Shown here: positions 1 to 64,000 of the stretch, piece by piece | Layout of the letters: each line of letters begins with the position of its first letter | Position numbering within the stretch: the first letter of the stretch is position 1 | Origin: Candidatus Eremiobacter antarcticus | GTDB taxonomy: Bacteria > Vulcanimicrobiota > Vulcanimicrobiia > Eremiobacterales > Eremiobacteraceae | Reading direction: 5' to 3' | Length of the DNA: 64,000 nt | Assembly: GCA_003244105.1 (NCBI GenBank) | Contig: QHBK01000019.1 | Coordinates: 1-64,000, forward strand | Program-made: the position numbers and the translations under genes | The notes under the pieces: model-generated | What the model was told of the DNA's origin: nothing | Database searches by the model: none | The model's input: the letters and a program-made list of their open reading frames with translations, nothing else

Positions 1-132
1 CTCCCTAAACGGGGCCGATGCCAAAACCTCGCTTTGAAACAGGAGTTAAACTGTGGAGATGACGTGCACCCAGTAATGTAGCCCAGCGGAAAGTGCAATT
101 TCGTGGTCAAACGGCCCTGTAAGGAGACCACG

Positions 133-399
133 ATGAAGAAGTCCCGGTTCAGCGAAGCCCAGATCGTCGGCGTGCTCAAGGAGTCCGAAGCCGGCGCCGT
201 CACCACGGAGCTGTGCCGAAAGCACGGCATTAGCGGCACCACGTTTTACAAGTGGAAAGCCAAGTACGGCGGGCTGGACGTGAGCGACGTCGCCAAGATG
301 CGGACGCTTGAAGATGAAAACTCGCGTCTCAAGCGCATCGTCGCCAACCAAGCCCTCGACATCGACGCGCTCAAGATCCTCGCCTCGGGAAACTTCTAA
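133..399 (+). CDS. IS3-family transposase OrfA (helix-turn-helix subunit)
   Basis: This 88-residue protein opens with MKKSRFSEAQIVGVLKESE and carries the HTH_8-type DNA-binding fold (residues 5-50, including the TFYKWKAKYGG stretch). A leucine-zipper-like helix (LEDENSRLKRIVANQALDI) probably mediates oligomerisation. ATG 133 follows the good ribosome site AAGGAGA at 121-127 and is preferred to the in-frame GTG at 103. OrfA binds the terminal repeats. OrfB lies in the -1 frame and is open from position 318, so a fused OrfAB could arise by -1 frameshifting, as is known for this family. I could not pick the slippery site with confidence. Confidence 0.92.
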   Translation: MKKSRFSEAQIVGVLKESEAGAVTTELCRKHGISGTTFYKWKAKYGGLDVSDVAKMRTLEDENSRLKRIVANQALDIDALKILASGNF

Positions 400-407
400 C
401 GCCTGCG

Positions 408-1253
408 TTGCGACGCCGCGGCGTGCAGGCGGTATTGGCAGCGGTGAAGCTCAGCGAACGACGTGCCTGTCACTTGGCATGTTGCAATCGCCGCACGTAC
501 CGACGTGTGCGTACGGGTCGGGATGATGCGGCGCTGCGTGACAGGCTCGAGGCACTGGCTGCCGAGCGACGGCGCTTCGGCTACCGCCGTTTGGCCGTGA
601 TGCTGCGACGGGAGGGCCTGCGCGTCAACCGCAAGCGAGTGTATCGTGTCTATCGAGCCGCGAATCTGCAGGTACGCAAGCGCATCAAGCGGCGTGTTGC
701 GCTGGGCCGAGGGAATCCGGTGCCCCAAGTTGGACGGCGCAATGAACGGTGGTCGCTTGACTTCGTACACGATACGTTGCGCTTTGGGCGCAAAATCCGA
801 GCCCTGACCGTGGTGGATGACTATACCCGAGAATGCATGGCAATCGAGGTCGATACATCGATTGGCGGTACCCGAGTTGCCCGCGTCCTCGAGCGCATCG
901 GCCTGCAGCGCGGATTGCCCGACACGATCGTGTTAGACAACGGACCCGAGCTCACGAGCCTCGCGCTGCTGTCCTGGTCAGCCTCGCAGCACGTACGCTT
1001 GCATCACATCGCGCCGGGCAAGCCCACCCAAAACGCTTACATAGAGTCCTTCAACGGCAAGTTCCGTGATGAATGCTTGAACGAGCATGCCTTCGACACG
1101 ATCGCAGAGGCTCGCGATACAATCGAACGCTGGAGATGCGACTACAACAGCGCACGGCCCCACGGCGCACTCAATGATCGAACACCAGAAGAATTCGCCC
1201 GTGCGGCGATTAACCAACTCGACCCGAGATTGCCCTTATGCGTGGGATACTAA
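408..1253 (+). CDS. IS3-family transposase OrfB (DDE integrase-type catalytic subunit)
   Basis: A 281-residue protein with an HTH_21-type N-terminus and an rve integrase core. The catalytic triad is visible as Asp in WSLDFVHD, Asp in IVLDNGPE and Glu in AYIESFNGKFRDECL, followed by the usual Trp-rich tail with YNSARPHGALNDRTPEEF. The drawn start is TTG 408. In vivo the product is probably made mainly as an OrfAB fusion by -1 frameshift from orfA, because the orfB frame has no stop back to 318. The gene ends two bases before the right terminal repeat. Confidence 0.92.
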   Translation: MRRRGVQAVLAAVKLSERRACHLACCNRRTYRRVRTGRDDAALRDRLEALAAERRRFGYRRLAVMLRREGLRVNRKRVYRVYRAANLQVRKRIKRRVALGRGNPVPQVGRRNERWSLDFVHDTLRFGRKIRALTVVDDYTRECMAIEVDTSIGGTRVARVLERIGLQRGLPDTIVLDNGPELTSLALLSWSASQHVRLHHIAPGKPTQNAYIESFNGKFRDECLNEHAFDTIAEARDTIERWRCDYNSARPHGALNDRTPEEFARAAINQLDPRLPLCVGY

Positions 1254-1268
1254 CGGGGTGCACGTCAC

Positions 1269-1373
1269 ATGGCTCGTCGCCGTCACACTCCCGAGCGAAT
1301 CGCCGCAGCCTTGCGGGAAGTCGAAGCTGGCATCGCCGCCAGCCGAGATGGCTCGCAAGTTGAGTGTTTATGA
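1269..1373 (+). pseudogene. Truncated N-terminus of a second IS3-type OrfA
   Basis: Starting two bases after the right repeat of the complete element, an ATG opens MARRRHTPERIAAALREVE and continues for 34 codons to TGA. This matches the way many IS3-family OrfA proteins begin (a K/R-rich stretch, then H-T-P-E-x-I and L-R-E-x-E). The rest of the helix-turn-helix protein is missing. It looks like the stump of another insertion sequence into whose edge the intact element jumped. The fragment is short, so the call is tentative. From 1374 to 1512 I see nothing. Confidence 0.4.
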
Positions 1374-1512
1374 AAACACGGATTCGGATGATGAGCGCGA
1401 AAGGTCTCGAACTTCTTTGCTCTACTGTGTCAAAGAGCGGAAAAAGCGCGCTTGAGCGTAAAGTTTCGTACGTTCTAGTACATCCTCGTTATGCTTGTTA
1501 GCCAGCAGTTAT

Positions 1513-2571
1513 TCACAGTTGGTCAGCAATTCTAAGAGTTTTGATTCCAGCGGCTTTGATGATACGCGACGCGCTTTCACTCTCTCCTAGAACGAAGCGC
1601 GCGAACTCAGGCTGCGTCATGTTGATCGGATCGGTCCCGTGAGTTGCCAGCTGGTCGCGGAGGTCCGGCGCGGTCATGACACGTGCGATGTCTTTTGACA
1701 ACTTGTCGACCATTCCGGTCGGTGTGCCGGCACGCACCCATATTCCATACCAGATCGGGAAGTCGAATCCGGGGACGCCGGCCTCCGCGATCGTCGGCAC
1801 TTCAGGTAGAGAGGACGAGCGTTTCATCGTGCTCACGCCTAATGCGTGAAGTTTGCCCGCACGAATATCGGCAAGGGCGAGCGGGATAGGCGCCATCAAG
1901 TAAGTAGTACGGCCTGCAACCGTATTGGCGATCGTATCAGCGATCGCGTCGCCCGGTCGGGCTGGCACATGTATCGCCTTAATGCCCGCCTCTAGGTTGA
2001 ATTTCTCGACGCCAAAGTGCGTGGCGGTGCCGATGCCAGAGGAGCCGAACTTTATGGTACTCGGCTTCGCCTTCGCCGCCGCAACAAGGTCCCCAACGGT
2101 GGTGATGCCAGCCGGCTTACCTGCGACCAACACGTAGGGCTGGCTGGTGAGCGGAGCGATCGGGATAAAATCATTCAACGGGTCATACGGCAGCCTATTA
2201 ATGAGAGCCGCGCTGTACGGATGAGCGCTGGTGTTAACGAGCAACGTGTAACCGTCGGCTGGCGACTTTGCGACCAGGGCTGGGGCCGTCGTACTTCCCG
2301 CGCCGGGGTGGTTCTCGACCATCACGGGTTGACGCCACAGTTCAGAAAGTTTCTCGCCGAGGGCGCGGGCCGTCAAGTCGGGCCCGCCGCCCACCCCGAA
2401 CGGCTCGATCACGCGCACGGGCTTCGTTGGATAGGTTTGCGTGAACGCGCCCGGCGGCGGGAAGTCTATCATGATTTCGTCTTCATGCAAATCTCCGCAG
2501 AGACCGATCACAATTGTAGGAAGTTCGACGTGGATACGTGAGCCGACTAGGTAGTGCCGGTTCGGGACCAC
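1513..2571 (-). CDS. Bug/TctC-family solute-binding protein, signal peptide not recognisable
   Basis: From about residue 46 (TYPTKPVRVIEPFGVGGGPD) to the end this is a full tripartite-tricarboxylate-transporter receptor (Bug/TctC, about 300 residues), with the family's NHPGAGS and KSPADGYTLL segments. These periplasmic proteins bind carboxylates and feed a TctAB membrane pair, but none is nearby. The residues before the mature domain are not hydrophobic, and the start drawn overlaps the upstream methyltransferase by 25 bases. A good ribosome site plus ATG at 2486 (MKTKS) lies in another frame and stops at once, suggesting that an indel destroyed the signal peptide. The gene may therefore be non-functional. 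Its position beside an insertion sequence fits transfer. Confidence 0.7.
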   Translation of the reverse strand: MVPNRHYLVGSRIHVELPTIVIGLCGDLHEDEIMIDFPPPGAFTQTYPTKPVRVIEPFGVGGGPDLTARALGEKLSELWRQPVMVENHPGAGSTTAPALVAKSPADGYTLLVNTSAHPYSAALINRLPYDPLNDFIPIAPLTSQPYVLVAGKPAGITTVGDLVAAAKAKPSTIKFGSSGIGTATHFGVEKFNLEAGIKAIHVPARPGDAIADTIANTVAGRTTYLMAPIPLALADIRAGKLHALGVSTMKRSSSLPEVPTIAEAGVPGFDFPIWYGIWVRAGTPTGMVDKLSKDIARVMTAPDLRDQLATHGTDPINMTQPEFARFVLGESESASRIIKAAGIKTLRIADQL

Positions 2572-3371
2572 GCTCCAACAATACCAAACCAGGGCACAAC
2601 GCTGTGTGAAGCTGCAACCTCTTTCTGAAGGCGGGCGGGAAGGGTGTCGAGATCACCGACGGCATCTAAGGAAAGTCTGAACTGTTCAATTTGTGGCCGC
2701 ACAGCACAAAGAACATCGGGAATCCAGCGCGTGAAGTCGGGATCATTACCAAGCGGTACCTCCATGTGCATTTTCGGTGCGGGCAGCCCGGCCTCTTGGA
2801 AAACTTTGTGCAGAGTGAGGCCCATCCGCATATTAACGCCCGCGCGGTGAGAAGTCTCATAGATTAGCGAAGCCCCCGCCGACCAAAGTGGAAGGTCGCG
2901 GCAAAGCTGGAGAAAAGGCACCCAACACGGTTCCTGGAAGGCTACTACTCCTCCGGGATTAAGCAACTTAGAGAGCGAGCGCACAACGCCCACGGGATCG
3001 GGCAAGAACTGGAGGATGTAGCGGCCGACCACAGCGTCAAACGGCTTGTAGCTGGAGATTTGAGCGACGTCGGTCTGTCTGAAGGTCACGTTGTGATAGC
3101 CGGCATCAGCCGCGCGCCGTATGGCTCGTGCGATCGACCGTGTATCGCGTTCTACCCCCACCACTTCTCCCGAAGGGCCCACGAGTTTAGCTGCGAGCAT
3201 TGCGACGTCTCCCACGCCGGAGCCGAGGTCCAGCACGCGTTGGCCTGGACCAATGCCTGCCTCGCGGAAGAAACTCTCAGTAATTGGAGCAATCCGCTTC
3301 GCCTGTCGGATTAGGCGCTGGTGCTCCTCATCTGTATTGCCGAGCAGATAATCAGGGCTGGGCGTATTCAT
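2547..3371 (-). CDS. Class I SAM-dependent methyltransferase
   Basis: A 274-residue protein of the UbiE/COQ5-like methyltransferase superfamily. Motif I is VLDLGSGVGDVA (around residue 46), the acidic ribose-binding residue falls in VVGVERD, and motif post-III is LLNPGGVVAFQEP. The C-terminal third is variable and should determine the substrate, which cannot be read from sequence. It is transcribed away from the metallothionein-like gene. Its stop overlaps the start region of the Bug-type protein gene, so the two may be co-transcribed. The 230 bases upstream (3372-3601) show no gene. Confidence 0.82.
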   Translation of the reverse strand: MNTPSPDYLLGNTDEEHQRLIRQAKRIAPITESFFREAGIGPGQRVLDLGSGVGDVAMLAAKLVGPSGEVVGVERDTRSIARAIRRAADAGYHNVTFRQTDVAQISSYKPFDAVVGRYILQFLPDPVGVVRSLSKLLNPGGVVAFQEPCWVPFLQLCRDLPLWSAGASLIYETSHRAGVNMRMGLTLHKVFQEAGLPAPKMHMEVPLGNDPDFTRWIPDVLCAVRPQIEQFRLSLDAVGDLDTLPARLQKEVAASHSVVPWFGIVGAWSRTGTT

Positions 3372-3601
3372 GGTGACGTTCTGTGAAAAACCTGGATAGT
3401 TCCATTCTATTTTTCCTTGATCGTGTTCGGCTCTTACCGTAACGTCTTACCCGCATCGAGCCAGCTAAACCTCAAGAGAGTGGCTAGCCGCATGCTTGCT
3501 CGACAAAAGGGGATGCAGTGGGCGTGCTACAATGCGCTCTATCAATTGGGTGGAACGGTTGATGCACATATCTATCAATCTGTCCAGTGAAAGGAAGCAC
3601 C

Positions 3602-3733
3602 ATGGCTGATAAATGCGCGCACAACGCTTGCAAATGTCATGAAAGTTCGAAATCCGGTCATTGTAGCGACAGTTGCATGCAGCATAAGATGAACGGCGAC
3701 AAGTGTGCTTGCGGACATCCGGACTGCAAGTAA
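3602..3733 (+). CDS. Small Cys/His-rich metallothionein-like protein (43 aa)
   Basis: ATG 3602 follows the ribosome site AAGGAAG (3591-3597) and opens a 43-codon frame ending TAA at 3733. The product begins MADKCAHNACKCHE and ends CACGHPDCK. It has eight Cys (positions 5, 10, 12, 21, 25, 35, 37, 42) and five His, with Lys-rich spacers and no hydrophobic core. This matches small bacterial metallothioneins of the Cys/His (SmtA/BmtA-like) kind, which bind Zn, Cd or Cu in the cytoplasm. A strong terminator follows 40 bases downstream, so it is probably a single-gene transcript. The metal specificity is not readable. Confidence 0.82.
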   Translation: MADKCAHNACKCHESSKSGHCSDSCMQHKMNGDKCACGHPDCK

Positions 3734-3773
3734 GAGAAAAACGCCGCCTCCATCTTCAGGGTTAACAGACCGC

Positions 3774-3807
3774 AAGAGCGCCGATTGTCGAAGACCGGCG
3801 CTCTTTT
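3774..3807 (+). terminator. Rho-independent terminator after the metallothionein-like gene
   Basis: A perfect 10-bp stem, AAGAGCGCCG (3774-3783) with CGGCGCTCTT (3796-3805), encloses a 12-base loop and runs into TTTT. Confidence 0.85.
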
Positions 3808-4089
3808 CCCCGTTGGACAGCAACTTGCCGGTCAGTATTGACGGCCTGGTGGAAGATGGGCTCGTCAAGGTAAAACTTGTGCCTGTTTGTACGCCCCCGT
3901 TAAGCGTACCAACAAATGTCAGCCGGATCGTCATCGACGGGAGCCAAGCAATGCGAAAGAATCTACTCGTTACCAGCAGCTTGTTCGTGGCACGGTGAAT
4001 ACGGATCGGGCTTGTCGACCGGAAGCGCCTGCGACACCTGTAAGGTCCCCCCGCATTTGGTGCTCGACGGCTCTTGGGGACACGAGGCG

Positions 4090-4239
4090 GAAAATCACTT
4101 GACATTGACGCTAACGCTTCGGAACATCCTTGACGATCGCTATGCCATCACTCGCGACAGCGCGCTCCAGAGCACGCATTGGGCCGCGCCATTCAGTGTT
4201 CACGTCGCTTTGAAAGCTCATCATCGAACACAGCCCTGA
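4090..4239 (+). pseudogene. Decayed C-terminal tail of a TonB-dependent receptor
   Basis: The frame ending at 4239 encodes LTLTLTLRNILDDRYAI followed by a Ser/Thr/His stretch and a final beta-strand-like segment (PFSVHVALKA). This is the signature of the last strands of TonB-dependent receptors (x-LSVRNLFDxRYA, then the terminal strand). Upstream, 3820-3998 in another frame encodes a segment that could be more barrel, but frames shift and no receptor start exists. I read 3820-4239 as the eroded end of a receptor gene. The rest of 3734-4294 shows nothing else coding. Confidence 0.45.
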
Positions 4240-4294
4240 CTCAATGATACAAAGGCGCTTCCGTCTCACGTTCTAACTGTCAGCAGATGTCCTT

Positions 4295-4321
4295 GGCCCG
4301 CGGGCATTGCGCCCGCGGGCC
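4295..4321. terminator. Strong GC hairpin between convergent genes
   Basis: GGCCCGCGGGC (4295-4305) pairs perfectly with GCCCGCGGGCC (4311-4321) around a five-base loop. There is no T-run on either side. It lies between the decayed receptor tail and the 3' end of the leftward secreted-protein gene, so it could end transcription from both directions. Confidence 0.5.
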
Positions 4322-4356
4322 TGTATCATCAAGTGATGACCTGAATAATCTGCCTC

Positions 4357-4929
4357 TTAGCCGGTCTTGTGACAGGCACTGTCGACCGTCACCATCCGGC
4401 CGGAGTGCTCTTTGAATGTGCTGTGACTGCTCATCTTGGTGTCGCTCATTTTCGTCAGTGTCGTCGGGGTCGTCGACATCACGTTTCCCTGGGGCGAAAT
4501 GACAGCATCGGTCCAGACGATGCTATTACCTCGCCAGCCCGGCGAAGTGGATAGGTTGTAGCTGCCCTCGTCGCCGGTCGATATATCGACCCATCGGCGA
4601 GCATCAGCGTCGTACGTGGTCATGTCCACGCCCTTAAAGTCCGTGCGCGTCCACGACGTCTTGTGCTGTACCCCTTTGGTGATCATCCAATAGCCGGTTG
4701 GATCGATAGTCGTTGTGGACGTCGTGATAAACGCCGCTGGCCGGCGTGAGCTCTTCGTGCTGCAGGTCCAGTTCCCGAGTAGGAACATCGACTTGGAAAA
4801 ATCCGGCTTCGGCGCCGCGGGCGCCGGTGTGCTTTCAATCATGGGCGCGTTCGCTGCGAGAACCATTGCGCCGGCCAAAACGATAGCAAATACGAGTACA
4901 GTGCACATGCAAAAGAAACGAGATTTCAT
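4357..4929 (-). CDS. Small secreted protein, DUF1579-like/lipocalin-like (paralogue of 45056-45595)
   Basis: A 190-residue protein with an N-terminal signal peptide (hydrophobic MCTVLVFAIVLAGAMVLA, residues 7-25) and a Pro/Ala linker. The mature domain begins KPDFSKSMFLLGNWTCSTKS and contains NLSTSPGWRGNSIVWTD and a penultimate Cys region (SACHKTG). The two Cys may form a disulfide. The same order of motifs occurs in the protein at 45056-45595, so the two are paralogues. The compact, strand-rich sequence suggests a lipocalin-like or DUF1579-like barrel; the ligand is unknown. ATG 4929 has a ribosome site GGAGGGA nine bases upstream. It stands alone and is divergent from the YCII/sigma pair. 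Confidence 0.75.
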   Translation of the reverse strand: MKSRFFCMCTVLVFAIVLAGAMVLAANAPMIESTPAPAAPKPDFSKSMFLLGNWTCSTKSSRRPAAFITTSTTTIDPTGYWMITKGVQHKTSWTRTDFKGVDMTTYDADARRWVDISTGDEGSYNLSTSPGWRGNSIVWTDAVISPQGNVMSTTPTTLTKMSDTKMSSHSTFKEHSGRMVTVDSACHKTG

Positions 4930-5124
4930 CCGTCCCTCCTAGTAGGTACGCTTGAATCAAGCGACGCGGGGACGGTTTCTGCCAACACGGGGTCTTACCT
5001 GCGCTTGCCCTGCTCAGCGATGGAGGCGTATTTGGCAGATGTTAAAATAAGTGTCCGGAATCCGCACTCGTAAACGTCTAGGAGGCATCCAACCCGATCA
5101 CCCAAACGAAAGGAAGGGACAATC

Positions 5125-5463
5125 GTGAGTGAATTCGTGTACCTGTACCGCGGCGGCGATGGGCCGTCAGATTCTCCGGAGCAAGGCGAGCAGCAGATGC
5201 AGAAGTGGGTCGCGTGGATGCAGCAGCTAGGCGAAAAAGGCCACATGAAGGACCGGGGCCAGCCGCTCGAGCGCACCGGCAAAGTGGTGCGCGGGAAAGA
5301 CAAAACCATCACGGACGGTCCGTACGCGGAGACGAAGGACCTCGTCGGCGGCTACACGCTGATCGAGGCGAAGGACCTGTCACAAGCAGCGGAGCTCTCC
5401 AAGGGCTGCCCGATCTTCGAGTACGGAGGCATCGTCGAAGTACGCCCAGTCATGAAGATGTAG
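5125..5463 (+). CDS. YCII-related domain protein, partner of ECF sigma factor
   Basis: A 112-residue protein that is a single YCII/DGPF domain (residues 1-110), with the hallmark KTITDGPYAETKDLVGGY segment. Such proteins are regularly encoded next to ECF sigma factors of the SigJ/ECF42 type and are thought to act with them; their chemistry is unproven. The start is GTG 5125 after AAAGGAAGG. The stop at 5463 lies 42 bases before the first possible ATG of the sigma gene, and the same RNA probably carries both. Confidence 0.88.
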   Translation: MSEFVYLYRGGDGPSDSPEQGEQQMQKWVAWMQQLGEKGHMKDRGQPLERTGKVVRGKDKTITDGPYAETKDLVGGYTLIEAKDLSQAAELSKGCPIFEYGGIVEVRPVMKM

Positions 5464-5504
5464 GGGAACCAGGCGAGCATCAGTTCCGGCGCGAGGCGGG
5501 GCGC

Positions 5505-6731
5505 ATGGTCGCCGCGCTCACGCGCATCTTCGGGGTGCATAACCTAGCGCTGGCAGAAGACGTCGTTCAGGACGCCTTCTGCCGCGCGCTTGAGGTCTGG
5601 AAGTTCCAGGGCGTCCCTCAGAACTCGTCGGCGTGGCTCATGCGCACCGCGAAAAATCGCGCCATCGACGTCTTGCGCCGCGAGCGCCGGGTTCGGGCCT
5701 TTGCGCCTGAGTTGGAAGGACTGCTCGAGAGCGAATGGACGCTCGTTCCGACGGTCGACGAACTTCTGACGGCGAATGCGATCAAAGACGATCAGCTGCG
5801 CATGATGTTCTCGTGTTGCCAGCCACGGCTGCGTGAACAGGCGCAGGTGGCCCTCGTGCTTCACCTGCTGTGCGGCTTCACCGTCGGCGAGATCGCAAAT
5901 GCGTTCCTCAGCGGTCGCGCGGCCATCGAAAAGCGAATCTCGCGGGCGAAGAAAGTTCTTGCAGGGTCGAAGCGGCTCTTCGATCTCACGGACCGCGACT
6001 TCAAAGCACGGCTCAGCGCCGTCCAGCGAGCGCTATACCTGCTGTTCAACGAGGGCTATCATGGCGCGTCGTCTGAATCCGCCGTGCGCGCCGAGCTTTG
6101 CGCTGAGGCCATGCGACTGACCTCGTTGCTCATAGATCATCCTTTGACTTCGATTCCGTCCACACGCGCACTTTATGCTCTCATGTGCCTCAATGCGGCG
6201 CGGCTGCCGGCGCGCGTCGACTCCGACGGCAATTTGACAACGCTGTACGTCCAGGACCGCTCTCGGTGGAATCGCGGGCTTTTGACACAGGGGCTACGAT
6301 TGATGGACTCGGCAGCTGCGGGCCCGGAGCTGTCAGAGTATCACGTGGAAGCCGCGATTGCGGCGGTCCATGCCGGCGCGTCCGGCGTCGGCGAAACGGA
6401 TTGGGCGAGCATCGTCGCGCTCTACGATACGCTGATGAGCATTCGTCAAACGCCTGTGGTCGGGCTGAACCGCGCGATCGCGATCGCGCAAGCCGAGGGC
6501 CCGGCGCGAGGGCTCGAAGAGATCCACGCCATACGGGACCGGCACCGCCTCGCGAGCTACCCATTTTATCAAGCCGCGCTCGGCGAATTGGAACTTCGCG
6601 CCGGCAATATTCAAGTTGCGCGTGCGCACTTCGAAGGCGCGCACGCCCTCGCTCGCAATTCGATGGAGCGCACCTTCATGCAGCAGCGCATCGACGCGTG
6701 CGACCCTTTCAAGGAAAAATTGACGCGGTAA
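5505..6731 (+). CDS. ECF42-type RNA polymerase sigma factor with C-terminal TPR-like extension
   Basis: From Met at 5505 this gives 408 residues. Sigma region 2 covers about residues 5-70 (LAEDVVQDAF, then SAWLMRTAKNRAIDVLRRERR). Sigma region 4 covers about 105-160 (LHLLCGFTVGEIANAFL). A long C-terminal helical domain characteristic of the ECF42/SigJ group contains LYLLFNEGYH and ALNRAIAIAQ-like segments. Coupling to the YCII gene supports the subgroup. Oddity: the family normally starts earlier, and the frame upstream does encode EHQFRREAGR, but no ATG, GTG or TTG exists between the YCII stop and 5505. The true start is unusual, or an indel separates it. No anti-sigma gene is present. Confidence 0.85.
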   Translation: MVAALTRIFGVHNLALAEDVVQDAFCRALEVWKFQGVPQNSSAWLMRTAKNRAIDVLRRERRVRAFAPELEGLLESEWTLVPTVDELLTANAIKDDQLRMMFSCCQPRLREQAQVALVLHLLCGFTVGEIANAFLSGRAAIEKRISRAKKVLAGSKRLFDLTDRDFKARLSAVQRALYLLFNEGYHGASSESAVRAELCAEAMRLTSLLIDHPLTSIPSTRALYALMCLNAARLPARVDSDGNLTTLYVQDRSRWNRGLLTQGLRLMDSAAAGPELSEYHVEAAIAAVHAGASGVGETDWASIVALYDTLMSIRQTPVVGLNRAIAIAQAEGPARGLEEIHAIRDRHRLASYPFYQAALGELELRAGNIQVARAHFEGAHALARNSMERTFMQQRIDACDPFKEKLTR

Positions 6732-6792
6732 CCAACCGTTTCGGTTTCCGTCGTGGCTTCGCAACGTTGTCGCTTCGTCAAGTAGGGGTTTC

Positions 6793-9783
6793 ATGAAAAG
6801 CTTTTTGGGCGTCACGTTCGCTTGCGCATGTGCGTTTTGGCTCGCGCTGGGTGGCTTGCGCGTCTCAGCCGACATGCCCACGCTCGCGGGATTGGAATAC
6901 CGTTCCATCGGACCGGCGATAGCCGTCGGCCGCACGACGGCGGTTGCAGGCGCAGACTCGGACCAGCAGTTCTATCTTGCGGGCGGCGCGGACGGCGGGG
7001 TTTTCAAGAGCGCGGACGGCGGCTCGTCGTGGGTTCCCATCTTCGACAAGGCGACAACGGCCGCTATCGGTGCCATTGCGGTGGCGCCCCACAACGCGCG
7101 CGACATCTGGATCGGAACCGGTGAAGCCAATCCCCGCAACGATGTCGCGCAAGGCGACGGGATTTGGCATTCCACCGATGGCGGCAAGACGTGGAAGCAT
7201 GCAGGGCTCAGGGACGCAGGCTCTATCTCAAGCATCTCGATCGATCCTCGCGATTCGCGTCGCGTCGTCGTCGGCGTGCTCGGCCAGATCTTCCGCGACA
7301 ACCCAATGCGAGGCATCTATGTGACCGCGGATTCCGGCGTCACCTGGAAACGCGCGCTCTACGTCGGACCAATGACCGGCGCCTCAGACATGACACGCGT
7401 GCCCGGGCACCCGGACACGCTGTTCGCCGGGCTTTACGAAATTCGGCGCAAGCCATGGGAGCTGATCAGCGGCGGTTACTCCGGCGGCATCTACCGCTCG
7501 AACGACGCCGGCAACACGTGGCGCAAGCTGCGAGGAAACGGTCTGCCCAGAAGTCCCACCGGGCGCATCGGTGTCGCCGCCGGGTCGCGCGCTCGGATCT
7601 ACGCTCTCATAGAATCGAAGAGCGGCGACTTGTGGCGCTCAGACGACGGCGGAGACAGGTGGCGGTTGATGCCGCATAGTCCGCTGGTCGGCAGCCGCCC
7701 CTTTTACTTCAGTCGCATCTTCGTGGACCCAGCCAATCCAGACAGCCTGATAAGCAACGGACTGTGGCTGTCTATGTCGACGAACGGCGGCCGCAGCTTC
7801 CACCTCATCGGGAGCAATGCAGGTTGGGACTACCATGAGGTTTGGTGGTCAGCCGACGGGCGCCGGCTCGGCGTGGGAAGCGACGAGGGGGTGACCATGT
7901 CCTCCGACGGAGGAGCGACCTGGCGTCAACCGTACGACTTGCCCTTTTCGCAGGCGTACCATCTCGGCTTCGACGATGCGCGCCCGAACTATCACGTCTG
8001 CATCGGCCTGCAAGACGACAGATCATGGTGCGGCGCTGCCAACAGCGACACCGGGCTCGGCGTCTTGAACCGCGATTGGCGGACCGTGGGTGGCGGCGAC
8101 AGCATGTGGGCGCTCTACGATCCGCTCGACACGCACCTCGTATGGTCGACCTCTACCTCCAATGGTACGGGTGAGGTCTACCTTTGGGATTCGCGCACGC
8201 AGCAGGCCTTGGAAGTGTCTCCGGATGCTGCTATCAACTGGGGTGTCGCCGTGAGCGGCCTCAAGCACCGGTTCAACTGGGATTCGCCCATAACGTTTAA
8301 AGCTAACGGGAAGGCGTTAGTGGGCGGAGAGGTCGTCTACGAAAGCGCCGACCACGGTCAGCATTGGTCGATCATCAGCCCCGATCTCACGCGCAACGAG
8401 CGATCGCATCAGCAGATGCGCGGGGGGCCCGTGAGCCTCGACGTCTCAGGTGCGGAAACGTCGGACACAATCTTGAGTCTTGCGGTGTCGCCACTCGATG
8501 GCGACGTGCTTTGGGCGGGCAGCGATGACGGGCTGGTGCACGTCACGCGTGACAGCGGCAAGAGCTGGTCTAGGGTCACGCTGCATGGGGCGCCGTCCTG
8601 GGGACGGGTCTCAACCATTGAAACGGGCCGGTTTAAAGCCGGGGGCGCCTTTGTCGCGATCGACAACCATATGCTCGGTGACGAAAGGCCGTATCTGTTC
8701 GCAACGAGCGACTACGGCGCGACCTGGCGTTCCATCTCGGGAGACTTGCCGCGCGATCTTTTCGTCCGCGTTGTCCGGCAAGACCCGGTGAACGGCAACC
8801 TGCTGTACGCCGGCACGCAACGTGGAGTGTGGGCCTCATGGGATGGCGGTTCGCATTGGCGCTCCCTGCGCCTGAACATGCCGGCGAGCGCGATCTACGA
8901 CATCGAGATCCAGCCGCGCGCCAACGATCTGCTGGTCGCGACGCACGGGCGCGGCGTTTGGGTGTTCGATGATCTGGAAGCCCTGCAGAAGCTAGGCGCG
9001 ACGACTACCACCACTGTGACGCTGTTCGCCCCACGGACGACGTACCGTTGGTGGCAGTGGGCGCCTATCAACTATTTCAAAGATAGCTCGCTGCCGAGCA
9101 ACATCTTTCGCGGTCCAAACGTGGAGTACGGTGCACTCATCACCTATGCGCTTGCACCGGGGAAACATCGCAAGGGCAACGTGGAGATCGTCGATTCGCA
9201 AGGGCACGCCGTTCGGCACCTCAGCGGCAAACACGTGCCGCTGAAAACGGGGTTCAATCGCATCGCCTGGGATCTCAATGAAGATGGTCCGCCCAAGTGG
9301 GTGGGCACGTTCGAAGACAACCGCGGGACCGAGACGGGCGCGGAGGCTATGCCGGGCACGTACACCGTGCGGCTGAACGTCGACGGTATCACGCGCGAGC
9401 AACAGGTCACGGTCGTGGCGGATCCGCGTGATCCCAGCAGCGAGTCTCAGATGCGGCAGAGGCATGACACGCTGCATGAGCTCAACAGTGAACTCGGGAG
9501 CGTGAACGTCATGCTCAATCAGTTGGATAAGCGGTTGAGCGTGCAGCGGTCCGGGGAGGGCCGGTCCCGGCTGTTGGCGTTCCGGCGCAGGCTCACATAC
9601 GATCCAAAAAACGTGGAAGATTTCGGCGGAACCGTAGGTTTGCGCGAGCGGCTACAGGACTTGATTTTGCGCATCTCCGGTTCCTCACTCCAGTCGCCCA
9701 CACAAGTGCAAGCCGACATGGCAGCCTCGTACCGGCAGGCAGTCAAGACGACGGAGCAAGCTTTCTCTTCCCTGAGTTTCTAA
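6793..9783 (+). CDS. Secreted BNR/Sortilin-like beta-propeller protein (VPS10-type 'glycosyl hydrolase')
   Basis: A 996-residue exported protein. It has a signal peptide (residues 1-27) and then many Asp-box/BNR repeats of the form S-x-D-G-G-x-x-W (for example KSADGGSSW, HSTDGGKTW, RSDDGGDRW, ASWDGGSHW), building one or two beta-propellers to about residue 740. A C-terminal region with an Ig-like or FlgD-like fold follows (GKHRKGNVEIVDSQGH, then RIAWDLNEDG). The family is often annotated as glycosyl hydrolase, but many members are non-catalytic binding propellers and no catalytic residues can be assigned. ATG 6793 follows AGGGG. It sits 61 bases after the sigma gene and could be under its control. 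Confidence 0.85.
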   Translation: MKSFLGVTFACACAFWLALGGLRVSADMPTLAGLEYRSIGPAIAVGRTTAVAGADSDQQFYLAGGADGGVFKSADGGSSWVPIFDKATTAAIGAIAVAPHNARDIWIGTGEANPRNDVAQGDGIWHSTDGGKTWKHAGLRDAGSISSISIDPRDSRRVVVGVLGQIFRDNPMRGIYVTADSGVTWKRALYVGPMTGASDMTRVPGHPDTLFAGLYEIRRKPWELISGGYSGGIYRSNDAGNTWRKLRGNGLPRSPTGRIGVAAGSRARIYALIESKSGDLWRSDDGGDRWRLMPHSPLVGSRPFYFSRIFVDPANPDSLISNGLWLSMSTNGGRSFHLIGSNAGWDYHEVWWSADGRRLGVGSDEGVTMSSDGGATWRQPYDLPFSQAYHLGFDDARPNYHVCIGLQDDRSWCGAANSDTGLGVLNRDWRTVGGGDSMWALYDPLDTHLVWSTSTSNGTGEVYLWDSRTQQALEVSPDAAINWGVAVSGLKHRFNWDSPITFKANGKALVGGEVVYESADHGQHWSIISPDLTRNERSHQQMRGGPVSLDVSGAETSDTILSLAVSPLDGDVLWAGSDDGLVHVTRDSGKSWSRVTLHGAPSWGRVSTIETGRFKAGGAFVAIDNHMLGDERPYLFATSDYGATWRSISGDLPRDLFVRVVRQDPVNGNLLYAGTQRGVWASWDGGSHWRSLRLNMPASAIYDIEIQPRANDLLVATHGRGVWVFDDLEALQKLGATTTTTVTLFAPRTTYRWWQWAPINYFKDSSLPSNIFRGPNVEYGALITYALAPGKHRKGNVEIVDSQGHAVRHLSGKHVPLKTGFNRIAWDLNEDGPPKWVGTFEDNRGTETGAEAMPGTYTVRLNVDGITREQQVTVVADPRDPSSESQMRQRHDTLHELNSELGSVNVMLNQLDKRLSVQRSGEGRSRLLAFRRRLTYDPKNVEDFGGTVGLRERLQDLILRISGSSLQSPTQVQADMAASYRQAVKTTEQAFSSLSF

Positions 9784-9788
9784 CACCC

Positions 9789-11408
9789 TTAGGGCACATC
9801 CCATGCTTCGCTGTTCCAAAACTCGAACAGCATGTTGGGTTTGAAATTGCGCAACCCGGGATTGATGGCGGTATACGTCGTCGGGTATGCGAGGAAGTCA
9901 TAGATGGCGTTGGCGCGGACGATGCGCTGCATCTCCACGAAATCGCGCCGCCGTGACTCGCGAGCAAAGGTGACCTTCTGAGCGGCAAACAGGCGATCGT
10001 ATTCGGCGTTGCAGAAGCGCGAGTAATTCGAACCGTCCGGTGCACGCCGATCGCACGTCAGGCTTTCCGACTGCTCTGGGTCCGTACCGCCATACCACCC
10101 GCCATACGCCATGTTGAAGTGCCCGCCGTACTGAATGCCGCCCGCGGAGGCCGGAGCGTAATACAGCGTCGACGGATAGCCTCGCAACACGGTGTCAATT
10201 CCGACCGCTCGCAGCTGCGCTTGAACCTCGGTTGCCAGCCGCCGATTTTGCTGATTCGTCCCTAAGAACGAGAACTCGACCTGCAGCGGCCTGCCGTCCT
10301 TGTAACGACCACCGTTGATGAGCCGCCAGCCGGCGCGGTCCAGGTCAGCAGCGGCAGATTTCGGGTCGAAGGGCGTTGGCTGCAATGCCGAGTCGTGGGC
10401 CCAAAGGACTGGCGGTATCTCTGTCGTGGCCGGCGGGTACAGCCCTAAGAAGACATTCTTGAGCAAAGCATCTCTATCGACGGCTTCCCCGATCGCGCGG
10501 CGCACCAGCGGATCGTCCGTCGGCGCGCGCTGCGTTTGGAATTCGAGATAGACGGTATAGTTGTTCGGGGTATTGACGACTCGGACGTCGGCCAACGCCC
10601 GAGCTTGTTTGACCTGTTCTTCGGTGAGGTCCGCCAGGTCGATGGTGTGCGTCCGCAAGGCGATGAACATCGAATTGCGATCGGGGATGATCTTGATCGT
10701 CAGCCGCCGCAGCGCGGGCCTGCGCCGCGCGTAGGCGTTGGGTTCGAGCACGATCTCGTCGCCGCGCCGCCAGGCTGTGACCCGAAACGGACCGCTGCCG
10801 AAGGGATGGTTGTTCCAGTCGGCGTGAGCGATGTCTGTGCCCGCGGGAAAAGCGTGCGCCGGTAAAATGCCGTATCCGAAATCCGACATTGCGAACAACT
10901 CGGAAACGGCGGCCGCCCACGGCCGGCGCAAGCGGATGCGCACGGTGTGCGAATCGGGCGTTTCCAAGGCAGCGATTTCATGGTAGGGCTGCGGTTCGCT
11001 GACGGGATTGCGGGGGTCCATGATCACGTGATATGTGAAGGCGACGTCGCGCGACGTCAGCGGCACGCCGTCGGCGAACCGTTCGTCGCGCCGCAGGTGG
11101 TACGTGATGGAGAGGCCGTCGGACGAGATGTCGCCGTTGGCGCGGCTTGGCACTCGCTCGGCCACAAGCGGTATCAGCTCGTTGTGGTCATTGAGCCCGA
11201 CCAGCGTCTCCGTATACAAGCTTGCGCCGTCGATCGATGTCTGCGCCACGGCGAACAGGGGGTTGAGGGAATAAGGATCGCTGACCACGCCGATGCGGAG
11301 CTCGTGCGGTGAGCCCCAGGTAGGCGCCCGCGCTGTGTTGAGGCTGACCGGGTGACAGCTTGCGAGCACCAGGGCGCCGGCGATCAAAAACCGGCGAAGC
11401 CGGTTCAC
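9789..11408 (-). CDS. ABC transporter substrate-binding lipoprotein, family 5 (oligopeptide type)
   Basis: A 539-residue SBP_bac_5 protein. The signal peptide ends in a lipobox (LVLASC, Cys18), so the mature protein is lipid-anchored. The family core runs from LRIGVVSDPYSLNPLF through ITYHLRRDERFADGVPLTSRDVAFTY to the C-terminal SRFCNAEYDRLFA. These proteins usually capture peptides for a DppBC/OppBC permease; no permease or ATPase is adjacent. It overlaps the upstream hydrolase gene by four bases, so the two are translationally coupled. It converges with the BNR-repeat gene, from which it is separated by five bases. Confidence 0.87.
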   Translation of the reverse strand: MNRLRRFLIAGALVLASCHPVSLNTARAPTWGSPHELRIGVVSDPYSLNPLFAVAQTSIDGASLYTETLVGLNDHNELIPLVAERVPSRANGDISSDGLSITYHLRRDERFADGVPLTSRDVAFTYHVIMDPRNPVSEPQPYHEIAALETPDSHTVRIRLRRPWAAAVSELFAMSDFGYGILPAHAFPAGTDIAHADWNNHPFGSGPFRVTAWRRGDEIVLEPNAYARRRPALRRLTIKIIPDRNSMFIALRTHTIDLADLTEEQVKQARALADVRVVNTPNNYTVYLEFQTQRAPTDDPLVRRAIGEAVDRDALLKNVFLGLYPPATTEIPPVLWAHDSALQPTPFDPKSAAADLDRAGWRLINGGRYKDGRPLQVEFSFLGTNQQNRRLATEVQAQLRAVGIDTVLRGYPSTLYYAPASAGGIQYGGHFNMAYGGWYGGTDPEQSESLTCDRRAPDGSNYSRFCNAEYDRLFAAQKVTFARESRRRDFVEMQRIVRANAIYDFLAYPTTYTAINPGLRNFKPNMLFEFWNSEAWDVP

Positions 11409-12478
11409 ACCTTAGGCTCGGTCTGATGCAAGAAGTCGATCAGGTAGTTCTTCCAAGCCTCGGCGTGCGTGTGGGTGCCGTGCCCATAGGTCTGATCGCT
11501 GATCGGCAACAGCACGAAACGCCCGTGCGGCACCCTCGGGATGAGAGCTTCCGCGATGCCAAGCTCGGGCGGGTTAATCTGGTCGTCCGCCGAGTTGATC
11601 GCGAGCACCGGCGCGGTGATGCGCCCCAACCCCGGCTCAGGGTCGTAGTCGCGCGATGCATCGACCTGGTACAGATTGTCGTTTGCATCCTCGCCCTTGA
11701 GGTAGGCTGCGAGCAGCGTGTCGAAGTAAGCGTCGGCTTTCTGAAGCGTCGGGGCGGCCTGCTGATAACGCAGCGGACTGCTGCCGACCATCATGTAGAT
11801 GTACTGCGCGTCCACCAAGCCGTGCGGCTGCGTGGTGTATTCGCCGTTGTGGAACTGCGGATCGTTGCGGATCGCGTCCATGACCATGCGCCGCCACATG
11901 CGGTTGCGGCCTGAGATCTGATGAGGCAAACAGGCCATCGGCATGTAACCGTCGGCGAACCGGTCATACGCCTCGGCCCAGAGCCAAGCGTGCATGCAGC
12001 CCATCGACGTTCCGAAGACCAAGCGCAAGTGCTTGACGTTGAGTCCGTCGACGACGAGCCGGTGTTCGAGGTCGACCATGTCGCGGTAGCCGTAGTGAGG
12101 AAAACGCAAGTGCAGTCCGTCGCTCGGCTTGCTGGACTTTCCGTGACCGATGTCGTCTGGCAAAATGATGTAGTACTTGGCCGCATCGAGCGGCTGACCC
12201 GGGCCGAACAGCTGACCCGCGAAGATATCGCGCAAGAACTGCTGGCTTGAGCCGCCGGTGCCGTGCATGATAAGGACCGCATTGCGCACGAGGCCTGAAG
12301 CGTCGCGAACCGGAGTGCCAAGCGTCGCATAGTGGAGCCGCACGCTGGCTAGATTCTCGCCGTCGGCAAACCGGTAGTCCGCGATGCTGTAATCGCCCTC
12401 GCGCGGAGCCGGATAACCGGCTCCGTACAGGCACACGGCGGCAACGGCAAGCAGGGCGGTCCAGGCCGTTTTCTTCAT
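11405..12478 (-). CDS. Exported alpha/beta hydrolase, homoserine O-acetyltransferase-like
   Basis: A 357-residue alpha/beta-hydrolase with a signal peptide (residues 1-19). The oxyanion segment is LIMHGTGGSS, the nucleophile elbow is GTSMGCM (Ser about residue 155), the acidic residue falls in INSADDQINPPE and the catalytic His in YGHGTHTH. Overall order matches the MetX-like group, but export to the periplasm argues against methionine synthesis and for an esterase or amidase. Coupling to the oligopeptide-binding lipoprotein suggests it processes or releases that protein's ligand; this is inference from position. Confidence 0.82.
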   Translation of the reverse strand: MKKTAWTALLAVAAVCLYGAGYPAPREGDYSIADYRFADGENLASVRLHYATLGTPVRDASGLVRNAVLIMHGTGGSSQQFLRDIFAGQLFGPGQPLDAAKYYIILPDDIGHGKSSKPSDGLHLRFPHYGYRDMVDLEHRLVVDGLNVKHLRLVFGTSMGCMHAWLWAEAYDRFADGYMPMACLPHQISGRNRMWRRMVMDAIRNDPQFHNGEYTTQPHGLVDAQYIYMMVGSSPLRYQQAAPTLQKADAYFDTLLAAYLKGEDANDNLYQVDASRDYDPEPGLGRITAPVLAINSADDQINPPELGIAEALIPRVPHGRFVLLPISDQTYGHGTHTHAEAWKNYLIDFLHQTEPKV

Positions 12479-12496
12479 GCGCTTACGAGGACGTCG

Positions 12497-12874
12497 TCAG
12501 CGCTTTTTGTTGGACCCGCGGCCCGAGCGCCGGCTGGTGCCGCCGTCGCCGGCAATCGCATCGCTGACCTCGGCAACGCCGGCCGCGATCAGCGCAGCGG
12601 CCGTCGCCGCCTTCGAGACTTTTTGGGCCGTCCGTTTGGCCTTGGAGCCGCCGCTTGAGCTGCTGTTGCCCTGTGATCGCGACGATGAACTCTTGGATCG
12701 CGACGAAGAGCTTGTCGACTTCGACGATGACTTTTTCTTGCGCCGCGTTGTCGACCCGCTGCTGCTCGCCTTGCTTGGCTTGCGGCGCTTCTTGGAAGTC
12801 GAGGCAGTATCCGACGTGACCTTCTTCACGGGCGGTCGGAGCGCGTACGTCGACGAACTTTTTTTCTTCGGCAT
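12497..12874 (-). CDS. Ser/Lys/Arg-rich low-complexity protein, histone H1-like
   Basis: A 125-residue protein made almost entirely of Lys, Arg, Ser, Thr and Ala (MPKKKSSSTYALRPP, then runs such as SSSKSTSSSSRSKSSSS), with one apolar helix near residues 88-108 (AATAAALIAAGVAEVSDAIA). ATG 12874 is preceded by GGGGGA; an in-frame TTG lies 12 bases upstream. The composition resembles the C-terminal arm of histone H1 and of bacterial Hc1/AlgP-like nucleoid proteins. The opposite strand is also open here because of codon composition, so the reading direction rests on the start signal and the biased but coherent protein. Confidence 0.6.
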   Translation of the reverse strand: MPKKKSSSTYALRPPVKKVTSDTASTSKKRRKPSKASSSGSTTRRKKKSSSKSTSSSSRSKSSSSRSQGNSSSSGGSKAKRTAQKVSKAATAAALIAAGVAEVSDAIAGDGGTSRRSGRGSNKKR

Positions 12875-12974
12875 TACATCCCCCAATCGGAAAAGGTGCT
12901 GAGGTTGGCAACCTCGCGTCGATGAGCGCTTCTCGAACGGTTTTGCGAGTCCCCGCGGCCAGCTTCGCTAAGGC

Positions 12975-13748
12975 CTACCGCGTGGTTTTTGGTCCCAGGG
13001 AAATCCCGTATGCGAGATACGCGCTGAGGCTGCCTGGGGTTGACGACCGGCCAATCGAAAACAACACCGAATGGTCTTCCCCAAGCGCGCTAAGGCCACC
13101 GACGTTGAAGCCCGTGCTGCTGACGGTGTCAACGCTCTCCGCGGTGCTGTGGAAAACCTCAGCACCGAGCGTCAGCGTATCGGATACTTGCCGCAGCATC
13201 GCCACGCCTGCGAACCAAAAATCGCGATTGAGCGGACCGGGGTTATGCCAACGGCCACCGCCCCCGTAAACGGTGGACCGCCCCCAGCTTTTTTGACCCC
13301 ATAACGGCAAGAAGACCTTGGTATCGCTACCGCGTGTGCTTTCGCCCGACCACACGACCGACGGGTAGAACGCGACCTGCGGCCGGTACTTCGTCTCAGG
13401 CAAAAAACGCATCTTCAAGCCGAGTTCGCTCGTGCCGAAACGCGGCGCGCCTTCTTCTGAGCCCCTAGCCCAAGAGCGCTCGGTGGCGAAAGAGAGCTGG
13501 ACGTTCGGCATCACTCCGTAGTTGATCTCGAAGCGTGGCAAGGTCTCGACATGACGTCCGGCCCCCTGATCGTACTGGGTCACGAGGTACACCTCGTAAT
13601 GCCGGTACCCAGGCGGCTCTGGATCATCCGTTTCAAACGGCGGCCCGGCCAAGGCCAGGGCCGGCAACACGACGGCGAAAAGCGCCGCCGCCCACGAGAC
13701 GACTGACGTCCGTCGCCGCCGACGCGCCGCCTCAACCGCTGTGGACAT
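12975..13748 (-). CDS. Outer-membrane beta-barrel protein, MetA-pathway/transporter-like
   Basis: A 257-residue protein with a signal peptide ending ALALAGPPFETDDPEP (cleavage near residue 33). Alternating strands follow (RHYEVYLVTQYDQ, PRFEINYGVMPNVQLSF and similar) up to a terminal SAYLAYGISLG. This is the pattern of the MetA-pathway phenol degradation/transporter (PF13557-like) barrels: the P-P-F-x-T-D-D-P start is typical. ATG 13748 shares one base with the stop of the LeuB-like gene (TGATG), which makes it the last gene of the leftward inositol unit. It could be a channel for pathway substrate or product; this is not shown by sequence. Confidence 0.72.
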   Translation of the reverse strand: MSTAVEAARRRRRTSVVSWAAALFAVVLPALALAGPPFETDDPEPPGYRHYEVYLVTQYDQGAGRHVETLPRFEINYGVMPNVQLSFATERSWARGSEEGAPRFGTSELGLKMRFLPETKYRPQVAFYPSVVWSGESTRGSDTKVFLPLWGQKSWGRSTVYGGGGRWHNPGPLNRDFWFAGVAMLRQVSDTLTLGAEVFHSTAESVDTVSSTGFNVGGLSALGEDHSVLFSIGRSSTPGSLSAYLAYGISLGPKTTR

Positions 13749-14827
13749 CAGCGGGGTAAACGAGCGACAACGACATCCGTAAATTCCGTCGTGTTCAGCG
13801 CCCGGGCGCCGCCTCGCGCGAGGTCGGCTGTTCGAGCGCCGCTTCGAAACGCGCTTTCCACGGCTTGCTCGACGCGGCGAGCGGCCGGTTCGTCGTCCAG
13901 ACTGTAACGCAGCAGCAGAGCGGCGGAGAGTATGGCGGCCGTCGGATTGGCGATGCCTTTGCCCGCGATGTCCGGCGCCGTGCCGCTGATCGGCTCGTAC
14001 ATGCCGAAGCGCCGGTTTCCGTTCCCGCGAGTGCCGAGACTCGCGCTCGGGAGGTTGCCGATCGAACCGGTCAGCATGGCCGCCTCGTCCGACAAGATGT
14101 CGCCGAACATGTTCTCCGTGAGGATGACGTCGAACTGAGCCGGGCGGCGGATCAGTTGCATGGCCGCGTTGTCGACCAAGAGATGGGTGACGGAGACGGC
14201 CGGGAAACTCTGCGCGGTCTGCTCGACCACTTGCCGCCAAAGGCCGGACGTCTCAAGTATGTTCTGTTTGTCCACCGATGTGACGTGCCGCCGCCGCTGC
14301 TGCGCGAACTCAAATGCGACTCGCGCGATGCGTTCGATCTCGGGCGCGCGGTAGAACATGGTGTCAACCGCTTCTTCGATGCCGTCCGCCGCCGTGCGGC
14401 GCTCTTTAGGCTGGCCGAAATAGATGCCGCCGGTCAGCTCCCGAACGACGATGAGATCCAAACCCTGCACGAGCGACGGCAACAAGCTTGACGACCCTTC
14501 CAAGCCGGGAAACACTCGAACGGGCCGGATGTTGGCGTACAGCTCGTAATCATGCCTAAGGGAGAACAGCGCCTTTTCGGGGCGCTCGGCCAGCGGTTTG
14601 CTGTCGTACTCCGGCAGACCGACGGCGCCGAAGAGTATCGCCGCGCTGCGGTCGCAAAGCGCCCGTGTATCGTCGGGCAGCGGTGGCTTGCCCGCTCGCA
14701 ATGCGGCGCCCCCGACAAGCGCCTCGACGCACTCGACGTCCAGCCTCACCTCGCGCAGCACGCGTACAGCGCACTGCACCACTTCGGGTCCGATGCCGTC
14801 GCCGGACAACACGGCGATCGTGCTCAC
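13748..14827 (-). CDS. leuB: 3-isopropylmalate dehydrogenase-family enzyme (beta-decarboxylating)
   Basis: A 359-residue LeuB-family dehydrogenase. N-terminal VLSGDGIGPEV, the RELTGGIYFG loop typical of isopropylmalate dehydrogenases, the catalytic Tyr in VDTMFYR, the Lys/Asp sites in TSVDKQNILE and TENMFGDILSDEAAM, and the NAD-binding EPISGTAPDIAGK are all present. GTG 14827 overlaps the transketolase stop by four bases (GTGA). The family oxidises and decarboxylates (2R)-malates. By motif it could make leucine, but leuC, leuD and leuA are absent and it is locked into an inositol operon, so a role on D-malate is plausible (inference). Confidence 0.88.
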   Translation of the reverse strand: MSTIAVLSGDGIGPEVVQCAVRVLREVRLDVECVEALVGGAALRAGKPPLPDDTRALCDRSAAILFGAVGLPEYDSKPLAERPEKALFSLRHDYELYANIRPVRVFPGLEGSSSLLPSLVQGLDLIVVRELTGGIYFGQPKERRTAADGIEEAVDTMFYRAPEIERIARVAFEFAQQRRRHVTSVDKQNILETSGLWRQVVEQTAQSFPAVSVTHLLVDNAAMQLIRRPAQFDVILTENMFGDILSDEAAMLTGSIGNLPSASLGTRGNGNRRFGMYEPISGTAPDIAGKGIANPTAAILSAALLLRYSLDDEPAARRVEQAVESAFRSGARTADLARGGARALNTTEFTDVVVARLPR

Positions 14828-15762
14828 AGCGATGACCAGAGCTCCTTCGCCGCTTTCACGACGTGAGCGCTGCTCAAACCGTATTTCTCGATCAGCGCGT
14901 CGTTTGGTCCGCTTTCTCCGTCGACATCGCGTAGGCCGAGGCGCTGCATGCGTGTGGGTTGACGCTCGCACAGAACCTCGGCGACCGCGCCACCGAGACC
15001 GCCGAAAACCGAGTGCTCCTCGCAGGTCAGAATGCAACGTGTGGCGGCTGCCGCGGCCACTACCGCATCCACGTCAAGCGGCTTGATGGTGGGCACGTGC
15101 AGCACCATGGCAGAGATGTTGTCTCGCTCCAGTGTCTCAGCGGCGTCCAGCACCCGCAACGTCTGCCCGCCCGTGGAGATCAACCCGATGTCGCTGCCCT
15201 CTCTCAACAGGAGTGCGTGTCCGAGCTCGAAGCGATGATCGGCCGCGGTCACGACGCCAGCAGGATCTCGGGTGAGCCGCAGATAGACGGGGCCCTCATA
15301 GTCGTTCAACGCGAACATGGCGGCGCGCGCTTCCACGGCGTCGCATGGGGCCACCACCACCATGTTGGGCAGTGAACGCATGATCGCGATGTCGTTGACG
15401 ACCTGATGCGTTCTCCCGGTATATCCGGTCAGAATTCCGCTATAGTGAGCGGCAAATCTCACATTTAGCTTTGGCTGCGCCACGACGACGCGGATCTGAT
15501 CGAGATCGCGGGTGGCGATGAAAGCGGCAAAGGATGCGACCCACGGTTTCAGACCGACTGAGGCCATGCCAGCCGCGACTCCGACGAGGTTCTGCTCCGC
15601 AATGCCCATCATGAAAAACCGATCCGGCCGGGCACTCGCCAGTTTATCCGACTTGGTCGAATTCGCCAGATCGCCGTCGAGCAAAACGACCCGCGGATCG
15701 AGGTCGCACAGGTCGACTATGGTCTCGCCGAAGCTGTCGCGCTGCGCGAGCATCGCGGTCAC
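14824..15762 (-). CDS. Transketolase, C-terminal subunit (split enzyme)
   Basis: A 312-residue protein holding the pyrimidine-binding and C-terminal domains of transketolase. DLANSTKSDK, the catalytic-Glu motif GIAEQNLVGVAAGMA, RFAAHYSGILTGYTGRTHQ and a C-terminal transketolase_C domain (ETLERDNISAMVLHVPTIKPL) are visible. With the upstream subunit it should form an alpha2beta2 ThDP enzyme that moves a two-carbon ketol unit between sugars. GTG 15762 overlaps the N-subunit stop by four bases. Split transketolases are common in archaea and many bacteria. Their place here suggests a dedicated function in inositol breakdown rather than the general pentose pathway. Confidence 0.9.
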   Translation of the reverse strand: MTAMLAQRDSFGETIVDLCDLDPRVVLLDGDLANSTKSDKLASARPDRFFMMGIAEQNLVGVAAGMASVGLKPWVASFAAFIATRDLDQIRVVVAQPKLNVRFAAHYSGILTGYTGRTHQVVNDIAIMRSLPNMVVVAPCDAVEARAAMFALNDYEGPVYLRLTRDPAGVVTAADHRFELGHALLLREGSDIGLISTGGQTLRVLDAAETLERDNISAMVLHVPTIKPLDVDAVVAAAAATRCILTCEEHSVFGGLGGAVAEVLCERQPTRMQRLGLRDVDGESGPNDALIEKYGLSSAHVVKAAKELWSSL

Positions 15763-16631
15763 GAGCGCTCCACGCGCGTGCGCTGCGGTTCATCCGCGCG
15801 GTCGAGCTCGCCCAAGGCAGCGGCCAAGTCCTCGTCGCTTATCGGCCGCGAGTGCCACGTGTAATCGTTCTCCATGAACGAGATGCCTTTGCCTTTGATC
15901 GTGCGGGCAAGGATGAGCGTCGGCCGATCGAGCGTGCGGCGAGCGCGATCGCAGGCCCTGCGGAAATCGGCAACATCGTGTCCGTCGCATTCGATGACAT
16001 TCCAGCCGAACGCACGCCACTTCTGGGCGGGCGATTCGGTCGGATCGCGCCGCGCGACGCCCGCATAACCTTGGCTCGTCGGCCAGCCGAACTGCTGCAG
16101 GTGATTCCAATCCAAAATGGCGGTCAGGTTTGCGAGCTGGTAGCGGGCCGCGGTGAACGCGGCTTCCCAGATCTGGCCCTCTTGAGTTTCGCCGTCGCCG
16201 ATCATCACCCACGTCTGGAAGTCACTGTGGAGGAAGCGCGCTCCGAGGGCCATGCCGACGCCGGGGGAGAGACCCTGCCCGAGCGAGCCCGTGGACATGT
16301 CGAGCCCGGGCAGCTTCGTCATATCGGGGTGACCTTGCAAACGCGAGTCGATGGCGTCAAACGTGAAGAGTTCGTCGACCGGAAAGTAACCACGCATCGC
16401 CAGTACCGCGTATAGACCGATGCCGCAATGTCCCTTGGAAAGGATGAATCGATCGCGGCTTTCCAGATGAGGGCGTTGCGGATCGATGCGAAGCTCCGAG
16501 AAATACAGCGCCGCCAGCATATCCGCCGCTGAAAACACGCCGCCGATGTGGCCTGCGCCGGCATGATGCACGGCCCGCAGCACGTGGCGCCGGATGTCGT
16601 TGCCGAGGCGCTGCAGCTCGTCGACCGTCAT
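15759..16631 (-). CDS. Transketolase, N-terminal subunit (ThDP/Mg-binding)
   Basis: A 290-residue protein containing the diphosphate-binding domain. HHAGAGHIGGVFSAAD, ILSKGHCGIGLYAVLA, TGSLGQGLSPGVGMALG and the ThDP motif GDGETQEGQIWEA...LDWN are in family order. This half binds the cofactor and catalysis needs the C-terminal partner encoded immediately downstream. ATG 16631 overlaps the stop of the IolE-like gene (ATGA). The tight coupling from iolD through leuB indicates one polycistronic mRNA. Confidence 0.9.
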   Translation of the reverse strand: MTVDELQRLGNDIRRHVLRAVHHAGAGHIGGVFSAADMLAALYFSELRIDPQRPHLESRDRFILSKGHCGIGLYAVLAMRGYFPVDELFTFDAIDSRLQGHPDMTKLPGLDMSTGSLGQGLSPGVGMALGARFLHSDFQTWVMIGDGETQEGQIWEAAFTAARYQLANLTAILDWNHLQQFGWPTSQGYAGVARRDPTESPAQKWRAFGWNVIECDGHDVADFRRACDRARRTLDRPTLILARTIKGKGISFMENDYTWHSRPISDEDLAAALGELDRADEPQRTRVERS

Positions 16632-17512
16632 AGTCCGAATTGAGTCCGCAGGTATTGGCGGTTTCGTTTCGCGGCCTCAAGTGGCTGCGCCGGCGCGTCT
16701 TGCTCCACGATGACCCAGCCGCGGTATCCAGCTGCGGTCAAGGCTCCGAAGATCGCCTGCATGGAAACCATGCCGCTGCCCAGCTCCACGAATAGCCCGA
16801 GCTTGACGGCTTGCGCGAATCCGATGCGCTGGTCTCGCACGTGCGCGAGCAGTCGGCCGTCCACGTCTTTGAGGTGCACGTAGCCGATGCGCTGGGCGTA
16901 ATCCCGGAAGACGTCCTCGCTACTCGCGCCCGCGTACGCCAAATGACCGGTATCAGGACAAAGCCCGATGAGGGCGGGATCGGTGGAAGCGCAGAGCCGA
17001 TCGATCTCTGCCCGTGTCTCGACATACGTTCCAACGTGCGGATGAAAGACCGCGCGGAAGCCGCGGCCGCTCAAGAGATCTCCGAGGCGATTCAAGCCGA
17101 TGGCCATCGAGCGCCAGCCTCCATCGTCCAAAGCGTCGCTGCCGTCCGCAGAGACTCGACCCGCAACGGCCAGACGGTGCGCAGAGGGTTCATCCGAGAT
17201 GATGACCACGTGGGAGCCGAGGCCCGCGAGCCGGTTCGCCGCTCGCGCGACGTCCGCAATTGCGGCGTCGTGCTTGGTCGCGTCTCGCAGGTCAAGCGCT
17301 TTGAAGCTTGCGGCCGCGCGCAGGCCGCGGTGGTCCAGCTGGGCGCGCAGCGCTACGATGTCGTCGGGGAAATGATAGCTGATCTCGGTGCCGCTATAAC
17401 CGGCAGCCGCCATTTCGTCCAACAGGCGATCGAACGGCGGCGGCTGCACCCAGGTGTAGAGCGGGTCGAAGCCCCAATTGACCGACGCCGTGCCGACTTC
17501 AATGCCCCTCAC
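16628..17512 (-). CDS. iolE: IolE-like sugar isomerase/dehydratase (xylose isomerase-like TIM barrel)
   Basis: A 294-residue AP-endonuclease-family-2 TIM barrel. The GTASVNWGFDPLYTW start, DEMAAAGYSGTEI, the metal-site segments GLCPDTGHLAYAG and GYVHLKDVD, and the closing GYRGWVIVEQD match the IolE/IolH/hydroxypyruvate-isomerase superfamily. In an iol cluster the expected step is dehydration of 2-keto-myo-inositol (inosose dehydratase); an IolH-like isomerase is the alternative. GTG 17512 is chosen because it overlaps the iolB stop by four bases and agrees with the family N-terminus. A start 24 bases upstream would give a longer overlap. Confidence 0.72.
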   Translation of the reverse strand: MRGIEVGTASVNWGFDPLYTWVQPPPFDRLLDEMAAAGYSGTEISYHFPDDIVALRAQLDHRGLRAAASFKALDLRDATKHDAAIADVARAANRLAGLGSHVVIISDEPSAHRLAVAGRVSADGSDALDDGGWRSMAIGLNRLGDLLSGRGFRAVFHPHVGTYVETRAEIDRLCASTDPALIGLCPDTGHLAYAGASSEDVFRDYAQRIGYVHLKDVDGRLLAHVRDQRIGFAQAVKLGLFVELGSGMVSMQAIFGALTAAGYRGWVIVEQDAPAQPLEAAKRNRQYLRTQFGL

Positions 17513-18333
17513 CAGCTCCAGTTCTTCTTGATCCATTCATGAGCCGGGTCGAAGGTCATGCGGTAGACATGTTTCGGGCCCGCGAGCACATTCAAATAGT
17601 AGACCCAGTACTCCACAGCGGCCGCGCACACGTGATAGCCGCGCGGCACGAGAACGACGTCGTTGTCGTGGACAGTCACCGTCTCATCGAGCGAACCATC
17701 CGCAGTATACACGCGCTGGAACGCAAAGCCCGCGGCGGGCCGCATCCGGTAGTAATACAGTTCTTCGAGCTGGGATTCACGCGGCGGATCATCGGTGTCG
17801 TGTTTGTGGGGCGGATAGCTCGACCAATTCCCAGGAAACGTGATCACCTCGGTCAGGAAGAGGCTGCCGGCCTCCCCCTCGTCCATCAAGATGTTCCAGA
17901 CGCGGCGTCGCGCTTGGCCGTCTCCACGGATATGTTCGGAGTCGACGTCAAGTGCGATCAACCGGGCCGGGTACCGTCCGCGCGCCGGCGCCCCGCAAAT
18001 GGCAACTTCAGCCTCGGTTCTAGCGCGTATCCGATAGTTTTGCGACGCAGGCAGGTACAGCGCTGCGGGAGGACCGGAAAAAGGGTCTGGCCGAGTTCCG
18101 ACGCCCTCCCAGGCGCCTTCAGAAGAGTTCATATCGATGGAGCCGGAGATCACGACGATCGCCACCTCGTTGCCGCCGGTCTCGTTCTCGTAGAACTCTC
18201 CCTCCGCCATGCGAAGAACTCGAAAGCTGATATACTTCCAGCGATCGCCGCTGGGCTCCACTGAAACGACGTCTCCTTGGCGCCGATCGCTGCCCCGCAC
18301 GAGCAAAGAACTGCGGGCAGAGCGCTCAGTCAT
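17509..18333 (-). CDS. iolB: 5-deoxy-glucuronate isomerase
   Basis: A 274-residue IolB, the most diagnostic gene of the cluster. The double-cupin protein shows WSSYPPHKHDTDDPPRESQL, EELYYYRMRPAAGFAFQRVY, the VHDNDVVLVPRGYH metal-site loop and YYLNVLAGPKHVYRMTFDP near the end. IolB converts 5-deoxy-D-glucuronate to 2-deoxy-5-keto-D-gluconate. ATG 18333 overlaps the iolG stop by eight bases; a TTG/CTG-type start 15 bases upstream is less likely. Length and motif order are normal for the family. Confidence 0.93.
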   Translation of the reverse strand: MTERSARSSLLVRGSDRRQGDVVSVEPSGDRWKYISFRVLRMAEGEFYENETGGNEVAIVVISGSIDMNSSEGAWEGVGTRPDPFSGPPAALYLPASQNYRIRARTEAEVAICGAPARGRYPARLIALDVDSEHIRGDGQARRRVWNILMDEGEAGSLFLTEVITFPGNWSSYPPHKHDTDDPPRESQLEELYYYRMRPAAGFAFQRVYTADGSLDETVTVHDNDVVLVPRGYHVCAAAVEYWVYYLNVLAGPKHVYRMTFDPAHEWIKKNWSW

Positions 18334-19345
18334 CGACGACTTCCGCAAGCTTCACCGGACGACGCTGCGCTCGGGAGCGATCGGCTGCGATTGCCATGCG
18401 CAAAGCCTCGAGGGCATCTCGAGCCCCCACGCGGGGCGCTCGCCGTTTGCGAATCGCCGCGACAAAATCTACGACTTCATTCTTATACGCGACCGCAAAC
18501 CGTTCGATGAACGACTCCACATCAGCTGTGGCGTGTGCGGCATCCATCAGACTTCCATTTCGAAGCCGCTCGTGACCGATCAGCGCCAAGCCCTTAGAGC
18601 CTTGGATTTCGCCGCGCACGTCGTAGCCGTACACCGCTTCGCGCGAGCCATCGATGACGGCGAGCGCACCGCCCTTAAAACGCAGAACCGCGACGGTGGT
18701 ATCCACGTCGCCGAAGTCATCCAGAGAGGGGTCGACGATGGCCGATCCGGTCGCGTACACTTCGTCCACCTCAAGCGGTCCCATCAACCACCGTGCAGCG
18801 TCGAACTCATGCACCATCTGATCTTTGTATTGGCCACCGCTCGTGCGAAGATATTCATGCGAGGGCGGGCGGTGATCGCGCCCGACCAAGCGCAAGAACC
18901 GCACGGCGCCGAGATCGCCTTTTTCCACAAGCGCGCGAACTCGCGAGAACTCATCATCGAAGCGCCGTTGAAAGCCGACCTGAAGGATGATGCCGGCTTG
19001 CTCGGCCTCTCGGCTGGCCGCCGCCGTGGCCGCCAACTCCAGCGAAATCGGTTTCTCGCACAACACATGTTTGCCGGCCTGCGCGGCCTGCGCGATGAGC
19101 GCGGCATGCGTGCTGGTCGGTGTCGCGATGATGACGCCTGCGACCGATGGGTCGTCCAAAAAGGAGTCGATATCGCCGGTGCGGCCGCTGCCCGCCGCGT
19201 TGAGGAGACGCTGCGCGGCTGCCGGATCGATGTCCGCAACGCCGACCAGATGCGCTTGCGGAGCGCAGCTACTCACGTTCTTTGCATGCACAGCGCCGAT
19301 CCGTCCGGCGCCGAATACCGCCAGACCGATAGACGCCTGGGCCAT
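18326..19345 (-). CDS. iolG: Inositol 2-dehydrogenase-like Gfo/Idh/MocA oxidoreductase
   Basis: A 339-residue NAD-dependent oxidoreductase. The Rossmann motif is GLAVFGAGRIGAVHAKN. The middle has HVLCEKPISLELAATAA with the conserved Lys of the EKP motif, then the GFQRRFDDEF segment, and DQMVHEFDAARWL contains the active-site Asp/His of this family. In myo-inositol catabolism IolG oxidises inositol to scyllo-inosose. Its start shares one base with the iolD stop (TAATG). Gfo/Idh/MocA proteins are hard to assign alone; the neighbours make inositol the best guess. Confidence 0.82.
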   Translation of the reverse strand: MAQASIGLAVFGAGRIGAVHAKNVSSCAPQAHLVGVADIDPAAAQRLLNAAGSGRTGDIDSFLDDPSVAGVIIATPTSTHAALIAQAAQAGKHVLCEKPISLELAATAAASREAEQAGIILQVGFQRRFDDEFSRVRALVEKGDLGAVRFLRLVGRDHRPPSHEYLRTSGGQYKDQMVHEFDAARWLMGPLEVDEVYATGSAIVDPSLDDFGDVDTTVAVLRFKGGALAVIDGSREAVYGYDVRGEIQGSKGLALIGHERLRNGSLMDAAHATADVESFIERFAVAYKNEVVDFVAAIRKRRAPRVGARDALEALRMAIAADRSRAQRRPVKLAEVVDD

Positions 19346-21153
19346 TACGTCAGAGCCTCTTGCGCTCGCGCGGACTCATAGGCAGCGCGCTTGGCTTTGT
19401 GGTAGGCGGGGACCGTGACATCCCACCAGCCGGTGGTCGTCAGCCCGCTGGATGGCAGCGTGCGGCTGCAAAGCGCCTCGACGACTGCCGGCCGCTGCGA
19501 GGCAAGCGCGCGCTGCAGCGCGGGACCCACTTCCTCGGGATGCTCGACGCGCTCCGCGTGACAGCCGAATCCTTCAGCGACTTTCGCCAAATCGGCGGAG
19601 AACGGCGTGCCGTCGCGTTTGCGAAAATTGGTCGCGATGACACGGTCTGGACCGAACTGCGTGCTCTGCAGATTCTTGATGCACTCCCACCCGAAGTTGT
19701 TCATGACGAGGAACACCGCAGGGATGTCGTACTGCGCCGCCATCGCGAGCTCTTCGATCGTCTGCAGGAAGCTGCCGTCGCCGACGATTGCGATGACTTG
19801 GCGGTTCGGGGCCCCGAGCTTCGCGCCTATGGCGCCCGGCACTTCGAATCCCATGGCCGAGAAACCGCCGGCGGTGATGTGCTGCTCTGACCCGTACACG
19901 GGGAACTCCGTGAAGACCTGACTTTGCGGATTGCCCGCGCCGGTCACGACGATCGCATCGCGCTCGAGAACCTTACGGGTTTCCACAAGCGCGCGGGAGA
20001 TGGTCATAGGGGACTCAGGGCTCTCTTGTGTGGGCCGCAGCGCTTCTTGCCAATCCCGCTTGAGCTGCTGAATGCGTGCGAAGTATTCCGTATTCTTGTA
20101 GTCGACGGGCGAGGCCAGATCGCGCAGGCACAGCAACAGGTCCGCGAGCGTTGCTTTCGCGTCTCCCACGATGCCGAGCTCAACCGCATAGTTTTTCCCT
20201 ATCTCGTAGGGATCGAGATCGATCTGGATCAGTTTCGTGGGCGGGATATCGAAGGTCACGCCGCGACGAAACGAAGACGCGGTGCGGTCGGTGAAGCGGC
20301 AGCCGATGGAAAGGATCACGTCTGCTTCGCGAGCTAGAGTGTTTCCCGACACCGATCCAAGATCGCCGCACGGCCATACATACAGCGGGTGGTCCTCTGG
20401 AATCGCGCCTTTGCCCATCCAAGTCACGGTCACGGGGCAACCCAAGAAGTCGGCGATGGCTTGCATCTCAGGCTCGGCTTCCGAAGCGATGACGCCGCCT
20501 CCGACGATGATCAGCGGCCGCTTCGCGCGCAAGAGCTCCTGTGCGGCTCGCTCGACAACTTGAGGATCTCCGTGCACGCGTCCAGCAGGCCGCCGGGAAA
20601 CTGGATCGGGCAGCGATGAGATGTCGGCGTCTTCCGCCTGGACGTCCATCGGCAGATCGATGTATGCGGGCCCGCGACGTCCTTCGAGCATCACGTTGAA
20701 GGCGAGGTGCAGAATGTTGGGAAGCTGATCGACGCGGCTCGGCTGCCACCAGCGCTTGACAACTGGTTCCATCATCCGTGGGAAGTTCGCCCAATGCGTG
20801 CGCTCGAGTTCTTGAAGCACGCCGCGTCCTCGCATGTACGTGTGGACCGAGCCCGTCAGAAGAAGAAGAGGAATGGAATCGATGTACGCATTTGCCACGC
20901 CCATGGCGGTATTGGCGGCTCCCGGGCCTATGGAAGTGAACACGCCGCAGACCTTGCGCGCGACGCGGTAGTAGGCGTCCGCCATATGGGTGGCGCCTTG
21001 CTCGTGAATGGCCTGGACGACGGCGATCTCATCCCGGTGATCCACGAACGCGTCCAGCATGGCGGTGTTTCCATGGCCTGGAACGCCAAACAGATAGGGA
21101 GTGCCTTCGCTGACCAGGTACCTTGCGACGATTTGTCCGCCAGTCATTCGCAC
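19345..21153 (-). CDS. iolD: ThDP-dependent trihydroxycyclohexanedione hydrolase (IolD)
   Basis: A 602-residue ThDP enzyme of the acetolactate-synthase superfamily. It has an N-terminal Pyr domain with catalytic Glu (VQAIHEQGATHMADAYYR), a central TPP_enzyme_M domain (KRPLIIVGGGVIASEAEPE) and a C-terminal ThDP site (AIVGDGSFLQTIEELAMAAQ...NNFGWECIKN). The closing TGWWDVTVPAY resembles the WWDVPV segment of IolD. The reaction is hydrolytic ring opening to 5-deoxy-glucuronate. GTG 21153 follows GAGGTG with good spacing; ATG 21147 is an alternative. It lies 12 bases after iclR, as second gene of the unit. Confidence 0.87.
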   Translation of the reverse strand: MRMTGGQIVARYLVSEGTPYLFGVPGHGNTAMLDAFVDHRDEIAVVQAIHEQGATHMADAYYRVARKVCGVFTSIGPGAANTAMGVANAYIDSIPLLLLTGSVHTYMRGRGVLQELERTHWANFPRMMEPVVKRWWQPSRVDQLPNILHLAFNVMLEGRRGPAYIDLPMDVQAEDADISSLPDPVSRRPAGRVHGDPQVVERAAQELLRAKRPLIIVGGGVIASEAEPEMQAIADFLGCPVTVTWMGKGAIPEDHPLYVWPCGDLGSVSGNTLAREADVILSIGCRFTDRTASSFRRGVTFDIPPTKLIQIDLDPYEIGKNYAVELGIVGDAKATLADLLLCLRDLASPVDYKNTEYFARIQQLKRDWQEALRPTQESPESPMTISRALVETRKVLERDAIVVTGAGNPQSQVFTEFPVYGSEQHITAGGFSAMGFEVPGAIGAKLGAPNRQVIAIVGDGSFLQTIEELAMAAQYDIPAVFLVMNNFGWECIKNLQSTQFGPDRVIATNFRKRDGTPFSADLAKVAEGFGCHAERVEHPEEVGPALQRALASQRPAVVEALCSRTLPSSGLTTTGWWDVTVPAYHKAKRAAYESARAQEALT

Positions 21154-21165
21154 TCGGGCGACACC

Positions 21166-21969
21166 TCAGGATGACTTGGAGAGACGCCCGGCATCGTGAC
21201 CGAGTTGCACTGAGATGTCATCCGCGGCGCGACAAATGTGCCCGACGAGGTTTGGGATCTGTTCGCGCGTCATGCGAGTAGCGGGAGTCGACAACCCGAA
21301 CGCCGCCACGATGCGGGCGCGGTGGTCGCGAATGGGAGCGGCGAGACAGCGTACGCCGGGGTGCAGTTCCTCGTCGTCATAAGCGTATCCCGAACGGCGC
21401 ACCCGATCAAGCTCCAGCAGCAGGCCATCGATCGTTGTGACCGTTTGCGGCGTGTGACGTTCGAGCGCTTGCGCCCCGAACAGCTTGCGCAGTTCAGCTT
21501 CGGAATAGTCGGACAGCAGCGCTTTGCCTACCGCCGTGCAGTACAGTGGCTCCGAACTTCCGATGGCGGTCTCGACGCGAAGTATACCTTCGCCGGTGTG
21601 ACGTCCGACGAATACTGCGAGTACGCCGTCGCGAACTGCGAGATGAGTGGTCTCTCCGGTCTTCACTGCTACCGACGCAAGATGCGGCTCCGCAAGCCGA
21701 GCTACGCTCAAGCGCCGGAGCATTGCGAAGGCCAACTCCAAAACTCCAAAGCCCACGCCGTATTTCTTCGTGTCCGGCTCTTGTTGGACGAGACCGTGGC
21801 TTTCCAGCGTCACTAACAGCCGGTAAGAAGTACTCGGATCCACATGTAGACGCTCGGCGATGTCTGAGACCCCGAGCGGGTCGGCCGCATCCGCCAGCAA
21901 GCGCAGTATCTGCGCGCCGCGCGACAACGAGTGTATGAGGCGACTATCGCCTCTCACTGGACTGCCCAT
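21166..21969 (-). CDS. IclR-family transcriptional regulator
   Basis: A 267-residue IclR-type regulator. The winged helix-turn-helix covers residues 12-75 (GAQILRLLADAADPLGVSDIAERL, then STSYRLLVTLESHGLV) and an IclR effector-binding domain follows (TAVGKALLSDY, GYAYDDEELHPGVRCLAAPI). It heads the leftward iol operon and faces the ABC-transporter operon, so it probably controls both in response to inositol or a breakdown product (inference from position). A possible binding site lies in the 178-base divergent gap. Confidence 0.9.
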   Translation of the reverse strand: MGSPVRGDSRLIHSLSRGAQILRLLADAADPLGVSDIAERLHVDPSTSYRLLVTLESHGLVQQEPDTKKYGVGFGVLELAFAMLRRLSVARLAEPHLASVAVKTGETTHLAVRDGVLAVFVGRHTGEGILRVETAIGSSEPLYCTAVGKALLSDYSEAELRKLFGAQALERHTPQTVTTIDGLLLELDRVRRSGYAYDDEELHPGVRCLAAPIRDHRARIVAAFGLSTPATRMTREQIPNLVGHICRAADDISVQLGHDAGRLSKSS

Positions 21970-21982
21970 TTAAGACAAGCCT

Positions 21983-22004
21983 ATTGCGCTATGGTCAATG
22001 CAAT
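21983..22004. promoter_or_regulatory. Candidate operator in the divergent iol/ABC promoter region
   Basis: ATTGC (21983-21987) and GCAAT (22000-22004) form an inverted repeat with a 12-base spacer, 14 bases upstream of iclR. It is the most symmetric element I found in the 21970-22147 gap. The placement fits autoregulation by the IclR-type protein. No binding evidence exists, and the arms are short. Confidence 0.3.
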
Positions 22005-22147
22005 CCTCTAAGATGGCCCAGCGGACGGAAGAGAGCTTGAAGGTGGCGGTTTGTCGCCAATCGTATTGACGATATCGCAATCAAACGCGTGGCTTTATTG
22101 GAATCGCCACGGACGTTGTAAGCGAGCTCCGTTGGACTGGAGTACGC

Positions 22148-23212
22148 ATGACGGTTGGGAAAGCCGCATTGACGCTGAGCCGCCGGACGCTTCTACAAAC
22201 AGGCGCTGCTGTCGGCGTAGGACTGGGCTCCGCAAGCGCGCTGGGTTTAGCGGGTTGCGCCAAGCCCGCGAAATCGGCTATCGGTGCCCTGCGGTTTCTC
22301 TTCATCGTGAAGACGGTCAACTCCGATTACTGGCAGACGTGCCTCTCAGGGGGGAAGCACGCGGCCGAGCAGCTCGGGTTGCAAGCGCTGCAGTTCACCG
22401 GCGCAAATTCCGAAGCGAACATCCAAGCTCAGATCGCGCTTGTAGAAGACGCGCTGGCGAAGAAGCCCGACTTCATCGTCTTGGCTCCGACGAGCTCGAC
22501 CGCGCTCGACAGCACGATTGAGAAGGTTTATAAGGCGGGCGTGAAGGTCGTCTTGATCGACTCCGCCGCGAATACCACGTCCTACGATACCTTTCTCGCG
22601 ACCGACAACCACGCGGGCGGACTGCTGGCGGCCAAGACGCTCGCCGAGGCGATCAAGGCGAAGACGGGCGCGGCCTCGGGGCAAGTCGCCTATTCGACGT
22701 TTCTCAGCGGCGTCGGTTCGTTGACGCTGCGGGATAAGGGCTTTGTCGAGGGTCTCAAAGCCTATCCTGGGTTGGAGCTCGTCGCCCACAAGGATGCAGC
22801 CGGCGATCAGTCCACAAAACCGATCGGCATCGTGTCCGACACGCTGACGCGTTTCCCGAAGCTCGCCGGTTACTTCGCAGACTCGCTCATCACGCTGCAG
22901 GGCGCAGTGACGGCATTTCGCGAGAACAGGGTTGACTCGGCAAAGGTGTCGCTCGTCGGCTTCGACCCCTCGCCGCAGCTCGTGCGAGAGCTAAAGAACA
23001 AGAAGATCGACGGCATCATCTTGCAAGACAATTACCAGATGGGCTACGGCGGCGTCGCGTACGGAGTGCTGGCCGCGGCAGGCATTCAAACGCCCAAGTT
23101 CATCAACACGGGAGTCACGGCGGCCACGCCTGCAAACGTCGACTCTGAGGACATCCAAGGGCTCTTAAACCCTTCTATCCAGCGGCGCGTCGGTCTTCAC
23201 ACGCCTGCGTGA
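22148..23212 (+). CDS. Sugar/inositol ABC transporter substrate-binding lipoprotein
   Basis: A 354-residue Peripla_BP_4 protein of the ribose/inositol-binding type. The N-terminus has a Tat-like twin arginine (LSRRTLLQTG) and a lipobox (LGLAGC), so it should be folded before export and lipid-anchored. The ligand-binding fold begins LRFLFIVKTVNSDYWQTC, with family segments QIALVEDALAKKPDFIVLAP, VLIDSAANTT and DNYQMGYGG near the C-terminus. It is the first gene of the rightward unit and overlaps the permease gene by four bases. Myo-inositol is the expected ligand from context. Confidence 0.87.
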   Translation: MTVGKAALTLSRRTLLQTGAAVGVGLGSASALGLAGCAKPAKSAIGALRFLFIVKTVNSDYWQTCLSGGKHAAEQLGLQALQFTGANSEANIQAQIALVEDALAKKPDFIVLAPTSSTALDSTIEKVYKAGVKVVLIDSAANTTSYDTFLATDNHAGGLLAAKTLAEAIKAKTGAASGQVAYSTFLSGVGSLTLRDKGFVEGLKAYPGLELVAHKDAAGDQSTKPIGIVSDTLTRFPKLAGYFADSLITLQGAVTAFRENRVDSAKVSLVGFDPSPQLVRELKNKKIDGIILQDNYQMGYGGVAYGVLAAAGIQTPKFINTGVTAATPANVDSEDIQGLLNPSIQRRVGLHTPA

Positions 23213-24255
23213 CCGCATCATCCGTTGAGCCGACGAATGTCACCTATTGGATGGCGACGCAGGCGATGACCAGTCAACAGGCCGCAGTCTCACCGCATGG
23301 GACCCGAAAGGGGACGAGGTGGGACCTCGTCATGCGGTTCGGCCTCGTCGGCATCATCGCCGTGCTGGTCATCGTGTTCTCCGCGACCGCCTCCGGGTTT
23401 CTGACGCTTCAGAATCTTGACAACAACGCCCGCCAAATGGCAGTCGTGGGCATTTTGGCAGTGGGCGAGACGTTCGTCATCATCACAGCGGGCATCGACC
23501 TCTCGGTCGGATCGCTGTTGGGCTTCGGCGGGATCATCATCGCCTTGGGACTCGCGCACAATCTGCCCGCCGGATTGGCCGTCGTCATCGTTTTAGCTGT
23601 TTCAGTTGTCATCGGGCTCGTGAACGGAGCGCTTATCAGCTCGGCTGCGCTGCCGCCGTTCATCGTCACGCTGGGCATGCTCGGCATCTTACGCGGTCTC
23701 ACGCAGATATTCGGCAATGGTCAGCAGGTCGGCTACGACGCGGCGAGCTTCAGCAACTTCGCATCCAACACCACGCTTGGCATTCCGAACCTGTTTTGGA
23801 TACTCGTGTTGGTGTGCGCCGCTTCGGCGGTGTTCTTGCACCTCACCCGGCGCGGCCGCTACATGTACGCCATCGGAAGCAACGTCGAAAGTGCCAGGCG
23901 CGCCGGAATCAACGTCAACGCCACGCTTCTGACGGTCTATGCGATCAGCGCCTTGTTGGCGGGCATAGCCGGCGTGCTGCTCACGGCTCGACAAGCGCAG
24001 GGCGATCCGAATGCGGGCACCGGATACGAGCTGGATGCCATCGCGGCTGCCGTGCTGGGCGGCGCGAGCCTTTTCGGCGCCCGCGGTTCCATCATCGGCA
24101 CGTTCCTGGGCGTTCTGCTCGTCCAGATCATGACCAACGGTTTGAATCTGCTGAACTTCGATCCGCAGGTCGCGCGCATGCTCGAAGGAGCGTTGCTCAT
24201 TCTATTCGTCTACATCGACCACTTGCGCAAACTCAGGGTCGCGGCTGCATGGTAA
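23209..24255 (+). CDS. Sugar ABC transporter permease (RbsC-like)
   Basis: A 348-residue BPD_transp_2 permease with about nine or ten membrane segments. VGETFVIITAGIDLSVGSLLGFGG, PPFIVTLGMLGILRGL, the EAA-like loop RGRYMYAIGSNVESARRAGIN and AAAVLGGASLFGARGSIIGTFLG are the diagnostic stretches of ribose/xylose/inositol permeases. The start drawn is GTG 23209, overlapping the binding-protein gene; internal ATGs nearer the first membrane helix are possible. The ATPase ATG lies within its last seven bases. Confidence 0.9.
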   Translation: MTASSVEPTNVTYWMATQAMTSQQAAVSPHGTRKGTRWDLVMRFGLVGIIAVLVIVFSATASGFLTLQNLDNNARQMAVVGILAVGETFVIITAGIDLSVGSLLGFGGIIIALGLAHNLPAGLAVVIVLAVSVVIGLVNGALISSAALPPFIVTLGMLGILRGLTQIFGNGQQVGYDAASFSNFASNTTLGIPNLFWILVLVCAASAVFLHLTRRGRYMYAIGSNVESARRAGINVNATLLTVYAISALLAGIAGVLLTARQAQGDPNAGTGYELDAIAAAVLGGASLFGARGSIIGTFLGVLLVQIMTNGLNLLNFDPQVARMLEGALLILFVYIDHLRKLRVAAAW

Positions 24256-25085
24256 GCGCAGCGCCGGCGCAAGCGCTCGCGCCGATTTTGCGAGCGCGGG
24301 CGATTTCCAAACGGTTCGGCAATGTCATCGCGCTTCAAGACGTCGATTTCGAAGCATATGCCGGTGACATCGTTGCACTGATCGGCGACAATGGCGCCGG
24401 CAAATCCACATTGATAAAAATCATCTCGGGAGCGATTCTTCCGGATTCAGGCACGCTCGCGATGCGCGGCTCGCCCGTGTACTTCCACAACCCGCGTGAC
24501 GCGCGCGACGCGGGAATCGAGACGGCCTATCAAGACTTGGCGCTCGCTCCCGACCTCGACATTCCCGCCAACCTGTTCCTGGCTCGTGAAATCGTCCGGC
24601 CGGGTCTGCTGGGAAGGCTTGACTTTTTCGACCGGCGTGCCATGCGAGAACGCGCAGAAGAACATCTGCGCGACTTCGGAATCAAGGTCGGCTCCATGGA
24701 GCAGCGCGTCGACACGCTCTCTGGCGGCCAGCGCCAGTCGATCGCCGTTGCCCGAACGGTGTTTTGGGGCTCCGCCCTCATCATCATGGACGAGCCGACG
24801 GCTGCCTTAGGCGTGGCGCAGTCTGCGTTGGTGCTTGACTTGATGCGCAAAGTACGCGACGCGGGCACAGCCGTCGTTTTCATCAGCCACAACCTGCCTC
24901 AGGTGTTCGAGGCCGCCGATCGCATCGCCGTGATGCGCCATGGACGGCGCGTCGGCACCCTCGATCCGCGCACCGCCACCATGGATCAAGCGGTCAGCCT
25001 GATGACCGGCGCAACGACGTTAGAATCGGTATCTCAGCCAAGATCGTCACAGCAAAACCGCGGCGGAAACATACCGCCGTCGTAA
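24249..25085 (+). CDS. Sugar ABC transporter ATP-binding protein, single-domain type
   Basis: A 278-residue ATPase with Walker A (IGDNGAGKSTLIK), Q-loop (IETAYQDLALAPDL), signature LSGGQRQSIAVAR, Walker B (ALIIMDEPTAALG) and the H-loop His in VVFISHNLPQ. Only one nucleotide-binding domain is present, unlike RbsA/MglA/IatA, so it should work as a homodimer (FrcA-like). ATG 24249 overlaps the permease stop. The next gene, the TonB receptor, starts 20 bases downstream after AAGGAGG, so import and outer-membrane uptake appear co-transcribed. Confidence 0.9.
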   Translation: MVSAAPAQALAPILRARAISKRFGNVIALQDVDFEAYAGDIVALIGDNGAGKSTLIKIISGAILPDSGTLAMRGSPVYFHNPRDARDAGIETAYQDLALAPDLDIPANLFLAREIVRPGLLGRLDFFDRRAMRERAEEHLRDFGIKVGSMEQRVDTLSGGQRQSIAVARTVFWGSALIIMDEPTAALGVAQSALVLDLMRKVRDAGTAVVFISHNLPQVFEAADRIAVMRHGRRVGTLDPRTATMDQAVSLMTGATTLESVSQPRSSQQNRGGNIPPS

Positions 25086-25104
25086 CTGAAGGAGGCCGTC
25101 TCAA

Positions 25105-27780
25105 ATGAAATCCGCCATGTCATCCCCGCTGCGTTTTGTCGCGTTGGCGATGGTTGTGCTAGGGCTGGCTTGCCTGCCGGCTCTTGCAGACACGGGCCAA
25201 CCCGCCGCCGCGAATGTGACGATCACGGGCACAGTCGTCGATCAGAACGGCTCGCTGCCCATAGCAAACGCTGTCCTGGAGCTGCAGCGCGGCGCGAAGA
25301 CCGTGGCCACTACCAGGACGAACTCGTATGGAATATTCACCTTTTCGGCACCGCCGGAGGTATATACGATTTTGGTGCGCGCCACCGGGTACGCGAGCGT
25401 GCGCTCGGACGACATCGTCACCGTCACGGGCCGCACGAACATCACGATGACCCTGCGCCGCGCCGAAAATACGGGTGACATCCGTCAGATCGGACGCGTA
25501 ACCGTGACCTCGCACGGTGGTGGCTTGCAGACCACGACGACCATTCAGCACGAGTCCGACCCTCAAACGATGTTGAGGACGAACCAGATACGCATCGCCG
25601 AAGGCCTCGCGAAGCTGCCGGGCGTCAATCCCATAGGTCAGGATTCTTCGGTCGGCGACGACATCGGCATCGACATACGTGGATTGAAGCCGAGCGAAAC
25701 GCAGGTGTTGCTTGACGGGCATCCGATTGGGCCGCTCGGAGTCTATCCTGGCGACATAGGCGGCGGCACCGGCGGTTTCAACTTCCAAGATTCACCGCTG
25801 TTCGCGGTGCAAAACTCGCTGGTCACCTACGGTTCCGGCGCCGTCGGCCTCTACGGTGTTGACGCGGTGGGCGGCTCAGTCGATCTGCAGACCTTCAACC
25901 CGACGGTTACTCCTGAGAGCATCGTGAAGTACGGTTTCGGCGATCAGGGCAAACAGTTATTCGCGGCACAGACCTCCGGAACCGACGGCAAGTTGGGTTA
26001 CGTCTTTCTTCACGGCGTCTCGGGGACGTACGGGGACTTCCAACCGCAGTTCATCCCGCAAACCGGCGCGCGCGGCAGCGATTTCACGTCGTCGACGCTC
26101 GCCCAAGACACCTACCTCGTCACAGGCAACTACACGCTGCGCAATGACCTCGGCAAACTGCGCTACGCGTTCTCACCGCAGACCTCACTCACGCTTACCG
26201 CCTACTCAGCGACATCCTGGGACGACAAGACGGGCAATGGAGACAACGACTTCATCAGTCCGGAGTACGCGTTGTTCCAAGGGCAGACCAACACGAATTG
26301 TTCTAGCCCCACTGTGCCGGCGGGCCTGAGCGTTCAAACAGACGCCGGAACGGAGTGCGTCTCACCGCAGCAATATGCGGCCGGCGCCAGCGGTCCCGCA
26401 GGGGGCGGACCGGGCGCGTTCCAGGCGATCCACAATCAAGACTATCACGCACGGCTGCTGACGAGCAGAGGCAAGAACCAGTTCGTGCTGGATGCTTTCG
26501 TGGACAACTATGGACGCGATCGCGTTCGACCCGCATCCTTCATCAACGGCTCTAACAACATACTGACGGACAAGTTCCGCACGGTCGGCATGCTCGTCAG
26601 CGACGATATCGCGACCGAGAAGAATGACGTCGGGTTTGGATTCTATTCGCAAAGGCAGTACGTCACAGGCAACAGGGTAAGTGGTGACGCAGGCTTTATC
26701 CCAAGCGCCGACCTCTTCGAGAAGCTCAGCAGCTTCTTCGTGCGCGACGCGTACACGCCGTCCGAGCAGCTCTCGATCTTCGCGAATGCCTGGCTGAAGC
26801 ACTCGCTCATCGGTGGCAACTCATTCGATCCGCGCGTCTCATTCGTGTACCGGCCGCGCGCAGAAGACGTCATCCGTCTCACCGGCGGTGGATCGTCTGC
26901 CGACCCAGCCCCGATTGCGACCACCTTCACCGGCGCGGGTGGCATCAATCCCGGCAACTGCCAGCAATTCTCCCTCGGAACTGTACCCTCGTCCAACGAG
27001 CGACCCGAGAAGGCCCGCGACCTGGAGTTCTCTGTCGCTCACCGTTTTGTGCAGGACAGCACGGCGCAGCTGACGCTGTATGACACAAACGAAAGCGACA
27101 CGATCTTCGAGGGCCAATCACCTGCTGCGGGCTTTTTGGATCTCATCAATCAAAACGGCCCAACCTATCTTCCAGGGGTGTTCAATCACATCAAATTGAT
27201 CTGCCCCAACTTCGGGGTGGGTCAGCCACCCCCGACAATCGCAAACCTGTTCGTGAACACGAACCTGAATTTAGCGAGGTCGCGAGCGCGCGGCCTCGAG
27301 CTGAGCGGCCGTCTGCGCGCGACTCCCCATTTCTTCATGGACGGCTACTACGACGTGCAATCAACGGTGATCTTCGACGCGCCCGACTTCCTCTTGATGG
27401 ACAATCCGACGCTCATCAACGGCTCCCAGCTCGAGAGAATTCCGCTTCACAAATACGGCATTTCCGCAGATTTGACGAACACCACCGGCGGGGAAATGTT
27501 CCTCGACTACACCCACTACGACGGCAACAACGGCCTGTTACGGCCGGCATACGGCGTGGCAGATATTTCTTTCACACAGCGCCTTTCGGCGCACACTTCA
27601 ATCAATCTGGGGATCTCTAACCTCTTCGACACGGCCGTTGACAACTATGGCCGCATCGGATTGGGCGTGTTCGTGCCTGAAAACGCGTTCGGCACAGACG
27701 CGAACGCGCTCGCGCAGGGATCCGAACGCTTCGGTCTATCGCCGGCGGCCATCAGCTTGACGCTGACGCAACGCATCTGA
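25105..27780 (+). CDS. TonB-dependent outer-membrane receptor 1 with carboxypeptidase-regulatory domain
   Basis: An 891-residue protein. The signal peptide covers residues 1-28. A CarboxypepD_reg-like Ig domain covers about 33-110 (TITGTVVDQNGSLPIANAVL). A plug covers about 125-265 (RIAEGLAKLPGVNPIG, DDIGIDIRGLKPSETQVLLDG, VKYGFGDQG beginning the barrel), and a 22-strand-type barrel ends in SLTLTQRI. ATG 25105 has the ribosome site AAGGAGG. Such receptors import ligands too large or scarce for porins. Its stop is one base from the phosphoesterase start. The ligand is unknown; the phosphoesterase neighbours suggest an organophosphate. Confidence 0.88.
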   Translation: MKSAMSSPLRFVALAMVVLGLACLPALADTGQPAAANVTITGTVVDQNGSLPIANAVLELQRGAKTVATTRTNSYGIFTFSAPPEVYTILVRATGYASVRSDDIVTVTGRTNITMTLRRAENTGDIRQIGRVTVTSHGGGLQTTTTIQHESDPQTMLRTNQIRIAEGLAKLPGVNPIGQDSSVGDDIGIDIRGLKPSETQVLLDGHPIGPLGVYPGDIGGGTGGFNFQDSPLFAVQNSLVTYGSGAVGLYGVDAVGGSVDLQTFNPTVTPESIVKYGFGDQGKQLFAAQTSGTDGKLGYVFLHGVSGTYGDFQPQFIPQTGARGSDFTSSTLAQDTYLVTGNYTLRNDLGKLRYAFSPQTSLTLTAYSATSWDDKTGNGDNDFISPEYALFQGQTNTNCSSPTVPAGLSVQTDAGTECVSPQQYAAGASGPAGGGPGAFQAIHNQDYHARLLTSRGKNQFVLDAFVDNYGRDRVRPASFINGSNNILTDKFRTVGMLVSDDIATEKNDVGFGFYSQRQYVTGNRVSGDAGFIPSADLFEKLSSFFVRDAYTPSEQLSIFANAWLKHSLIGGNSFDPRVSFVYRPRAEDVIRLTGGGSSADPAPIATTFTGAGGINPGNCQQFSLGTVPSSNERPEKARDLEFSVAHRFVQDSTAQLTLYDTNESDTIFEGQSPAAGFLDLINQNGPTYLPGVFNHIKLICPNFGVGQPPPTIANLFVNTNLNLARSRARGLELSGRLRATPHFFMDGYYDVQSTVIFDAPDFLLMDNPTLINGSQLERIPLHKYGISADLTNTTGGEMFLDYTHYDGNNGLLRPAYGVADISFTQRLSAHTSINLGISNLFDTAVDNYGRIGLGVFVPENAFGTDANALAQGSERFGLSPAAISLTLTQRI

Positions 27781-27781
27781 C

Positions 27782-29512
27782 GTGCGCCTCATTTCAGCCT
27801 CTCACAAGGCACTGCTCAGCGCGCTGGTGTGTGTCGCGCTCTTCGCGGCTCTCGGCGGCGCGCTGAGTCAGCATTCGCGTGTGCAAGCGCAACCGGTGAA
27901 CGCCCAGGCCGCACTGGTTGCGGCGCTGCGCGGGCACGTGAAACACGTGTTTTTCATCTACCAAGAGAACCACTCATTTGACGAATACTTCGGCACGTTC
28001 CCAGGAGCGGACAACTTGGCGACGGCCGCCGCCAGAGCGCACGGATTCCGGCAATACGATCCGACCGGCAGGCAGTGGGTGACGCCGTTTCGGATCACGG
28101 ACCCGGACATCGACAGTCCAAAACACTCGCGCGGCTCGCTGCTCGCCAAGATGAACGGTGGCAAGGCAGACCAGTACGTCGCCGTTCAAGAGCAAGACAG
28201 CGCCAAGGACGGCTACGATGCAGCCGACTCGCAGCGCATCGCGCTGCTGACGATGTCGCACTATGACTGCGACACGCTCCCGTTTTTATGGAAATACGCT
28301 CGAGGGTTCGCGCTCTACGACCGCTTCTTCCAAGGCATGACCGGCCCGTCAACCCCGGGCAACATCGAGATCATCGCTGCCCAAACCGGCCAGACGCAAT
28401 GGGCGCGCAACCCGCAGGACGCGGTCAAGAAGAACAAGGGACCCGGAGTGCCGATTGTGAGCAGCATCGATCCGGCATTTGGGCCGTATCCCGGTAAGCC
28501 AGACAAACAGGTAGAGATCAGCCAACGCTACGCCACCGTTTTGTTGACGATGAACGGGCGCAACGACGTCCGAGCGACGCAAGACACCGATGGTGTGCGC
28601 GAAGACCTCGCGCTGATGACCCGCAGCGGACGCATGCCCGTGCCTTGGGGTTGGTTCCAAGAAGGCTTCAAAGCCCCAGACGCGGCGTTGGAAGGCTACT
28701 CGAGTCATCGCAACGCCGTTCAATACTTCGGCTACATGCGCCACAACGACGTATTCTGGAAGAACGTGCATGACGTGAAGGCTCTGCTGCCGGCGTTGAG
28801 CGCCGGAACGTTGCCCGAGCGGTCGGTCGTATATATCAAAGGCGGATCCTATAACCACTTCGGCTGGCGGCCGGCCAACAAAAGCGCCTTCATCCAAAAG
28901 CATTTTCTCGGCGACGACGACCATCCGGGAACCGACGATTCTGATCGTCATGTCGCCGAAGCGTTTGTCGCCACGTTCGTAAACGCGATCGCGCGCAGCA
29001 AGTATTGGAAGGATTCCGCCATCATCGTCACGTGGGATGACAGCGGAGGGTTCTACGACCACGCGACGCCGCCGCAGTTCGAACGCTGTCCGGACGGTAA
29101 ACCCTGCGGCGACGGACCGAGGTTGCCTTTCATACTGATCTCACCATACGCGAAATCCGGCGCCGTGATCCACGATGTGGGCGACACCGGGTCGCTCGTC
29201 AAGTTGGTGAACACGCTGTTCGGTTTGCCCCCGCTTGCGTCGCTGCCCGACGAGAGGCCTTACATGCCTGAAGGGCCGCGAGACGGCAATCCGCGCCTGA
29301 CAGATCTGACGGGTGGGTTCGACCCGCAGCGGCTAAGCGGCGCCAAGCCGGTGATCCCCGCTGCCGCCGCGGAGATTCCGGACAAATATGTCAACGCTTT
29401 TCCGCCGCCTGTGAGCTGCAGGAGCCTGGGCATCGTGCCGGTACCGCTGCCGGGAACTTCGCAGCGGCCACCGCGCGGCTATGCGCCGCTTCCAGCCAAG
29501 TATATTCCCTGA
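27782..29512 (+). CDS. Secreted phosphoesterase of the AcpA/phospholipase C family (PF04185)
   Basis: A 576-residue protein with a signal peptide (residues 1-36) and a phosphoesterase domain. The metal/nucleophile motif is FFIYQENHSFDEYFGTFPG (about residues 58-76), GPSTPGNIEIIAAQ follows, and the second metal site is VTWDDSGGFYDH. This superfamily includes acid phosphatase AcpA and phosphatidylcholine/phosphatidylinositol-cleaving phospholipases C. It should release phosphate or head groups from phosphate esters outside the inner membrane. GTG 27782 follows the receptor stop by one base, so the two are coupled. Confidence 0.85.
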   Translation: MRLISASHKALLSALVCVALFAALGGALSQHSRVQAQPVNAQAALVAALRGHVKHVFFIYQENHSFDEYFGTFPGADNLATAAARAHGFRQYDPTGRQWVTPFRITDPDIDSPKHSRGSLLAKMNGGKADQYVAVQEQDSAKDGYDAADSQRIALLTMSHYDCDTLPFLWKYARGFALYDRFFQGMTGPSTPGNIEIIAAQTGQTQWARNPQDAVKKNKGPGVPIVSSIDPAFGPYPGKPDKQVEISQRYATVLLTMNGRNDVRATQDTDGVREDLALMTRSGRMPVPWGWFQEGFKAPDAALEGYSSHRNAVQYFGYMRHNDVFWKNVHDVKALLPALSAGTLPERSVVYIKGGSYNHFGWRPANKSAFIQKHFLGDDDHPGTDDSDRHVAEAFVATFVNAIARSKYWKDSAIIVTWDDSGGFYDHATPPQFERCPDGKPCGDGPRLPFILISPYAKSGAVIHDVGDTGSLVKLVNTLFGLPPLASLPDERPYMPEGPRDGNPRLTDLTGGFDPQRLSGAKPVIPAAAAEIPDKYVNAFPPPVSCRSLGIVPVPLPGTSQRPPRGYAPLPAKYIP

Positions 29513-29529
29513 ACGGGAAGGGGCAGCTT

Positions 29530-32280
29530 ATGAATTTCAGAGTACAGACCCGCGCATTTTGGTTGAGCATTGCAATTGCGACCGTTCTGTGCGCAGCCCC
29601 CGTATTGGCTGCCGATTCTGCGGCGGGGACGATAGCCGGCAGAGTGATCGAAGCGGGAACCGGACTGCCCTTGCAAGGTGTCACGGTTTCCACAGTGGGT
29701 CCGACGTCGGCCAAAGCGCTGACGGACTCGGCAGGAAAATTCTCGCTGCAGCACCTCATGCCGGGCCGCTACGGGCTCGTCGTGACCTTCACGGGTTATG
29801 AAACGACGGAGTCGAACCGTTTTGACCTTGCGACCGGTCAGAACCAATCCTTGACCTTAGCGATTCAGCCGACGCAAGGTTCGTCCAACATTCGCTCACT
29901 TGGCAAGACCACAATACGCGCCTCGGCGACGCTGCAAACGGCGGCAGTCGTTTCATCCACGATCGTCGCCCAGGGCTTGGTGAGACAAGGCATGTATTCG
30001 GCGACCCAGGCGATCGTGAAGTTGCCGGGCATCAACTATGTGGGTGCTCAAACGGCTGCACCCGTTGACGAAGTGGAGTTTGACGTCCGAGGCATCGGCG
30101 AGCTGGAGACCAGTACGTTAATAGACGGAAATCCGGTGGGTCCGCTCTTCGGAGGCGGATACGACTACGCGTTGTCGCCGGTATTCGGCTTACGGGCTGT
30201 CAAGGTGCTGTATGGCTCGGGCTCCGACCTCTACGGAGTGGATGCGATCGGCGGAGTCGTGGACATGCAGACGCTCGATCCGACTCTGCGGCCCGCGACA
30301 ACGATATCACAGGGATACGGCACCTGGAATCATTTCACGACAGCACTGACGACGACCGGATCCCTTTCCGCAGGCAGGTTCGGGTACGCGTTGGCGCTAG
30401 GAACAGACGGCAGCGACGGTCCTTTCAACCATGCGCTGATCTATCAACCTTCGGCGGCGTTCGACCCGTACGCTGTGAACCCCAACGTGCGTGCCCTCGG
30501 CGTCTACGTCGACGACAACTCGACGACCAACAAGAGCATCCTCTTAAAAGGGCGCCTGAATTTCACTGACACATCCAGTCTGACGGCGACATTCCTGGGC
30601 AGCGCCCTTTGGTTCGACAAGACGGGCAATGGTGACAACGACTTTCTTCCGTACCCGGTGGCGTTGTCGAACGGGCAAGGGCAGCTCGCCGCCGCAGCCG
30701 CCTCGGGCGGAGCAGACCCGTGCTTTAACGCAAATCCGAAAACGTTCATGCCGGGAACGAATGCGAACGGCAGCACGCCCGGCTTTGGACCTGGCGGAGT
30801 GCCGGATGGTCCGGCACAGCCGGTGTGCGTCACGCCTCAACAATTCGCGCAACTCAACGCCGGATATCAGGGCGCGGGACCCGCGTGGGCGGCATTCAGG
30901 TCTAATGCGTACTCCCTGCATTACGAATCAACGGTCGGCAAGAACACGCTGTCGATCAACACGTTCACAAATCTGTACTTGCGCGACGTTTCTCGCACAT
31001 CTCAGCTGCCGTTCTTCAATGAATCTGGCGACAACGCCGCGTGGCACAACGAGCAGTCGACGAACACGGGCGCCACGGCAAGCTACGATATTCCCGGCCG
31101 CAACCACGAGTTCGGGTTCGGGTATTTCTATGAGAACTCGTCGTACTATTTCTTGCAAGGTTCGACGGAAACGGGAGGGCAGCAACAGCCGACTCCAACC
31201 TTCCATGAGACCGCATTTTTCTTGCGCGACGCCTGGCATCCGCAGGATTCACCGCTCACGACGTATGGCAACGTGTGGTTCAAGCGCTCGACGCTTACGC
31301 AGACCCACTATACGGATCCGCGGCTGGCGTTCGTCTACACAAAGGGCAACAACGTCTTGCGGTTAGCGGGCGGGGAGACGTCAGCGCAACCGTTTCCCGC
31401 AGACATCGAGTCTTCGTTCATCCCAACGCCGGTGGGAACGTTTCTGGCGCACGTAGGATGCTCCGGACTCAACGGCGTCGGAAGCGTGCCGTCGTCGGAA
31501 CTGAAGCCGGAACAAGGCGTCGACCAGGAGTTCAGCTTTGGGCATCGGTTCAGCGGCGATTCAACCGTCCAACTCACGCTGTACAATGAGAATCTTTTCA
31601 ACAAGATCTATGACGGTCTGAACTTGCCCCTATCCGACTTGACCGTGCCCTTCGATCCTACGCCGTATGCCAATGTGGTGGCCACGACGTGCGGCATCAC
31701 GCCAACAGAAGCGCTCGGCCTGCTTGGTGTGAACGGATCGATCAACATCGGCCACACGCTTGCCCGTGGCATCGACCTGGGGGGACGAGCACGCATCTCG
31801 CACGCCCTCTTCATCGATTATGACTACAATACCGAATCGAGCATCCTCAAGTCGGATGATCCGTCCCTGATCGACCCCAACTTGGGCGGCTCTCTCGTCT
31901 TAGTCCCGAACTCTCAGCTGCCCAACGTGCCCCTGCACAAGTACTCCTACGCCCTTGACTACACGTTCGGGCACGACATCGAAGCGCGGCTCAGCAACTA
32001 TCACGTGTCCGAGAACAATCCGAAGAATCTGCCTGCCTACGGCTACTCCGACCTGACCCTGTCGGGGCCATTGGGCAAGGGCACGCTGAGCGCGACGGTC
32101 CAGAACTTATGGCGCAACGACGCGTTTTACGAAGGAAATATCGGTGAGGGATATCCGCTTGCGCTGAATAAGCTGGCGCAGCCGTCCGACTATCAGCACT
32201 TCTTCGGCGCACAAGCGACAGAGCAATTCGGTCTGCCTTTCCGGACGATCCAGTTCAACTATTCGTTCAGCGTGAGATGA
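29530..32280 (+). CDS. TonB-dependent outer-membrane receptor 2 with carboxypeptidase-regulatory domain
   Basis: A 916-residue receptor with signal peptide (1-28), CarboxypepD_reg-like domain (TIAGRVIEAGTGLPLQGVTV), plug (ATQAIVKLPGINYVGAQ, EVEFDVRGIGELETSTLIDG, LYGVDAIGGVVDMQTLDP) and barrel ending FNYSFSVR. It is clearly a paralogue of receptor 1 (same domain order, shared TGNGDNDF and VPLHKYxYALDYTFG-type segments), with divergence in the extracellular loops. Its stop overlaps the next phosphoesterase gene (ATGA). The tandem receptor-phosphoesterase pairs look like a duplicated harvesting module. Confidence 0.88.
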   Translation: MNFRVQTRAFWLSIAIATVLCAAPVLAADSAAGTIAGRVIEAGTGLPLQGVTVSTVGPTSAKALTDSAGKFSLQHLMPGRYGLVVTFTGYETTESNRFDLATGQNQSLTLAIQPTQGSSNIRSLGKTTIRASATLQTAAVVSSTIVAQGLVRQGMYSATQAIVKLPGINYVGAQTAAPVDEVEFDVRGIGELETSTLIDGNPVGPLFGGGYDYALSPVFGLRAVKVLYGSGSDLYGVDAIGGVVDMQTLDPTLRPATTISQGYGTWNHFTTALTTTGSLSAGRFGYALALGTDGSDGPFNHALIYQPSAAFDPYAVNPNVRALGVYVDDNSTTNKSILLKGRLNFTDTSSLTATFLGSALWFDKTGNGDNDFLPYPVALSNGQGQLAAAAASGGADPCFNANPKTFMPGTNANGSTPGFGPGGVPDGPAQPVCVTPQQFAQLNAGYQGAGPAWAAFRSNAYSLHYESTVGKNTLSINTFTNLYLRDVSRTSQLPFFNESGDNAAWHNEQSTNTGATASYDIPGRNHEFGFGYFYENSSYYFLQGSTETGGQQQPTPTFHETAFFLRDAWHPQDSPLTTYGNVWFKRSTLTQTHYTDPRLAFVYTKGNNVLRLAGGETSAQPFPADIESSFIPTPVGTFLAHVGCSGLNGVGSVPSSELKPEQGVDQEFSFGHRFSGDSTVQLTLYNENLFNKIYDGLNLPLSDLTVPFDPTPYANVVATTCGITPTEALGLLGVNGSINIGHTLARGIDLGGRARISHALFIDYDYNTESSILKSDDPSLIDPNLGGSLVLVPNSQLPNVPLHKYSYALDYTFGHDIEARLSNYHVSENNPKNLPAYGYSDLTLSGPLGKGTLSATVQNLWRNDAFYEGNIGEGYPLALNKLAQPSDYQHFFGAQATEQFGLPFRTIQFNYSFSVR

Positions 32281-34685
32281 GCCGAATGCGAGCCGCACGT
32301 TCAGTACGGCCGGCTCTTTTCACCCTTGTTGGATTGATCGTCATGACCGCGGCAGGCGCCCCGGCGATGCTGCCGGATGGCCGTTCCGTCACGCCGTCCG
32401 GTTTTACCATTCCGGTGGAGAATTTCGCAAGCTCGGAGCTGTTGTCGCCTGATCGCAGCAGGCTAGCTGTCTTGTCGCAGGCGGGCGGGGCCATTGACGT
32501 CATCACGATCGGCGAACATGCGATGATGTCCGATCGCCTTTCCGTGCCTTTCGCGAGCGGTATGGCGTGGACCAAGGACGGACTGTATGTTACGCGTGGT
32601 TATAGTGGCGCCATCTCTCGTTTTGCTTATCATGCGGACAGCAAGGGCGGCGCGACGTTCGCTGCGCGCCAGGACCTGCAGGTTGGCGGGCTGCTCAACG
32701 GCATCGCAGAGGATCCGAAGACGCACCGGATTGTGGTTGCCAGAACGGCAAACCAGGACGTGGAGGTTCTCGATGAGCGGACCGGCAGCGTCAGAGCGCG
32801 CCTGGCGGCGAGCGGTCAGCCCTTCGGCGTTGGCTTTGCCGGCAACGGCGTGTTCACCACATTGTATAACTCAGACCACATCGACGTCTGGCCGACCGGT
32901 GCAGGCAGCGCGAGGCACGTCGCCACGGGGCCACATCCCACCAAGTTTCTTATCGACGGCAGGCGACTGTTCGTGGCAAACGCCGACGGGCACGATGTTT
33001 GCGAAATAGACACGAACTCGTGGAAGGTGGTCAGACGGTTCGATTTAGGAGTGAGCTTCCATCAACCGCCCGGCCAGACACCGTCCAGCATGGCGATCTC
33101 ACAGGACCGCAAACAGCTCTTCGTCGCCGAGTCCGGATTCAACGACGTGGCAGTGGTTGACTTGGCGAACGGCCGATCGATCGCGCGTATCCCAACGGCA
33201 TGGTATCCGATGGACGTCATTTATCTTGCCGCTCCGACGATCGATGACGATCCGCGGATCAAGCCGCAGCTCTTCGTTCTGAGCGCGCAGGGCCTCGGTC
33301 AGCAGCCTGATCCCGGTTCTGAGCATGACGGCACCTATACCGGAATCGTTCAGCATCTCATCGTCGAGCCCCGTCGATTCGCCTCATGGTCGGCGACGGT
33401 CGCTCGCAACGATCACTTCAACGTTCCGCCGCCGCCGCCGGCCGCTGCCTTACCGCCCATCAAACATTTCGTCTTCATCGTCAAAGAGAATAAACAATTC
33501 GATGAGGTGTTCGGCGATGAACCGCGCGCCGATTCGGATCCCACACTTTTGCTTTACGGACGCAAGTACACGCCGAACGCACACGCGCTTGCCGAACGCT
33601 ACACGCTGATGGACAATTACATGGGCGATGGCGATCGGAGCGACTTCGCGCATTCTTGGACGACCCAAGGGTGGGCTAACGATTATCTCGAGCGCAACGT
33701 CTATAGCCCAGACGATCTCGCAAACAAGTCCGACCCGCGAGTGCCCGGCTCGATCTGGCCTATCTACTTATACGGTGAAGACGCCATACCGGTCGCGACC
33801 ATGGATTTCGACTGGTTCCAGAATCTCTCCGCATTGCCGCGGCAACCCAGAGCAAATGTCAGCGGCGTTTTCGGGCCGCACGGTGAGTTGATCGACGAGC
33901 TCAGCCAGCGGCATATATCATTTCGCGTGTACGGCGAACAGATGACGATGCAGCCAGACGGGAGGATCGCGCCGGGCCTTTCCTCACACGCGGCCCGCAA
34001 CTATCCCGGGGCTCACATCGACTTTAACGTGCTTGACACCCACCGTGCGCGCCTCTTTCTGGAAGATGTTCGCGCTCACGGCTTGGCGCAATATTCGTAC
34101 TTGACGCTGCCGACCGACCACACGTCCGGAACCGATCCGGGTTTTTACACGATGGGCTCGTATGTCTCGAACAACGATCTCGCGCTTGGGCAGATCATCG
34201 CGGGGCTTTCGAAGAGACCCGAGTGGCGCAGCACGGTCGTGTTCGTCACTACAGATGATCCACAGGGCACGGGAGACCACGTCGACTCGCACAGGCAGCC
34301 GGCCTTCATCATCGGTCCTTACGTACGTCATGGCTATATCGACCACACGCGCTACAGCCATCCGTCGGTGTTGCGAACCGTAGAAGTTCTTTTCGGGCTA
34401 AAACCGCTCAACATCTACGACGCTATGGCAACGCCGATGCTCTCCTCGTTCGCTCGCCAACCGAGCATCTCACAGTACCAGGCCATCGCTTCGAACGTTG
34501 GGATGACCAGGAACCCCGGCAAGCCTGTGAGCATGACATTTGAGCTCGACGGCCGAGACTCGCTCGACATACCGAATGAAGAGTGGGCCACTATCAAAGG
34601 ACCGTCAGCGCTGGCCGCTCACCTCGCGTACCTTCGAAAACTTGCCGCCGGTCGGACGGTAGTTGCCGACGCGGATGATAACTAA
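32277..34685 (+). CDS. Bifunctional YVTN/YncE beta-propeller and phosphoesterase (PF04185)
   Basis: An 802-residue exported protein. After a signal segment (residues 10-32) comes a YncE-like propeller to about residue 350 (FASSELLSPDRSRLAVLSQAGG, LFVAESGFNDVAVVDLANGR). A phosphoesterase domain follows (FVFIVKENKQFDEVFGDEPR, TLMDNYMGDGDRSDFAHSW, VFVTTDDPQGTGDHVDSHR). The active-site Asn/Gln context differs from phosphoesterase 1 (ENKQFDEVF versus ENHSFDEYF). The fusion is known from many soil bacteria. ATG 32277 overlaps the receptor stop by four bases. Confidence 0.85.
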   Translation: MSRMRAARSVRPALFTLVGLIVMTAAGAPAMLPDGRSVTPSGFTIPVENFASSELLSPDRSRLAVLSQAGGAIDVITIGEHAMMSDRLSVPFASGMAWTKDGLYVTRGYSGAISRFAYHADSKGGATFAARQDLQVGGLLNGIAEDPKTHRIVVARTANQDVEVLDERTGSVRARLAASGQPFGVGFAGNGVFTTLYNSDHIDVWPTGAGSARHVATGPHPTKFLIDGRRLFVANADGHDVCEIDTNSWKVVRRFDLGVSFHQPPGQTPSSMAISQDRKQLFVAESGFNDVAVVDLANGRSIARIPTAWYPMDVIYLAAPTIDDDPRIKPQLFVLSAQGLGQQPDPGSEHDGTYTGIVQHLIVEPRRFASWSATVARNDHFNVPPPPPAAALPPIKHFVFIVKENKQFDEVFGDEPRADSDPTLLLYGRKYTPNAHALAERYTLMDNYMGDGDRSDFAHSWTTQGWANDYLERNVYSPDDLANKSDPRVPGSIWPIYLYGEDAIPVATMDFDWFQNLSALPRQPRANVSGVFGPHGELIDELSQRHISFRVYGEQMTMQPDGRIAPGLSSHAARNYPGAHIDFNVLDTHRARLFLEDVRAHGLAQYSYLTLPTDHTSGTDPGFYTMGSYVSNNDLALGQIIAGLSKRPEWRSTVVFVTTDDPQGTGDHVDSHRQPAFIIGPYVRHGYIDHTRYSHPSVLRTVEVLFGLKPLNIYDAMATPMLSSFARQPSISQYQAIASNVGMTRNPGKPVSMTFELDGRDSLDIPNEEWATIKGPSALAAHLAYLRKLAAGRTVVADADDN

Positions 34686-34700
34686 GATAGGAGAACCTTG

Positions 34701-35609
34701 ATGCACCTCGTTCCCGTGACGCCGCCTGCCCACGTACAGACGCTCAGTCACTTCGATTATGTCGCCACCGATGCCGAACGGCGCAGAGTGTACGCCGCCC
34801 ACACCGGCAGCAATGCGTTGCTCATCGTGAATGCCGACACTGGGGCCGTGCTCGGCCAAGTGGACGTGGGGCCGCTGCACGGCGTTGCGGTCGATCCGCA
34901 AAGCGGCCACGTCTATACCGGGGATGGCGAGGCGCGAACGGTTTCTGAAGTGGATCCAGCCGGTCGAACGGTCGTGCGCTCCGCCGACGTTGACGGCAAG
35001 GTCGATGCCATCGCATACGACCCCGCCCTCCACCGCGTTTACGCCGACGAAGACGACGGCAGCCGGATTTTCGTCGTGGATACGCAGACGATGAAGCAGA
35101 TAGGCACGATCAAGATCCCAGGCCACAAGCCTGAATACTTGGCTGTCGACCCTGAAACCCATGACGTGTATCAGAACATCGACAACCTTGCGGAAGTGGC
35201 AGTCATCGATGCTGGCGAGATGAAGGTGAAACGAACGTTTCAAACACCGGACATCAAACATAACCACCCGCTGCAGTTCGATGCGACGTACCATATACTG
35301 CTCGTGGGCGGCAAGAACGGGGTCATGGCATCGTACAGTCGCGACGGCCGGTTGCTGGGAAAAGCCGCCATTCCGGCGGGAACCGACCAGTGCGACTTTG
35401 ACCAGGGAACGCATTCACTTGCCTGTGCCGCGTCCGGTAAGATCACGGTGCTCAAGCTTTCCTCGAACGGCCAGCTGACCGCAGTCGCGCAAATGGATGC
35501 CGCCGAGGGCGTCCACACGCTAGCATTTGACGGCAAGACGGGGAACATCTGGATCGTCTGGGCGCAAACCGACGGCGATTTCATCCAACAACTGTCACTT
35601 GCGCCCTGA
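34701..35609 (+). CDS. YncE-like beta-propeller protein without visible signal peptide
   Basis: A 302-residue seven-bladed propeller of the YncE/YVTN kind. The repeated blade pattern is seen in AERRRVYAAHTGSNALLIVN, GVAVDPQSGHVYTGDG, IAYDPALHRVYADEDDG and LAVDPETHDVYQNID. ATG 34701 follows TAGGAGA and a TTG immediately precedes it. No hydrophobic N-terminal segment precedes the propeller, unlike most relatives, so it may be cytosolic or have lost its export signal. It lies 15 bases after the propeller-phosphoesterase gene. The function is unknown, probably binding. Confidence 0.8.
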   Translation: MHLVPVTPPAHVQTLSHFDYVATDAERRRVYAAHTGSNALLIVNADTGAVLGQVDVGPLHGVAVDPQSGHVYTGDGEARTVSEVDPAGRTVVRSADVDGKVDAIAYDPALHRVYADEDDGSRIFVVDTQTMKQIGTIKIPGHKPEYLAVDPETHDVYQNIDNLAEVAVIDAGEMKVKRTFQTPDIKHNHPLQFDATYHILLVGGKNGVMASYSRDGRLLGKAAIPAGTDQCDFDQGTHSLACAASGKITVLKLSSNGQLTAVAQMDAAEGVHTLAFDGKTGNIWIVWAQTDGDFIQQLSLAP

Positions 35610-35627
35610 GCTAGGACTGACGACTCC

Positions 35628-37025
35628 ATGAGCACTGCGACCTTAACGCCAACTTCTATCGAAACGCGCAACCCCTCAACCGGGGCTGTGATCTCAACGC
35701 ATCAAGTATCGTCGCAAGCCGACGTGAATAGCCGCTTGGACACGGCCGCACGGGCGTACACGGCTTGGAGCGCGCAAAGTTTCGCGCAACGAGCCGACGC
35801 CCTGAGACGTGTCGCAGCTTTTCTCCGGCGGGAGAAGACCAGGCTCGCGACCCTGATGACGACGGAGATGGGCAAGCCCATCGTCGAATCCGAAGCGGAA
35901 GTCGAGAAATGTGCTTGGTGCTGCGAATATTACGCCGACAACGCGCACAAGCATCTGGCGGATGAGGTGGTCGAGACGAACGCGACCAGAAGCTATGTCG
36001 CGTTCCGGCCCTTAGGCATCGTCTTGGGAATCATGCCCTGGAATTTTCCGCTCTTTCAAGTCATCAGATTCGCAGCTCCCACGCTTGCAGCGGGCAACGT
36101 GGCGGTCCTCAAGCACGCCGGCAACGTGACGGATTGCGGTCTGGAGCTCGAGCACACGTTTCGCGCGTGCGGGCTGCCCGAGGGGGTCTTCACCACGTTG
36201 GTCGTGCCCGGGCGAGCGATGGATTCGATCATCGCCGATGCTCGCATCGCCGCGGTCAGCTTCACTGGGAGCGAGGCCGCCGGCAGTTCGGTGGCTGCTG
36301 CGGCAGCGAAGGCGCTGAAGAAGAGCGTGCTGGAACTCGGCGGATCGGATGCCTATATCGTGCTCGCCGATGCCGATGTCGAACTGGCCGCACAGACGGC
36401 GGTGCGCGCACGGTTCCAAAACACAGGCCAAAGCTGCATCGCCGCCAAGCGCTTCATCGCGGAAGCCCCCGTGTATGATGCGTTCCTATCGTCGTTTGTG
36501 CGGCGCGCCGGCGAACTCGTCGTAGGAGATCCGTTGGATCGGCGCACGCAAGTGGGTCCGCTTGCGCGCGAGGACCTGCGCGACGACATTGAGCGGCAAG
36601 TACGCGCGTCGGTGGCGATGGGCGCCAAGGTCGCGCTCGGCGGCAAGCGGCTGGATCGCCCAGGGGCGTTTTATGCGCCGACCATTCTCGCGGACGTGAC
36701 GCCGGATATGCCCATGTTCAAAGAAGAGACCTTCGGCCCCGCGGCGGCCGTGGTGCGGGCGCGGGACGCCGATCACGCGGTCAACCTCGCGAATGCCTCG
36801 ACCTACGGCTTGGGCGGAAACCTGTGGACGCGCGACGTGGCCAAGGCGGAGAGCATCGCGGCGCGGTTGCAATCCGGCGCGGTATTCATCAACGGCATGA
36901 CCGCATCCGACCCACGACTGCCGTTCGGCGGCGTGAAGCACAGCGGTTATGGCCGCGAACTATCCCACTTCGGCATCCGCGAGTTCGTCAACGTGCAGAC
37001 CGTCTGGATCGGGCCGGCACAATAG
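35628..37025 (+). CDS. NAD(P)-dependent succinate-semialdehyde-type aldehyde dehydrogenase (Sad/YneI-like)
   Basis: A 465-residue ALDH. The N-anchor is GIVLGIMPWNFPLFQ, the NAD site is VSFTGSEAAGSSVAA, the catalytic Glu falls in VLELGGSDAYIV and the catalytic Cys in FQNTGQSCIAAKRF. The ending FGGVKHSGYGRELSHFGIREF matches the Sad/YneI group of short succinate-semialdehyde dehydrogenases. It is not IolA-like. It begins 18 bases after the propeller gene and so closes the long rightward unit. In this context it could oxidise 3-hydroxy-4-oxobutanoate, the hydroxylated analogue of succinate semialdehyde (inference). Confidence 0.88.
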   Translation: MSTATLTPTSIETRNPSTGAVISTHQVSSQADVNSRLDTAARAYTAWSAQSFAQRADALRRVAAFLRREKTRLATLMTTEMGKPIVESEAEVEKCAWCCEYYADNAHKHLADEVVETNATRSYVAFRPLGIVLGIMPWNFPLFQVIRFAAPTLAAGNVAVLKHAGNVTDCGLELEHTFRACGLPEGVFTTLVVPGRAMDSIIADARIAAVSFTGSEAAGSSVAAAAAKALKKSVLELGGSDAYIVLADADVELAAQTAVRARFQNTGQSCIAAKRFIAEAPVYDAFLSSFVRRAGELVVGDPLDRRTQVGPLAREDLRDDIERQVRASVAMGAKVALGGKRLDRPGAFYAPTILADVTPDMPMFKEETFGPAAAVVRARDADHAVNLANASTYGLGGNLWTRDVAKAESIAARLQSGAVFINGMTASDPRLPFGGVKHSGYGRELSHFGIREFVNVQTVWIGPAQ

Positions 37026-37044
37026 CTGACGCTCCAGAAGTTGC

Positions 37045-37281
37045 TCAAATTCTCGGTCCGATCTGCCGTTCGGCGAGTTTGCCGAGATTCTGGATCACCG
37101 CGATGGCGATTACCGTCACGATGAGGGCGTATATCAACTCGGCCCACACACCGCTCCGCGGCTTGAGAAACAACCCGATCAAGTCGGTGATGAATTTGTT
37201 CCACGCGAGCGCCGCTATGAGTCCCAATGCCACCGTGGCGAGCGAGGTCATTGTTCCAAGATAGGACGATTTTACTTCCAT
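37045..37281 (-). CDS. Small two-helix membrane protein, DUF5654-like
   Basis: A 78-residue protein with two membrane helices (MTSLATVALGLIAALAWNKFI and VWAELIYALIVTVIAIAVIQ) joined by a short loop, ending in a basic tail. The A-L-A-W-N-x-x-I segment is characteristic of the DUF5654 family. ATG 37281 is placed by a GGAG ribosome site six bases upstream; the same frame runs further up but is antisense to nothing recognisable. Function unknown. Confidence 0.7.
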   Translation of the reverse strand: MEVKSSYLGTMTSLATVALGLIAALAWNKFITDLIGLFLKPRSGVWAELIYALIVTVIAIAVIQNLGKLAERQIGPRI

Positions 37282-37318
37282 CTGATGCTCCAAATCTATG
37301 CGCGCTTCCTCGCCATGA

Positions 37319-38094
37319 TCACGATTGCTTGCGTGCCGCTCCGGATCTCCCCCTCGCCAAGCGGCTTTTGATTGCCTCGGCGACAGCATCGACAACACGT
37401 GCGAACTCTGAAGGTGCGCCTTGCACGATTTCGTGGGAGATCGGTGTGCCTTCGATGAGGCCTCGCGCCGCATCAAGCGCTGATCGCGCAACGCCTGGCA
37501 GTGAAACCTCGCGAACCTCGATGGCGTCAAAACCGGACTGTTCCAGCAAAGTGTTGATGAGTTGTTGGTCGTGGAAACCAAAAGGAACTCCGTAAAAAAC
37601 AGGCGGATCGTCGCGGAAGTACCTCGCGACGGTTGCAGCCGCCACTTGCGTCAGCTCGTTCTCCTCGAGGGAGTCCCAAACATTGCCGAGCAGCATTCCA
37701 CCTGGAACGAGAACGCGCAAACCTTCCTCGAAGGCGGCTTTCTTATCCGGGAAAAACATGAAGCCGAACTGGCAGACGATCGCGTCAAAAGAGTTATCCG
37801 CAAACGGAAGGCTTAAGGCGTCTGCTGTCATCCACTCCACGTTGGCATTTCCGCCGCGCGACCTCGATCATCGCCTCATTGAGATCGGTTGCGACAATTT
37901 TCACTGGGGAGGGCAAACGATCTCGAAGTTGCCGCGTGACGATCCCGGTCCCGCAGGCCAGCTCCAAAACGGTGCCACTCTCGAGCTTCGGAAGCCGCTG
38001 AATGAGATCGCGGCCATATGGTTCGAACAGAAGCGGTCCAAGGTAGCGGTCATAAATTTTCGGGGATCGTTCCGGCGAATTCTGCGTGCGACAA
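37319..38094 (-). pseudogene. SAM-dependent methyltransferase broken by two single-base frameshifts
   Basis: Three frames together give one UbiE-like methyltransferase. The start region (LSHAEFAGTIPEN, from TTG about 38094) shifts at about 38058 into a frame encoding YDRYLGPLLFEPYGRDL and motif I LELACGTGIVTRQL. That shifts again at about 37846 into NVEWMTADALSLPFADNSFDAIVCQ and runs to the stop at 37319. Each shift equals one extra base, the first in a TTT run. Restoring both gives a normal family protein of about 258 residues. Either the gene is dead or the assembly has indels here. Confidence 0.75.
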
Positions 38095-38111
38095 CTGGCG
38101 CTTCCGTATCG

Positions 38112-38960
38112 TCAGTGGGTCAGCGTCCAGGTCGTGCCGTCATCGTACTTCACCGCGCTGACGTGGATGCTCACGTACACTGCGCGGAAAATGGAGAGAA
38201 CGCCAAGCGAGGACGTCGTCGTCCAGCAGTTGTCCAGCATCGACTTATTGCCGAGACCCCCTCGCAGATCGCTATAATTCGACGATCCGCTTGGACCCGC
38301 GATCACGGCGTTGGTTGAAAAGGACCCCGTGCGCACGTTTGTTCCGGTGCTGAGCACGTTCGTGTCGGCGTCCAACAGCGCGTAGGTGAACGTCGCGGAC
38401 GTCGCGGTCTTAGTGCCGGTGTTCTTGAATGCCAGACAGTGCGTTTCGCCGGTGCCATCGTTCTTTGCCATGCCGAAGCCTCGCACGATCGTGATGCCGC
38501 TTGCTACCGAGTTGTCCGCGGTCAGGACGAAGTTCAGTTCGCGGCTGTCCTGCGTGCCTTTGCCCCCGTTCGAGGCGCTTTGACAATTGCCGCTATCGAT
38601 GGGGAACAAGCAGGGGCCTATATCCGAATCGGTGGCGCCGCGAACGTACAGCTGACCGCGGCCGCCGCCATTTATCCAAGTGACGATAGCATCACGATCC
38701 CGCCGCTCCAAGGCGGCGATCTGCGCTTCAACTTTGTCTTGCGGAAAGAAAATCGGAGTCGGCGGCTGTAAGTTGCCGCTCGATGCCCAGTTGCGTAAAG
38801 CCAAAATAGAGCCGCCATCGAGGGATTGAACGGCGTTGAGCGCTTGGCGCAAGGCATAACTGGCGGATCGGTCAGCCCGCACGCTGCTTCCAAGTGCGAT
38901 CAAACAGAGCACGATCGAGGTTATAATAGTGAAGCGGTGTCTCACCGGACGGCCTCGCAT
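38112..38960 (-). CDS. Secreted protein of unknown function
   Basis: A 282-residue protein with a basic N-terminus and signal peptide (HRFTIITSIVLCLIALGSSVRA), then an Ala/Ser-rich helical part (ALRQALNAVQSLDGGSILALRNW) and a Gly/Thr/Ser/Asn-rich strand region with four Cys (GPCLF, GNCQS, THCLAF, DNCWTT) that could form two disulfides. I recognise no family. The ATG at 38960 is preferred to an in-frame TTG six bases upstream. It reads away from the tRNA-Phe region and towards the broken methyltransferase. Confidence 0.65.
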   Translation of the reverse strand: MRGRPVRHRFTIITSIVLCLIALGSSVRADRSASYALRQALNAVQSLDGGSILALRNWASSGNLQPPTPIFFPQDKVEAQIAALERRDRDAIVTWINGGGRGQLYVRGATDSDIGPCLFPIDSGNCQSASNGGKGTQDSRELNFVLTADNSVASGITIVRGFGMAKNDGTGETHCLAFKNTGTKTATSATFTYALLDADTNVLSTGTNVRTGSFSTNAVIAGPSGSSNYSDLRGGLGNKSMLDNCWTTTSSLGVLSIFRAVYVSIHVSAVKYDDGTTWTLTH

Positions 38961-39177
38961 GCGCAAAAGTGGATTTGACAGTGCTATAGGCCGCCACGGC
39001 CCGCAACACCTGTGTCGCTTGGAGAACGCCGCTGATGTTTAGCGAGTCAGATGCCGGCGCATAACCGAATCATATCGCGCAGTTCGCGCTCGGGGAACCG
39101 TGGCTGATGCGTGGCCACCAGCCCGATCGCGCCCGTTAGCCTGGTTAGCTGCACACGGCGTACGCACGGTGGTGTGC

Positions 39178-39390
39178 CTAACCAAGCGCAACGTCGATCG
39201 GAAAGTTCGCAAAGCAGCGCCAACTCTTGACTCCATCCATGTGCCGGTCTGACAGGCGGCCTTTTTGGCTGACTTCCTTCGCCGCTAGGGCGACGGCATC
39301 GTTGGGGCGCCCAAGCTCTAACCGCTTGATTTCCGGCCCGCTAGGTTCAAGGAGGAACATGAGAAGATACATACCGTAAGGGTTTTCCAC
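39178..39390 (-). CDS. Possible small hypothetical protein upstream of tRNA-Phe
   Basis: A 70-codon frame (GTG 39390, or ATG 39372 giving MYLLMFLLEPSGPEIK) with a sensible amphipathic composition (RLELGRPNDAVALAAKEV). I recognise no family and the start signal is weak. It is divergent from tRNA-Phe by four bases, which leaves little room for a promoter. The rest of the gap (38961-39177) shows nothing. Confidence 0.35.
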   Translation of the reverse strand: MENPYGMYLLMFLLEPSGPEIKRLELGRPNDAVALAAKEVSQKGRLSDRHMDGVKSWRCFANFPIDVALG

Positions 39391-39394
39391 TCGC

Positions 39395-39470
39395 GCCGAG
39401 ATAGCTCAGTCGGTAGAGCACAGGTCTGAAAAACCTGGTGTCGTCGGTTCGATTCCGACTCTCGGCACCA
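39395..39470 (+). tRNA. tRNA-Phe (GAA)
   Basis: A 76-base cloverleaf: acceptor GCCGAGA pairs with TCTCGGC, D-arm AGCTCAGTCGGTAGAGC, anticodon loop CTGAAAA with GAA, T-loop GGTTCGATTCC, discriminator A and an encoded CCA. A terminator hairpin follows. Confidence 0.97.
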
Positions 39471-39474
39471 ATCC

Positions 39475-39501
39475 GAGGCCCCGATCTACGATTGGGGCCT
39501 C
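39475..39501 (+). terminator. Hairpin after tRNA-Phe
   Basis: GAGGCCCC (39475-39482) pairs perfectly with GGGGCCTC (39494-39501). The T-run is absent, so termination strength is uncertain. Confidence 0.55.
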
Positions 39502-39543
39502 CCGCGTCGAGGAGCTTTCTTGCACGATCAAGAGGCAAGCCGC

Positions 39544-40017
39544 ATGGTCGAGATCACCGTTGAAGCGCTGATGACCGCTACAGATGAAGTACGGGCGCTG
39601 ATCGAGGAACTCGATAGCACGCTGGCGCGGGAGTATCGCGCGGAGCAACGGCACGGATTATCATTGGATGAGGTACTTCAACCGCATGTGCGGTTCTTTG
39701 TCGCACGCCTGGATGGTGTCGCTGTGGGCTGCGGGGGCGTCGCGTTGTTCGACACATTTGGGGAGCTCAAGCGCATGTATGTTCGCGAGGCGGCGCGCGG
39801 CCGTGGAATCGCACGGGCGTTGCTGACGCGCATCGAACTCGAGACAAAAAATAGCGGGCTCGACATGCTGTATTTGGAAACGGGCGATCGGCAACTGGAC
39901 GCGCTGCGGCTGTACGAGCGTGCCGGATTTCAAAAGTGCGTTGCGTTTGGCCAGTATGCCTCGATGACGCCTCACGCGATCGCGACCAGTGTGTTCTTGA
40001 AAAAGCGGCTCACCTAG
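39544..40017 (+). CDS. GNAT-family N-acetyltransferase
   Basis: A 157-residue acetyltransferase. Motif A, which binds acetyl-CoA, is ELKRMYVREAARGRGIARALL. LYLETGDRQLDALRLYERAGF is the family's conserved C-terminal half, with the Tyr that acts as general acid. ATG 39544 (MVEITVEAL) matches the usual start; an upstream TTG would add eight residues. The substrate cannot be inferred. Confidence 0.87.
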   Translation: MVEITVEALMTATDEVRALIEELDSTLAREYRAEQRHGLSLDEVLQPHVRFFVARLDGVAVGCGGVALFDTFGELKRMYVREAARGRGIARALLTRIELETKNSGLDMLYLETGDRQLDALRLYERAGFQKCVAFGQYASMTPHAIATSVFLKKRLT

Positions 40018-40039
40018 GAATGCCTCTCGTTAACGGCGT

Positions 40040-40081
40040 TGCTGGGCCCTGCGCCGCGATATCAGCGGTGCTGGGCCCTGC
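40040..40081 (+). repeat. Two direct copies of TGCTGGGCCCTGC
   Basis: The 13-base unit occurs at 40040-40052 and 40069-40081, 29 bases apart start to start, each centred on the palindrome GGGCCC. They lie just before the hydroxyacid dehydrogenase gene (ATG 40100), so they could be paired regulator sites or a short local duplication. Confidence 0.6.
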
Positions 40082-40099
40082 AGTGGATAAAGGAAACAT

Positions 40100-40975
40100 A
40101 TGTCGGCAATAGCTTTTCTCGGACTGGGTTTGATGGGTTCGCAGATGGCCAGCCGGTTGAGATCGGCCGGCCACGACGTGCGCGTCTGGAATCGGACGGA
40201 TCGCAAGGCCAAAGAATGGGCGCGTGAAGGTGGCACGGCGTGCGGTTCTCCGAAAGAGGCAGCCACTGGAACTCTTGAAGCGCACCTCATGGTCAAGGAT
40301 GACGAGGCCGTCGACAGCGTCTTGTTCTCAGCGGATGGCGCCCTCGCCGGCTTGGGAGCAGGCGGTCTCGTGGTTGATCACAGCACCGTATCGTACGACG
40401 GCGCGAAGGCACGCTCCGAACGGCTGCTTCGTTCCGACTGGCGTTTCTTGCAAGCACCGCTGCTGGCATCTCCTACGGCCGTTCGGCAAGGCGACGGCTT
40501 GATGCTGGCCGCCGGCGACAGAGGCGCATATGATGAAGCACAATCCACCCTGCAGCAGATCATCAAAAAGCAGTGGTGGGTTGGCGAGAATGCGGAGCAA
40601 GCAGCGGCGTTCAAGCTGATGGCCAACTCGGTCCTCGTCTCCATCGTCGAGGCGCTGGCTGAGTTCTTCGCCATTGGAAAAGCGTGCGACATCGCGCCTG
40701 ACCACGCGCTTACGCTGTTCGACTTCTTTGATCCCGCCGCGACCATCAAGCTTCGTGGTCCGCGGATGGCTAAATCGGACTATACCGCGGCTTTCACCCT
40801 AGCGATGGCGCGCAAGGATATCGGCCTGGTGTTGCGCGCCTCGACGGATGCCGATAGCATGGCGGCGCTCACGGCAATCCAGGAAAAAATGGATCGTTTG
40901 ATCAAACGCGGGCACGGCCACTTGGATCTGAGCGCTTTGTCCGTGGAAACCTTACCGCCCGGTCAAAGGTCTTGA
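40100..40975 (+). CDS. Beta-hydroxyacid dehydrogenase-family NAD(P) oxidoreductase
   Basis: A 291-residue 3-hydroxyisobutyrate dehydrogenase/GLYR1-type enzyme. The dinucleotide motif is IAFLGLGLMGSQMASRL, the substrate loop corresponds to VVDHSTVSYDGA, and the catalytic Lys lies in AAAFKLMANSVL, followed by the helical domain (HALTLFDFFDPAATI). The family reduces or oxidises small beta-hydroxyacids such as tartronate semialdehyde or succinic semialdehyde. The specific substrate is unknown. It stands alone, before tRNA-Gly. Confidence 0.87.
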   Translation: MSAIAFLGLGLMGSQMASRLRSAGHDVRVWNRTDRKAKEWAREGGTACGSPKEAATGTLEAHLMVKDDEAVDSVLFSADGALAGLGAGGLVVDHSTVSYDGAKARSERLLRSDWRFLQAPLLASPTAVRQGDGLMLAAGDRGAYDEAQSTLQQIIKKQWWVGENAEQAAAFKLMANSVLVSIVEALAEFFAIGKACDIAPDHALTLFDFFDPAATIKLRGPRMAKSDYTAAFTLAMARKDIGLVLRASTDADSMAALTAIQEKMDRLIKRGHGHLDLSALSVETLPPGQRS

Positions 40976-41021
40976 CGCTACGCGAAGGATGGCGGTAGAC
41001 ACCGCAGAAGGCGCACGCGGT

Positions 41022-41094
41022 GCGGGAGTAGCTCAGTTGGTAGAGCATCAGCTTCCCAAGCTGAGGGTCGCGAGTTCGAACCTCGTCTCCCGCT
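41022..41094 (+). tRNA. tRNA-Gly (CCC)
   Basis: Acceptor GCGGGAG pairs with CTCCCGC. The D-arm is AGCTCAGTTGGTAGAGC. The anticodon loop TTCCCAA gives CCC, and the T-arm is CGAGTTCGAACCTCG. The discriminator is T, and the next bases are TCCA, so CCA is not encoded in the correct register. Confidence 0.96.
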
Positions 41095-41138
41095 TCCAGC
41101 CTAAATTCAACGCCCCATCCGCTCCACTGCGTGACTGC

Positions 41139-41348
41139 TCAGCGAGCTGCTCTATCTCGTGCTCGGTCATCGCAGTCTGGCTTCTTTGCCTGCTCACGCT
41201 CAATGAACTCCACACTCCACCTTCGTAGCTGTTCGTCCGACCCCCCTAAACTCATGACTTGTTTGATTTGCGCTTCAAGATACGGCAGCGGCCACCCGGA
41301 CGCTTCAGGATCAGCTTGCACCATTGTTTTTATTTCAGCCTCTGTCAT
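41139..41348 (-). CDS. Small protein of unknown function, repeat of the neighbouring gene's N-terminus
   Basis: A 69-residue, mostly helical, charged protein (MTEAEIKTMVQADPEASG..., ending basic). Residues 1-45 align with the N-terminus of the upstream reading frame (TEEQIK / TEAEIK; LESQIGFVVSMGGS / LEAQIKQVMSLGGS). It overlaps the upstream stop by four bases (ATGA), so the genes form a tightly coupled unit. Base composition is less GC-rich than the surroundings. I recognise no family; the arrangement looks like phage or a small mobile element. Confidence 0.55.
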   Translation of the reverse strand: MTEAEIKTMVQADPEASGWPLPYLEAQIKQVMSLGGSDEQLRRWSVEFIEREQAKKPDCDDRARDRAAR

Positions 41349-41921
41349 GGGTCCGCCATCCTCCTTGCCTTCTCCCTCGCCGCGTCAGTGTCGTCGGTGT
41401 ACCCAAGACTCACCTTGGGCGCAAACGACTCGAACCGATCACGAATGGTCGAACGGTCCTGCTCAGCAGCGACCTCCTTGATGATCTGCTGTGCAGCTTC
41501 GCGGAAGTCTCGATCGTCTGCGCCTAGGCCAACGATGCAATCGATCCGATCCTTTGCATAGTCAGCTACGCACTCAGCCGACAGCCCTGTAGCGTTAGCA
41601 GCGGCCGCTGCGAGTGCATCGATCTCTTTGTCGCGTCTCTTGTACTCATCGCTCTGTCTCGGGAGCGCAGCCACTCTCTGGTCAAGCGGCTGACTTTTGT
41701 CTGTTATTAGGTGGCGCTCGCGTCGTGGTTTCTTAGCATTCTCGATGATCTCTTTTGAGGTGTTGCGCACCCATTCTTTACTTCCGCCCATGCTAACGAC
41801 GAACCCGATTTGACTCTCCAGGTATGTTGCCCAGAGTCCCGGTCGCTTCAGAGACTTCCGCTGCGACAGCCTTTATCTGCTCCTCAGTAGGGTCCCAATA
41901 TTTCTCGTCTTCACTCATCAT
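41345..41921 (-). CDS. Helical protein of unknown function, needs one +1 frameshift
   Basis: ATG 41921 (overlapping the upstream stop) encodes MMSEDEKYWDPTEEQIKAV and EVSEATG. Skipping one base at about 41837 then continues into LWATYLESQIGFVVSMGGSKEW and a long charged helical region (about 191 residues in all). The join is supported because the 69-residue neighbour has the same two segments in one uninterrupted frame. Without the shift, the second frame could start only at ATG 41791. It may be a programmed frameshift, a mutation or a sequence error. No family recognised. Confidence 0.5.
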
Positions 41922-42121
41922 TCGACGCTTTTGTTATCCCGCTCGATCTGATCTATCAGCTTATCGAGGAACTCATCTAGCTCAGCGTCTATCAAGTCGA
42001 CCAGCGTACTGCCCTTTGTATAGTAAATATGCCCGGGTTTAGAGAACGTGGGCCCGTGCTTGCAGTCCTCCGGCCGGTTGACCATACGGATATCGCGGCT
42101 TTCGTCGCCTGATCTAGCCAT
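41918..42121 (-). CDS. Small acidic protein of unknown function
   Basis: A 67-residue protein (MARSGDESRDIRMVNRPED, ending LDKLIDQIERDNKSVE), basic at the start and acidic at the end. ATG 42121 follows GGAGG with ideal spacing. It is the first of three coupled leftward genes downstream of tRNA-Gly. A leftward terminator lies 57-93 bases upstream of it. No family recognised. Confidence 0.55.
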   Translation of the reverse strand: MARSGDESRDIRMVNRPEDCKHGPTFSKPGHIYYTKGSTLVDLIDAELDEFLDKLIDQIERDNKSVE

Positions 42122-42177
42122 GCCGTAGCCTCCGGATCGGTATTTAGGCGTGGAGGTAGCGCCCTATGGGTTCCGAC

Positions 42178-42214
42178 AAAACTAAAAAGCCGGGCACGGT
42201 GGCCCGACTCCAAT
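42178..42214 (-). terminator. Leftward hairpin with T-run upstream of the small-gene unit
   Basis: Read leftward, AGTCGGGCC and GCCCGGCT pair with one mismatch around ACCGT and run into TTTTTAGTTTT. It would insulate the small-gene unit from transcription further right, or act as a leader attenuator. The rest of 42122-42606 shows no gene. Confidence 0.6.
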
Positions 42215-42606
42215 ATAGTTTTGTTCTATTTTTGGAACTCTCCGAGCGATTTCTCGCTCTGGCCGTTACCACTCCGCCGCCGAGTGTAGCACATGCGCAA
42301 ACGGCTGTCAATGTGCCGAAATAACAATATTTGGCGCGCCTAAGAAAGTTTGCTTGAAGATACCGTCGCAAAACGAAGTCCCGACAAACATCGCCATACC
42401 GCTAAAGAGAAGCGCCAAGCCAAGCATATCGCGGAATCGAAAGAAGCTCACGGCAAATCCTAAGCCGAGGCGAAGCGTATCGGTTACAGCGCTATAAAAA
42501 GCGGCTCAGGTCACCTGCGAGCTGCGCCCATCCATGCCGCCACGTTGTGGTCAAGCTCCGAAATATTGGCCGAGCGTACGCCAGACCGCAGTCACGCCTT
42601 ATTCCT

Positions 42607-43023
42607 TCAGTGGCTGAGAACATCGAGCATCGCCGGAGAAACATCCGTGTGATGGTGAACAATTTTCCATACGCCGGCTTCTCGTCTATAGACGTTCGTG
42701 ACTCGATGGTCGATGGAAACGGTCCGCCCGGCAAGCTTGAACTCCCCACGCTCGATGCCCACTTCGTATGCCAAGTCCGTATCGACCTGGATGTGTTGAT
42801 CTCTTAGCTCGACCTTTCCGTCTGAAGCAAGCTGGGCAAATTTCTCAAACGATTCCCTGACTGCATCCCAGCCGACTTCCCTGCCGCCGACAGGGTGCAT
42901 GGTCGTGACGACTGCGCTGTGCGACCAGATATCCATGAGTGGACCGCTATCCCCATTTGTCATGCGATTCAAGCCTGCGTAGAATCGTTGTGAGGCTTCG
43001 CGGATCTCTTCTTCTGATGACAT
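42607..43023 (-). CDS. SnoaL/NTF2-like family protein (DUF4440 type)
   Basis: A 138-residue NTF2-like fold. A first helix (EEIREASQRFYAGLNRM) is followed by LMDIWSHSAVVTTMHPVGG, DQHIQVDTDLAYEVGIERG and the final strands VTNVYRREAGVWKIVHHHTDVSP, which is the classic ending of ketosteroid-isomerase-like SnoaL proteins. Function ranges from enzymes to ligand binding and is not predictable. It may share a transcript with the next leftward gene upstream of it (43057-43341). Confidence 0.85.
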   Translation of the reverse strand: MSSEEEIREASQRFYAGLNRMTNGDSGPLMDIWSHSAVVTTMHPVGGREVGWDAVRESFEKFAQLASDGKVELRDQHIQVDTDLAYEVGIERGEFKLAGRTVSIDHRVTNVYRREAGVWKIVHHHTDVSPAMLDVLSH

Positions 43024-43056
43024 GAAAAATTGCTTTTCTCAAGCCGCGGGTACGAA

Positions 43057-43341
43057 TTACGGACGCAGGTTGTGGGTCTCGAAGGCCGTCTCCTGTGGTG
43101 GTGCGGTGAACCCGCCGCTGATACCCTGTTGCATTCGAGGCAGCAGAATGCCGTCGCGGAACTCCTCCCAACTCTGCTTGGACGCATGGACTGCGATGAT
43201 AGTCCAGCCACCAGCGGAGGGACCAGCCGCATGAAAAATCTGGCCTTTTGGAAGGCCATCTTTTGGGTGCACCGCCCCGATTGATGCCTCGTACTGCTCC
43301 TTGGTACCGCCCGGAAAGTGATGCACGATCCCGTAAGCCAT
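43057..43341 (-). CDS. Small ABM-like (dimeric alpha-beta barrel) hypothetical protein
   Basis: A 94-residue protein beginning MAYGIVHHFPGGTKEQYEAS, with HAAGPSAGGWTIIAVHASKQSWEEF. This pattern (short strand, helix, GGW strand, S-x-x-x-W-x-x-F helix) is typical of small ferredoxin-like ABM or EthD-type proteins. ATG 43341 is preferred because AAAGGAGG precedes it at ideal spacing. It lies 33 bases upstream of the SnoaL-like gene on the same strand. No catalytic residues can be assigned. 43372-43580 holds no gene. Confidence 0.72.
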   Translation of the reverse strand: MAYGIVHHFPGGTKEQYEASIGAVHPKDGLPKGQIFHAAGPSAGGWTIIAVHASKQSWEEFRDGILLPRMQQGISGGFTAPPQETAFETHNLRP

Positions 43342-43580
43342 CGCGGCCTCCTTTGCGTTATGAAACTGCACCTCTGACCTGACCCCATCCCTGAAGGACT
43401 AGAGCTAGGGAATTCTCAGAACTATTTGAGTTGAATGGCTGTTGAGCGAATGCCTCCGGCGTTCGATGATCGAGACTCCGCCAGGTCCCAGCGCGATGTT
43501 AGATCCGGCACTAGTGCTCGATGATTTGGCGAGCATGATTCACGACGCCGAACAGCTCGAAAAACACCGGCGCTAGGAGA

Positions 43581-44477
43581 CTATTCGGGTATTGCAGCGG
43601 CGGCTGGTTCTGCCGTCCCCGGTGTGACCACGGACGTGGATGCGCGCGTACGCTCAAGCTTGCTCTTCCGTCCGCCGCTCATCGCGTCGTCAGGCTCCGC
43701 GATAAAATCCTTGTGCGTGACCGTGAGATAAATCACCAAGGCGACGATGACGAGGAGAAAGACCGCGCTGGTCATCGTTGTTCCGAGACCCAGGCCGCCG
43801 TTCTGGTGGGTCTGCGAAAGAAGATCTCCCATCGAGGCGCCCAGCGGACGCGTGAGCACGTAGGCGATCCAAAAAGCGAGAACGCCGTTCATGTTCATGA
43901 CGAAGTACGCGAGCGCGGTAACGCCGATCAGCGCGGCAAAGACCAGCGCGGCGGGCCCATAGCCGAGCCCCGACGCTTCCCCGAGCAAATCGCCCGCAGA
44001 GGTTCCCAGCGCGAACGTGAAGAGGATCGCGGCCCAATAGAATAGCTCGCGCTTCGTCGTGCGTATGGAGTGGACTGATAGCGTACGTTCGCTGAACCAC
44101 CATGCAAGGAACACAACAGCCAGGGCGCAGGCGAATACAATTGATGTCGTCCTCAGACTGATGCCCAGATTGTCCACCAAATTGTCTGAGATGAGCGTAC
44201 CGACGACGCTGACGACCACGACGACAGTCCAGTACACCGACGGAATGTAGCGCCTGCACTTGAGTTGGATGCCGAGCACGAGCAAGAATAGTGCGCTCAT
44301 CACGAGCGACGTCCCATTGAGACCGAAGCCCATGCGGACATTCAGAAAATCTGCTGCGGTTTCGCCAACGGTCGTCGCCAAAATCTTGATGATCCAGAAG
44401 ATCAGCGTGATTTGCGGGACCTTATTGAGCATTGACAGCGCCAGCGCGGGCGCTGTGGATCGTCGCGCGATGATCAT
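43581..44477 (-). CDS. Polytopic membrane protein, COG4705-like
   Basis: A 298-residue inner-membrane protein with about eight hydrophobic helices. It starts MLNKVPQITLIFWIIKILATTVGETAADFL and repeats the theme later (YWAAILFTFALGTSAGDLL, GVLAFWIAYVLTRPLGASMGDLL). The repeated T-x-G-E/D-T-x-x-D-x-L and G-x-S-x-G-D-L-L elements are a hallmark of the COG4705 'membrane-anchored' family, sometimes linked to manganese or Mn/Fe efflux. The C-terminal 50 residues are hydrophilic. It has no close operon partner. Confidence 0.78.
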   Translation of the reverse strand: MIIARRSTAPALALSMLNKVPQITLIFWIIKILATTVGETAADFLNVRMGFGLNGTSLVMSALFLLVLGIQLKCRRYIPSVYWTVVVVVSVVGTLISDNLVDNLGISLRTTSIVFACALAVVFLAWWFSERTLSVHSIRTTKRELFYWAAILFTFALGTSAGDLLGEASGLGYGPAALVFAALIGVTALAYFVMNMNGVLAFWIAYVLTRPLGASMGDLLSQTHQNGGLGLGTTMTSAVFLLVIVALVIYLTVTHKDFIAEPDDAMSGGRKSKLERTRASTSVVTPGTAEPAAAAIPE

Positions 44478-45055
44478 CTAGGGTTTTTTCTTCCTTATAA
44501 TAGCGAAATAAAAGCGAATCACGGCGCCTCGTCGTGGTGAGCAGACGCAACGCGCGTGAGAACGGCCAGTGTAAGAACTCGACGGGCTCTTACTTGTGTT
44601 TCGGATTCGAACCGTTCGAAAAGCATGAAAGCCGCATTAGTGTTGTTTGATGACCTTTACGGCCACGCCACGCAAATAGCGCGCAGGATTAATCAACCGC
44701 CGTTCGGACTGTCGAACGAAGCGGGAGCTTGCGCCCAACCGAAGCTATTCGCGACCGTGGCTCCCATCCGATCGCGTCATCGAATGTGGCTTCCAAGTGT
44801 TGCTGTGACCGCGATCGCCGTGGTCGCATCGCTCGCCGGCGGCCGAGCGTTCCGAACATTTCCATCGGTGCGTTGTCCGCAGCCTGGGCGATTTGCTGAG
44901 GGCGGCGAGTTCGAACCTTTGCCTCTCGCTCCGCAAGAACTAGGTAGCTCCAAGCCCGAGTAATCCTCGAAGGGATTGCCCTCGACAGACACGATAGTGC
45001 TCCTTTTGGCACCCCCGTAAACGGCGGTGTACCATGGCATGCAAAGGAGTCATCT
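44478..45055. other. Non-coding stretch with a tRNA-like remnant
   Basis: No convincing gene. Bases 44895-44917 match 21 of 23 bases of the anticodon-stem/T-arm part of tRNA-Gly (41060-41082), including GTTCGAACC, but the 5' half of a tRNA is missing. The 3' end (about 45000-45055) contains the ribosome site AAAGGAG for the next gene. Confidence 0.5.
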
Positions 45056-45595
45056 ATGCTTCGTGGAGCAATCGTATGTCTTTGCCTTTTGGCAGGACTG
45101 CTGGTCTTTGTCGGTGGTAGTTCGGTAACGGCCGCGCCGACGCCCGTGCCCGACATGAAACCGGATCTCAGCAGCATGAACTATTTGCTAGGCACTTGGA
45201 AGTGCGAAAGCACCGTTCGCGGTATGAAGCGCCCGAATACTACCACGTATTCAACGACGATGGACGGCCGCTGGATTCTGGCGCATGACGTGGCGCCGCC
45301 GTTCGATCCGTATCGCACCCGCGCAATCCAAACCGATTCGTGGACGACGTACAATCCACTCAACCACCTCTGGGTGACAACGTTTGTCGACGATTTCGGA
45401 AACTACGGCATCAACACGTCGCCGGGATGGAAGGGCTCATCGATGACCTCGACCATACTGGTAGCAAACGACGGCACTACGGGTCACGATACTTTGACGA
45501 AGCTGAGCGACACGCAGACAAAAGACGTGGCCATGAGTTCTGATGCGAGCGGTAGGGCCAATCCAACGGTGACGACAACCTGTAACAAACAGTAG
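45056..45595 (+). CDS. Small secreted protein, DUF1579-like/lipocalin-like (paralogue of 4357-4929)
   Basis: A 179-residue protein with a signal peptide (AIVCLCLLAGLLVFVGGSSVTA) and a mature domain starting KPDLSSMNYLLGTWKCES. NYGINTSPGWKGSSMTSTIL and a C-terminal TTTCNKQ parallel the leftward protein near 4.4 kb. Two Cys at equivalent places suggest a conserved disulfide. The fold is probably a small beta barrel; the ligand is unknown. ATG 45056 has AAAGGAG at good distance. It appears monocistronic. Confidence 0.75.
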   Translation: MLRGAIVCLCLLAGLLVFVGGSSVTAAPTPVPDMKPDLSSMNYLLGTWKCESTVRGMKRPNTTTYSTTMDGRWILAHDVAPPFDPYRTRAIQTDSWTTYNPLNHLWVTTFVDDFGNYGINTSPGWKGSSMTSTILVANDGTTGHDTLTKLSDTQTKDVAMSSDASGRANPTVTTTCNKQ

Positions 45596-45673
45596 CACCT
45601 ACATTGGGCAGGGTGGCGCGCACGCTGGTCGCCGCCCGCCCTGCTAGGCTTCGGACCGCGTAGACACTCCTGT

Positions 45674-46121
45674 GTGAAGCAACATTTCCGAGCCAAACTC
45701 ATCAGCCACAACGAAAAGGGCACGATAACTATTTGCTCGTGCCTGAAAAGGTGGTCCGAGCATACGCGTCGCTGAAACGCATTCCCGTAAAGGGAACTCT
45801 CAATGGTCTTCTTTTCAAACGACGATCTGCGACATGGACGCAGGCATGATGATCGGCGTCAGCGCGCAGCGTCGGGCAGATGCCGGGCTGAAAGCGGGAG
45901 ACGTTGCAGAAATCCTGATCGAGCACGATACGGCGAAGCGCACCGTGACAGTTCCTAGCGATTTGAAGAAGGCCATGAGCAAAGAGGAACGGGAACGATT
46001 CGACCGCTTTTCCTTCACGCACCAAAAAGAATTCGTTTCGGCGATCGAACAGGCGAAAAAGCCTGAAACGCGCAGGCGTCGCATAGCCTCCGTCATTGAG
46101 ATCATTCGGACAAAGACGTAG
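45674..46121 (+). pseudogene. YdeI/DUF1905-type protein broken by two frameshifts
   Basis: Three frames read in order give one protein: VKQHFRAKLISHNEKGTITI (from GTG 45674), then LVPEKVVRAYASLKRIPVKGTLNG (frame change at about 45733), then TTICDMDAGMMIGVSAQRRAD to the stop at 46121 (change at about 45815). The first part is a DUF1905 domain and the last is the OmdA/YdeI C-terminal domain (SFTHQKEFVSAIEQAKKPETRRRRI). Each change equals one missing base. From ATG 45834 only the C-terminal 95 residues can be made. Confidence 0.72.
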
Positions 46122-46238
46122 CACACATTCCCGTGGGGAATCCTCGCGAGTGACCAAGGACACGAAAATGGACCGTTAGAGCTCCGGCGGAACGGGTACG
46201 TTGAGGTGACATCACAACCAATTCGCTGGAGGTAGTTC

Positions 46239-46790
46239 ATGCAAAGTTCTGTCGGCATCGGTAAGGCATTATACGCGTCATTTTCAGACAACAAGGTGGC
46301 GCAACAAGCGGTCGGCGCCCTTTTGGATCATGGAATGCAAAACGCTGACATCAGCGTCGTGGGCCATCAAGCCGACGAGCATGGTGAGCACGCAAATCCC
46401 GAATCGGCCAAAGGCGGCATGACCACCACCACCGGACGCGACGCAACTTCCGGAGCCGTCAAAGGAGCGGGCATCGGCGCCGGTGTCGGTGCGGCTGCAG
46501 TGATCGCATCACTCTTCGTCCCCGGGCTTGGGCTCGTCACGGGTGCGGGAGCGCTCGCGACCGCGCTGGCCGCGGCCGCAGGCACCGCAGCTGCCGGAGC
46601 CGCAGCGGGTGCTGTTACCGGCTATCTGAAAGATCAAGGCGTTCCGGCCGACGTTGCGGTGCAGTATCAGAACTCCATCACAAACGGCGGCTCAGTTCTC
46701 GCGCTCACGTTACCGTCAGGTGGCGTGGACCTCAGAACCGCAGAACAAGTATTGGCGAAGTATCAGGCACAGAACATCCACACGTACTAA
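46239..46790 (+). CDS. Glycine-zipper stress-type membrane protein
   Basis: A 183-residue protein. The N-terminal alpha/beta part (YASFSDNKVAQQAVGALLDHG, ADISVVGHQ) resembles the general-stress-protein 17M/YflT domain. A long Gly/Ala-rich hydrophobic zipper follows (AGIGAGVGAAAVIASLFVPG and a second Ala-rich helix), then a domain matching the first in style (GVPADVAVQYQNSITNGGSVLAL). ATG 46239 follows CTGGAGG. Such proteins are often induced by stress and may associate with membranes. A good terminator follows. Confidence 0.75.
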   Translation: MQSSVGIGKALYASFSDNKVAQQAVGALLDHGMQNADISVVGHQADEHGEHANPESAKGGMTTTTGRDATSGAVKGAGIGAGVGAAAVIASLFVPGLGLVTGAGALATALAAAAGTAAAGAAAGAVTGYLKDQGVPADVAVQYQNSITNGGSVLALTLPSGGVDLRTAEQVLAKYQAQNIHTY

Positions 46791-46817
46791 ACCAAGCCAC
46801 GTCACCTGCGAAACACA

Positions 46818-46843
46818 AGGCCCGGATTACGTTCCGGGCTTTT
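46818..46843 (+). terminator. Rho-independent terminator
   Basis: GCCCGGA (46820-46826) pairs with TCCGGGC (46833-46839) around six bases, followed by TTTT. It ends the glycine-zipper gene's transcript. Confidence 0.85.
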
Positions 46844-46871
46844 GCTTTGGAGCGCCTGACAGGGGGAATCG

Positions 46872-47279
46872 ATGAAGGGCGGCATCGACTTCGGCAAGAC
46901 CGCGTCGGACTACGGGCGCCATCGCGCCGGTTTTCCCGAGCGATTCTTCGATCGGCTCTTCGAAGCACGCTGGGTCAAGAAAAACGATCGAGTGCTCGAT
47001 TTGGGAACAGGCACCGGCGCTTGGCTCATGGACGTCGCAGTCGCCGGTTTTGAAGACATTGAGACTTTTTCGTTCGATGAAGCGGTCAGCTACGCACATG
47101 AAGCCTGGCGCGGGCGGATCCGCGCGAGCGCCGGCGTGGCAGCAAGCCTCCCGTCGGATGCTGTCGCGAAGTTCGACACGGATTTGACTCAGCTTCTCGC
47201 GCGAGACTATCCCGATGATCCAATACTCGTGCCTCACCGGGTCTGGGCGCTTGTGGCCCGCTCCCCGGAAGCCGCTTGA
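46872..47279 (+). pseudogene. Methyltransferase with an in-frame internal deletion
   Basis: The 135-residue frame begins like a normal class I methyltransferase (DFGKTASDYGRHRAGFPERFF, motif I VLDLGTGTGAW). It then jumps directly to sequence characteristic of the extreme C-terminal part of that family (VAVAGFEDIETFSFDEAV, HEAWRGRIRASAGV, VPHRVWALVARSP). Roughly 110 residues containing motifs II to post-III are absent, yet the frame is preserved. The product cannot form a complete SAM fold. Recognition of the missing part rests on my knowledge of the family. Confidence 0.72.
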
Positions 47280-48302
47280 TCAGCGGGTCGCGCGAAAGAG
47301 GCCCATCGCCCCGTTGTCAGCATCGCCGAACGAGTGTGTGACGATCGGATAGATGCCTTCCTGTTGAACCGTGAACTCTGCAACCGCCCCGCCGCCGGGT
47401 GGAACATTCAAGGTCTGGATCCCGACAAGCTCGTTGTGCGGGTTGCCCTCGGTGAATACGCGAGAGAACACGGTTCCGACCACATGAAAAGCGCTGAAGT
47501 GGCTCGGCCCGGCGTCGACGACGAAAGCCCTGACCTTCTCGCCAACCTTAATGGGCAACGGGTTGGTCCGGTACTGAAACGCCATTCCGTTGAAGGTCAC
47601 GACGTCTGCCATGCCCGACTTCATTTTTTGAAGGTCGCCATAGTAATCGGTCGCCGATCCGGGATAGCGCGACGGATAAAACTCGCTTTGCACAAAGACG
47701 AACTGGCGTGCAGCATCACCCCACCCGCCCGGCGGATCGATGATGATCGCGCCGTACATCCCATTGCTGATGTGCGCGAGCACGGGTGCTGTGCCGCAGT
47801 GATACAAGAACGCGCCCGGGTACTGCGCGACCCAAGAGAAATGAAAGGTCTTGCCGGGCTGCACGGTTTGATATGCGACGTCCGGCGGTGCAAGCGCGGC
47901 ATGGAAGTCGATCGAGTGTCCCATCAAGGCCTTGTTGGTCAGGCTGATGTCGACCGTATCGCCGACTTTGACATGCAAAACCGGCCCGGGCACAGATCCG
48001 TTGAAGGTCCAGGCGCGGTAGCGTATTCCGGGAGCGATTTGGACCGTTCGATCGAGCAGAACCAAATCGAAGTGAACCTTGTTCCCATCGCGCAGCGGCG
48101 GCAATTGGTCGGGTTGCGTCGCGGGCGCGGGCAGGCGATAACCGGGCGCGATGGTCGAGACGTCCGCGCTGACCGGCGGCACTTGCAGATCTCCGCGAGT
48201 AGTCTCCGACTTGGGCGCCGAGCAACCCACCGTTGTGAGCAGCAACGTTGAAAGGACCAGAAGCCGTAGAAGCCCTGATCGCCGGACGAATCCAGTGTGC
48301 AT
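47280..48302 (-). CDS. nirK: Two-domain copper oxidase, copper nitrite reductase (NirK)-like lipoprotein
   Basis: A 340-residue lipoprotein (lipobox TTVGC, Cys27) with two cupredoxin domains. The NirK copper set is readable. GHSIDFHA supplies type-1 His, the catalytic Asp and a type-2 His. FLYHCGTAPVLAHISNGMYG gives type-2 His, type-1 Cys, His and Met. AFHVVG and THSFGDADNGAMG in domain 2 supply the remaining type-2/His positions. Nitrite to NO is the expected reaction. The protein is shorter than most NirK at the C-terminus but complete. It is divergent from a di-haem cytochrome gene. Its exact substrate should be treated as probable. Confidence 0.82.
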   Translation of the reverse strand: MHTGFVRRSGLLRLLVLSTLLLTTVGCSAPKSETTRGDLQVPPVSADVSTIAPGYRLPAPATQPDQLPPLRDGNKVHFDLVLLDRTVQIAPGIRYRAWTFNGSVPGPVLHVKVGDTVDISLTNKALMGHSIDFHAALAPPDVAYQTVQPGKTFHFSWVAQYPGAFLYHCGTAPVLAHISNGMYGAIIIDPPGGWGDAARQFVFVQSEFYPSRYPGSATDYYGDLQKMKSGMADVVTFNGMAFQYRTNPLPIKVGEKVRAFVVDAGPSHFSAFHVVGTVFSRVFTEGNPHNELVGIQTLNVPPGGGAVAEFTVQQEGIYPIVTHSFGDADNGAMGLFRATR

Positions 48303-48358
48303 ATCCGCCGTCCTCCTGTGCGGCTTGCGAGCATACTTCCGTACCAGGTCCTCGCGGC

Positions 48359-48395
48359 CTCGGCCAAGGCCGAGTTCTTTGCAACATTAGGCAAA
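48359..48395. promoter_or_regulatory. Two inverted repeats in the NirK/cytochrome divergent promoter region
   Basis: CTCGGCC-AA-GGCCGAG (48359-48374) is followed four bases later by TTTGC-N8-GCAAA (48378-48395). Both lie between the divergent nirK-like and di-haem cytochrome starts. They are candidate operators; neither matches an FNR/NNR consensus closely. Confidence 0.35.
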
Positions 48396-48535
48396 TCAAA
48401 AATCTGGGCGCCTGATCCATTTGGCACAATGAAAAATTGGAGAAAATGAATTTCTCGAGTGCTTTACAGACCTCCAGCGCTATTGATACATTCGTAGCAT
48501 ATCGCCGGTCGGCCAATGCGAGGTCTATTCGTGAG

Positions 48536-49888
48536 ATGAAACCACTCATCGTCGTGTTCATGCTTGTTTTGTGCGCGGTCGGAATCGTGTCGGTGGCGCG
48601 GATGTCTGGGGCGCCATCCAATGCCTTGGCCACTGAGGACGTCGCGCAGAGAAGCGACGATCAAGCCATCAACGCGATCGCCGCGAGCATGGTCGACCGC
48701 GGGCGACAGATCTTTCGTTACGATACGTTCGGAGACGAAGCGTTCTGGACGCAAGCCCTCAAACTTCAGCTTGCGATCGAGGGTGCATCGTTAGGTGGCG
48801 TCGGAGCGGGCGTCAGCCCGAAAGCCGCGCTCACGGTCGGCCTCAAAGTCGACATGGACAAACTGCCTGCGGCGTTAGTGGCGCAGATAAAAGCGGGCAG
48901 AGTCGACCTCGGCTCGCCGGCCACGACTCTGGCGCTGCTCCAAGAGGACGCTGTCGTCGGCGTCAAGGCCTCTGTCGGAGCCGCGAACGGTCATCCCCAA
49001 ATTCGCTCCGTCGGCATCTCGTGCGCGCTCTGCCACTCAACCGTCGACAATGCTTTTGCGCCGGGCATCGGTCATCGCCTCGACGGTTGGCCGAACCGCG
49101 ATCTCAACGTCGGCGCGATTATCGCGATGGCTCCGGATCTTTCCGTCGTGCAAAAGCTTTTGGGCGCAAACCGCTCAACGGTGGTCAAAGTCTTGCATAG
49201 CTGGGGACCGGGGAAATTTGACGCGGAGCTGTTCATGGACGGCAAGGCGTTTCGCCCGGATGGAAAGTCGGCCGCGACTCTGCTGCCGGCCGCATTCGGT
49301 CTCGCCGGCGTCAATCTGCACACCTACACAGGGTGGGGATCGGTGACGCAGTGGAACGCCTTCGTGGCAAATCTTGAGATGCACGGCAGCGGAACGTACT
49401 TCGATCCCCGCTTAGCGGACGGTAAACGTTTTCCTATAGCGGCCAAGGCCAAGTTCTACAACGTCCGGGCGCGGGTTGACAACGTCACCTCAAAATTGGC
49501 CGCTCTTCAGTTCTACCAGCTTGCCATTCCAGCACCGACCGCCCCTGCGGGATCGTTCGACGATGCTGCGGCAAGGCGGGGACGTGATGTCTTCGCGATG
49601 GCGCAGTGCTCACGCTGTCACGTTCCGCCACTGTACACGGAGCCCGGTTGGAACATGCACACGGCGCAGGAAGTCGGAATCGACGATTTCCAAGCGAGCC
49701 GGTCGCCCGACGACCGCTATCGCACCACACCGCTGCGCGGCCTGTTCGCCCGTTCACAGGGCGGCTATTATCACGATGGGCGCTTCCCTACTTTGGACGC
49801 CGTGGTCGCCCATTACGATACCTTTCTCAAACTCCATCTGTCGTCGGACCAGCGCCACGATTTAGTCGAGTACTTGAAGTCGCTGTAA
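48536..49888 (+). CDS. Exported di-haem c-type cytochrome (peroxidase-like)
   Basis: A 450-residue protein with a signal peptide (PLIVVFMLVLCAVGIVSVA) and two haem c motifs, CALCH (about residue 163) and CSRCH (about residue 362). The second domain resembles the C-terminal haem domain of cytochrome-c peroxidase/di-haem proteins (YRTTPLRGLFARSQGGYYHDGRF, TLDAVVAHYD). The long spacer (about 200 residues) includes DGWPNRDLNVG. It could deliver electrons to the nearby oxidase or the NirK-like enzyme, or reduce peroxide. ATG 48536 starts directly at the signal peptide; an upstream in-frame ATG would add 33 residues. Confidence 0.85.
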   Translation: MKPLIVVFMLVLCAVGIVSVARMSGAPSNALATEDVAQRSDDQAINAIAASMVDRGRQIFRYDTFGDEAFWTQALKLQLAIEGASLGGVGAGVSPKAALTVGLKVDMDKLPAALVAQIKAGRVDLGSPATTLALLQEDAVVGVKASVGAANGHPQIRSVGISCALCHSTVDNAFAPGIGHRLDGWPNRDLNVGAIIAMAPDLSVVQKLLGANRSTVVKVLHSWGPGKFDAELFMDGKAFRPDGKSAATLLPAAFGLAGVNLHTYTGWGSVTQWNAFVANLEMHGSGTYFDPRLADGKRFPIAAKAKFYNVRARVDNVTSKLAALQFYQLAIPAPTAPAGSFDDAAARRGRDVFAMAQCSRCHVPPLYTEPGWNMHTAQEVGIDDFQASRSPDDRYRTTPLRGLFARSQGGYYHDGRFPTLDAVVAHYDTFLKLHLSSDQRHDLVEYLKSL

Positions 49889-50038
49889 TTCCGAGGCCTG
49901 AGCCTAGAAGAAGGCCGTGCGGGCCTGCGGCGACCGCATGCTTCGCGGGTTTTGGCGGCCCTGACGTCGTATCGGACCCTCTCAGCCGTCGGCAACCGAG
50001 CGCTGTTTCTATGGTTGTTTAACTAAAGGAGAATTCTC

Positions 50039-50476
50039 ATGGCAACCACCACGACGACCAAGTTCCAACTTCGGCCCTACATCTTTTTTTACGGACGATG
50101 CGAAGAGGCGATCGAGTTCTACAAAAAGGCGCTGGGCGGCACGTGCGAGTTCCAGCGCATGGGTGACTCATCCATGGCTGCAGATATGCCCGCCGAAGCC
50201 AAGAACAAAATAATGCACGGCTCCTTTACGGCGCCCGGAATCTCTTTTTTCGTCTCCGACGGACGCGATTCAAAGCCGATCGATCCGGAAGCCGGCAACA
50301 TCTCTCTTTCGCTGAACGCAAGCTATGCGGCAGAAGGGGAGCGCATCTTCAAAGCGCTGTCTGAAGGCGGCACGGTCACGATGCCCTACGAGGACGCTCC
50401 CTGGGGCGAGGGCAAATTCGGAGTGTTACACGATCGATTCGGCAACGAATGGATGATCACAAACATGACGGAGTAA
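50039..50476 (+). CDS. VOC-superfamily PhnB-like protein
   Basis: A 145-residue glyoxalase/bleomycin-resistance-fold protein of the PhnB type. It shows LRPYIFFYGRCEEAIEFYKKAL, HGSFTAPGISFFVSD and the closing GVLHDRFGNEWMITNM, where the family's Asp-x-F-G-x-x-W segment lies. Relatives are annotated as 3-demethylubiquinone methyltransferase-like, but the function is unproven. ATG 50039 follows AAAGGAG. Confidence 0.87.
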   Translation: MATTTTTKFQLRPYIFFYGRCEEAIEFYKKALGGTCEFQRMGDSSMAADMPAEAKNKIMHGSFTAPGISFFVSDGRDSKPIDPEAGNISLSLNASYAAEGERIFKALSEGGTVTMPYEDAPWGEGKFGVLHDRFGNEWMITNMTE

Positions 50477-50575
50477 AAAGCGCCGCACGCGGGGCCGAGA
50501 CCTGCGGCGGGTTCGAAACGAGCGTGCCTGGCTCGGCTCCGCGCGAAGCAGCTTCCGTAGAAATCCTGCGAAAGC

Positions 50576-50740
50576 TTAGTTCCGGCAATCCACCTTCGCG
50601 GGCGACACGAACGTGATCAGATCACGAACATAGTCGAAAATGACGACGTAACGTTCCATGGTTCGATTTCCAATGTTGATGTCGTATTGGCCCTGCGCCG
50701 CCGGCGTGAAGTAAACGGGAAGCGGGCTTGCGTTGAGACT
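50576..50740 (-). pseudogene. C-terminal remnant of an aspartyl-protease-like protein
   Basis: The leftward frame ending at 50576 encodes INIGNRTMERYVVIFDYVRD and LITFVSPAK. This is the typical end of bacterial retropepsin-like aspartyl protease proteins (N-I-G-N-x-x-L-x-x-F/Y-V-V-x-F-D-Y). No catalytic D-T/S-G motif precedes it, and the 5' part runs into the opposite-strand membrane gene. A decayed gene end is the simplest reading. Confidence 0.45.
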
Positions 50741-52138
50741 TGTGGGCGAGCCTTGGCATGTGCTGGGTGGCCATGCGCTGGTGCCCGATATTCTGCTCGC
50801 CATCGCCGCCATCTCACAACTATTGGCGATCGCTTTGTTCGTGTTCGTAGCATGGCAACGCGTGCGTGCACCTAACCACCCCGCCCCAGGTGTTCGCTGA
50901 TCGCCAAAGAGCGGCTCGTCCATTGGATTCCGCCTTGGGGACTCGGCGCAGGTCAGCTCGCACACGGCGGCTCCTGGATCGTGCTGCTGATCGCGGCGCA
51001 GCACTCGGAGCTGGGCATGAGTCTCTTTGCACTTGGGTGGATTCATCTCGTAGCGCTGGGCTGGCTCACCATGACCGCCTTGTCGGTTTTAATCCATGTG
51101 ATCCCGACGTTCACGGAGACGACATTGCGTGGAGAGCGTATCGCCCGTTCGTCGCTTGGGCTGTATGCGGCGGGCGTCTTCGCATTGGTAGCGGCGTTTT
51201 GCGCCGGCTCTGTCGCCGCATTGCCCTTGGGCGCGACCGTCATCTCACTCGCGCTCGTCTCCTATCTGGTCCCCTGCGCTCTAACCTTGGCAGGCGCGCT
51301 CTCTCAAACTCGCGTCCAAGCAGCGATCGGGCGCGCTCTAGGAGTCACGTTGACTAGCCTCATCACCGCGGCTTTCTTGGGGGCAGCGCTGGCATGGGGA
51401 CTGGCGCGAGGCGGCTCGCCCATGCTGCTGTCGAGAGGTCCCGCCATCCATGCTTCGTTTGGAATGATCGGTTGGCTTACGGTGCTCGTCATGGGCGTCT
51501 CTACGCGAACCGTCCGGCCGATCACGGGCTCCCCGTCGCCCCGCCGGTGGACCCACATAGCGGCCGGTTCGGGCGCGATCGTCGGTATGTTGTTGCTCGT
51601 CGCCGGTTTATCGTTTGCGGAGCGCATTGTTCAGTGGACAGGCGCCATCGTCGTGGCTCTAGCGACGATGACATACGTCGGCGATCTAGCTGTCGTCTTG
51701 CGCCGAGCGACCGTCACTCATCGGCCGCCGCAGGCGTTTCTCGCAGCCGGGGCGCTGTGGCTAGTGGTGGGACTGGCGCTGAGCCTGGGCTCTCTTGCCG
51801 GTGCCGGCGTTGGTCGAGCAGCTATATATGTGTTGTTGGTCGGATGGGTCGGCCAAATAGTGAACGCTCACATCCATCATATCGGAATCCGACTTATCGC
51901 CACAATGGTGCGCGGCGAGGATGATGAAACCGAACCCGCCGAGCTTCTTTCATCGCGTTTAAGTTGGACATGCTTTGCTTTCTTCCAAGCAGCGGTCGCC
52001 GCAGGCGGCGTCGCACTTGCCTTTGGAAGGCCGGCGTTGCTTAGCATCGCTGCGCTTTGCGGTCTCGCGGGTTGGACAGCCCAGCTGGGAAACATTGCCA
52101 CGTCGGTCCGCCGAGCTCGGTCAGTGGGAACAGCGTGA
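50733..52138 (+). CDS. Polytopic His-rich membrane protein (haem-copper-oxidase/NnrS-like), N-terminal frameshift
   Basis: The frame from GTG 50981 gives 385 residues with about ten membrane helices. It also continues upstream in frame to about 50897 (SLIAKERLVHWIPPWGLGAG). One frame over, TTG 50733 encodes GEPWHVLGGHALVPDILLA and a helix ending FVFVAWQRVRAPNHP, which joins with one added base near 50895. Conserved His occur in helices (WIHLVALGW, LIHVIPTF, IHASFGMIGW, NAHIHHIGIRLIA), suggesting haem or copper binding. It neighbours and converges with the ba3 oxidase genes; a respiratory or NO-related role is plausible. The family name is uncertain. Confidence 0.62.
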
Positions 52139-52174
52139 GCTTCAGCTTACCTACATACCCGCACAGCATGTTCT

Positions 52175-53803
52175 TCACCAGGTGCGCATGCCCGGCGCTC
52201 CGTACACGTGCGCTTCCAAAAGCTCGTGCATGGGGCCGACATACGCCAAGACTGCGAGCACCACCGCAACGGTCGCCCACGTTCCGATGCGGTCTAAGTA
52301 GGCGGGCGTCAGCGCTGCGTGTTCCTCAACTTGAGCGACCTCGATGACCTGCGTTTCATCGCGTGCCGTGAACAACGTGCCGAACGCCACCGCTGCGAAC
52401 ATGAGGATGCTCAGGAACAACAGGCTGCCCCCGATGGCGGCCGCGCGCATGTGCGGCATCCAAGCGGCAGCGGCCTGCACTCCGAAGTAGGTGACGTCGT
52501 CCGTGCGGCGCGGTGAGCCCAGCAGGCCGGCCCAGTGCATCGCCGTTGACATAATCGCCATGCCCACAAACCATGTGTAGGTCTGCGCGAGCGCGAGTTT
52601 CGGCGCAAAAAGCCTGCGGCCCGTCAATCGCGGGATCAGCCAGTAGGCGGTGCCCACGAACGTCAACGCTACCGGCCCTCCGACGGTGATGTGGAAGTGC
52701 CCGACGATCCACATGGTGTTGTGCACGATCGCGTCCATGCTGTACGAGGCATTGACGATGCCTCCGAAACCCCCGAAAATGAACAAGATCATCCCAAGCG
52801 CCGGCCCCGTGAAGGCGGGATTGGTCCAAGGCAGCGAGCGGATGGTGGCCCAAAAGCCCTTGACGCCTTTGCGCTGCGCTGCCATCTCAAACGACGCGAA
52901 GATGACAAACGCCGTCATGATCGAGGGAACGACAACGCCGTACGTGTTCATGGTGTGCAGCCACTTCCAGCCTGCTGCGATTCCCGGCTCCAGGAACTGA
53001 TGATGGATGCCGACAGGCGTGGAGAGGATCAGCAGCAGCAAGAAGGCGACGCGGGTCAAGGCGTCGCTGAAGATTTTGCCGCCGTAGTGAAGCGGGATGA
53101 TGTTGTACCAGATCAGGTACGCGCCCATGATCCAGAAATAGACGAGCGGGTGGCCGAAATACCAGAAGAGCATGCGCGTCATCATCACGTTCACGGTCGG
53201 CGTCCAGCCGAGCGACCACGGAATGAGGAAGAAGAGCATTTCGATGGCGACGCCGATGGTCGCGATAAACCACATCACGAACGTGCACGCTGAACCGTGC
53301 ACCACGAGCGGCAAGCGCCGGCCGGGCTGCGTGCGCCAGAACCACACCGCATTGGCGAGAATATCGATCAAAACGAGCCAGGTGCCGACGACCAAGACGG
53401 TCGTTCCAAGGTAGAACGCCGGATGCGCCTTGAGCGGCGCGTAAAAAGTGTACAACACCGATGCGTTGCCGCTCAGGATTGTAGCGGCGGCCGCCAGCGT
53501 GCCCAGCGTCATCAGCCAAAAAGCGCTCCATCCCAACGCGAGCGAGCGATCCCGTGGGATCGCGCGATAGGTCAAAAGCGTTGCGAGCCCCACGATGAAG
53601 AACGTGGTGAAGACGATGGCCATCAACACGCCGTGCGCCGTCAGCATGCGGTAGTAGTCGAACGAGCTCGGCATGCTGACCCAGCGAGCGCGCGAGAGCG
53701 ATTGCAATAGACCGAACACGGCGCCCAGCATCAGCGCGAGCGTGGCGACGTAGAGGTGCGCCAGCACCAGCCGGTTCTCGCGCCTGACGTGCGCTTCCAT
53801 CAT
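52175..53803 (-). CDS. cbaA: Cytochrome c oxidase subunit I, ba3 (B) type
   Basis: A 542-residue haem-copper oxidase subunit I. Helix II has low-spin haem His (YYRMLTAHGVLMAIVF). The CuB/Tyr region is WYFGHPLVYFWIMGAYLIWY. The His pair is STPVGIHHQFLEPG, and the haem a3 and a ligands fall in HNTMWIVGHFHITVGGP. The G-H-P-x-V-Y-F-W and HHQF contexts match the Thermus ba3 family (B-type, fewer proton channels, high oxygen affinity). ATG 53803 overlaps the subunit II stop; ATG 53800 is equally possible. Confidence 0.9.
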   Translation of the reverse strand: MMEAHVRRENRLVLAHLYVATLALMLGAVFGLLQSLSRARWVSMPSSFDYYRMLTAHGVLMAIVFTTFFIVGLATLLTYRAIPRDRSLALGWSAFWLMTLGTLAAAATILSGNASVLYTFYAPLKAHPAFYLGTTVLVVGTWLVLIDILANAVWFWRTQPGRRLPLVVHGSACTFVMWFIATIGVAIEMLFFLIPWSLGWTPTVNVMMTRMLFWYFGHPLVYFWIMGAYLIWYNIIPLHYGGKIFSDALTRVAFLLLLILSTPVGIHHQFLEPGIAAGWKWLHTMNTYGVVVPSIMTAFVIFASFEMAAQRKGVKGFWATIRSLPWTNPAFTGPALGMILFIFGGFGGIVNASYSMDAIVHNTMWIVGHFHITVGGPVALTFVGTAYWLIPRLTGRRLFAPKLALAQTYTWFVGMAIMSTAMHWAGLLGSPRRTDDVTYFGVQAAAAWMPHMRAAAIGGSLLFLSILMFAAVAFGTLFTARDETQVIEVAQVEEHAALTPAYLDRIGTWATVAVVLAVLAYVGPMHELLEAHVYGAPGMRTW

Positions 53804-54264
53804 CCTTTCACCTCGATCGTGCCGTACATGTAATGATGGCCCGAGCCGCAATACCCGTTGCACAAGAGCAGATAGGTTCCGGCCCTCCGGAAAACATGAG
53901 TAGCGGAACTGACCCAGCCCGGCACGACCATCATGTTGACCGCCGTGTTCGTGATGAAGAAGCCGTGCACGACATCGGGGCTTGTTGTGTAGAACGTCAC
54001 TTTCGAACCAACCGGTATCGTAATGTGCGGCGGTGTGAACGCGAAGATGTGTGCCAGAAGATACGCCTCATACTGCCGCTGACCGGTCTGCCTAAGGCCT
54101 GGCCTGTCGAAAGGCGGCGTCTGCGCGACTTTGGTCGGGTCAATCGTCTGGATGTGACTGGGAGGGATCATGTTTTCCGACAGCGCCGCGGCGCCGATGG
54201 CGATCAAGAAGACGACCAGTGCCACGACCCCAACAGTTAGCCAAATCTTCTCAGCTCTGTGCAC
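53800..54264 (-). CDS. cbaB: Cytochrome c oxidase subunit II (CuA), ba3 type
   Basis: A 154-residue subunit with one N-terminal membrane helix (IWLTVGVVALVVFLIAIGAAAL) and a periplasmic CuA cupredoxin. CuA ligands are visible: His in SPDVVHGFFI, then CNGYCGSGHHYM supplying two Cys, His and Met. Length fits ba3-type subunit II. GTG 54264 starts the protein. It receives electrons from a periplasmic carrier; the cupredoxin and cytochrome encoded just to the right are candidates. Confidence 0.9.
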   Translation of the reverse strand: MHRAEKIWLTVGVVALVVFLIAIGAAALSENMIPPSHIQTIDPTKVAQTPPFDRPGLRQTGQRQYEAYLLAHIFAFTPPHITIPVGSKVTFYTTSPDVVHGFFITNTAVNMMVVPGWVSSATHVFRRAGTYLLLCNGYCGSGHHYMYGTIEVKG

Positions 54265-54268
54265 AGCG

Positions 54269-54404
54269 TTACCAGCGTATCGCGGTCAAGCGGAACATCA
54301 AGACCCAGCCTACGAGGATGATGATGCCGAGCGCCGTGACAAACCGGACCGTCGCCGGTAGGACAGGCTCGCGGTGTTCGTCCGGTGATTGCATGTCGTC
54401 CATT
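54269..54404 (-). pseudogene. Small membrane subunit of the oxidase, split by one extra base
   Basis: ATG 54404 encodes MDDMQSPDEHREPVL. Removing one base in the GGTAAGG at 54357-54363 joins it to PATVRFVTALGIIILVGWVL and MFRLTAIRW, ending at TAA 54269, five bases before cbaB. The result would be a 44-residue single-helix protein, like the small subunit IIa that accompanies ba3 oxidases. As given, the frame is broken, so it is a frameshifted gene or an assembly error. Confidence 0.5.
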
Positions 54405-54503
54405 CTAAGGGTTGGCATGCGAAGTAGTTGTGAGCCCCGGCTTCACAACTCATTCTTAAGCTCAGGGCAGCCGACCGTCATAATGGAGCAAAAGGGAGGC
54501 ACC

Positions 54504-54872
54504 ATGCTACACAAATGTTTTTCCAAGAGAGCCGTCAGCGGCTTGCTTTCTGTCGCATTCATCATTGCGATTTGGGGCGTTGCCTTCGCGCATCCGACGA
54601 TCGATGTCGCTGCGTCCAACTGGAAGTTCACTCCCGCCAAGATCACCATCCCGGCCGGCGAGTTGACCAAGCTTCGGTTGACGTCCACGACCGGCGTGCA
54701 CGGGCTGAAGTCGGACGACCTCGGAATCAAGGACACGACGATCACCCCCGACAAATTCACAATCGTCGAACTGACGCCGAAGAAGGCGGGGACGTATGTC
54801 GTCCACTGCTCGGTTGTCTGCGGACCCGGTCATCCGGATATGGCGCTGACCATCGTGGTGGCCGCCAAATGA
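54504..54872 (+). CDS. Periplasmic cupredoxin with CuA-like site
   Basis: A 122-residue exported protein (signal peptide AVSGLLSVAFIIAIWGVAFA) consisting of one cupredoxin domain. The ligands read His in TGVHGLKSDD and C-S-V-V-C-G-P-G-H-P-D-M near the C-terminus. That is two Cys four apart, His and Met, the CuA loop found in oxidase subunit II and nitrous-oxide reductase. It has no membrane anchor beyond the signal. ATG 54504 follows AAAGGGAGG. Its stop overlaps the cytochrome-porin start, so the two are co-translated. An electron carrier role is likely. Confidence 0.87.
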   Translation: MLHKCFSKRAVSGLLSVAFIIAIWGVAFAHPTIDVAASNWKFTPAKITIPAGELTKLRLTSTTGVHGLKSDDLGIKDTTITPDKFTIVELTPKKAGTYVVHCSVVCGPGHPDMALTIVVAAK

Positions 54873-56026
54873 GATTCCGGCGTGCGACCGTCGTCATCGC
54901 CGCCGCCCTCGCGCTGGTCTGGATGGTTGATTCCGTGCGGCCCACGCAAGCCATGCCGCCGTTCGCCCAGGCCTACGGAATGCATTGCGAAGCATGTCAT
55001 TCGGTCGTTCCTGCGCTCAACGCGTACGGCCGCTACGTGCAGCGGACCGGCTATGCATCTTTGGACCCGGGGACGATTCACCGAGCGAACCCCATCTGGA
55101 TCGGGGAGTCGCCGTTCTACGACACGCAGGACCCCGCCGAACCGCATGCCATCCAATGGGGGAACCTAGCCATACACGCAGCCGGCTACTTTGGAAACGA
55201 CTGGACCTTCCATTTGCACCAATGGGTCTACCAGTCCGACTTGCCGGGCGGCACCGACACCGTGTGGGTGACGTACAACAACCTGTTCCACCGCGACGGT
55301 CATCTGTTCTTCGGCGAAATCGAGGCGCCCGCTCCCTCTCCCTTCAGCCAGTGGTTCGATCTCAATGGCTTCGCGCCGCCCTCGTTCACGGTCGGCGAGC
55401 ACACGCTTCCCTTTGCCGACAACCGCTGGGGAACGAAATTTGCGTACGTGAAGAAATGGTTCACGGGTGAAGTCGCCTATCTCGGCCCGAGCGGCGACCT
55501 GAACGTGGCCACAAACTTCAACCCGGCGGAAACCGATCGGACTTTCCAATGGAGGCTGGTGGATTCGTTAGGCTACAAGCCCTTCGAATTTGGGATTTAC
55601 GGAGGCACCGGCGTGGCGCCCGTGTCCAACGGCTTTGATCGCTACAATGCCACGGCCGTCTACGCTCAGCTCGACGCTCAGCACGGCCTACCCGGCGCCT
55701 TGGCGATCTACCAGCGAGGGCACGACGCCAACCCCGGCACGGATTTCGGGCCAGCCAACAGCAAAGCATTCAGCGTCGAAGTCTATCAACCGTTCCTGTC
55801 CAACAACGCGATGTTGGGGCTGCGCGACGAGTACACCAACGACGGCTTGGGCACCGGCACCCATTCGGGCAACATCGACTTGGCGTTTCTCGCCGAACAC
55901 ACGGTCACCGAACGCCAGGCGCAGGGGCTGATCGTCAACTTGGAAGCCCTGCTGGCGCAAGGCGCAACGCCGGGATGGCGAGGCCAGGTCTGGTTCGTCA
56001 CGACCATAGGGGCGCTGAAGAAGTAG
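54869..56026 (+). CDS. Outer-membrane cytochrome-porin: single haem c domain fused to a beta barrel
   Basis: A 385-residue protein with a signal peptide (VVIAAALALVWMVDSVRPTQA) and one haem c site (YGMHCEACHSVVPALNAYG, about residue 42). About 320 residues of alternating strands follow (NLAIHAAGYFGNDWTFHLHQW, TVWVTYNNLFHRDGHLFFGEI, KFAYVKKWFTGEVAYLG, NIDLAFLAEHTVTERQAQG) ending VWFVTTIGALKK. This is the architecture of fused cytochrome-porins such as Cyc2, which pass electrons across the outer membrane. ATG 54869 overlaps the cupredoxin stop (ATGA). Haem attachment is certain by motif; the barrel is inferred. Confidence 0.78.
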   Translation: MRFRRATVVIAAALALVWMVDSVRPTQAMPPFAQAYGMHCEACHSVVPALNAYGRYVQRTGYASLDPGTIHRANPIWIGESPFYDTQDPAEPHAIQWGNLAIHAAGYFGNDWTFHLHQWVYQSDLPGGTDTVWVTYNNLFHRDGHLFFGEIEAPAPSPFSQWFDLNGFAPPSFTVGEHTLPFADNRWGTKFAYVKKWFTGEVAYLGPSGDLNVATNFNPAETDRTFQWRLVDSLGYKPFEFGIYGGTGVAPVSNGFDRYNATAVYAQLDAQHGLPGALAIYQRGHDANPGTDFGPANSKAFSVEVYQPFLSNNAMLGLRDEYTNDGLGTGTHSGNIDLAFLAEHTVTERQAQGLIVNLEALLAQGATPGWRGQVWFVTTIGALKK

Positions 56027-56131
56027 CTTTCGCCCTGCCGGCGGCACCCTCTACGACGCTTACGACTTTGCAGCAACCGGCGTGACGCCCCGCTAGAGTA
56101 GTAGAGCACCGCATTGCGAAACAAAGCGCGC

Positions 56132-56863
56132 GTGCCGGAGCCGAAAAAGATCCTCGTCGTCGATGACGAGCCGCAGATCGTCGAAGTGCTGGAGCGCTAC
56201 CTCCTTGATGACGGCTTCAACGTTGAGCGCGCGTATGACGGCAAGGCAGCTATTGAGCTCTTCAATGCGGTCAAACCGGACCTCGTGCTGCTCGATCTGA
56301 AGATGCCTGGGGTCACCGGGCTTGACGTGTTCCGCCAACTGCGCTCGGCCTCCAATACGCCCGTTATCATGGTCACGTCCCGAACGGATGAAACGGATCG
56401 CGTGGTCGGTTTAGAGCTCGGCGCGGACGATTACGTGACCAAACCTTTCAGTCCGCGAGAAGTCGTGGCGCGCGTCAAGACGGTGTTGCGGCGGTCCGGC
56501 GACAGCGCGCCGCGTGATCTGTCTACCACTGGCCAGCCGTCCGGCCCTCGGGCCTCATTGCCAATTCGCCTCGGACAGATGATAGTGGATGTGGCGGCGC
56601 ACGAGGTCCGCGTGGGCGAGAAGGCAGTCGCCCTGACGCCCACGGAATTCCGCATCCTCGAAGTGCTTGCCAAGAATGCCGGCAGGACTTTCAGCCGAGC
56701 GCAGCTCCTCGACAAGACGAAGGAGGAAAGCTTCGAGGTGTTCGATCGAACACTCGATCGTCACATAGCCAACCTTCGCAAGAAGATCGAGGACGACGCG
56801 GCCCGGCCGCGCTACGTCCTGACGGTCTTTGGAATCGGTTACAAGATGGCCAAAAACCCATGA
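56132..56863 (+). CDS. OmpR/PhoB-family response regulator
   Basis: About 243 residues. The receiver domain starts KKILVVDDEPQIVEV, the phospho-acceptor Asp is in DLVLLDLKMPG, and the Lys of the switch is in DDYVTKPFSPREV. A winged-helix DNA-binding domain follows (VALTPTEFRILEVLAKNAGR, TLDRHIANLRKKIEDDAARPRYV, GIGYKMAKNP). GTG 56132 is chosen; TTG 56114 is possible. The sensor kinase gene overlaps by four bases. Position suggests control of the respiratory genes to its left, but no site is identified. Confidence 0.92.
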   Translation: MPEPKKILVVDDEPQIVEVLERYLLDDGFNVERAYDGKAAIELFNAVKPDLVLLDLKMPGVTGLDVFRQLRSASNTPVIMVTSRTDETDRVVGLELGADDYVTKPFSPREVVARVKTVLRRSGDSAPRDLSTTGQPSGPRASLPIRLGQMIVDVAAHEVRVGEKAVALTPTEFRILEVLAKNAGRTFSRAQLLDKTKEESFEVFDRTLDRHIANLRKKIEDDAARPRYVLTVFGIGYKMAKNP

Positions 56864-57606
56864 GCGCCGAGGACACGAACTTGCCAGCGGCCCCAAGTGC
56901 CGTCGCCGAGCTGATGCACGAGATGCGCAACGAGCTGACCATCGCAAAGGCGACGGTGGAAGCGTTTGTAGACGGCAAACTGCCGCCCACGCAACAGCGT
57001 CTGGAAGCCGTGCTGCAAGCGCTGATCGAGCTAGAAGCAATGATTGGCGATCTGCCATCCGGCGCGCCCAGCGTCGAAAGCCGGATGCGTCCGTCCGAGA
57101 TCAACGTGTGCGAACTACTGGACCGAGAATATCAATCGCTCGAAGCCATCGCGCGAGCCAAGGGGGTTGCCATTTCGGTGCGGCGTTGCCTTCGGCCGGC
57201 GCAAGCCTGCACGCACTTTTACGCTGATCCAGTGCGAATCGGCGAGATCGTGAAGAACTTGCTCCTCAACGCGGTGCAGGTCACGCCGTCCGGCGGCCAC
57301 ATCGACATCGACTGTTCGCGCCGCGCGGACCAGCTTGAGATCCGCATCCACGATTCGGGCCCCGGCGTCCGGCCGGACGAATCAAAGAAGATCTTTGAAG
57401 CCGGTTTTCGGGGAAGCGCCGCAGCCGCCGGCAGCGCCGGTTCAGGCTACGGATTGGCTTTGGTGAGACGCTTCATCGAAGCGCACGGCGGCACGGTGAC
57501 GCTTTCCCAGGGCGGCGACCATGGCGCCGTCTTCATCGTACGGCTGCCGGGCTCCGTTCAGGCACTCTCGCCGGCGTGCGGAGCGTGCGAATCCTCATTC
57601 GCATAG
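56860..57606 (+). CDS. Cytosolic sensor histidine kinase
   Basis: A 248-residue kinase without membrane segments. The dimerisation box carries the phospho-accepting His in LMHEMRNELTIAK (about residue 20). The ATPase domain shows N-box NLLLNAVQVTPSG, G1 HDSGPGVRPDE and G2 GSGYGLALVRRFI. Absence of a sensory domain means the signal is internal or comes from a partner protein. The C-terminus has three Cys (CGACESSFA), possibly redox- or metal-sensitive (speculative). The start overlaps the regulator stop (ATGA). Confidence 0.87.
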   Translation: MSAEDTNLPAAPSAVAELMHEMRNELTIAKATVEAFVDGKLPPTQQRLEAVLQALIELEAMIGDLPSGAPSVESRMRPSEINVCELLDREYQSLEAIARAKGVAISVRRCLRPAQACTHFYADPVRIGEIVKNLLLNAVQVTPSGGHIDIDCSRRADQLEIRIHDSGPGVRPDESKKIFEAGFRGSAAAAGSAGSGYGLALVRRFIEAHGGTVTLSQGGDHGAVFIVRLPGSVQALSPACGACESSFA

Positions 57607-57703
57607 CAAGCACTCGCGAGCCTTCCCCGCCCCGCTGGCCGCAGAGAACGTAGCCTTCTCAGCTTCTTCATAATTCCTGCACACTTCGTTGAGCTTTGAT
57701 CGC

Positions 57704-58006
57704 ATGAACGCGCCGCGCATCATCAACTGCATCATCGGGATCTGGCTCATCTACACAACCATCTTAAACCCGTGGATGATCGCCGGTCCCAAGTCTGCGT
57801 GGATGACGCTGGTCGCGGGCGTCGTCCTGCTGATCTTCGCGGTGCTGGCGCGCCGCGATGCGCTCGTGCACTGGCACTGCGACGCCGTCAGCGTCCTGGC
57901 GCTCGTCTTGATCGGTCACACCGTGGTGCGAATGTTCATCGGCATGCCGCTCGTCGTCAACACTTGGCTGGTCTTCTGGATCGGCATCATCGTCGCCGTC
58001 GTCTAA
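57704..58006 (+). CDS. Small SPW-repeat-like membrane protein
   Basis: A 100-residue protein with about four membrane helices (IINCIIGIWLIYTTILNPWM, MTLVAGVVLLIFAVLA, SVLALVLIGHTVVRMFIG, NTWLVFWIGIIVAVV). The repeated N-x-x-I-G-I-W-L-I and N-T-W-L-V-F-W-I-G-I pattern is typical of SPW-repeat proteins. ATG 57704 is used; an in-frame TTG lies 15 bases upstream. Function unknown. It converges with the AI-2E-type gene. Confidence 0.72.
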   Translation: MNAPRIINCIIGIWLIYTTILNPWMIAGPKSAWMTLVAGVVLLIFAVLARRDALVHWHCDAVSVLALVLIGHTVVRMFIGMPLVVNTWLVFWIGIIVAVV

Positions 58007-58075
58007 TTGTGAGCCGTCATCTATCGGCCGTCCTTCGCGGAAGAGCCCTAGAGCGGCTGTCCGTTGGGCGCGCGA

Positions 58076-59221
58076 TCAGGGCTGTTCGACGAGAGCCTCG
58101 CTCTGCGCGACTGCATCCCCTGCGAGCTGCGCATTGCCAAGCGCGGGAGCGCTGGTCAGCAGCGCCTCGACCTGAGGATCCGGCGGGAATAAGCGAAGCT
58201 GCACGACTCGTATGATGCCGACGATGGGTATGGCGATCACCATGCCGAGGATGCCGTAGGCTTCTGCGCCCACGAGCAGTGCGATCAAGACGACGAGCGG
58301 CGACACGCCGACCGACTTGGCCACCACGAACGGCGCGATCAGATGCCCCTCCAGCTCGAAGATCAGGATGAACAACGCCAGCACGATCAGCGCTCGTGCA
58401 AAGCCGATGGTGAAGAGCGCGATGAAGAACGCCGGCACCATGCCGACGATGGGTCCGACATAGGGGATGACGCTCGCCACGCCCGTGATGAGGCCAAGCA
58501 GCACAGCGTACGGCACTTGCGTGGCGAGCAAGATGATGGTGGTGGCGACTGCGATGATCAGCGCGAGGATGGCCTGACCACGCACAAAGCCGCCGATGAC
58601 CGCGTCGCATTCCACCGCGAAAGAGATGGCGGCGGCGCGGTGCCGGCTCGGCACCATGCCCAACGCGGTTCGCTGAATCCGCTCGATGTCGGTGATGAAA
58701 AAAAACGCCAAGATCAAGATGACGAAGAACTCGACGACCGCCTGCACCGCTCCGGAGATGAACTTGAAGATGTGCGCTCCCATCGCGCCGGCGAGACCGC
58801 CGATGTAAGCGCCCGCCTTGGGCACGTTGTCGGCGATCATCGCTCGGACGCGCGGCGGGAGGCGCGCCAGAAGCGGACTGCCTTTGGGGTTGGCCATCTG
58901 AACTTCGACTTGTCGTGCGATATTCGGATAGGCTTTGCTGATCTGCACTGACTCTTCGGCGATGGTCGGAGCAAGATAGGCGCCGATGAGAACCAGAGCC
59001 AGGATGAAGCCGACATATACCACGAGGATGGCAAGCGTGCGGCTCATGCGAGTGGAGAGCTGTTTGACCGCCGGGTAGATCAGGTACGAGAACAACACCG
59101 CCACCAGCAAGATGGTGATGACGAGGTTGACCCGGTCGAGCACCGTGGAGATCATCCAGATCAGGATGCCGATCCCGACCAGAATTCCGACGATCTGCAG
59201 ATAATACGTCACGCGCTGCAT
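58076..59221 (-). CDS. AI-2E/PerM-family exporter
   Basis: A 381-residue inner-membrane protein with eight predicted helices. The AI-2E hallmark is seen in VPYAVLLGLITGVASVIPYVGPIVGMVPAFF and in LIAPFVVAKSVGVSPLVVLIALLVG. The N-terminal double helix (VGILVGIGILIWMISTVL) and periplasmic middle are normal. Known members export the signal AI-2 or act as Na+/H+ antiporters, so the substrate is open. ATG 59221 starts MQRVTYYLQ. Confidence 0.9.
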   Translation of the reverse strand: MQRVTYYLQIVGILVGIGILIWMISTVLDRVNLVITILLVAVLFSYLIYPAVKQLSTRMSRTLAILVVYVGFILALVLIGAYLAPTIAEESVQISKAYPNIARQVEVQMANPKGSPLLARLPPRVRAMIADNVPKAGAYIGGLAGAMGAHIFKFISGAVQAVVEFFVILILAFFFITDIERIQRTALGMVPSRHRAAAISFAVECDAVIGGFVRGQAILALIIAVATTIILLATQVPYAVLLGLITGVASVIPYVGPIVGMVPAFFIALFTIGFARALIVLALFILIFELEGHLIAPFVVAKSVGVSPLVVLIALLVGAEAYGILGMVIAIPIVGIIRVVQLRLFPPDPQVEALLTSAPALGNAQLAGDAVAQSEALVEQP

Positions 59222-59262
59222 CGCCTAGTTCATCCGGCAGCGAGGCTCATTTTACCCCTACA

Positions 59263-59305
59263 GAAAAAAAGACGGCGGTCAGACCCGCCGGGTCCTGGCC
59301 GCCGT
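59263..59305 (-). terminator. Leftward rho-independent terminator
   Basis: On the minus strand ACGGCGGCCAG and CTGACCGCCGT pair around a 12-base loop with one G:T-type position, then run into CTTTTTTTC. It ends the hydrophilic-protein gene. Confidence 0.85.
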
Positions 59306-59322
59306 TCATAGCAGATCGGCTC

Positions 59323-59544
59323 TTAGATTTTGTCGCGAACGTCGCGCTTGGTTTTATCCCAATCGGCTTCAACTCTGTTGGCGCCCTCTTTGGCGGCTGA
59401 TTTCGCCTTTTCAGTGGCCGTCATATCCTGACCGGCCACGTCGCGTTTCGTCTGCTCGGCCTCCGCTTTGGAACGGTGCTTGGCTTCGTCCATCGTGTCT
59501 TTGACGTCGTCGACCGTCTTATCGAATTCTTTCTTGATATCCAT
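59323..59544 (-). CDS. Small hydrophilic helical stress-type protein
   Basis: A 73-residue protein rich in Lys, Asp, Glu and Ala (MDIKKEFDKTVDDVKDTM, EKAKSAAKEGANRVEAD, DKTKRDVRDKI) in 11-residue-like repeats. It resembles LEA/CsbD/YtxH-type hydrophilic proteins that protect against drying or envelope stress. ATG 59544 follows GGAGG. It has its own terminator, so it is monocistronic. Confidence 0.72.
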   Translation of the reverse strand: MDIKKEFDKTVDDVKDTMDEAKHRSKAEAEQTKRDVAGQDMTATEKAKSAAKEGANRVEADWDKTKRDVRDKI

Positions 59545-59759
59545 GCGTCGTTAGAGACCTCCGTCCTTTGGTGGTGCGCGCAACCATACATGTTCCCAGA
59601 AGGGGGAGCGGCAAAACTAACTAGTCCGTCGCACAACACGCCATTGAAGCATCGTTGTGCCGGACGCTCTCCTCGACCAAGTAGTACACTTCCCTCCGCC
59701 GGCCATCGGGATCGGTCGCCTACGCTTAGCAATCGATGCTATTTCTTGGCGAGCGCCGC

Positions 59760-61655
59760 TTACTTCTTCAGGACGGGCGGAGTGTCGACGTAGTCTTCGT
59801 AGATCAGACCTTCGGCGATCTCCATCGATTCGCCCAGGTAGCGTTGCTCCGCGGCGAGCTGTTCGCACGTCTGGTTGCCGCCCCCGAGTTGCTCCAGAAG
59901 AGCGCTCATCGGTCGTTTCGTTTCAAACGACAGCCATGCCGCGCAGGCCATTTCTCCGGGCGCGATCTGAGACTTGAGGGCCTGCGTGTAATCCGGCGGC
60001 GTCACTTGGGGGAAGCGGTAGATCAAGGCTTGCCGGAACGCGGCGTACCGTTCCGGCGAAGACAGCAGGTCGAGCATGGTGATCTCGCCTGACAAGCCGG
60101 CGGTCTGCGCGGCGTACATCGTATCAGACGCATTCTGCGCCGCCCGCAGCGCTTTATCCCAAGCGGCGATGGCTGGTTGCGGGTTCGGCCGCGGCGGCGG
60201 GGAGGCGGCTGCGCCCTGAGGGTCAATCCGGGGAATCAACACGCTCTGCGTGAGTTGCACTGCGTCGGCCGCCAGAGCGATAGCGTCCCTGGCGCGCTGA
60301 ATGCTGTCGAGCACCTGCTGATTGGACCTGTTCAGCTGCGATGTCAGCCGCGGGTAGAAGGCGAGCAACGCCTGAAACTTGGGAGTCAACGGTGCGGGAT
60401 CCTCAAGCGGACCGGCCATCTCTCGAAGCGTGTCGGTGTTGGGTCCGACCAAGCCGGGCGCGGTCTGCAGAATGTCGCCCAGCAGATCGATAGTGCCTGA
60501 GATGTCGCGAGTCAAGTGGGCGAGTCCATCGCCGCTCGTGCGCCCGGCAGCATTTGTCGGACGGGGGCCAGGCGACATGGACTGCAAAGCCGGAGCCAAT
60601 GCGTTGATCTTTTTCACCAAGTCGTCGAGCTCGTAGGCTGCGGTCCGGTCGTTCGCCTTTGCATTCGTGAGAACGGTCGCGCTTGCGCTGATCGCAGAGC
60701 GCAGCTCGGCTGCGGCCGCTGCGCGGCGCGGGTCGCTTGGGCCGATCGGCAAGCGGCTCACCCGTCCATCGGGCGCGGCGTCGGCTCCTGACTCCCGCAG
60801 CGCGTAATCCAGCTGCGTTTTGTGCTCCTCCACAAGGCGGTTGTTGCGGGATTTTGCGGCTTCCCTGAGCCTCGCGGTCGCGTAGCTATAGCGGCCCTCG
60901 CGCTGATCGTGAATCGCCTGTGCCACGATGGCGTCACCAGAAGGCGAATCGAGCGGCGGATATCCCAACAGATGGGAGATGCGGTCTTGCGGCACCGGAT
61001 GGTCGATGAAAGCCTTGTCCGCTCTGCTCTGCGGCCCGGGGTCCAACGTGCCGAGTTTTGCCATGACGTCCACCGCCGCGCGCGGATCGTATCCGGCTTT
61101 GGCCATGAGCGCGAGCCCGTAATGGTCGGCTTGAAGCTCCTGGGCGCGGGAGAACTTATCACCCGCAAGCTCGCTGCCGAGACCGCCGATCACATAGGCC
61201 ACGGGAGAAAGCATCGATGCAAGCGCCGTGAGGATGCCGATGATCGTGCCGGAATTCGAGCTCCTGACCACATGGCGCAGTTCGACGTGGCCCATCTCGT
61301 GCGCCAGCGTTGAGGCCAGCTCGTCGTCCGAGCCGACGAAGTTCAGCAGCCCCAGGTTGACATGGACATAGCCGCCTTTGAGCGCGAAGGCGTTGATGTC
61401 GGGGTCTGCGAGGATCGTGAAGCGGTATTGGATGTCAGCGCGCTGACGGTGTTGCGCCAACCCTGAGCCAACACCGTTCAGCCACGATGTCAAGAACGGG
61501 TCTTGTACGACCAGACTCTCTTCGTCGACCTTCGCGCTTTCCGCGGCGCCTTGTGCGACCTCCTGAGCGGTGGACAAAGCGAGTGCGGGCGCCGTCCGCA
61601 GGAGACCCGCGAGGGCGACCATCACCCAGAAGGCGACCGTCTTAGAGAAAATCAC
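59760..61655 (-). CDS. Exported M48-family zinc metalloprotease with C-terminal helical domain
   Basis: A 631-residue protein with signal peptide (residues 1-26). The M48 zinc motif is LAHEMGHVELRH (about residue 118), the third ligand Glu falls in RAQELQADHYGLALMAKAGYDP, and ILADPDINAFALKGGYVHVNLGLL is the conserved BepA-like N-part. Family members degrade or assist folding of outer-membrane proteins. The last 330 residues are Ala/Arg-rich helices of unknown role (a TPR domain is usual in BepA; here no clear TPR). GTG 61655 is the start. Confidence 0.87.
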   Translation of the reverse strand: MIFSKTVAFWVMVALAGLLRTAPALALSTAQEVAQGAAESAKVDEESLVVQDPFLTSWLNGVGSGLAQHRQRADIQYRFTILADPDINAFALKGGYVHVNLGLLNFVGSDDELASTLAHEMGHVELRHVVRSSNSGTIIGILTALASMLSPVAYVIGGLGSELAGDKFSRAQELQADHYGLALMAKAGYDPRAAVDVMAKLGTLDPGPQSRADKAFIDHPVPQDRISHLLGYPPLDSPSGDAIVAQAIHDQREGRYSYATARLREAAKSRNNRLVEEHKTQLDYALRESGADAAPDGRVSRLPIGPSDPRRAAAAAELRSAISASATVLTNAKANDRTAAYELDDLVKKINALAPALQSMSPGPRPTNAAGRTSGDGLAHLTRDISGTIDLLGDILQTAPGLVGPNTDTLREMAGPLEDPAPLTPKFQALLAFYPRLTSQLNRSNQQVLDSIQRARDAIALAADAVQLTQSVLIPRIDPQGAAASPPPRPNPQPAIAAWDKALRAAQNASDTMYAAQTAGLSGEITMLDLLSSPERYAAFRQALIYRFPQVTPPDYTQALKSQIAPGEMACAAWLSFETKRPMSALLEQLGGGNQTCEQLAAEQRYLGESMEIAEGLIYEDYVDTPPVLKK

Positions 61656-61701
61656 GAGCCAATTCTACACGAAGCGTCTTAGGCCAGCCTGAGAAACATC
61701 G

Positions 61702-62748
61702 TCACGCCGGCCCACGGTCCTGGAACACAAAGAACACGATGGCCTGAGAGATGATGAACAGCACGGGCAAGATCGTGCCTACCGTCTTGCGGACGCGCAT
61801 GGCGCGTTGCGGTTCGTGTTCGACCTCCAGGACTTGAATCGCCGCAGTCGCTCCGATGGCGGTGATGACGAGCAAAAAGCATATCAAGAGAAAGACATCG
61901 ATGTACGTGACGTAGCTCGTGCGCGGAAGCACGTTCGTGAGGCTCAACGTGAAAGCCACGACGATGAGCAGCGTCGATACGCCCGTGCCGAGCAGGTCCT
62001 TGGGTTTGAAATCGTCCGGTGACAGCCAAAAGCCGAGCCAAGAAACCACGACGATGAGGGACAGCGGAACGATGAATTTCCAGACGTAGGCCCCCGCATT
62101 CCGCTTCACCTCGAGCGCGAAGACGACGCCATGCGCGGTATCGCCCAAGTAGTTGTCGCTGTAGGCTCTCATGTGAAGTCCCTGCATGCGCCATTGTGCC
62201 AAGCCCGCGAACAACGAGGTCGCGAGCTGCGAGCGGGCGCGATCGGGGATCAACACGATGCGGTCGATATCGCCGTCGAGGGGCGTGACATACACCGGCA
62301 AGTACTCCGCGTCGAAGGGAAAGCGGCGCAGATCCAGTTCGGTGGCAAGCTTTGCATCGAAGGTTTCGATCATGTAAACGCGGCCGTCCGGCCGCACGTA
62401 CAGATCGAGTTGGCGAAGGTCCACCGTCGAAAGCGTGTTCCCGAGGCCGATGTTGGGTTTGTTTATCCGATCCATGCTGACGGAACGCCGGTCATGCAAT
62501 TCATCCCTCGAACGGTACCGCAGAGCCGGCTCCAGCCACGACGCGATGAGGGTGCCGCGCAACTCCCAGCGCTCGTGCACTTCGTCGACGTCGGCCAAGT
62601 TCTCGACTCTGATGGCGACATTGACCAGCCGCAGCTTGCTCGGCCGGGCGGCCGTTAGGCGACTTGGACACCATACTGCCACGCAGGCGCAAAGAAGCGC
62701 CAAGACCGCGGACCACCGCTTTTCGCAGATGTGCATTGCGATGCACAT
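61702..62748 (-). CDS. Prokaryotic pentameric ligand-gated ion channel (Cys-loop superfamily)
   Basis: A 348-residue protein. After a signal peptide (RWSAVLALLCACVAVWC) comes an extracellular beta-sandwich with the Pro-loop segment LDLRRFPFDAEYLPVYV, where the eukaryotic Cys-loop cysteines are replaced as in GLIC and ELIC. Four membrane helices follow: M1 WKFIVPLSLIVVVSWLGFWL, the pore-lining M2 GTGVSTLLIVVAFTLSLTNVLP, M3 TYIDVFLLICFLLVITAIGA and M4 GTILPVLFIISQAIVFFVF. It should form a homopentameric channel. ATG 62748 is used; GTG/ATG starts 33 bases upstream or 12 bases downstream are possible. Confidence 0.87.
   Translation of the reverse strand: MCIAMHICEKRWSAVLALLCACVAVWCPSRLTAARPSKLRLVNVAIRVENLADVDEVHERWELRGTLIASWLEPALRYRSRDELHDRRSVSMDRINKPNIGLGNTLSTVDLRQLDLYVRPDGRVYMIETFDAKLATELDLRRFPFDAEYLPVYVTPLDGDIDRIVLIPDRARSQLATSLFAGLAQWRMQGLHMRAYSDNYLGDTAHGVVFALEVKRNAGAYVWKFIVPLSLIVVVSWLGFWLSPDDFKPKDLLGTGVSTLLIVVAFTLSLTNVLPRTSYVTYIDVFLLICFLLVITAIGATAAIQVLEVEHEPQRAMRVRKTVGTILPVLFIISQAIVFFVFQDRGPA
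62729..62748. repeat. Perfect inverted repeat at the channel gene's start
   Basis: ATGTGCAT (62729-62736), TGCG, ATGCACAT (62741-62748) is a perfect 8-4-8 inverted repeat covering the first codons of the channel gene. It could be an operator for the divergent channel/exonuclease region or an mRNA hairpin that masks the start. Confidence 0.55.
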
Positions 62749-62851
62749 TTGTGTTCCGGCGACGCGCTCTTCCTTCGTCAACGTGCGTAGAAGGCGACCG
62801 CGCGAAAGCTGCGCAAGTCAGGCCGCTCGCATGGATGTGAAGCTGCCGGGT

Positions 62852-63622
62852 ATGCGCATCATCACGCTCAACGTCAACGGCATACGCTCGGCGGCGCGCA
62901 AAGGGTTCTACGCCTGGATGCAGAGCCAAGATGCGGACGTCGTCTGTCTGCAAGAGACCAAGGCGCAGGAACATCAGTTGCCCTTGGAGTCGGCTGCCGT
63001 CGCTCACTACACCGGCGTCTTTTTCGATGCCAAGCGCAAGGGCTACAGCGGCGTCGCGATCTATGCCAAGCGCGCGCCGGACCGCATCGTGCGCGGCTTC
63101 GGGTGGCCGGAGTTCGACGAAGACGCCCGCTTTCTGCAATTCGATTATGGACCGCTCAGCATCTCCTCATTGTATGTCGTCTCCGGCGCCATGGGGCCGG
63201 CGCGTCAGGTGATCAAGGAGCAGTTCCTCGACCGCCTCTACGGATATCTGGAAGCGCTGAGCAAGGACGGACGCTCCTATATCCTCTGCGGCGACTACAA
63301 CATCGCTCATCGCGAGATCGACGTCTACAATCCCCGCCGCTGCGAGCACATCTCGGGGTTCTTCCCGCAGGAACGCGCATGGATGGATCGCGTCTTGAGC
63401 GAGCTCGGCTGGGTGGACGCGTTTCGTGTGGTCAACAAAGCGGCCGGCCAGTACACCTGGTGGTCGAACTTTCAAAACGCGTTCGAGCACAACCGTGGCT
63501 GGCGTCTGGACTACCAGCTCATCTCGCCGGACTTGGCCGGCAGCGTCAGCGATGCGGGCATCTACCGTGATGCCCGCTTTTCCGACCACGCGCCCGTCAT
63601 CATCGAGTACTCACGTCCTTGA
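62852..63622 (+). CDS. xthA: Exodeoxyribonuclease III
   Basis: A 256-residue ExoIII/AP-endonuclease-1 family nuclease. It shows MRIITLNVNGIRSAARKGF, the metal-binding Glu in VVCLQETKAQ, the Tyr/Asp/Asn set in YILCGDYNIAHREIDVYNP and the closing catalytic Asp-His in RFSDHAPVIIEY. It repairs abasic sites and trims 3' ends in DNA. ATG 62852 agrees with the family start; ATG 62831 would add seven residues. Confidence 0.93.
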   Translation: MRIITLNVNGIRSAARKGFYAWMQSQDADVVCLQETKAQEHQLPLESAAVAHYTGVFFDAKRKGYSGVAIYAKRAPDRIVRGFGWPEFDEDARFLQFDYGPLSISSLYVVSGAMGPARQVIKEQFLDRLYGYLEALSKDGRSYILCGDYNIAHREIDVYNPRRCEHISGFFPQERAWMDRVLSELGWVDAFRVVNKAAGQYTWWSNFQNAFEHNRGWRLDYQLISPDLAGSVSDAGIYRDARFSDHAPVIIEYSRP

Positions 63623-64000
63623 TGCGGAGCCCGCGCCGATGCGATCCTTGGCATAGGCGCGCGCGGCATCATCCGATTGCGGCTCGACCGCCACGCCGTG
63701 GACATAGACCATTTCACCGCCGAGCCACCCCGACACAAGGAGCAGGATCACGCCGACGATGGAAATTGTGAGCGGCAGGCCCGACGTGGTTCCGCGGAAG
63801 CGCAGCCAGGCGTCGATTGCGAACAGCGCGACGACGATGAGATTGATCACCATGTGACGGACGCCGATCTTCTTGACGGCTGGATCCTTCAGCGCCAGGA
63901 GGTCGATGAGCCCGGGAATGGCGGCCACCAGCGCGCCGATGATGCCTCCCACCATGCTGTAGAGGGCGACGGTGCCCCAAGCCGTGTTGTCAGGCTTGGA
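63611..64000 (-). CDS. DUF2231-like membrane protein, 5' end beyond the window
   Basis: The leftward frame is open to the window edge (ALYSMVGGIIGALVAAIPGLIDLLAL, HMVINLIVVALFAIDAWLRFRG, TISIVGVILLLVSGWLGGEMVYVHGV). The pattern of helices and the GWLGGxMVYxHG signature fit DUF2231, whose members are normally about 150-170 residues, so the first helix is probably outside. An internal ATG at 63955 would give only 114 residues. Its 3' end overlaps the last bases of the exonuclease gene in the opposite direction. Confidence 0.78.
   Translation of the reverse strand, partial: SKPDNTAWGTVALYSMVGGIIGALVAAIPGLIDLLALKDPAVKKIGVRHMVINLIVVALFAIDAWLRFRGTTSGLPLTISIVGVILLLVSGWLGGEMVYVHGVAVEPQSDDAARAYAKDRIGAGSASRT

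Follow-up and report, generated by a model that had tools for sequence, protein, structure and literature searches.

A CuA-type cupredoxin paired with a distant Cyc2-like haem-porin beside a ba3 oxidase suggests an inward electron route in Eremiobacterota

Our analysis of a 64,000-nucleotide stretch of DNA from Candidatus Eremiobacter antarcticus (hereafter the window) revealed a gene pair that encodes an exported CuA-type cupredoxin and a mono-haem cytochrome-porin, next to the genes of a ba3-type oxidase (Table 1). We propose the following model, which we consider reasonably likely: electrons from an external donor would pass through the haem-porin to the CuA cupredoxin and on to the ba3 oxidase and O2, much as in the Cyc2-rusticyanin-oxidase chain but with a CuA carrier. 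In the first step, the barrel protein would receive electrons on its one c-type haem from a reduced extracellular substrate, for which Fe(II) is the most plausible candidate. The haem domain, predicted to sit where the 16-strand barrel faces the periplasm, would then hand the electron to the cupredoxin, which in turn would deliver it to the CuA centre of the neighbouring oxidase and thus to O2, a step suggested by the conserved gene order and by the similarity of the two CuA sites. The parallel with the Cyc2-rusticyanin-oxidase chain had been drawn in the first-pass annotation of this DNA. That the system works like that chain is well supported by gene adjacency, operon order, gene fusion and the distant Cyc2 homology of the porin, while the inward direction of flow and Fe(II) as its source are what we infer. 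By analogy with Cyc2, Fe(II) is the leading candidate donor, an assignment that we hold with slightly less than even confidence.

Table 1. Positions of the gene pair, its functional sites, neighbouring genes and the porin-CuA fusions (fusions in the coordinates of their own loci)
Feature	Position	Strand	Evidence
Sec-exported CuA-type cupredoxin, 122 aa	54504..54872	+	Pfam, PDB relatives, ligand alignment
CuA ligand H66	54699-54701	+	sequence, alignment
CuA ligand C102	54807-54809	+	sequence, alignment
CuA ligand C106	54819-54821	+	sequence, alignment
CuA ligand H110	54831-54833	+	sequence, alignment
CuA ligand M113	54840-54842	+	sequence, alignment
ATGA overlap, cupredoxin stop / porin start	54869..54872	+	sequence
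Mono-haem fused cytochrome-porin, 385 aa	54869..56026	+	sequence, AlphaFold, Foldseek
Haem domain core	54950..55018	+	sequence, motif definition of PMC8406198, conservation
AMPPFAQAY of haem domain	54950-54976	+	sequence
CEACH of haem domain	54986-55000	+	sequence
PAL of haem domain, residues 48-50	55010-55018	+	sequence
Predicted 16-strand outer-membrane beta-barrel, residues 76-379	55094..56005	+	AlphaFold, Foldseek
ba3-type haem-copper oxidase subunit I (CoxA)	52175..53863	-	Pfam COX1; Thermus ba3 subunit I E 7e-124
ba3 subunit II (CoxB), one N-terminal TM, CuA site CNGYCGSGHHYM	53800..54264	-	Pfam COX2, sequence, alignment
OmpR-family response regulator	56114..56863	+	Pfam; homologues recur near module
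Histidine kinase partner	56860..57606	+	Pfam; homologues recur near module
Copper nitrite reductase NirK, Geobacillus type	47280-48302	-	PDB E 5e-67
Di-haem cytochrome c peroxidase/MauG-like protein	48437-49888	+	
Multi-TM protein, 385 aa	50981-52138	+	
Porin-CuA fusion L044	9992-11539		sequence
Porin-CuA fusion L045	9983-11524		sequence
Porin-CuA fusion L079	7656-9179		sequence

The cupredoxin gene opens with an ATG preceded by AGGGAGG, and its product consists of a signal peptide (MLHKCF...AFA, followed by HPTIDV...) and a cupredoxin domain of about 93 residues; aside from the signal peptide, it lacks a membrane anchor. Its C-x3-C-x3-H-x2-M loop reads CSVVCGPGHPDM, the remaining CuA ligand histidine being H66. 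All five side-chain ligands (H66, C102, C106, H110 and M113) are invariant among 22 aligned sequences, CoxB included, and the loop is kept by all cupredoxins that adjoin homologous porins at the named loci. Pfam (Cupredoxin_1, E 1.2e-11; COX2, E 3.9e-06) and the PDB, in which the CuA domains of Thermus ba3 subunit II are the best solved relatives, agree with the first-pass description of a CuA-type protein; that annotation had also allowed for a missing CuA site, and the complete ligand set was found instead. Judging from these ligands, the protein would bind copper as a binuclear centre. The two cysteines and the CuA loop do not fit the single-Cys loop of a rusticyanin-like type-1 copper site. 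Fold and ligands are those of the Thermus CuA domain, but the window cupredoxin is free-standing and exported by its own signal peptide, without an anchor. The iron oxidiser A. ferrooxidans likewise has a cupredoxin beside a terminal oxidase, AcoP (PMC4059628); unlike the window protein, AcoP carries a transmembrane anchor and a mononuclear green site with the ligands H, C, H and M.

The stop codon of the cupredoxin gene and the start codon of the porin gene share an ATGA, as first described, both reading frames being real, and the overlap likely reflects translational coupling. The signal peptide of the porin ends in TQA, before MPPFAQAYGMHCEACHSVVPALN, and is directly followed by a single CXXCH (CEACH, residues 40-44); P48 and L50 of the subsequent PAL are invariant in 46 sequences. 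Because searches with the porin sequence against Pfam, NCBIfam and PDB sequences returned no meaningful match, the protein was placed by profile, fold and motif evidence alone. AlphaFold, run with 46 homologues, predicted a barrel of 15 long strands and one short strand (mean pLDDT 81.6, pTM 0.79), most strands having a pLDDT near 90, and the same porin fold was obtained with 20 homologues (pLDDT 75.7, pTM 0.74). Residues 22-54, the short helical region of the haem motif, are mostly below a pLDDT of 50 in this haem-free model, so the haem domain as a plug of the barrel, an arrangement envisaged in the first-pass annotation, is at most a possibility. Top Foldseek matches are general porins, namely PorB, Omp32, VhChiP (chitoporin), OmpC/OmpF and OprO/OprP, with a best E of 7e-11. 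The first-pass view of a single-haem barrel protein is thus sustained, a predicted barrel having been found where a soluble, non-barrel C-terminus would have spoken against it. Such a fold presumably resides in the outer membrane; Eremiobacterota are a diderm phylum (PMC6664022, PMC9758169).

How does this porin relate to Cyc2? Keffer et al. (PMC8406198) define Cyc2 by three features: the motif AXPXFAR[Q/K][T/Y] upstream of CXXCH, a PXL four residues past the haem site and a porin with 16 strands. The window porin has the single N-terminal CXXCH after its signal peptide, PAL at the required spacing and, by prediction, the C-terminally fused 16-strand barrel; in its AMPPFAQAY, five of the seven fixed positions agree (A, P, F, A, Y), and Q and A stand in place of R and Q/K. 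Since the published motif is not matched, we do not file the protein as Cyc2, and the first-pass parallel cannot be taken as strict membership. Aligned by hhalign with six plasmid-record proteins that carry a Cyc2-type haem motif (from Methylocystis, Caballeronia, Paraburkholderia, Ideonella, an A. ferrooxidans plasmid and Polymorphobacter; two of them, L089 and L090, with FAAQT rather than FARQT), the porin profile gave a probability of 96.1% and an E of 3e-9 for a stretch that runs from the haem domain to halfway along the barrel. A quick tree unites the AMPxFAQ proteins (97% SH-aLRT) and sets them off from the other Eremiobacterota haem-porins; the stems between groups are long, and a long branch lies between this clade and the plasmid-borne Cyc2-type proteins. 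The search for Cyc2 in other phyla covered plasmid records, and contigs were scanned with subfamily-specific patterns; a restriction to Eremiobacterota is not implied.

On profile and motif evidence, then, the window porin is a distant member of the Cyc2 superfamily, and its predicted architecture suggests that it works like Cyc2. It shares the signal peptide, the CXXCH near an AXPXFA, the PXL and the 16-strand barrel with the proteins of A. ferrooxidans, Mariprofundus PV-1 and Leptospirillum (Cyt572), and differs from them in its AMPPFAQAY, its smaller size and its CuA partner. Other Eremiobacterota haem-porin subfamilies have three haems in 619-646 aa (L091, L092 and L093) or two in 511-525 aa (L094 and L098), and none of these five has a CuA neighbour within 1.5 kb. 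On a Caballeronia plasmid (L085:2921-5938), a Cyc2-motif porin is flanked by a HiPIP gene and a gene for a di-haem cytochrome; it is annotated with a truncated start that leaves the haem region outside the record's CDS.

The same inward chain could draw on a donor other than Fe(II), such as Mn(II), reduced humics or phenolics, a mineral or an electrode. The porin motif differs from that of iron-oxidising Cyc2, the function of remote Cyc2 homologues has been called most uncertain (PMC8406198), and the phylum is distributed across soils, permafrost, moss and mine waters (record titles; PMC8357290). Every verified superfamily member that PMC8406198 and PMC7029218 name, however, oxidises Fe(II), and we regard a different donor as unlikely, if well worth bearing in mind.

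A search for homologous cupredoxin/cytochrome-porin pairs, as envisaged in the first-pass annotation, revealed that the pair is conserved. A same-strand CuA cupredoxin lies no more than 1.5 kb from the porin, mostly 3-50 bp upstream, in 42 of the 50 closest homologue places, compared with 3 of 50 remoter haem-porins, a pairing far beyond chance; some haem-porin homologue occurs in 60 of the 61 genomes searched. Besides CoxB, the window genome encodes only two free-standing CuA cupredoxins, both beside AMPxFAQ porins, one of these genes being on a doubtful contig. We rejected the L002 paralogue (genome G000, contig C2) as evidence for the window genome, on the grounds that 20 kb of this contig match a contig from the MAG of a different family at 99.99% identity. 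The shared segment (L105, G000:C2:195463-215462; L108, G027:C39:1-20000) has a lower GC content than the rest of the window genome and probably represents a mis-binned contig in one of the two MAGs. A second pair in the window genome (G000:C14, L003:888-2652) has a type-1-like cupredoxin with a GCFYHYPTM loop, encoded directly upstream of another Cyc2-like haem-porin with the motif AVPIFAERYG.

The ba3 label of the adjoining oxidase is correct because CoxA matches Thermus ba3 subunit I, and it is accompanied by a short, one-TM CuA subunit II. CoxB starts 239 bp upstream of the cupredoxin on the opposite strand, with CoxA after it, in agreement with the divergent arrangement first noted. Within the window's family, CoxB-CoxA adjoin the pair in 9 of the 11 genomes that have it; the order is CoxB-CoxA-cupredoxin-porin on one strand in seven, and the oxidase is divergent in the window and one other genome. 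Across the phylum, ba3 CoxA was found within the fetched flanks at only 13 of 59 usable named loci; the association with the oxidase is thus strongest within the family of the window, and ba3 need not be the sole partner. As in the rus operon of A. ferrooxidans (Cyc2-Cyc1-rusticyanin-aa3), an outer-membrane haem-porin, a periplasmic copper protein and a terminal oxidase are encoded together; unlike that operon, the window has a CuA rather than a type-1 carrier, ba3 rather than aa3, and no separate cytochrome c gene adjoining the pair. The two-component system on the far side of the porin probably controls the module, homologues of its histidine kinase recurring with 46-51% identity in four own-family loci. 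A promoter scan of the region gave nothing above chance.

Beyond the oxidase lie a NirK gene, 6 kb from the pair, whose product has a lipoprotein-like signal, and next to it the di-haem peroxidase-like gene. The multi-TM protein encoded between NirK and the oxidase contains several histidines and has no Pfam, NCBIfam or PDB match. A role of the pair in denitrification was considered and discarded, as no NirK homologue occurs near pair homologues at 62 named loci. It is conceivable that periplasmic electrons leave through the haem-porin to Fe(III) or humics, or that NO, peroxide or similar oxidants are scavenged by the pair: porin-cytochrome conduits can work in both directions, and the NirK and peroxidase-like genes lie upstream. 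A CuA carrier and an adjoining O2-reducing oxidase, however, fit an electron sink inside the cell, and the single haem of the porin is unlike the multihaem electron exporters. We consider such outward or scavenging roles improbable.

Further support for an inward route through the CuA protein comes from gene fusions. Three single proteins (L044, L045 and L079) combine the haem domain, the porin barrel and a CuA domain, the latter attached C-terminally via a Pro/Ala linker and complete in its ligands. Since both porin ends face the periplasm, the haem and the CuA centre of such a fusion lie on one side of the membrane. In L002 and L021, of which L002 belongs to a sister clade, a c-type cytochrome domain takes the C-terminal place of the CuA domain, and mono-haem and tri-haem c-type cytochrome ORFs, recognised by the CXXCH motif only, often lie beside porins that have no adjoining CuA gene. 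Such swapping of carriers of different chemistry argues for a function in electron transfer, as copper delivery would not predict it. A copper-handling system, in which copper enters through the porin and the cupredoxin serves as a chaperone or assembly factor that loads the CuA of ba3 subunit II, would suit the close resemblance of the cupredoxin to the CuA domain of CoxB, the adjoining ba3 genes and the nearby copper nitrite reductase gene, but is very improbable given the electron carrier's full ligand set in the cupredoxin, the covalent-haem motif of the porin and the cytochromes that replace the copper protein elsewhere.

Eremiobacterota, a little-studied phylum, abound in poor and acidic soils, and little is known of where they obtain energy. 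The window genome, a member of this phylum (2.64 Mb in 19 contigs), encodes RuBisCO, a cytochrome b and a [NiFe] hydrogenase, a set compatible with a facultative lithotroph. The pair is not confined to autotrophs, a RuBisCO-family match being present in only 13 of 61 relatives. The phylum's sole isolate did not grow lithoautotrophically on H2, sulfide or thiosulfate; Fe(II) is not among the donors listed (PMC9758169). The first-pass suggestion that the lineage is not known for such a route finds no support in this form, a Cyc2-like cytochrome gene having been reported in 2021 from the Eremiobacterota acid-mine MAG 15 as a possible Fe(II) oxidase (PMC8357290); the excerpts of that paper describe no copper partner, fusion or ba3 link, and a match in subfamily is not implied. 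We found no description of a CuA partner or a porin-CuA fusion in the open-access literature, and it is the CuA pairing and the fusion that appear to be new here.

What would such a route mean for these bacteria? We tentatively suggest, as a proposal that may well prove too broad, that electron uptake throughout Eremiobacterota starts at a Cyc2-like haem-porin, which passes the electrons straight to a CuA protein (in some cases part of the same polypeptide), and continues to ba3. If so, this would be the first CuA centre to act as the periplasmic carrier from an outer-membrane oxidase, as far as the open-access literature shows, and would demonstrate that a CuA centre can serve as a carrier on its own, outside an oxidase subunit; with the natural porin-CuA fusions, the transfer of electrons would lend itself to study in a single protein. 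The Cyc2-like superfamily would extend past its current diagnostic motif, and surveys requiring PXFAR[Q/K][T/Y] would miss porins of the window type. Many of these soil bacteria would then be unrecognised oxidisers of iron or another external donor, and the iron cycle would gain a hitherto overlooked participant through a conserved electron route across the outer membrane.
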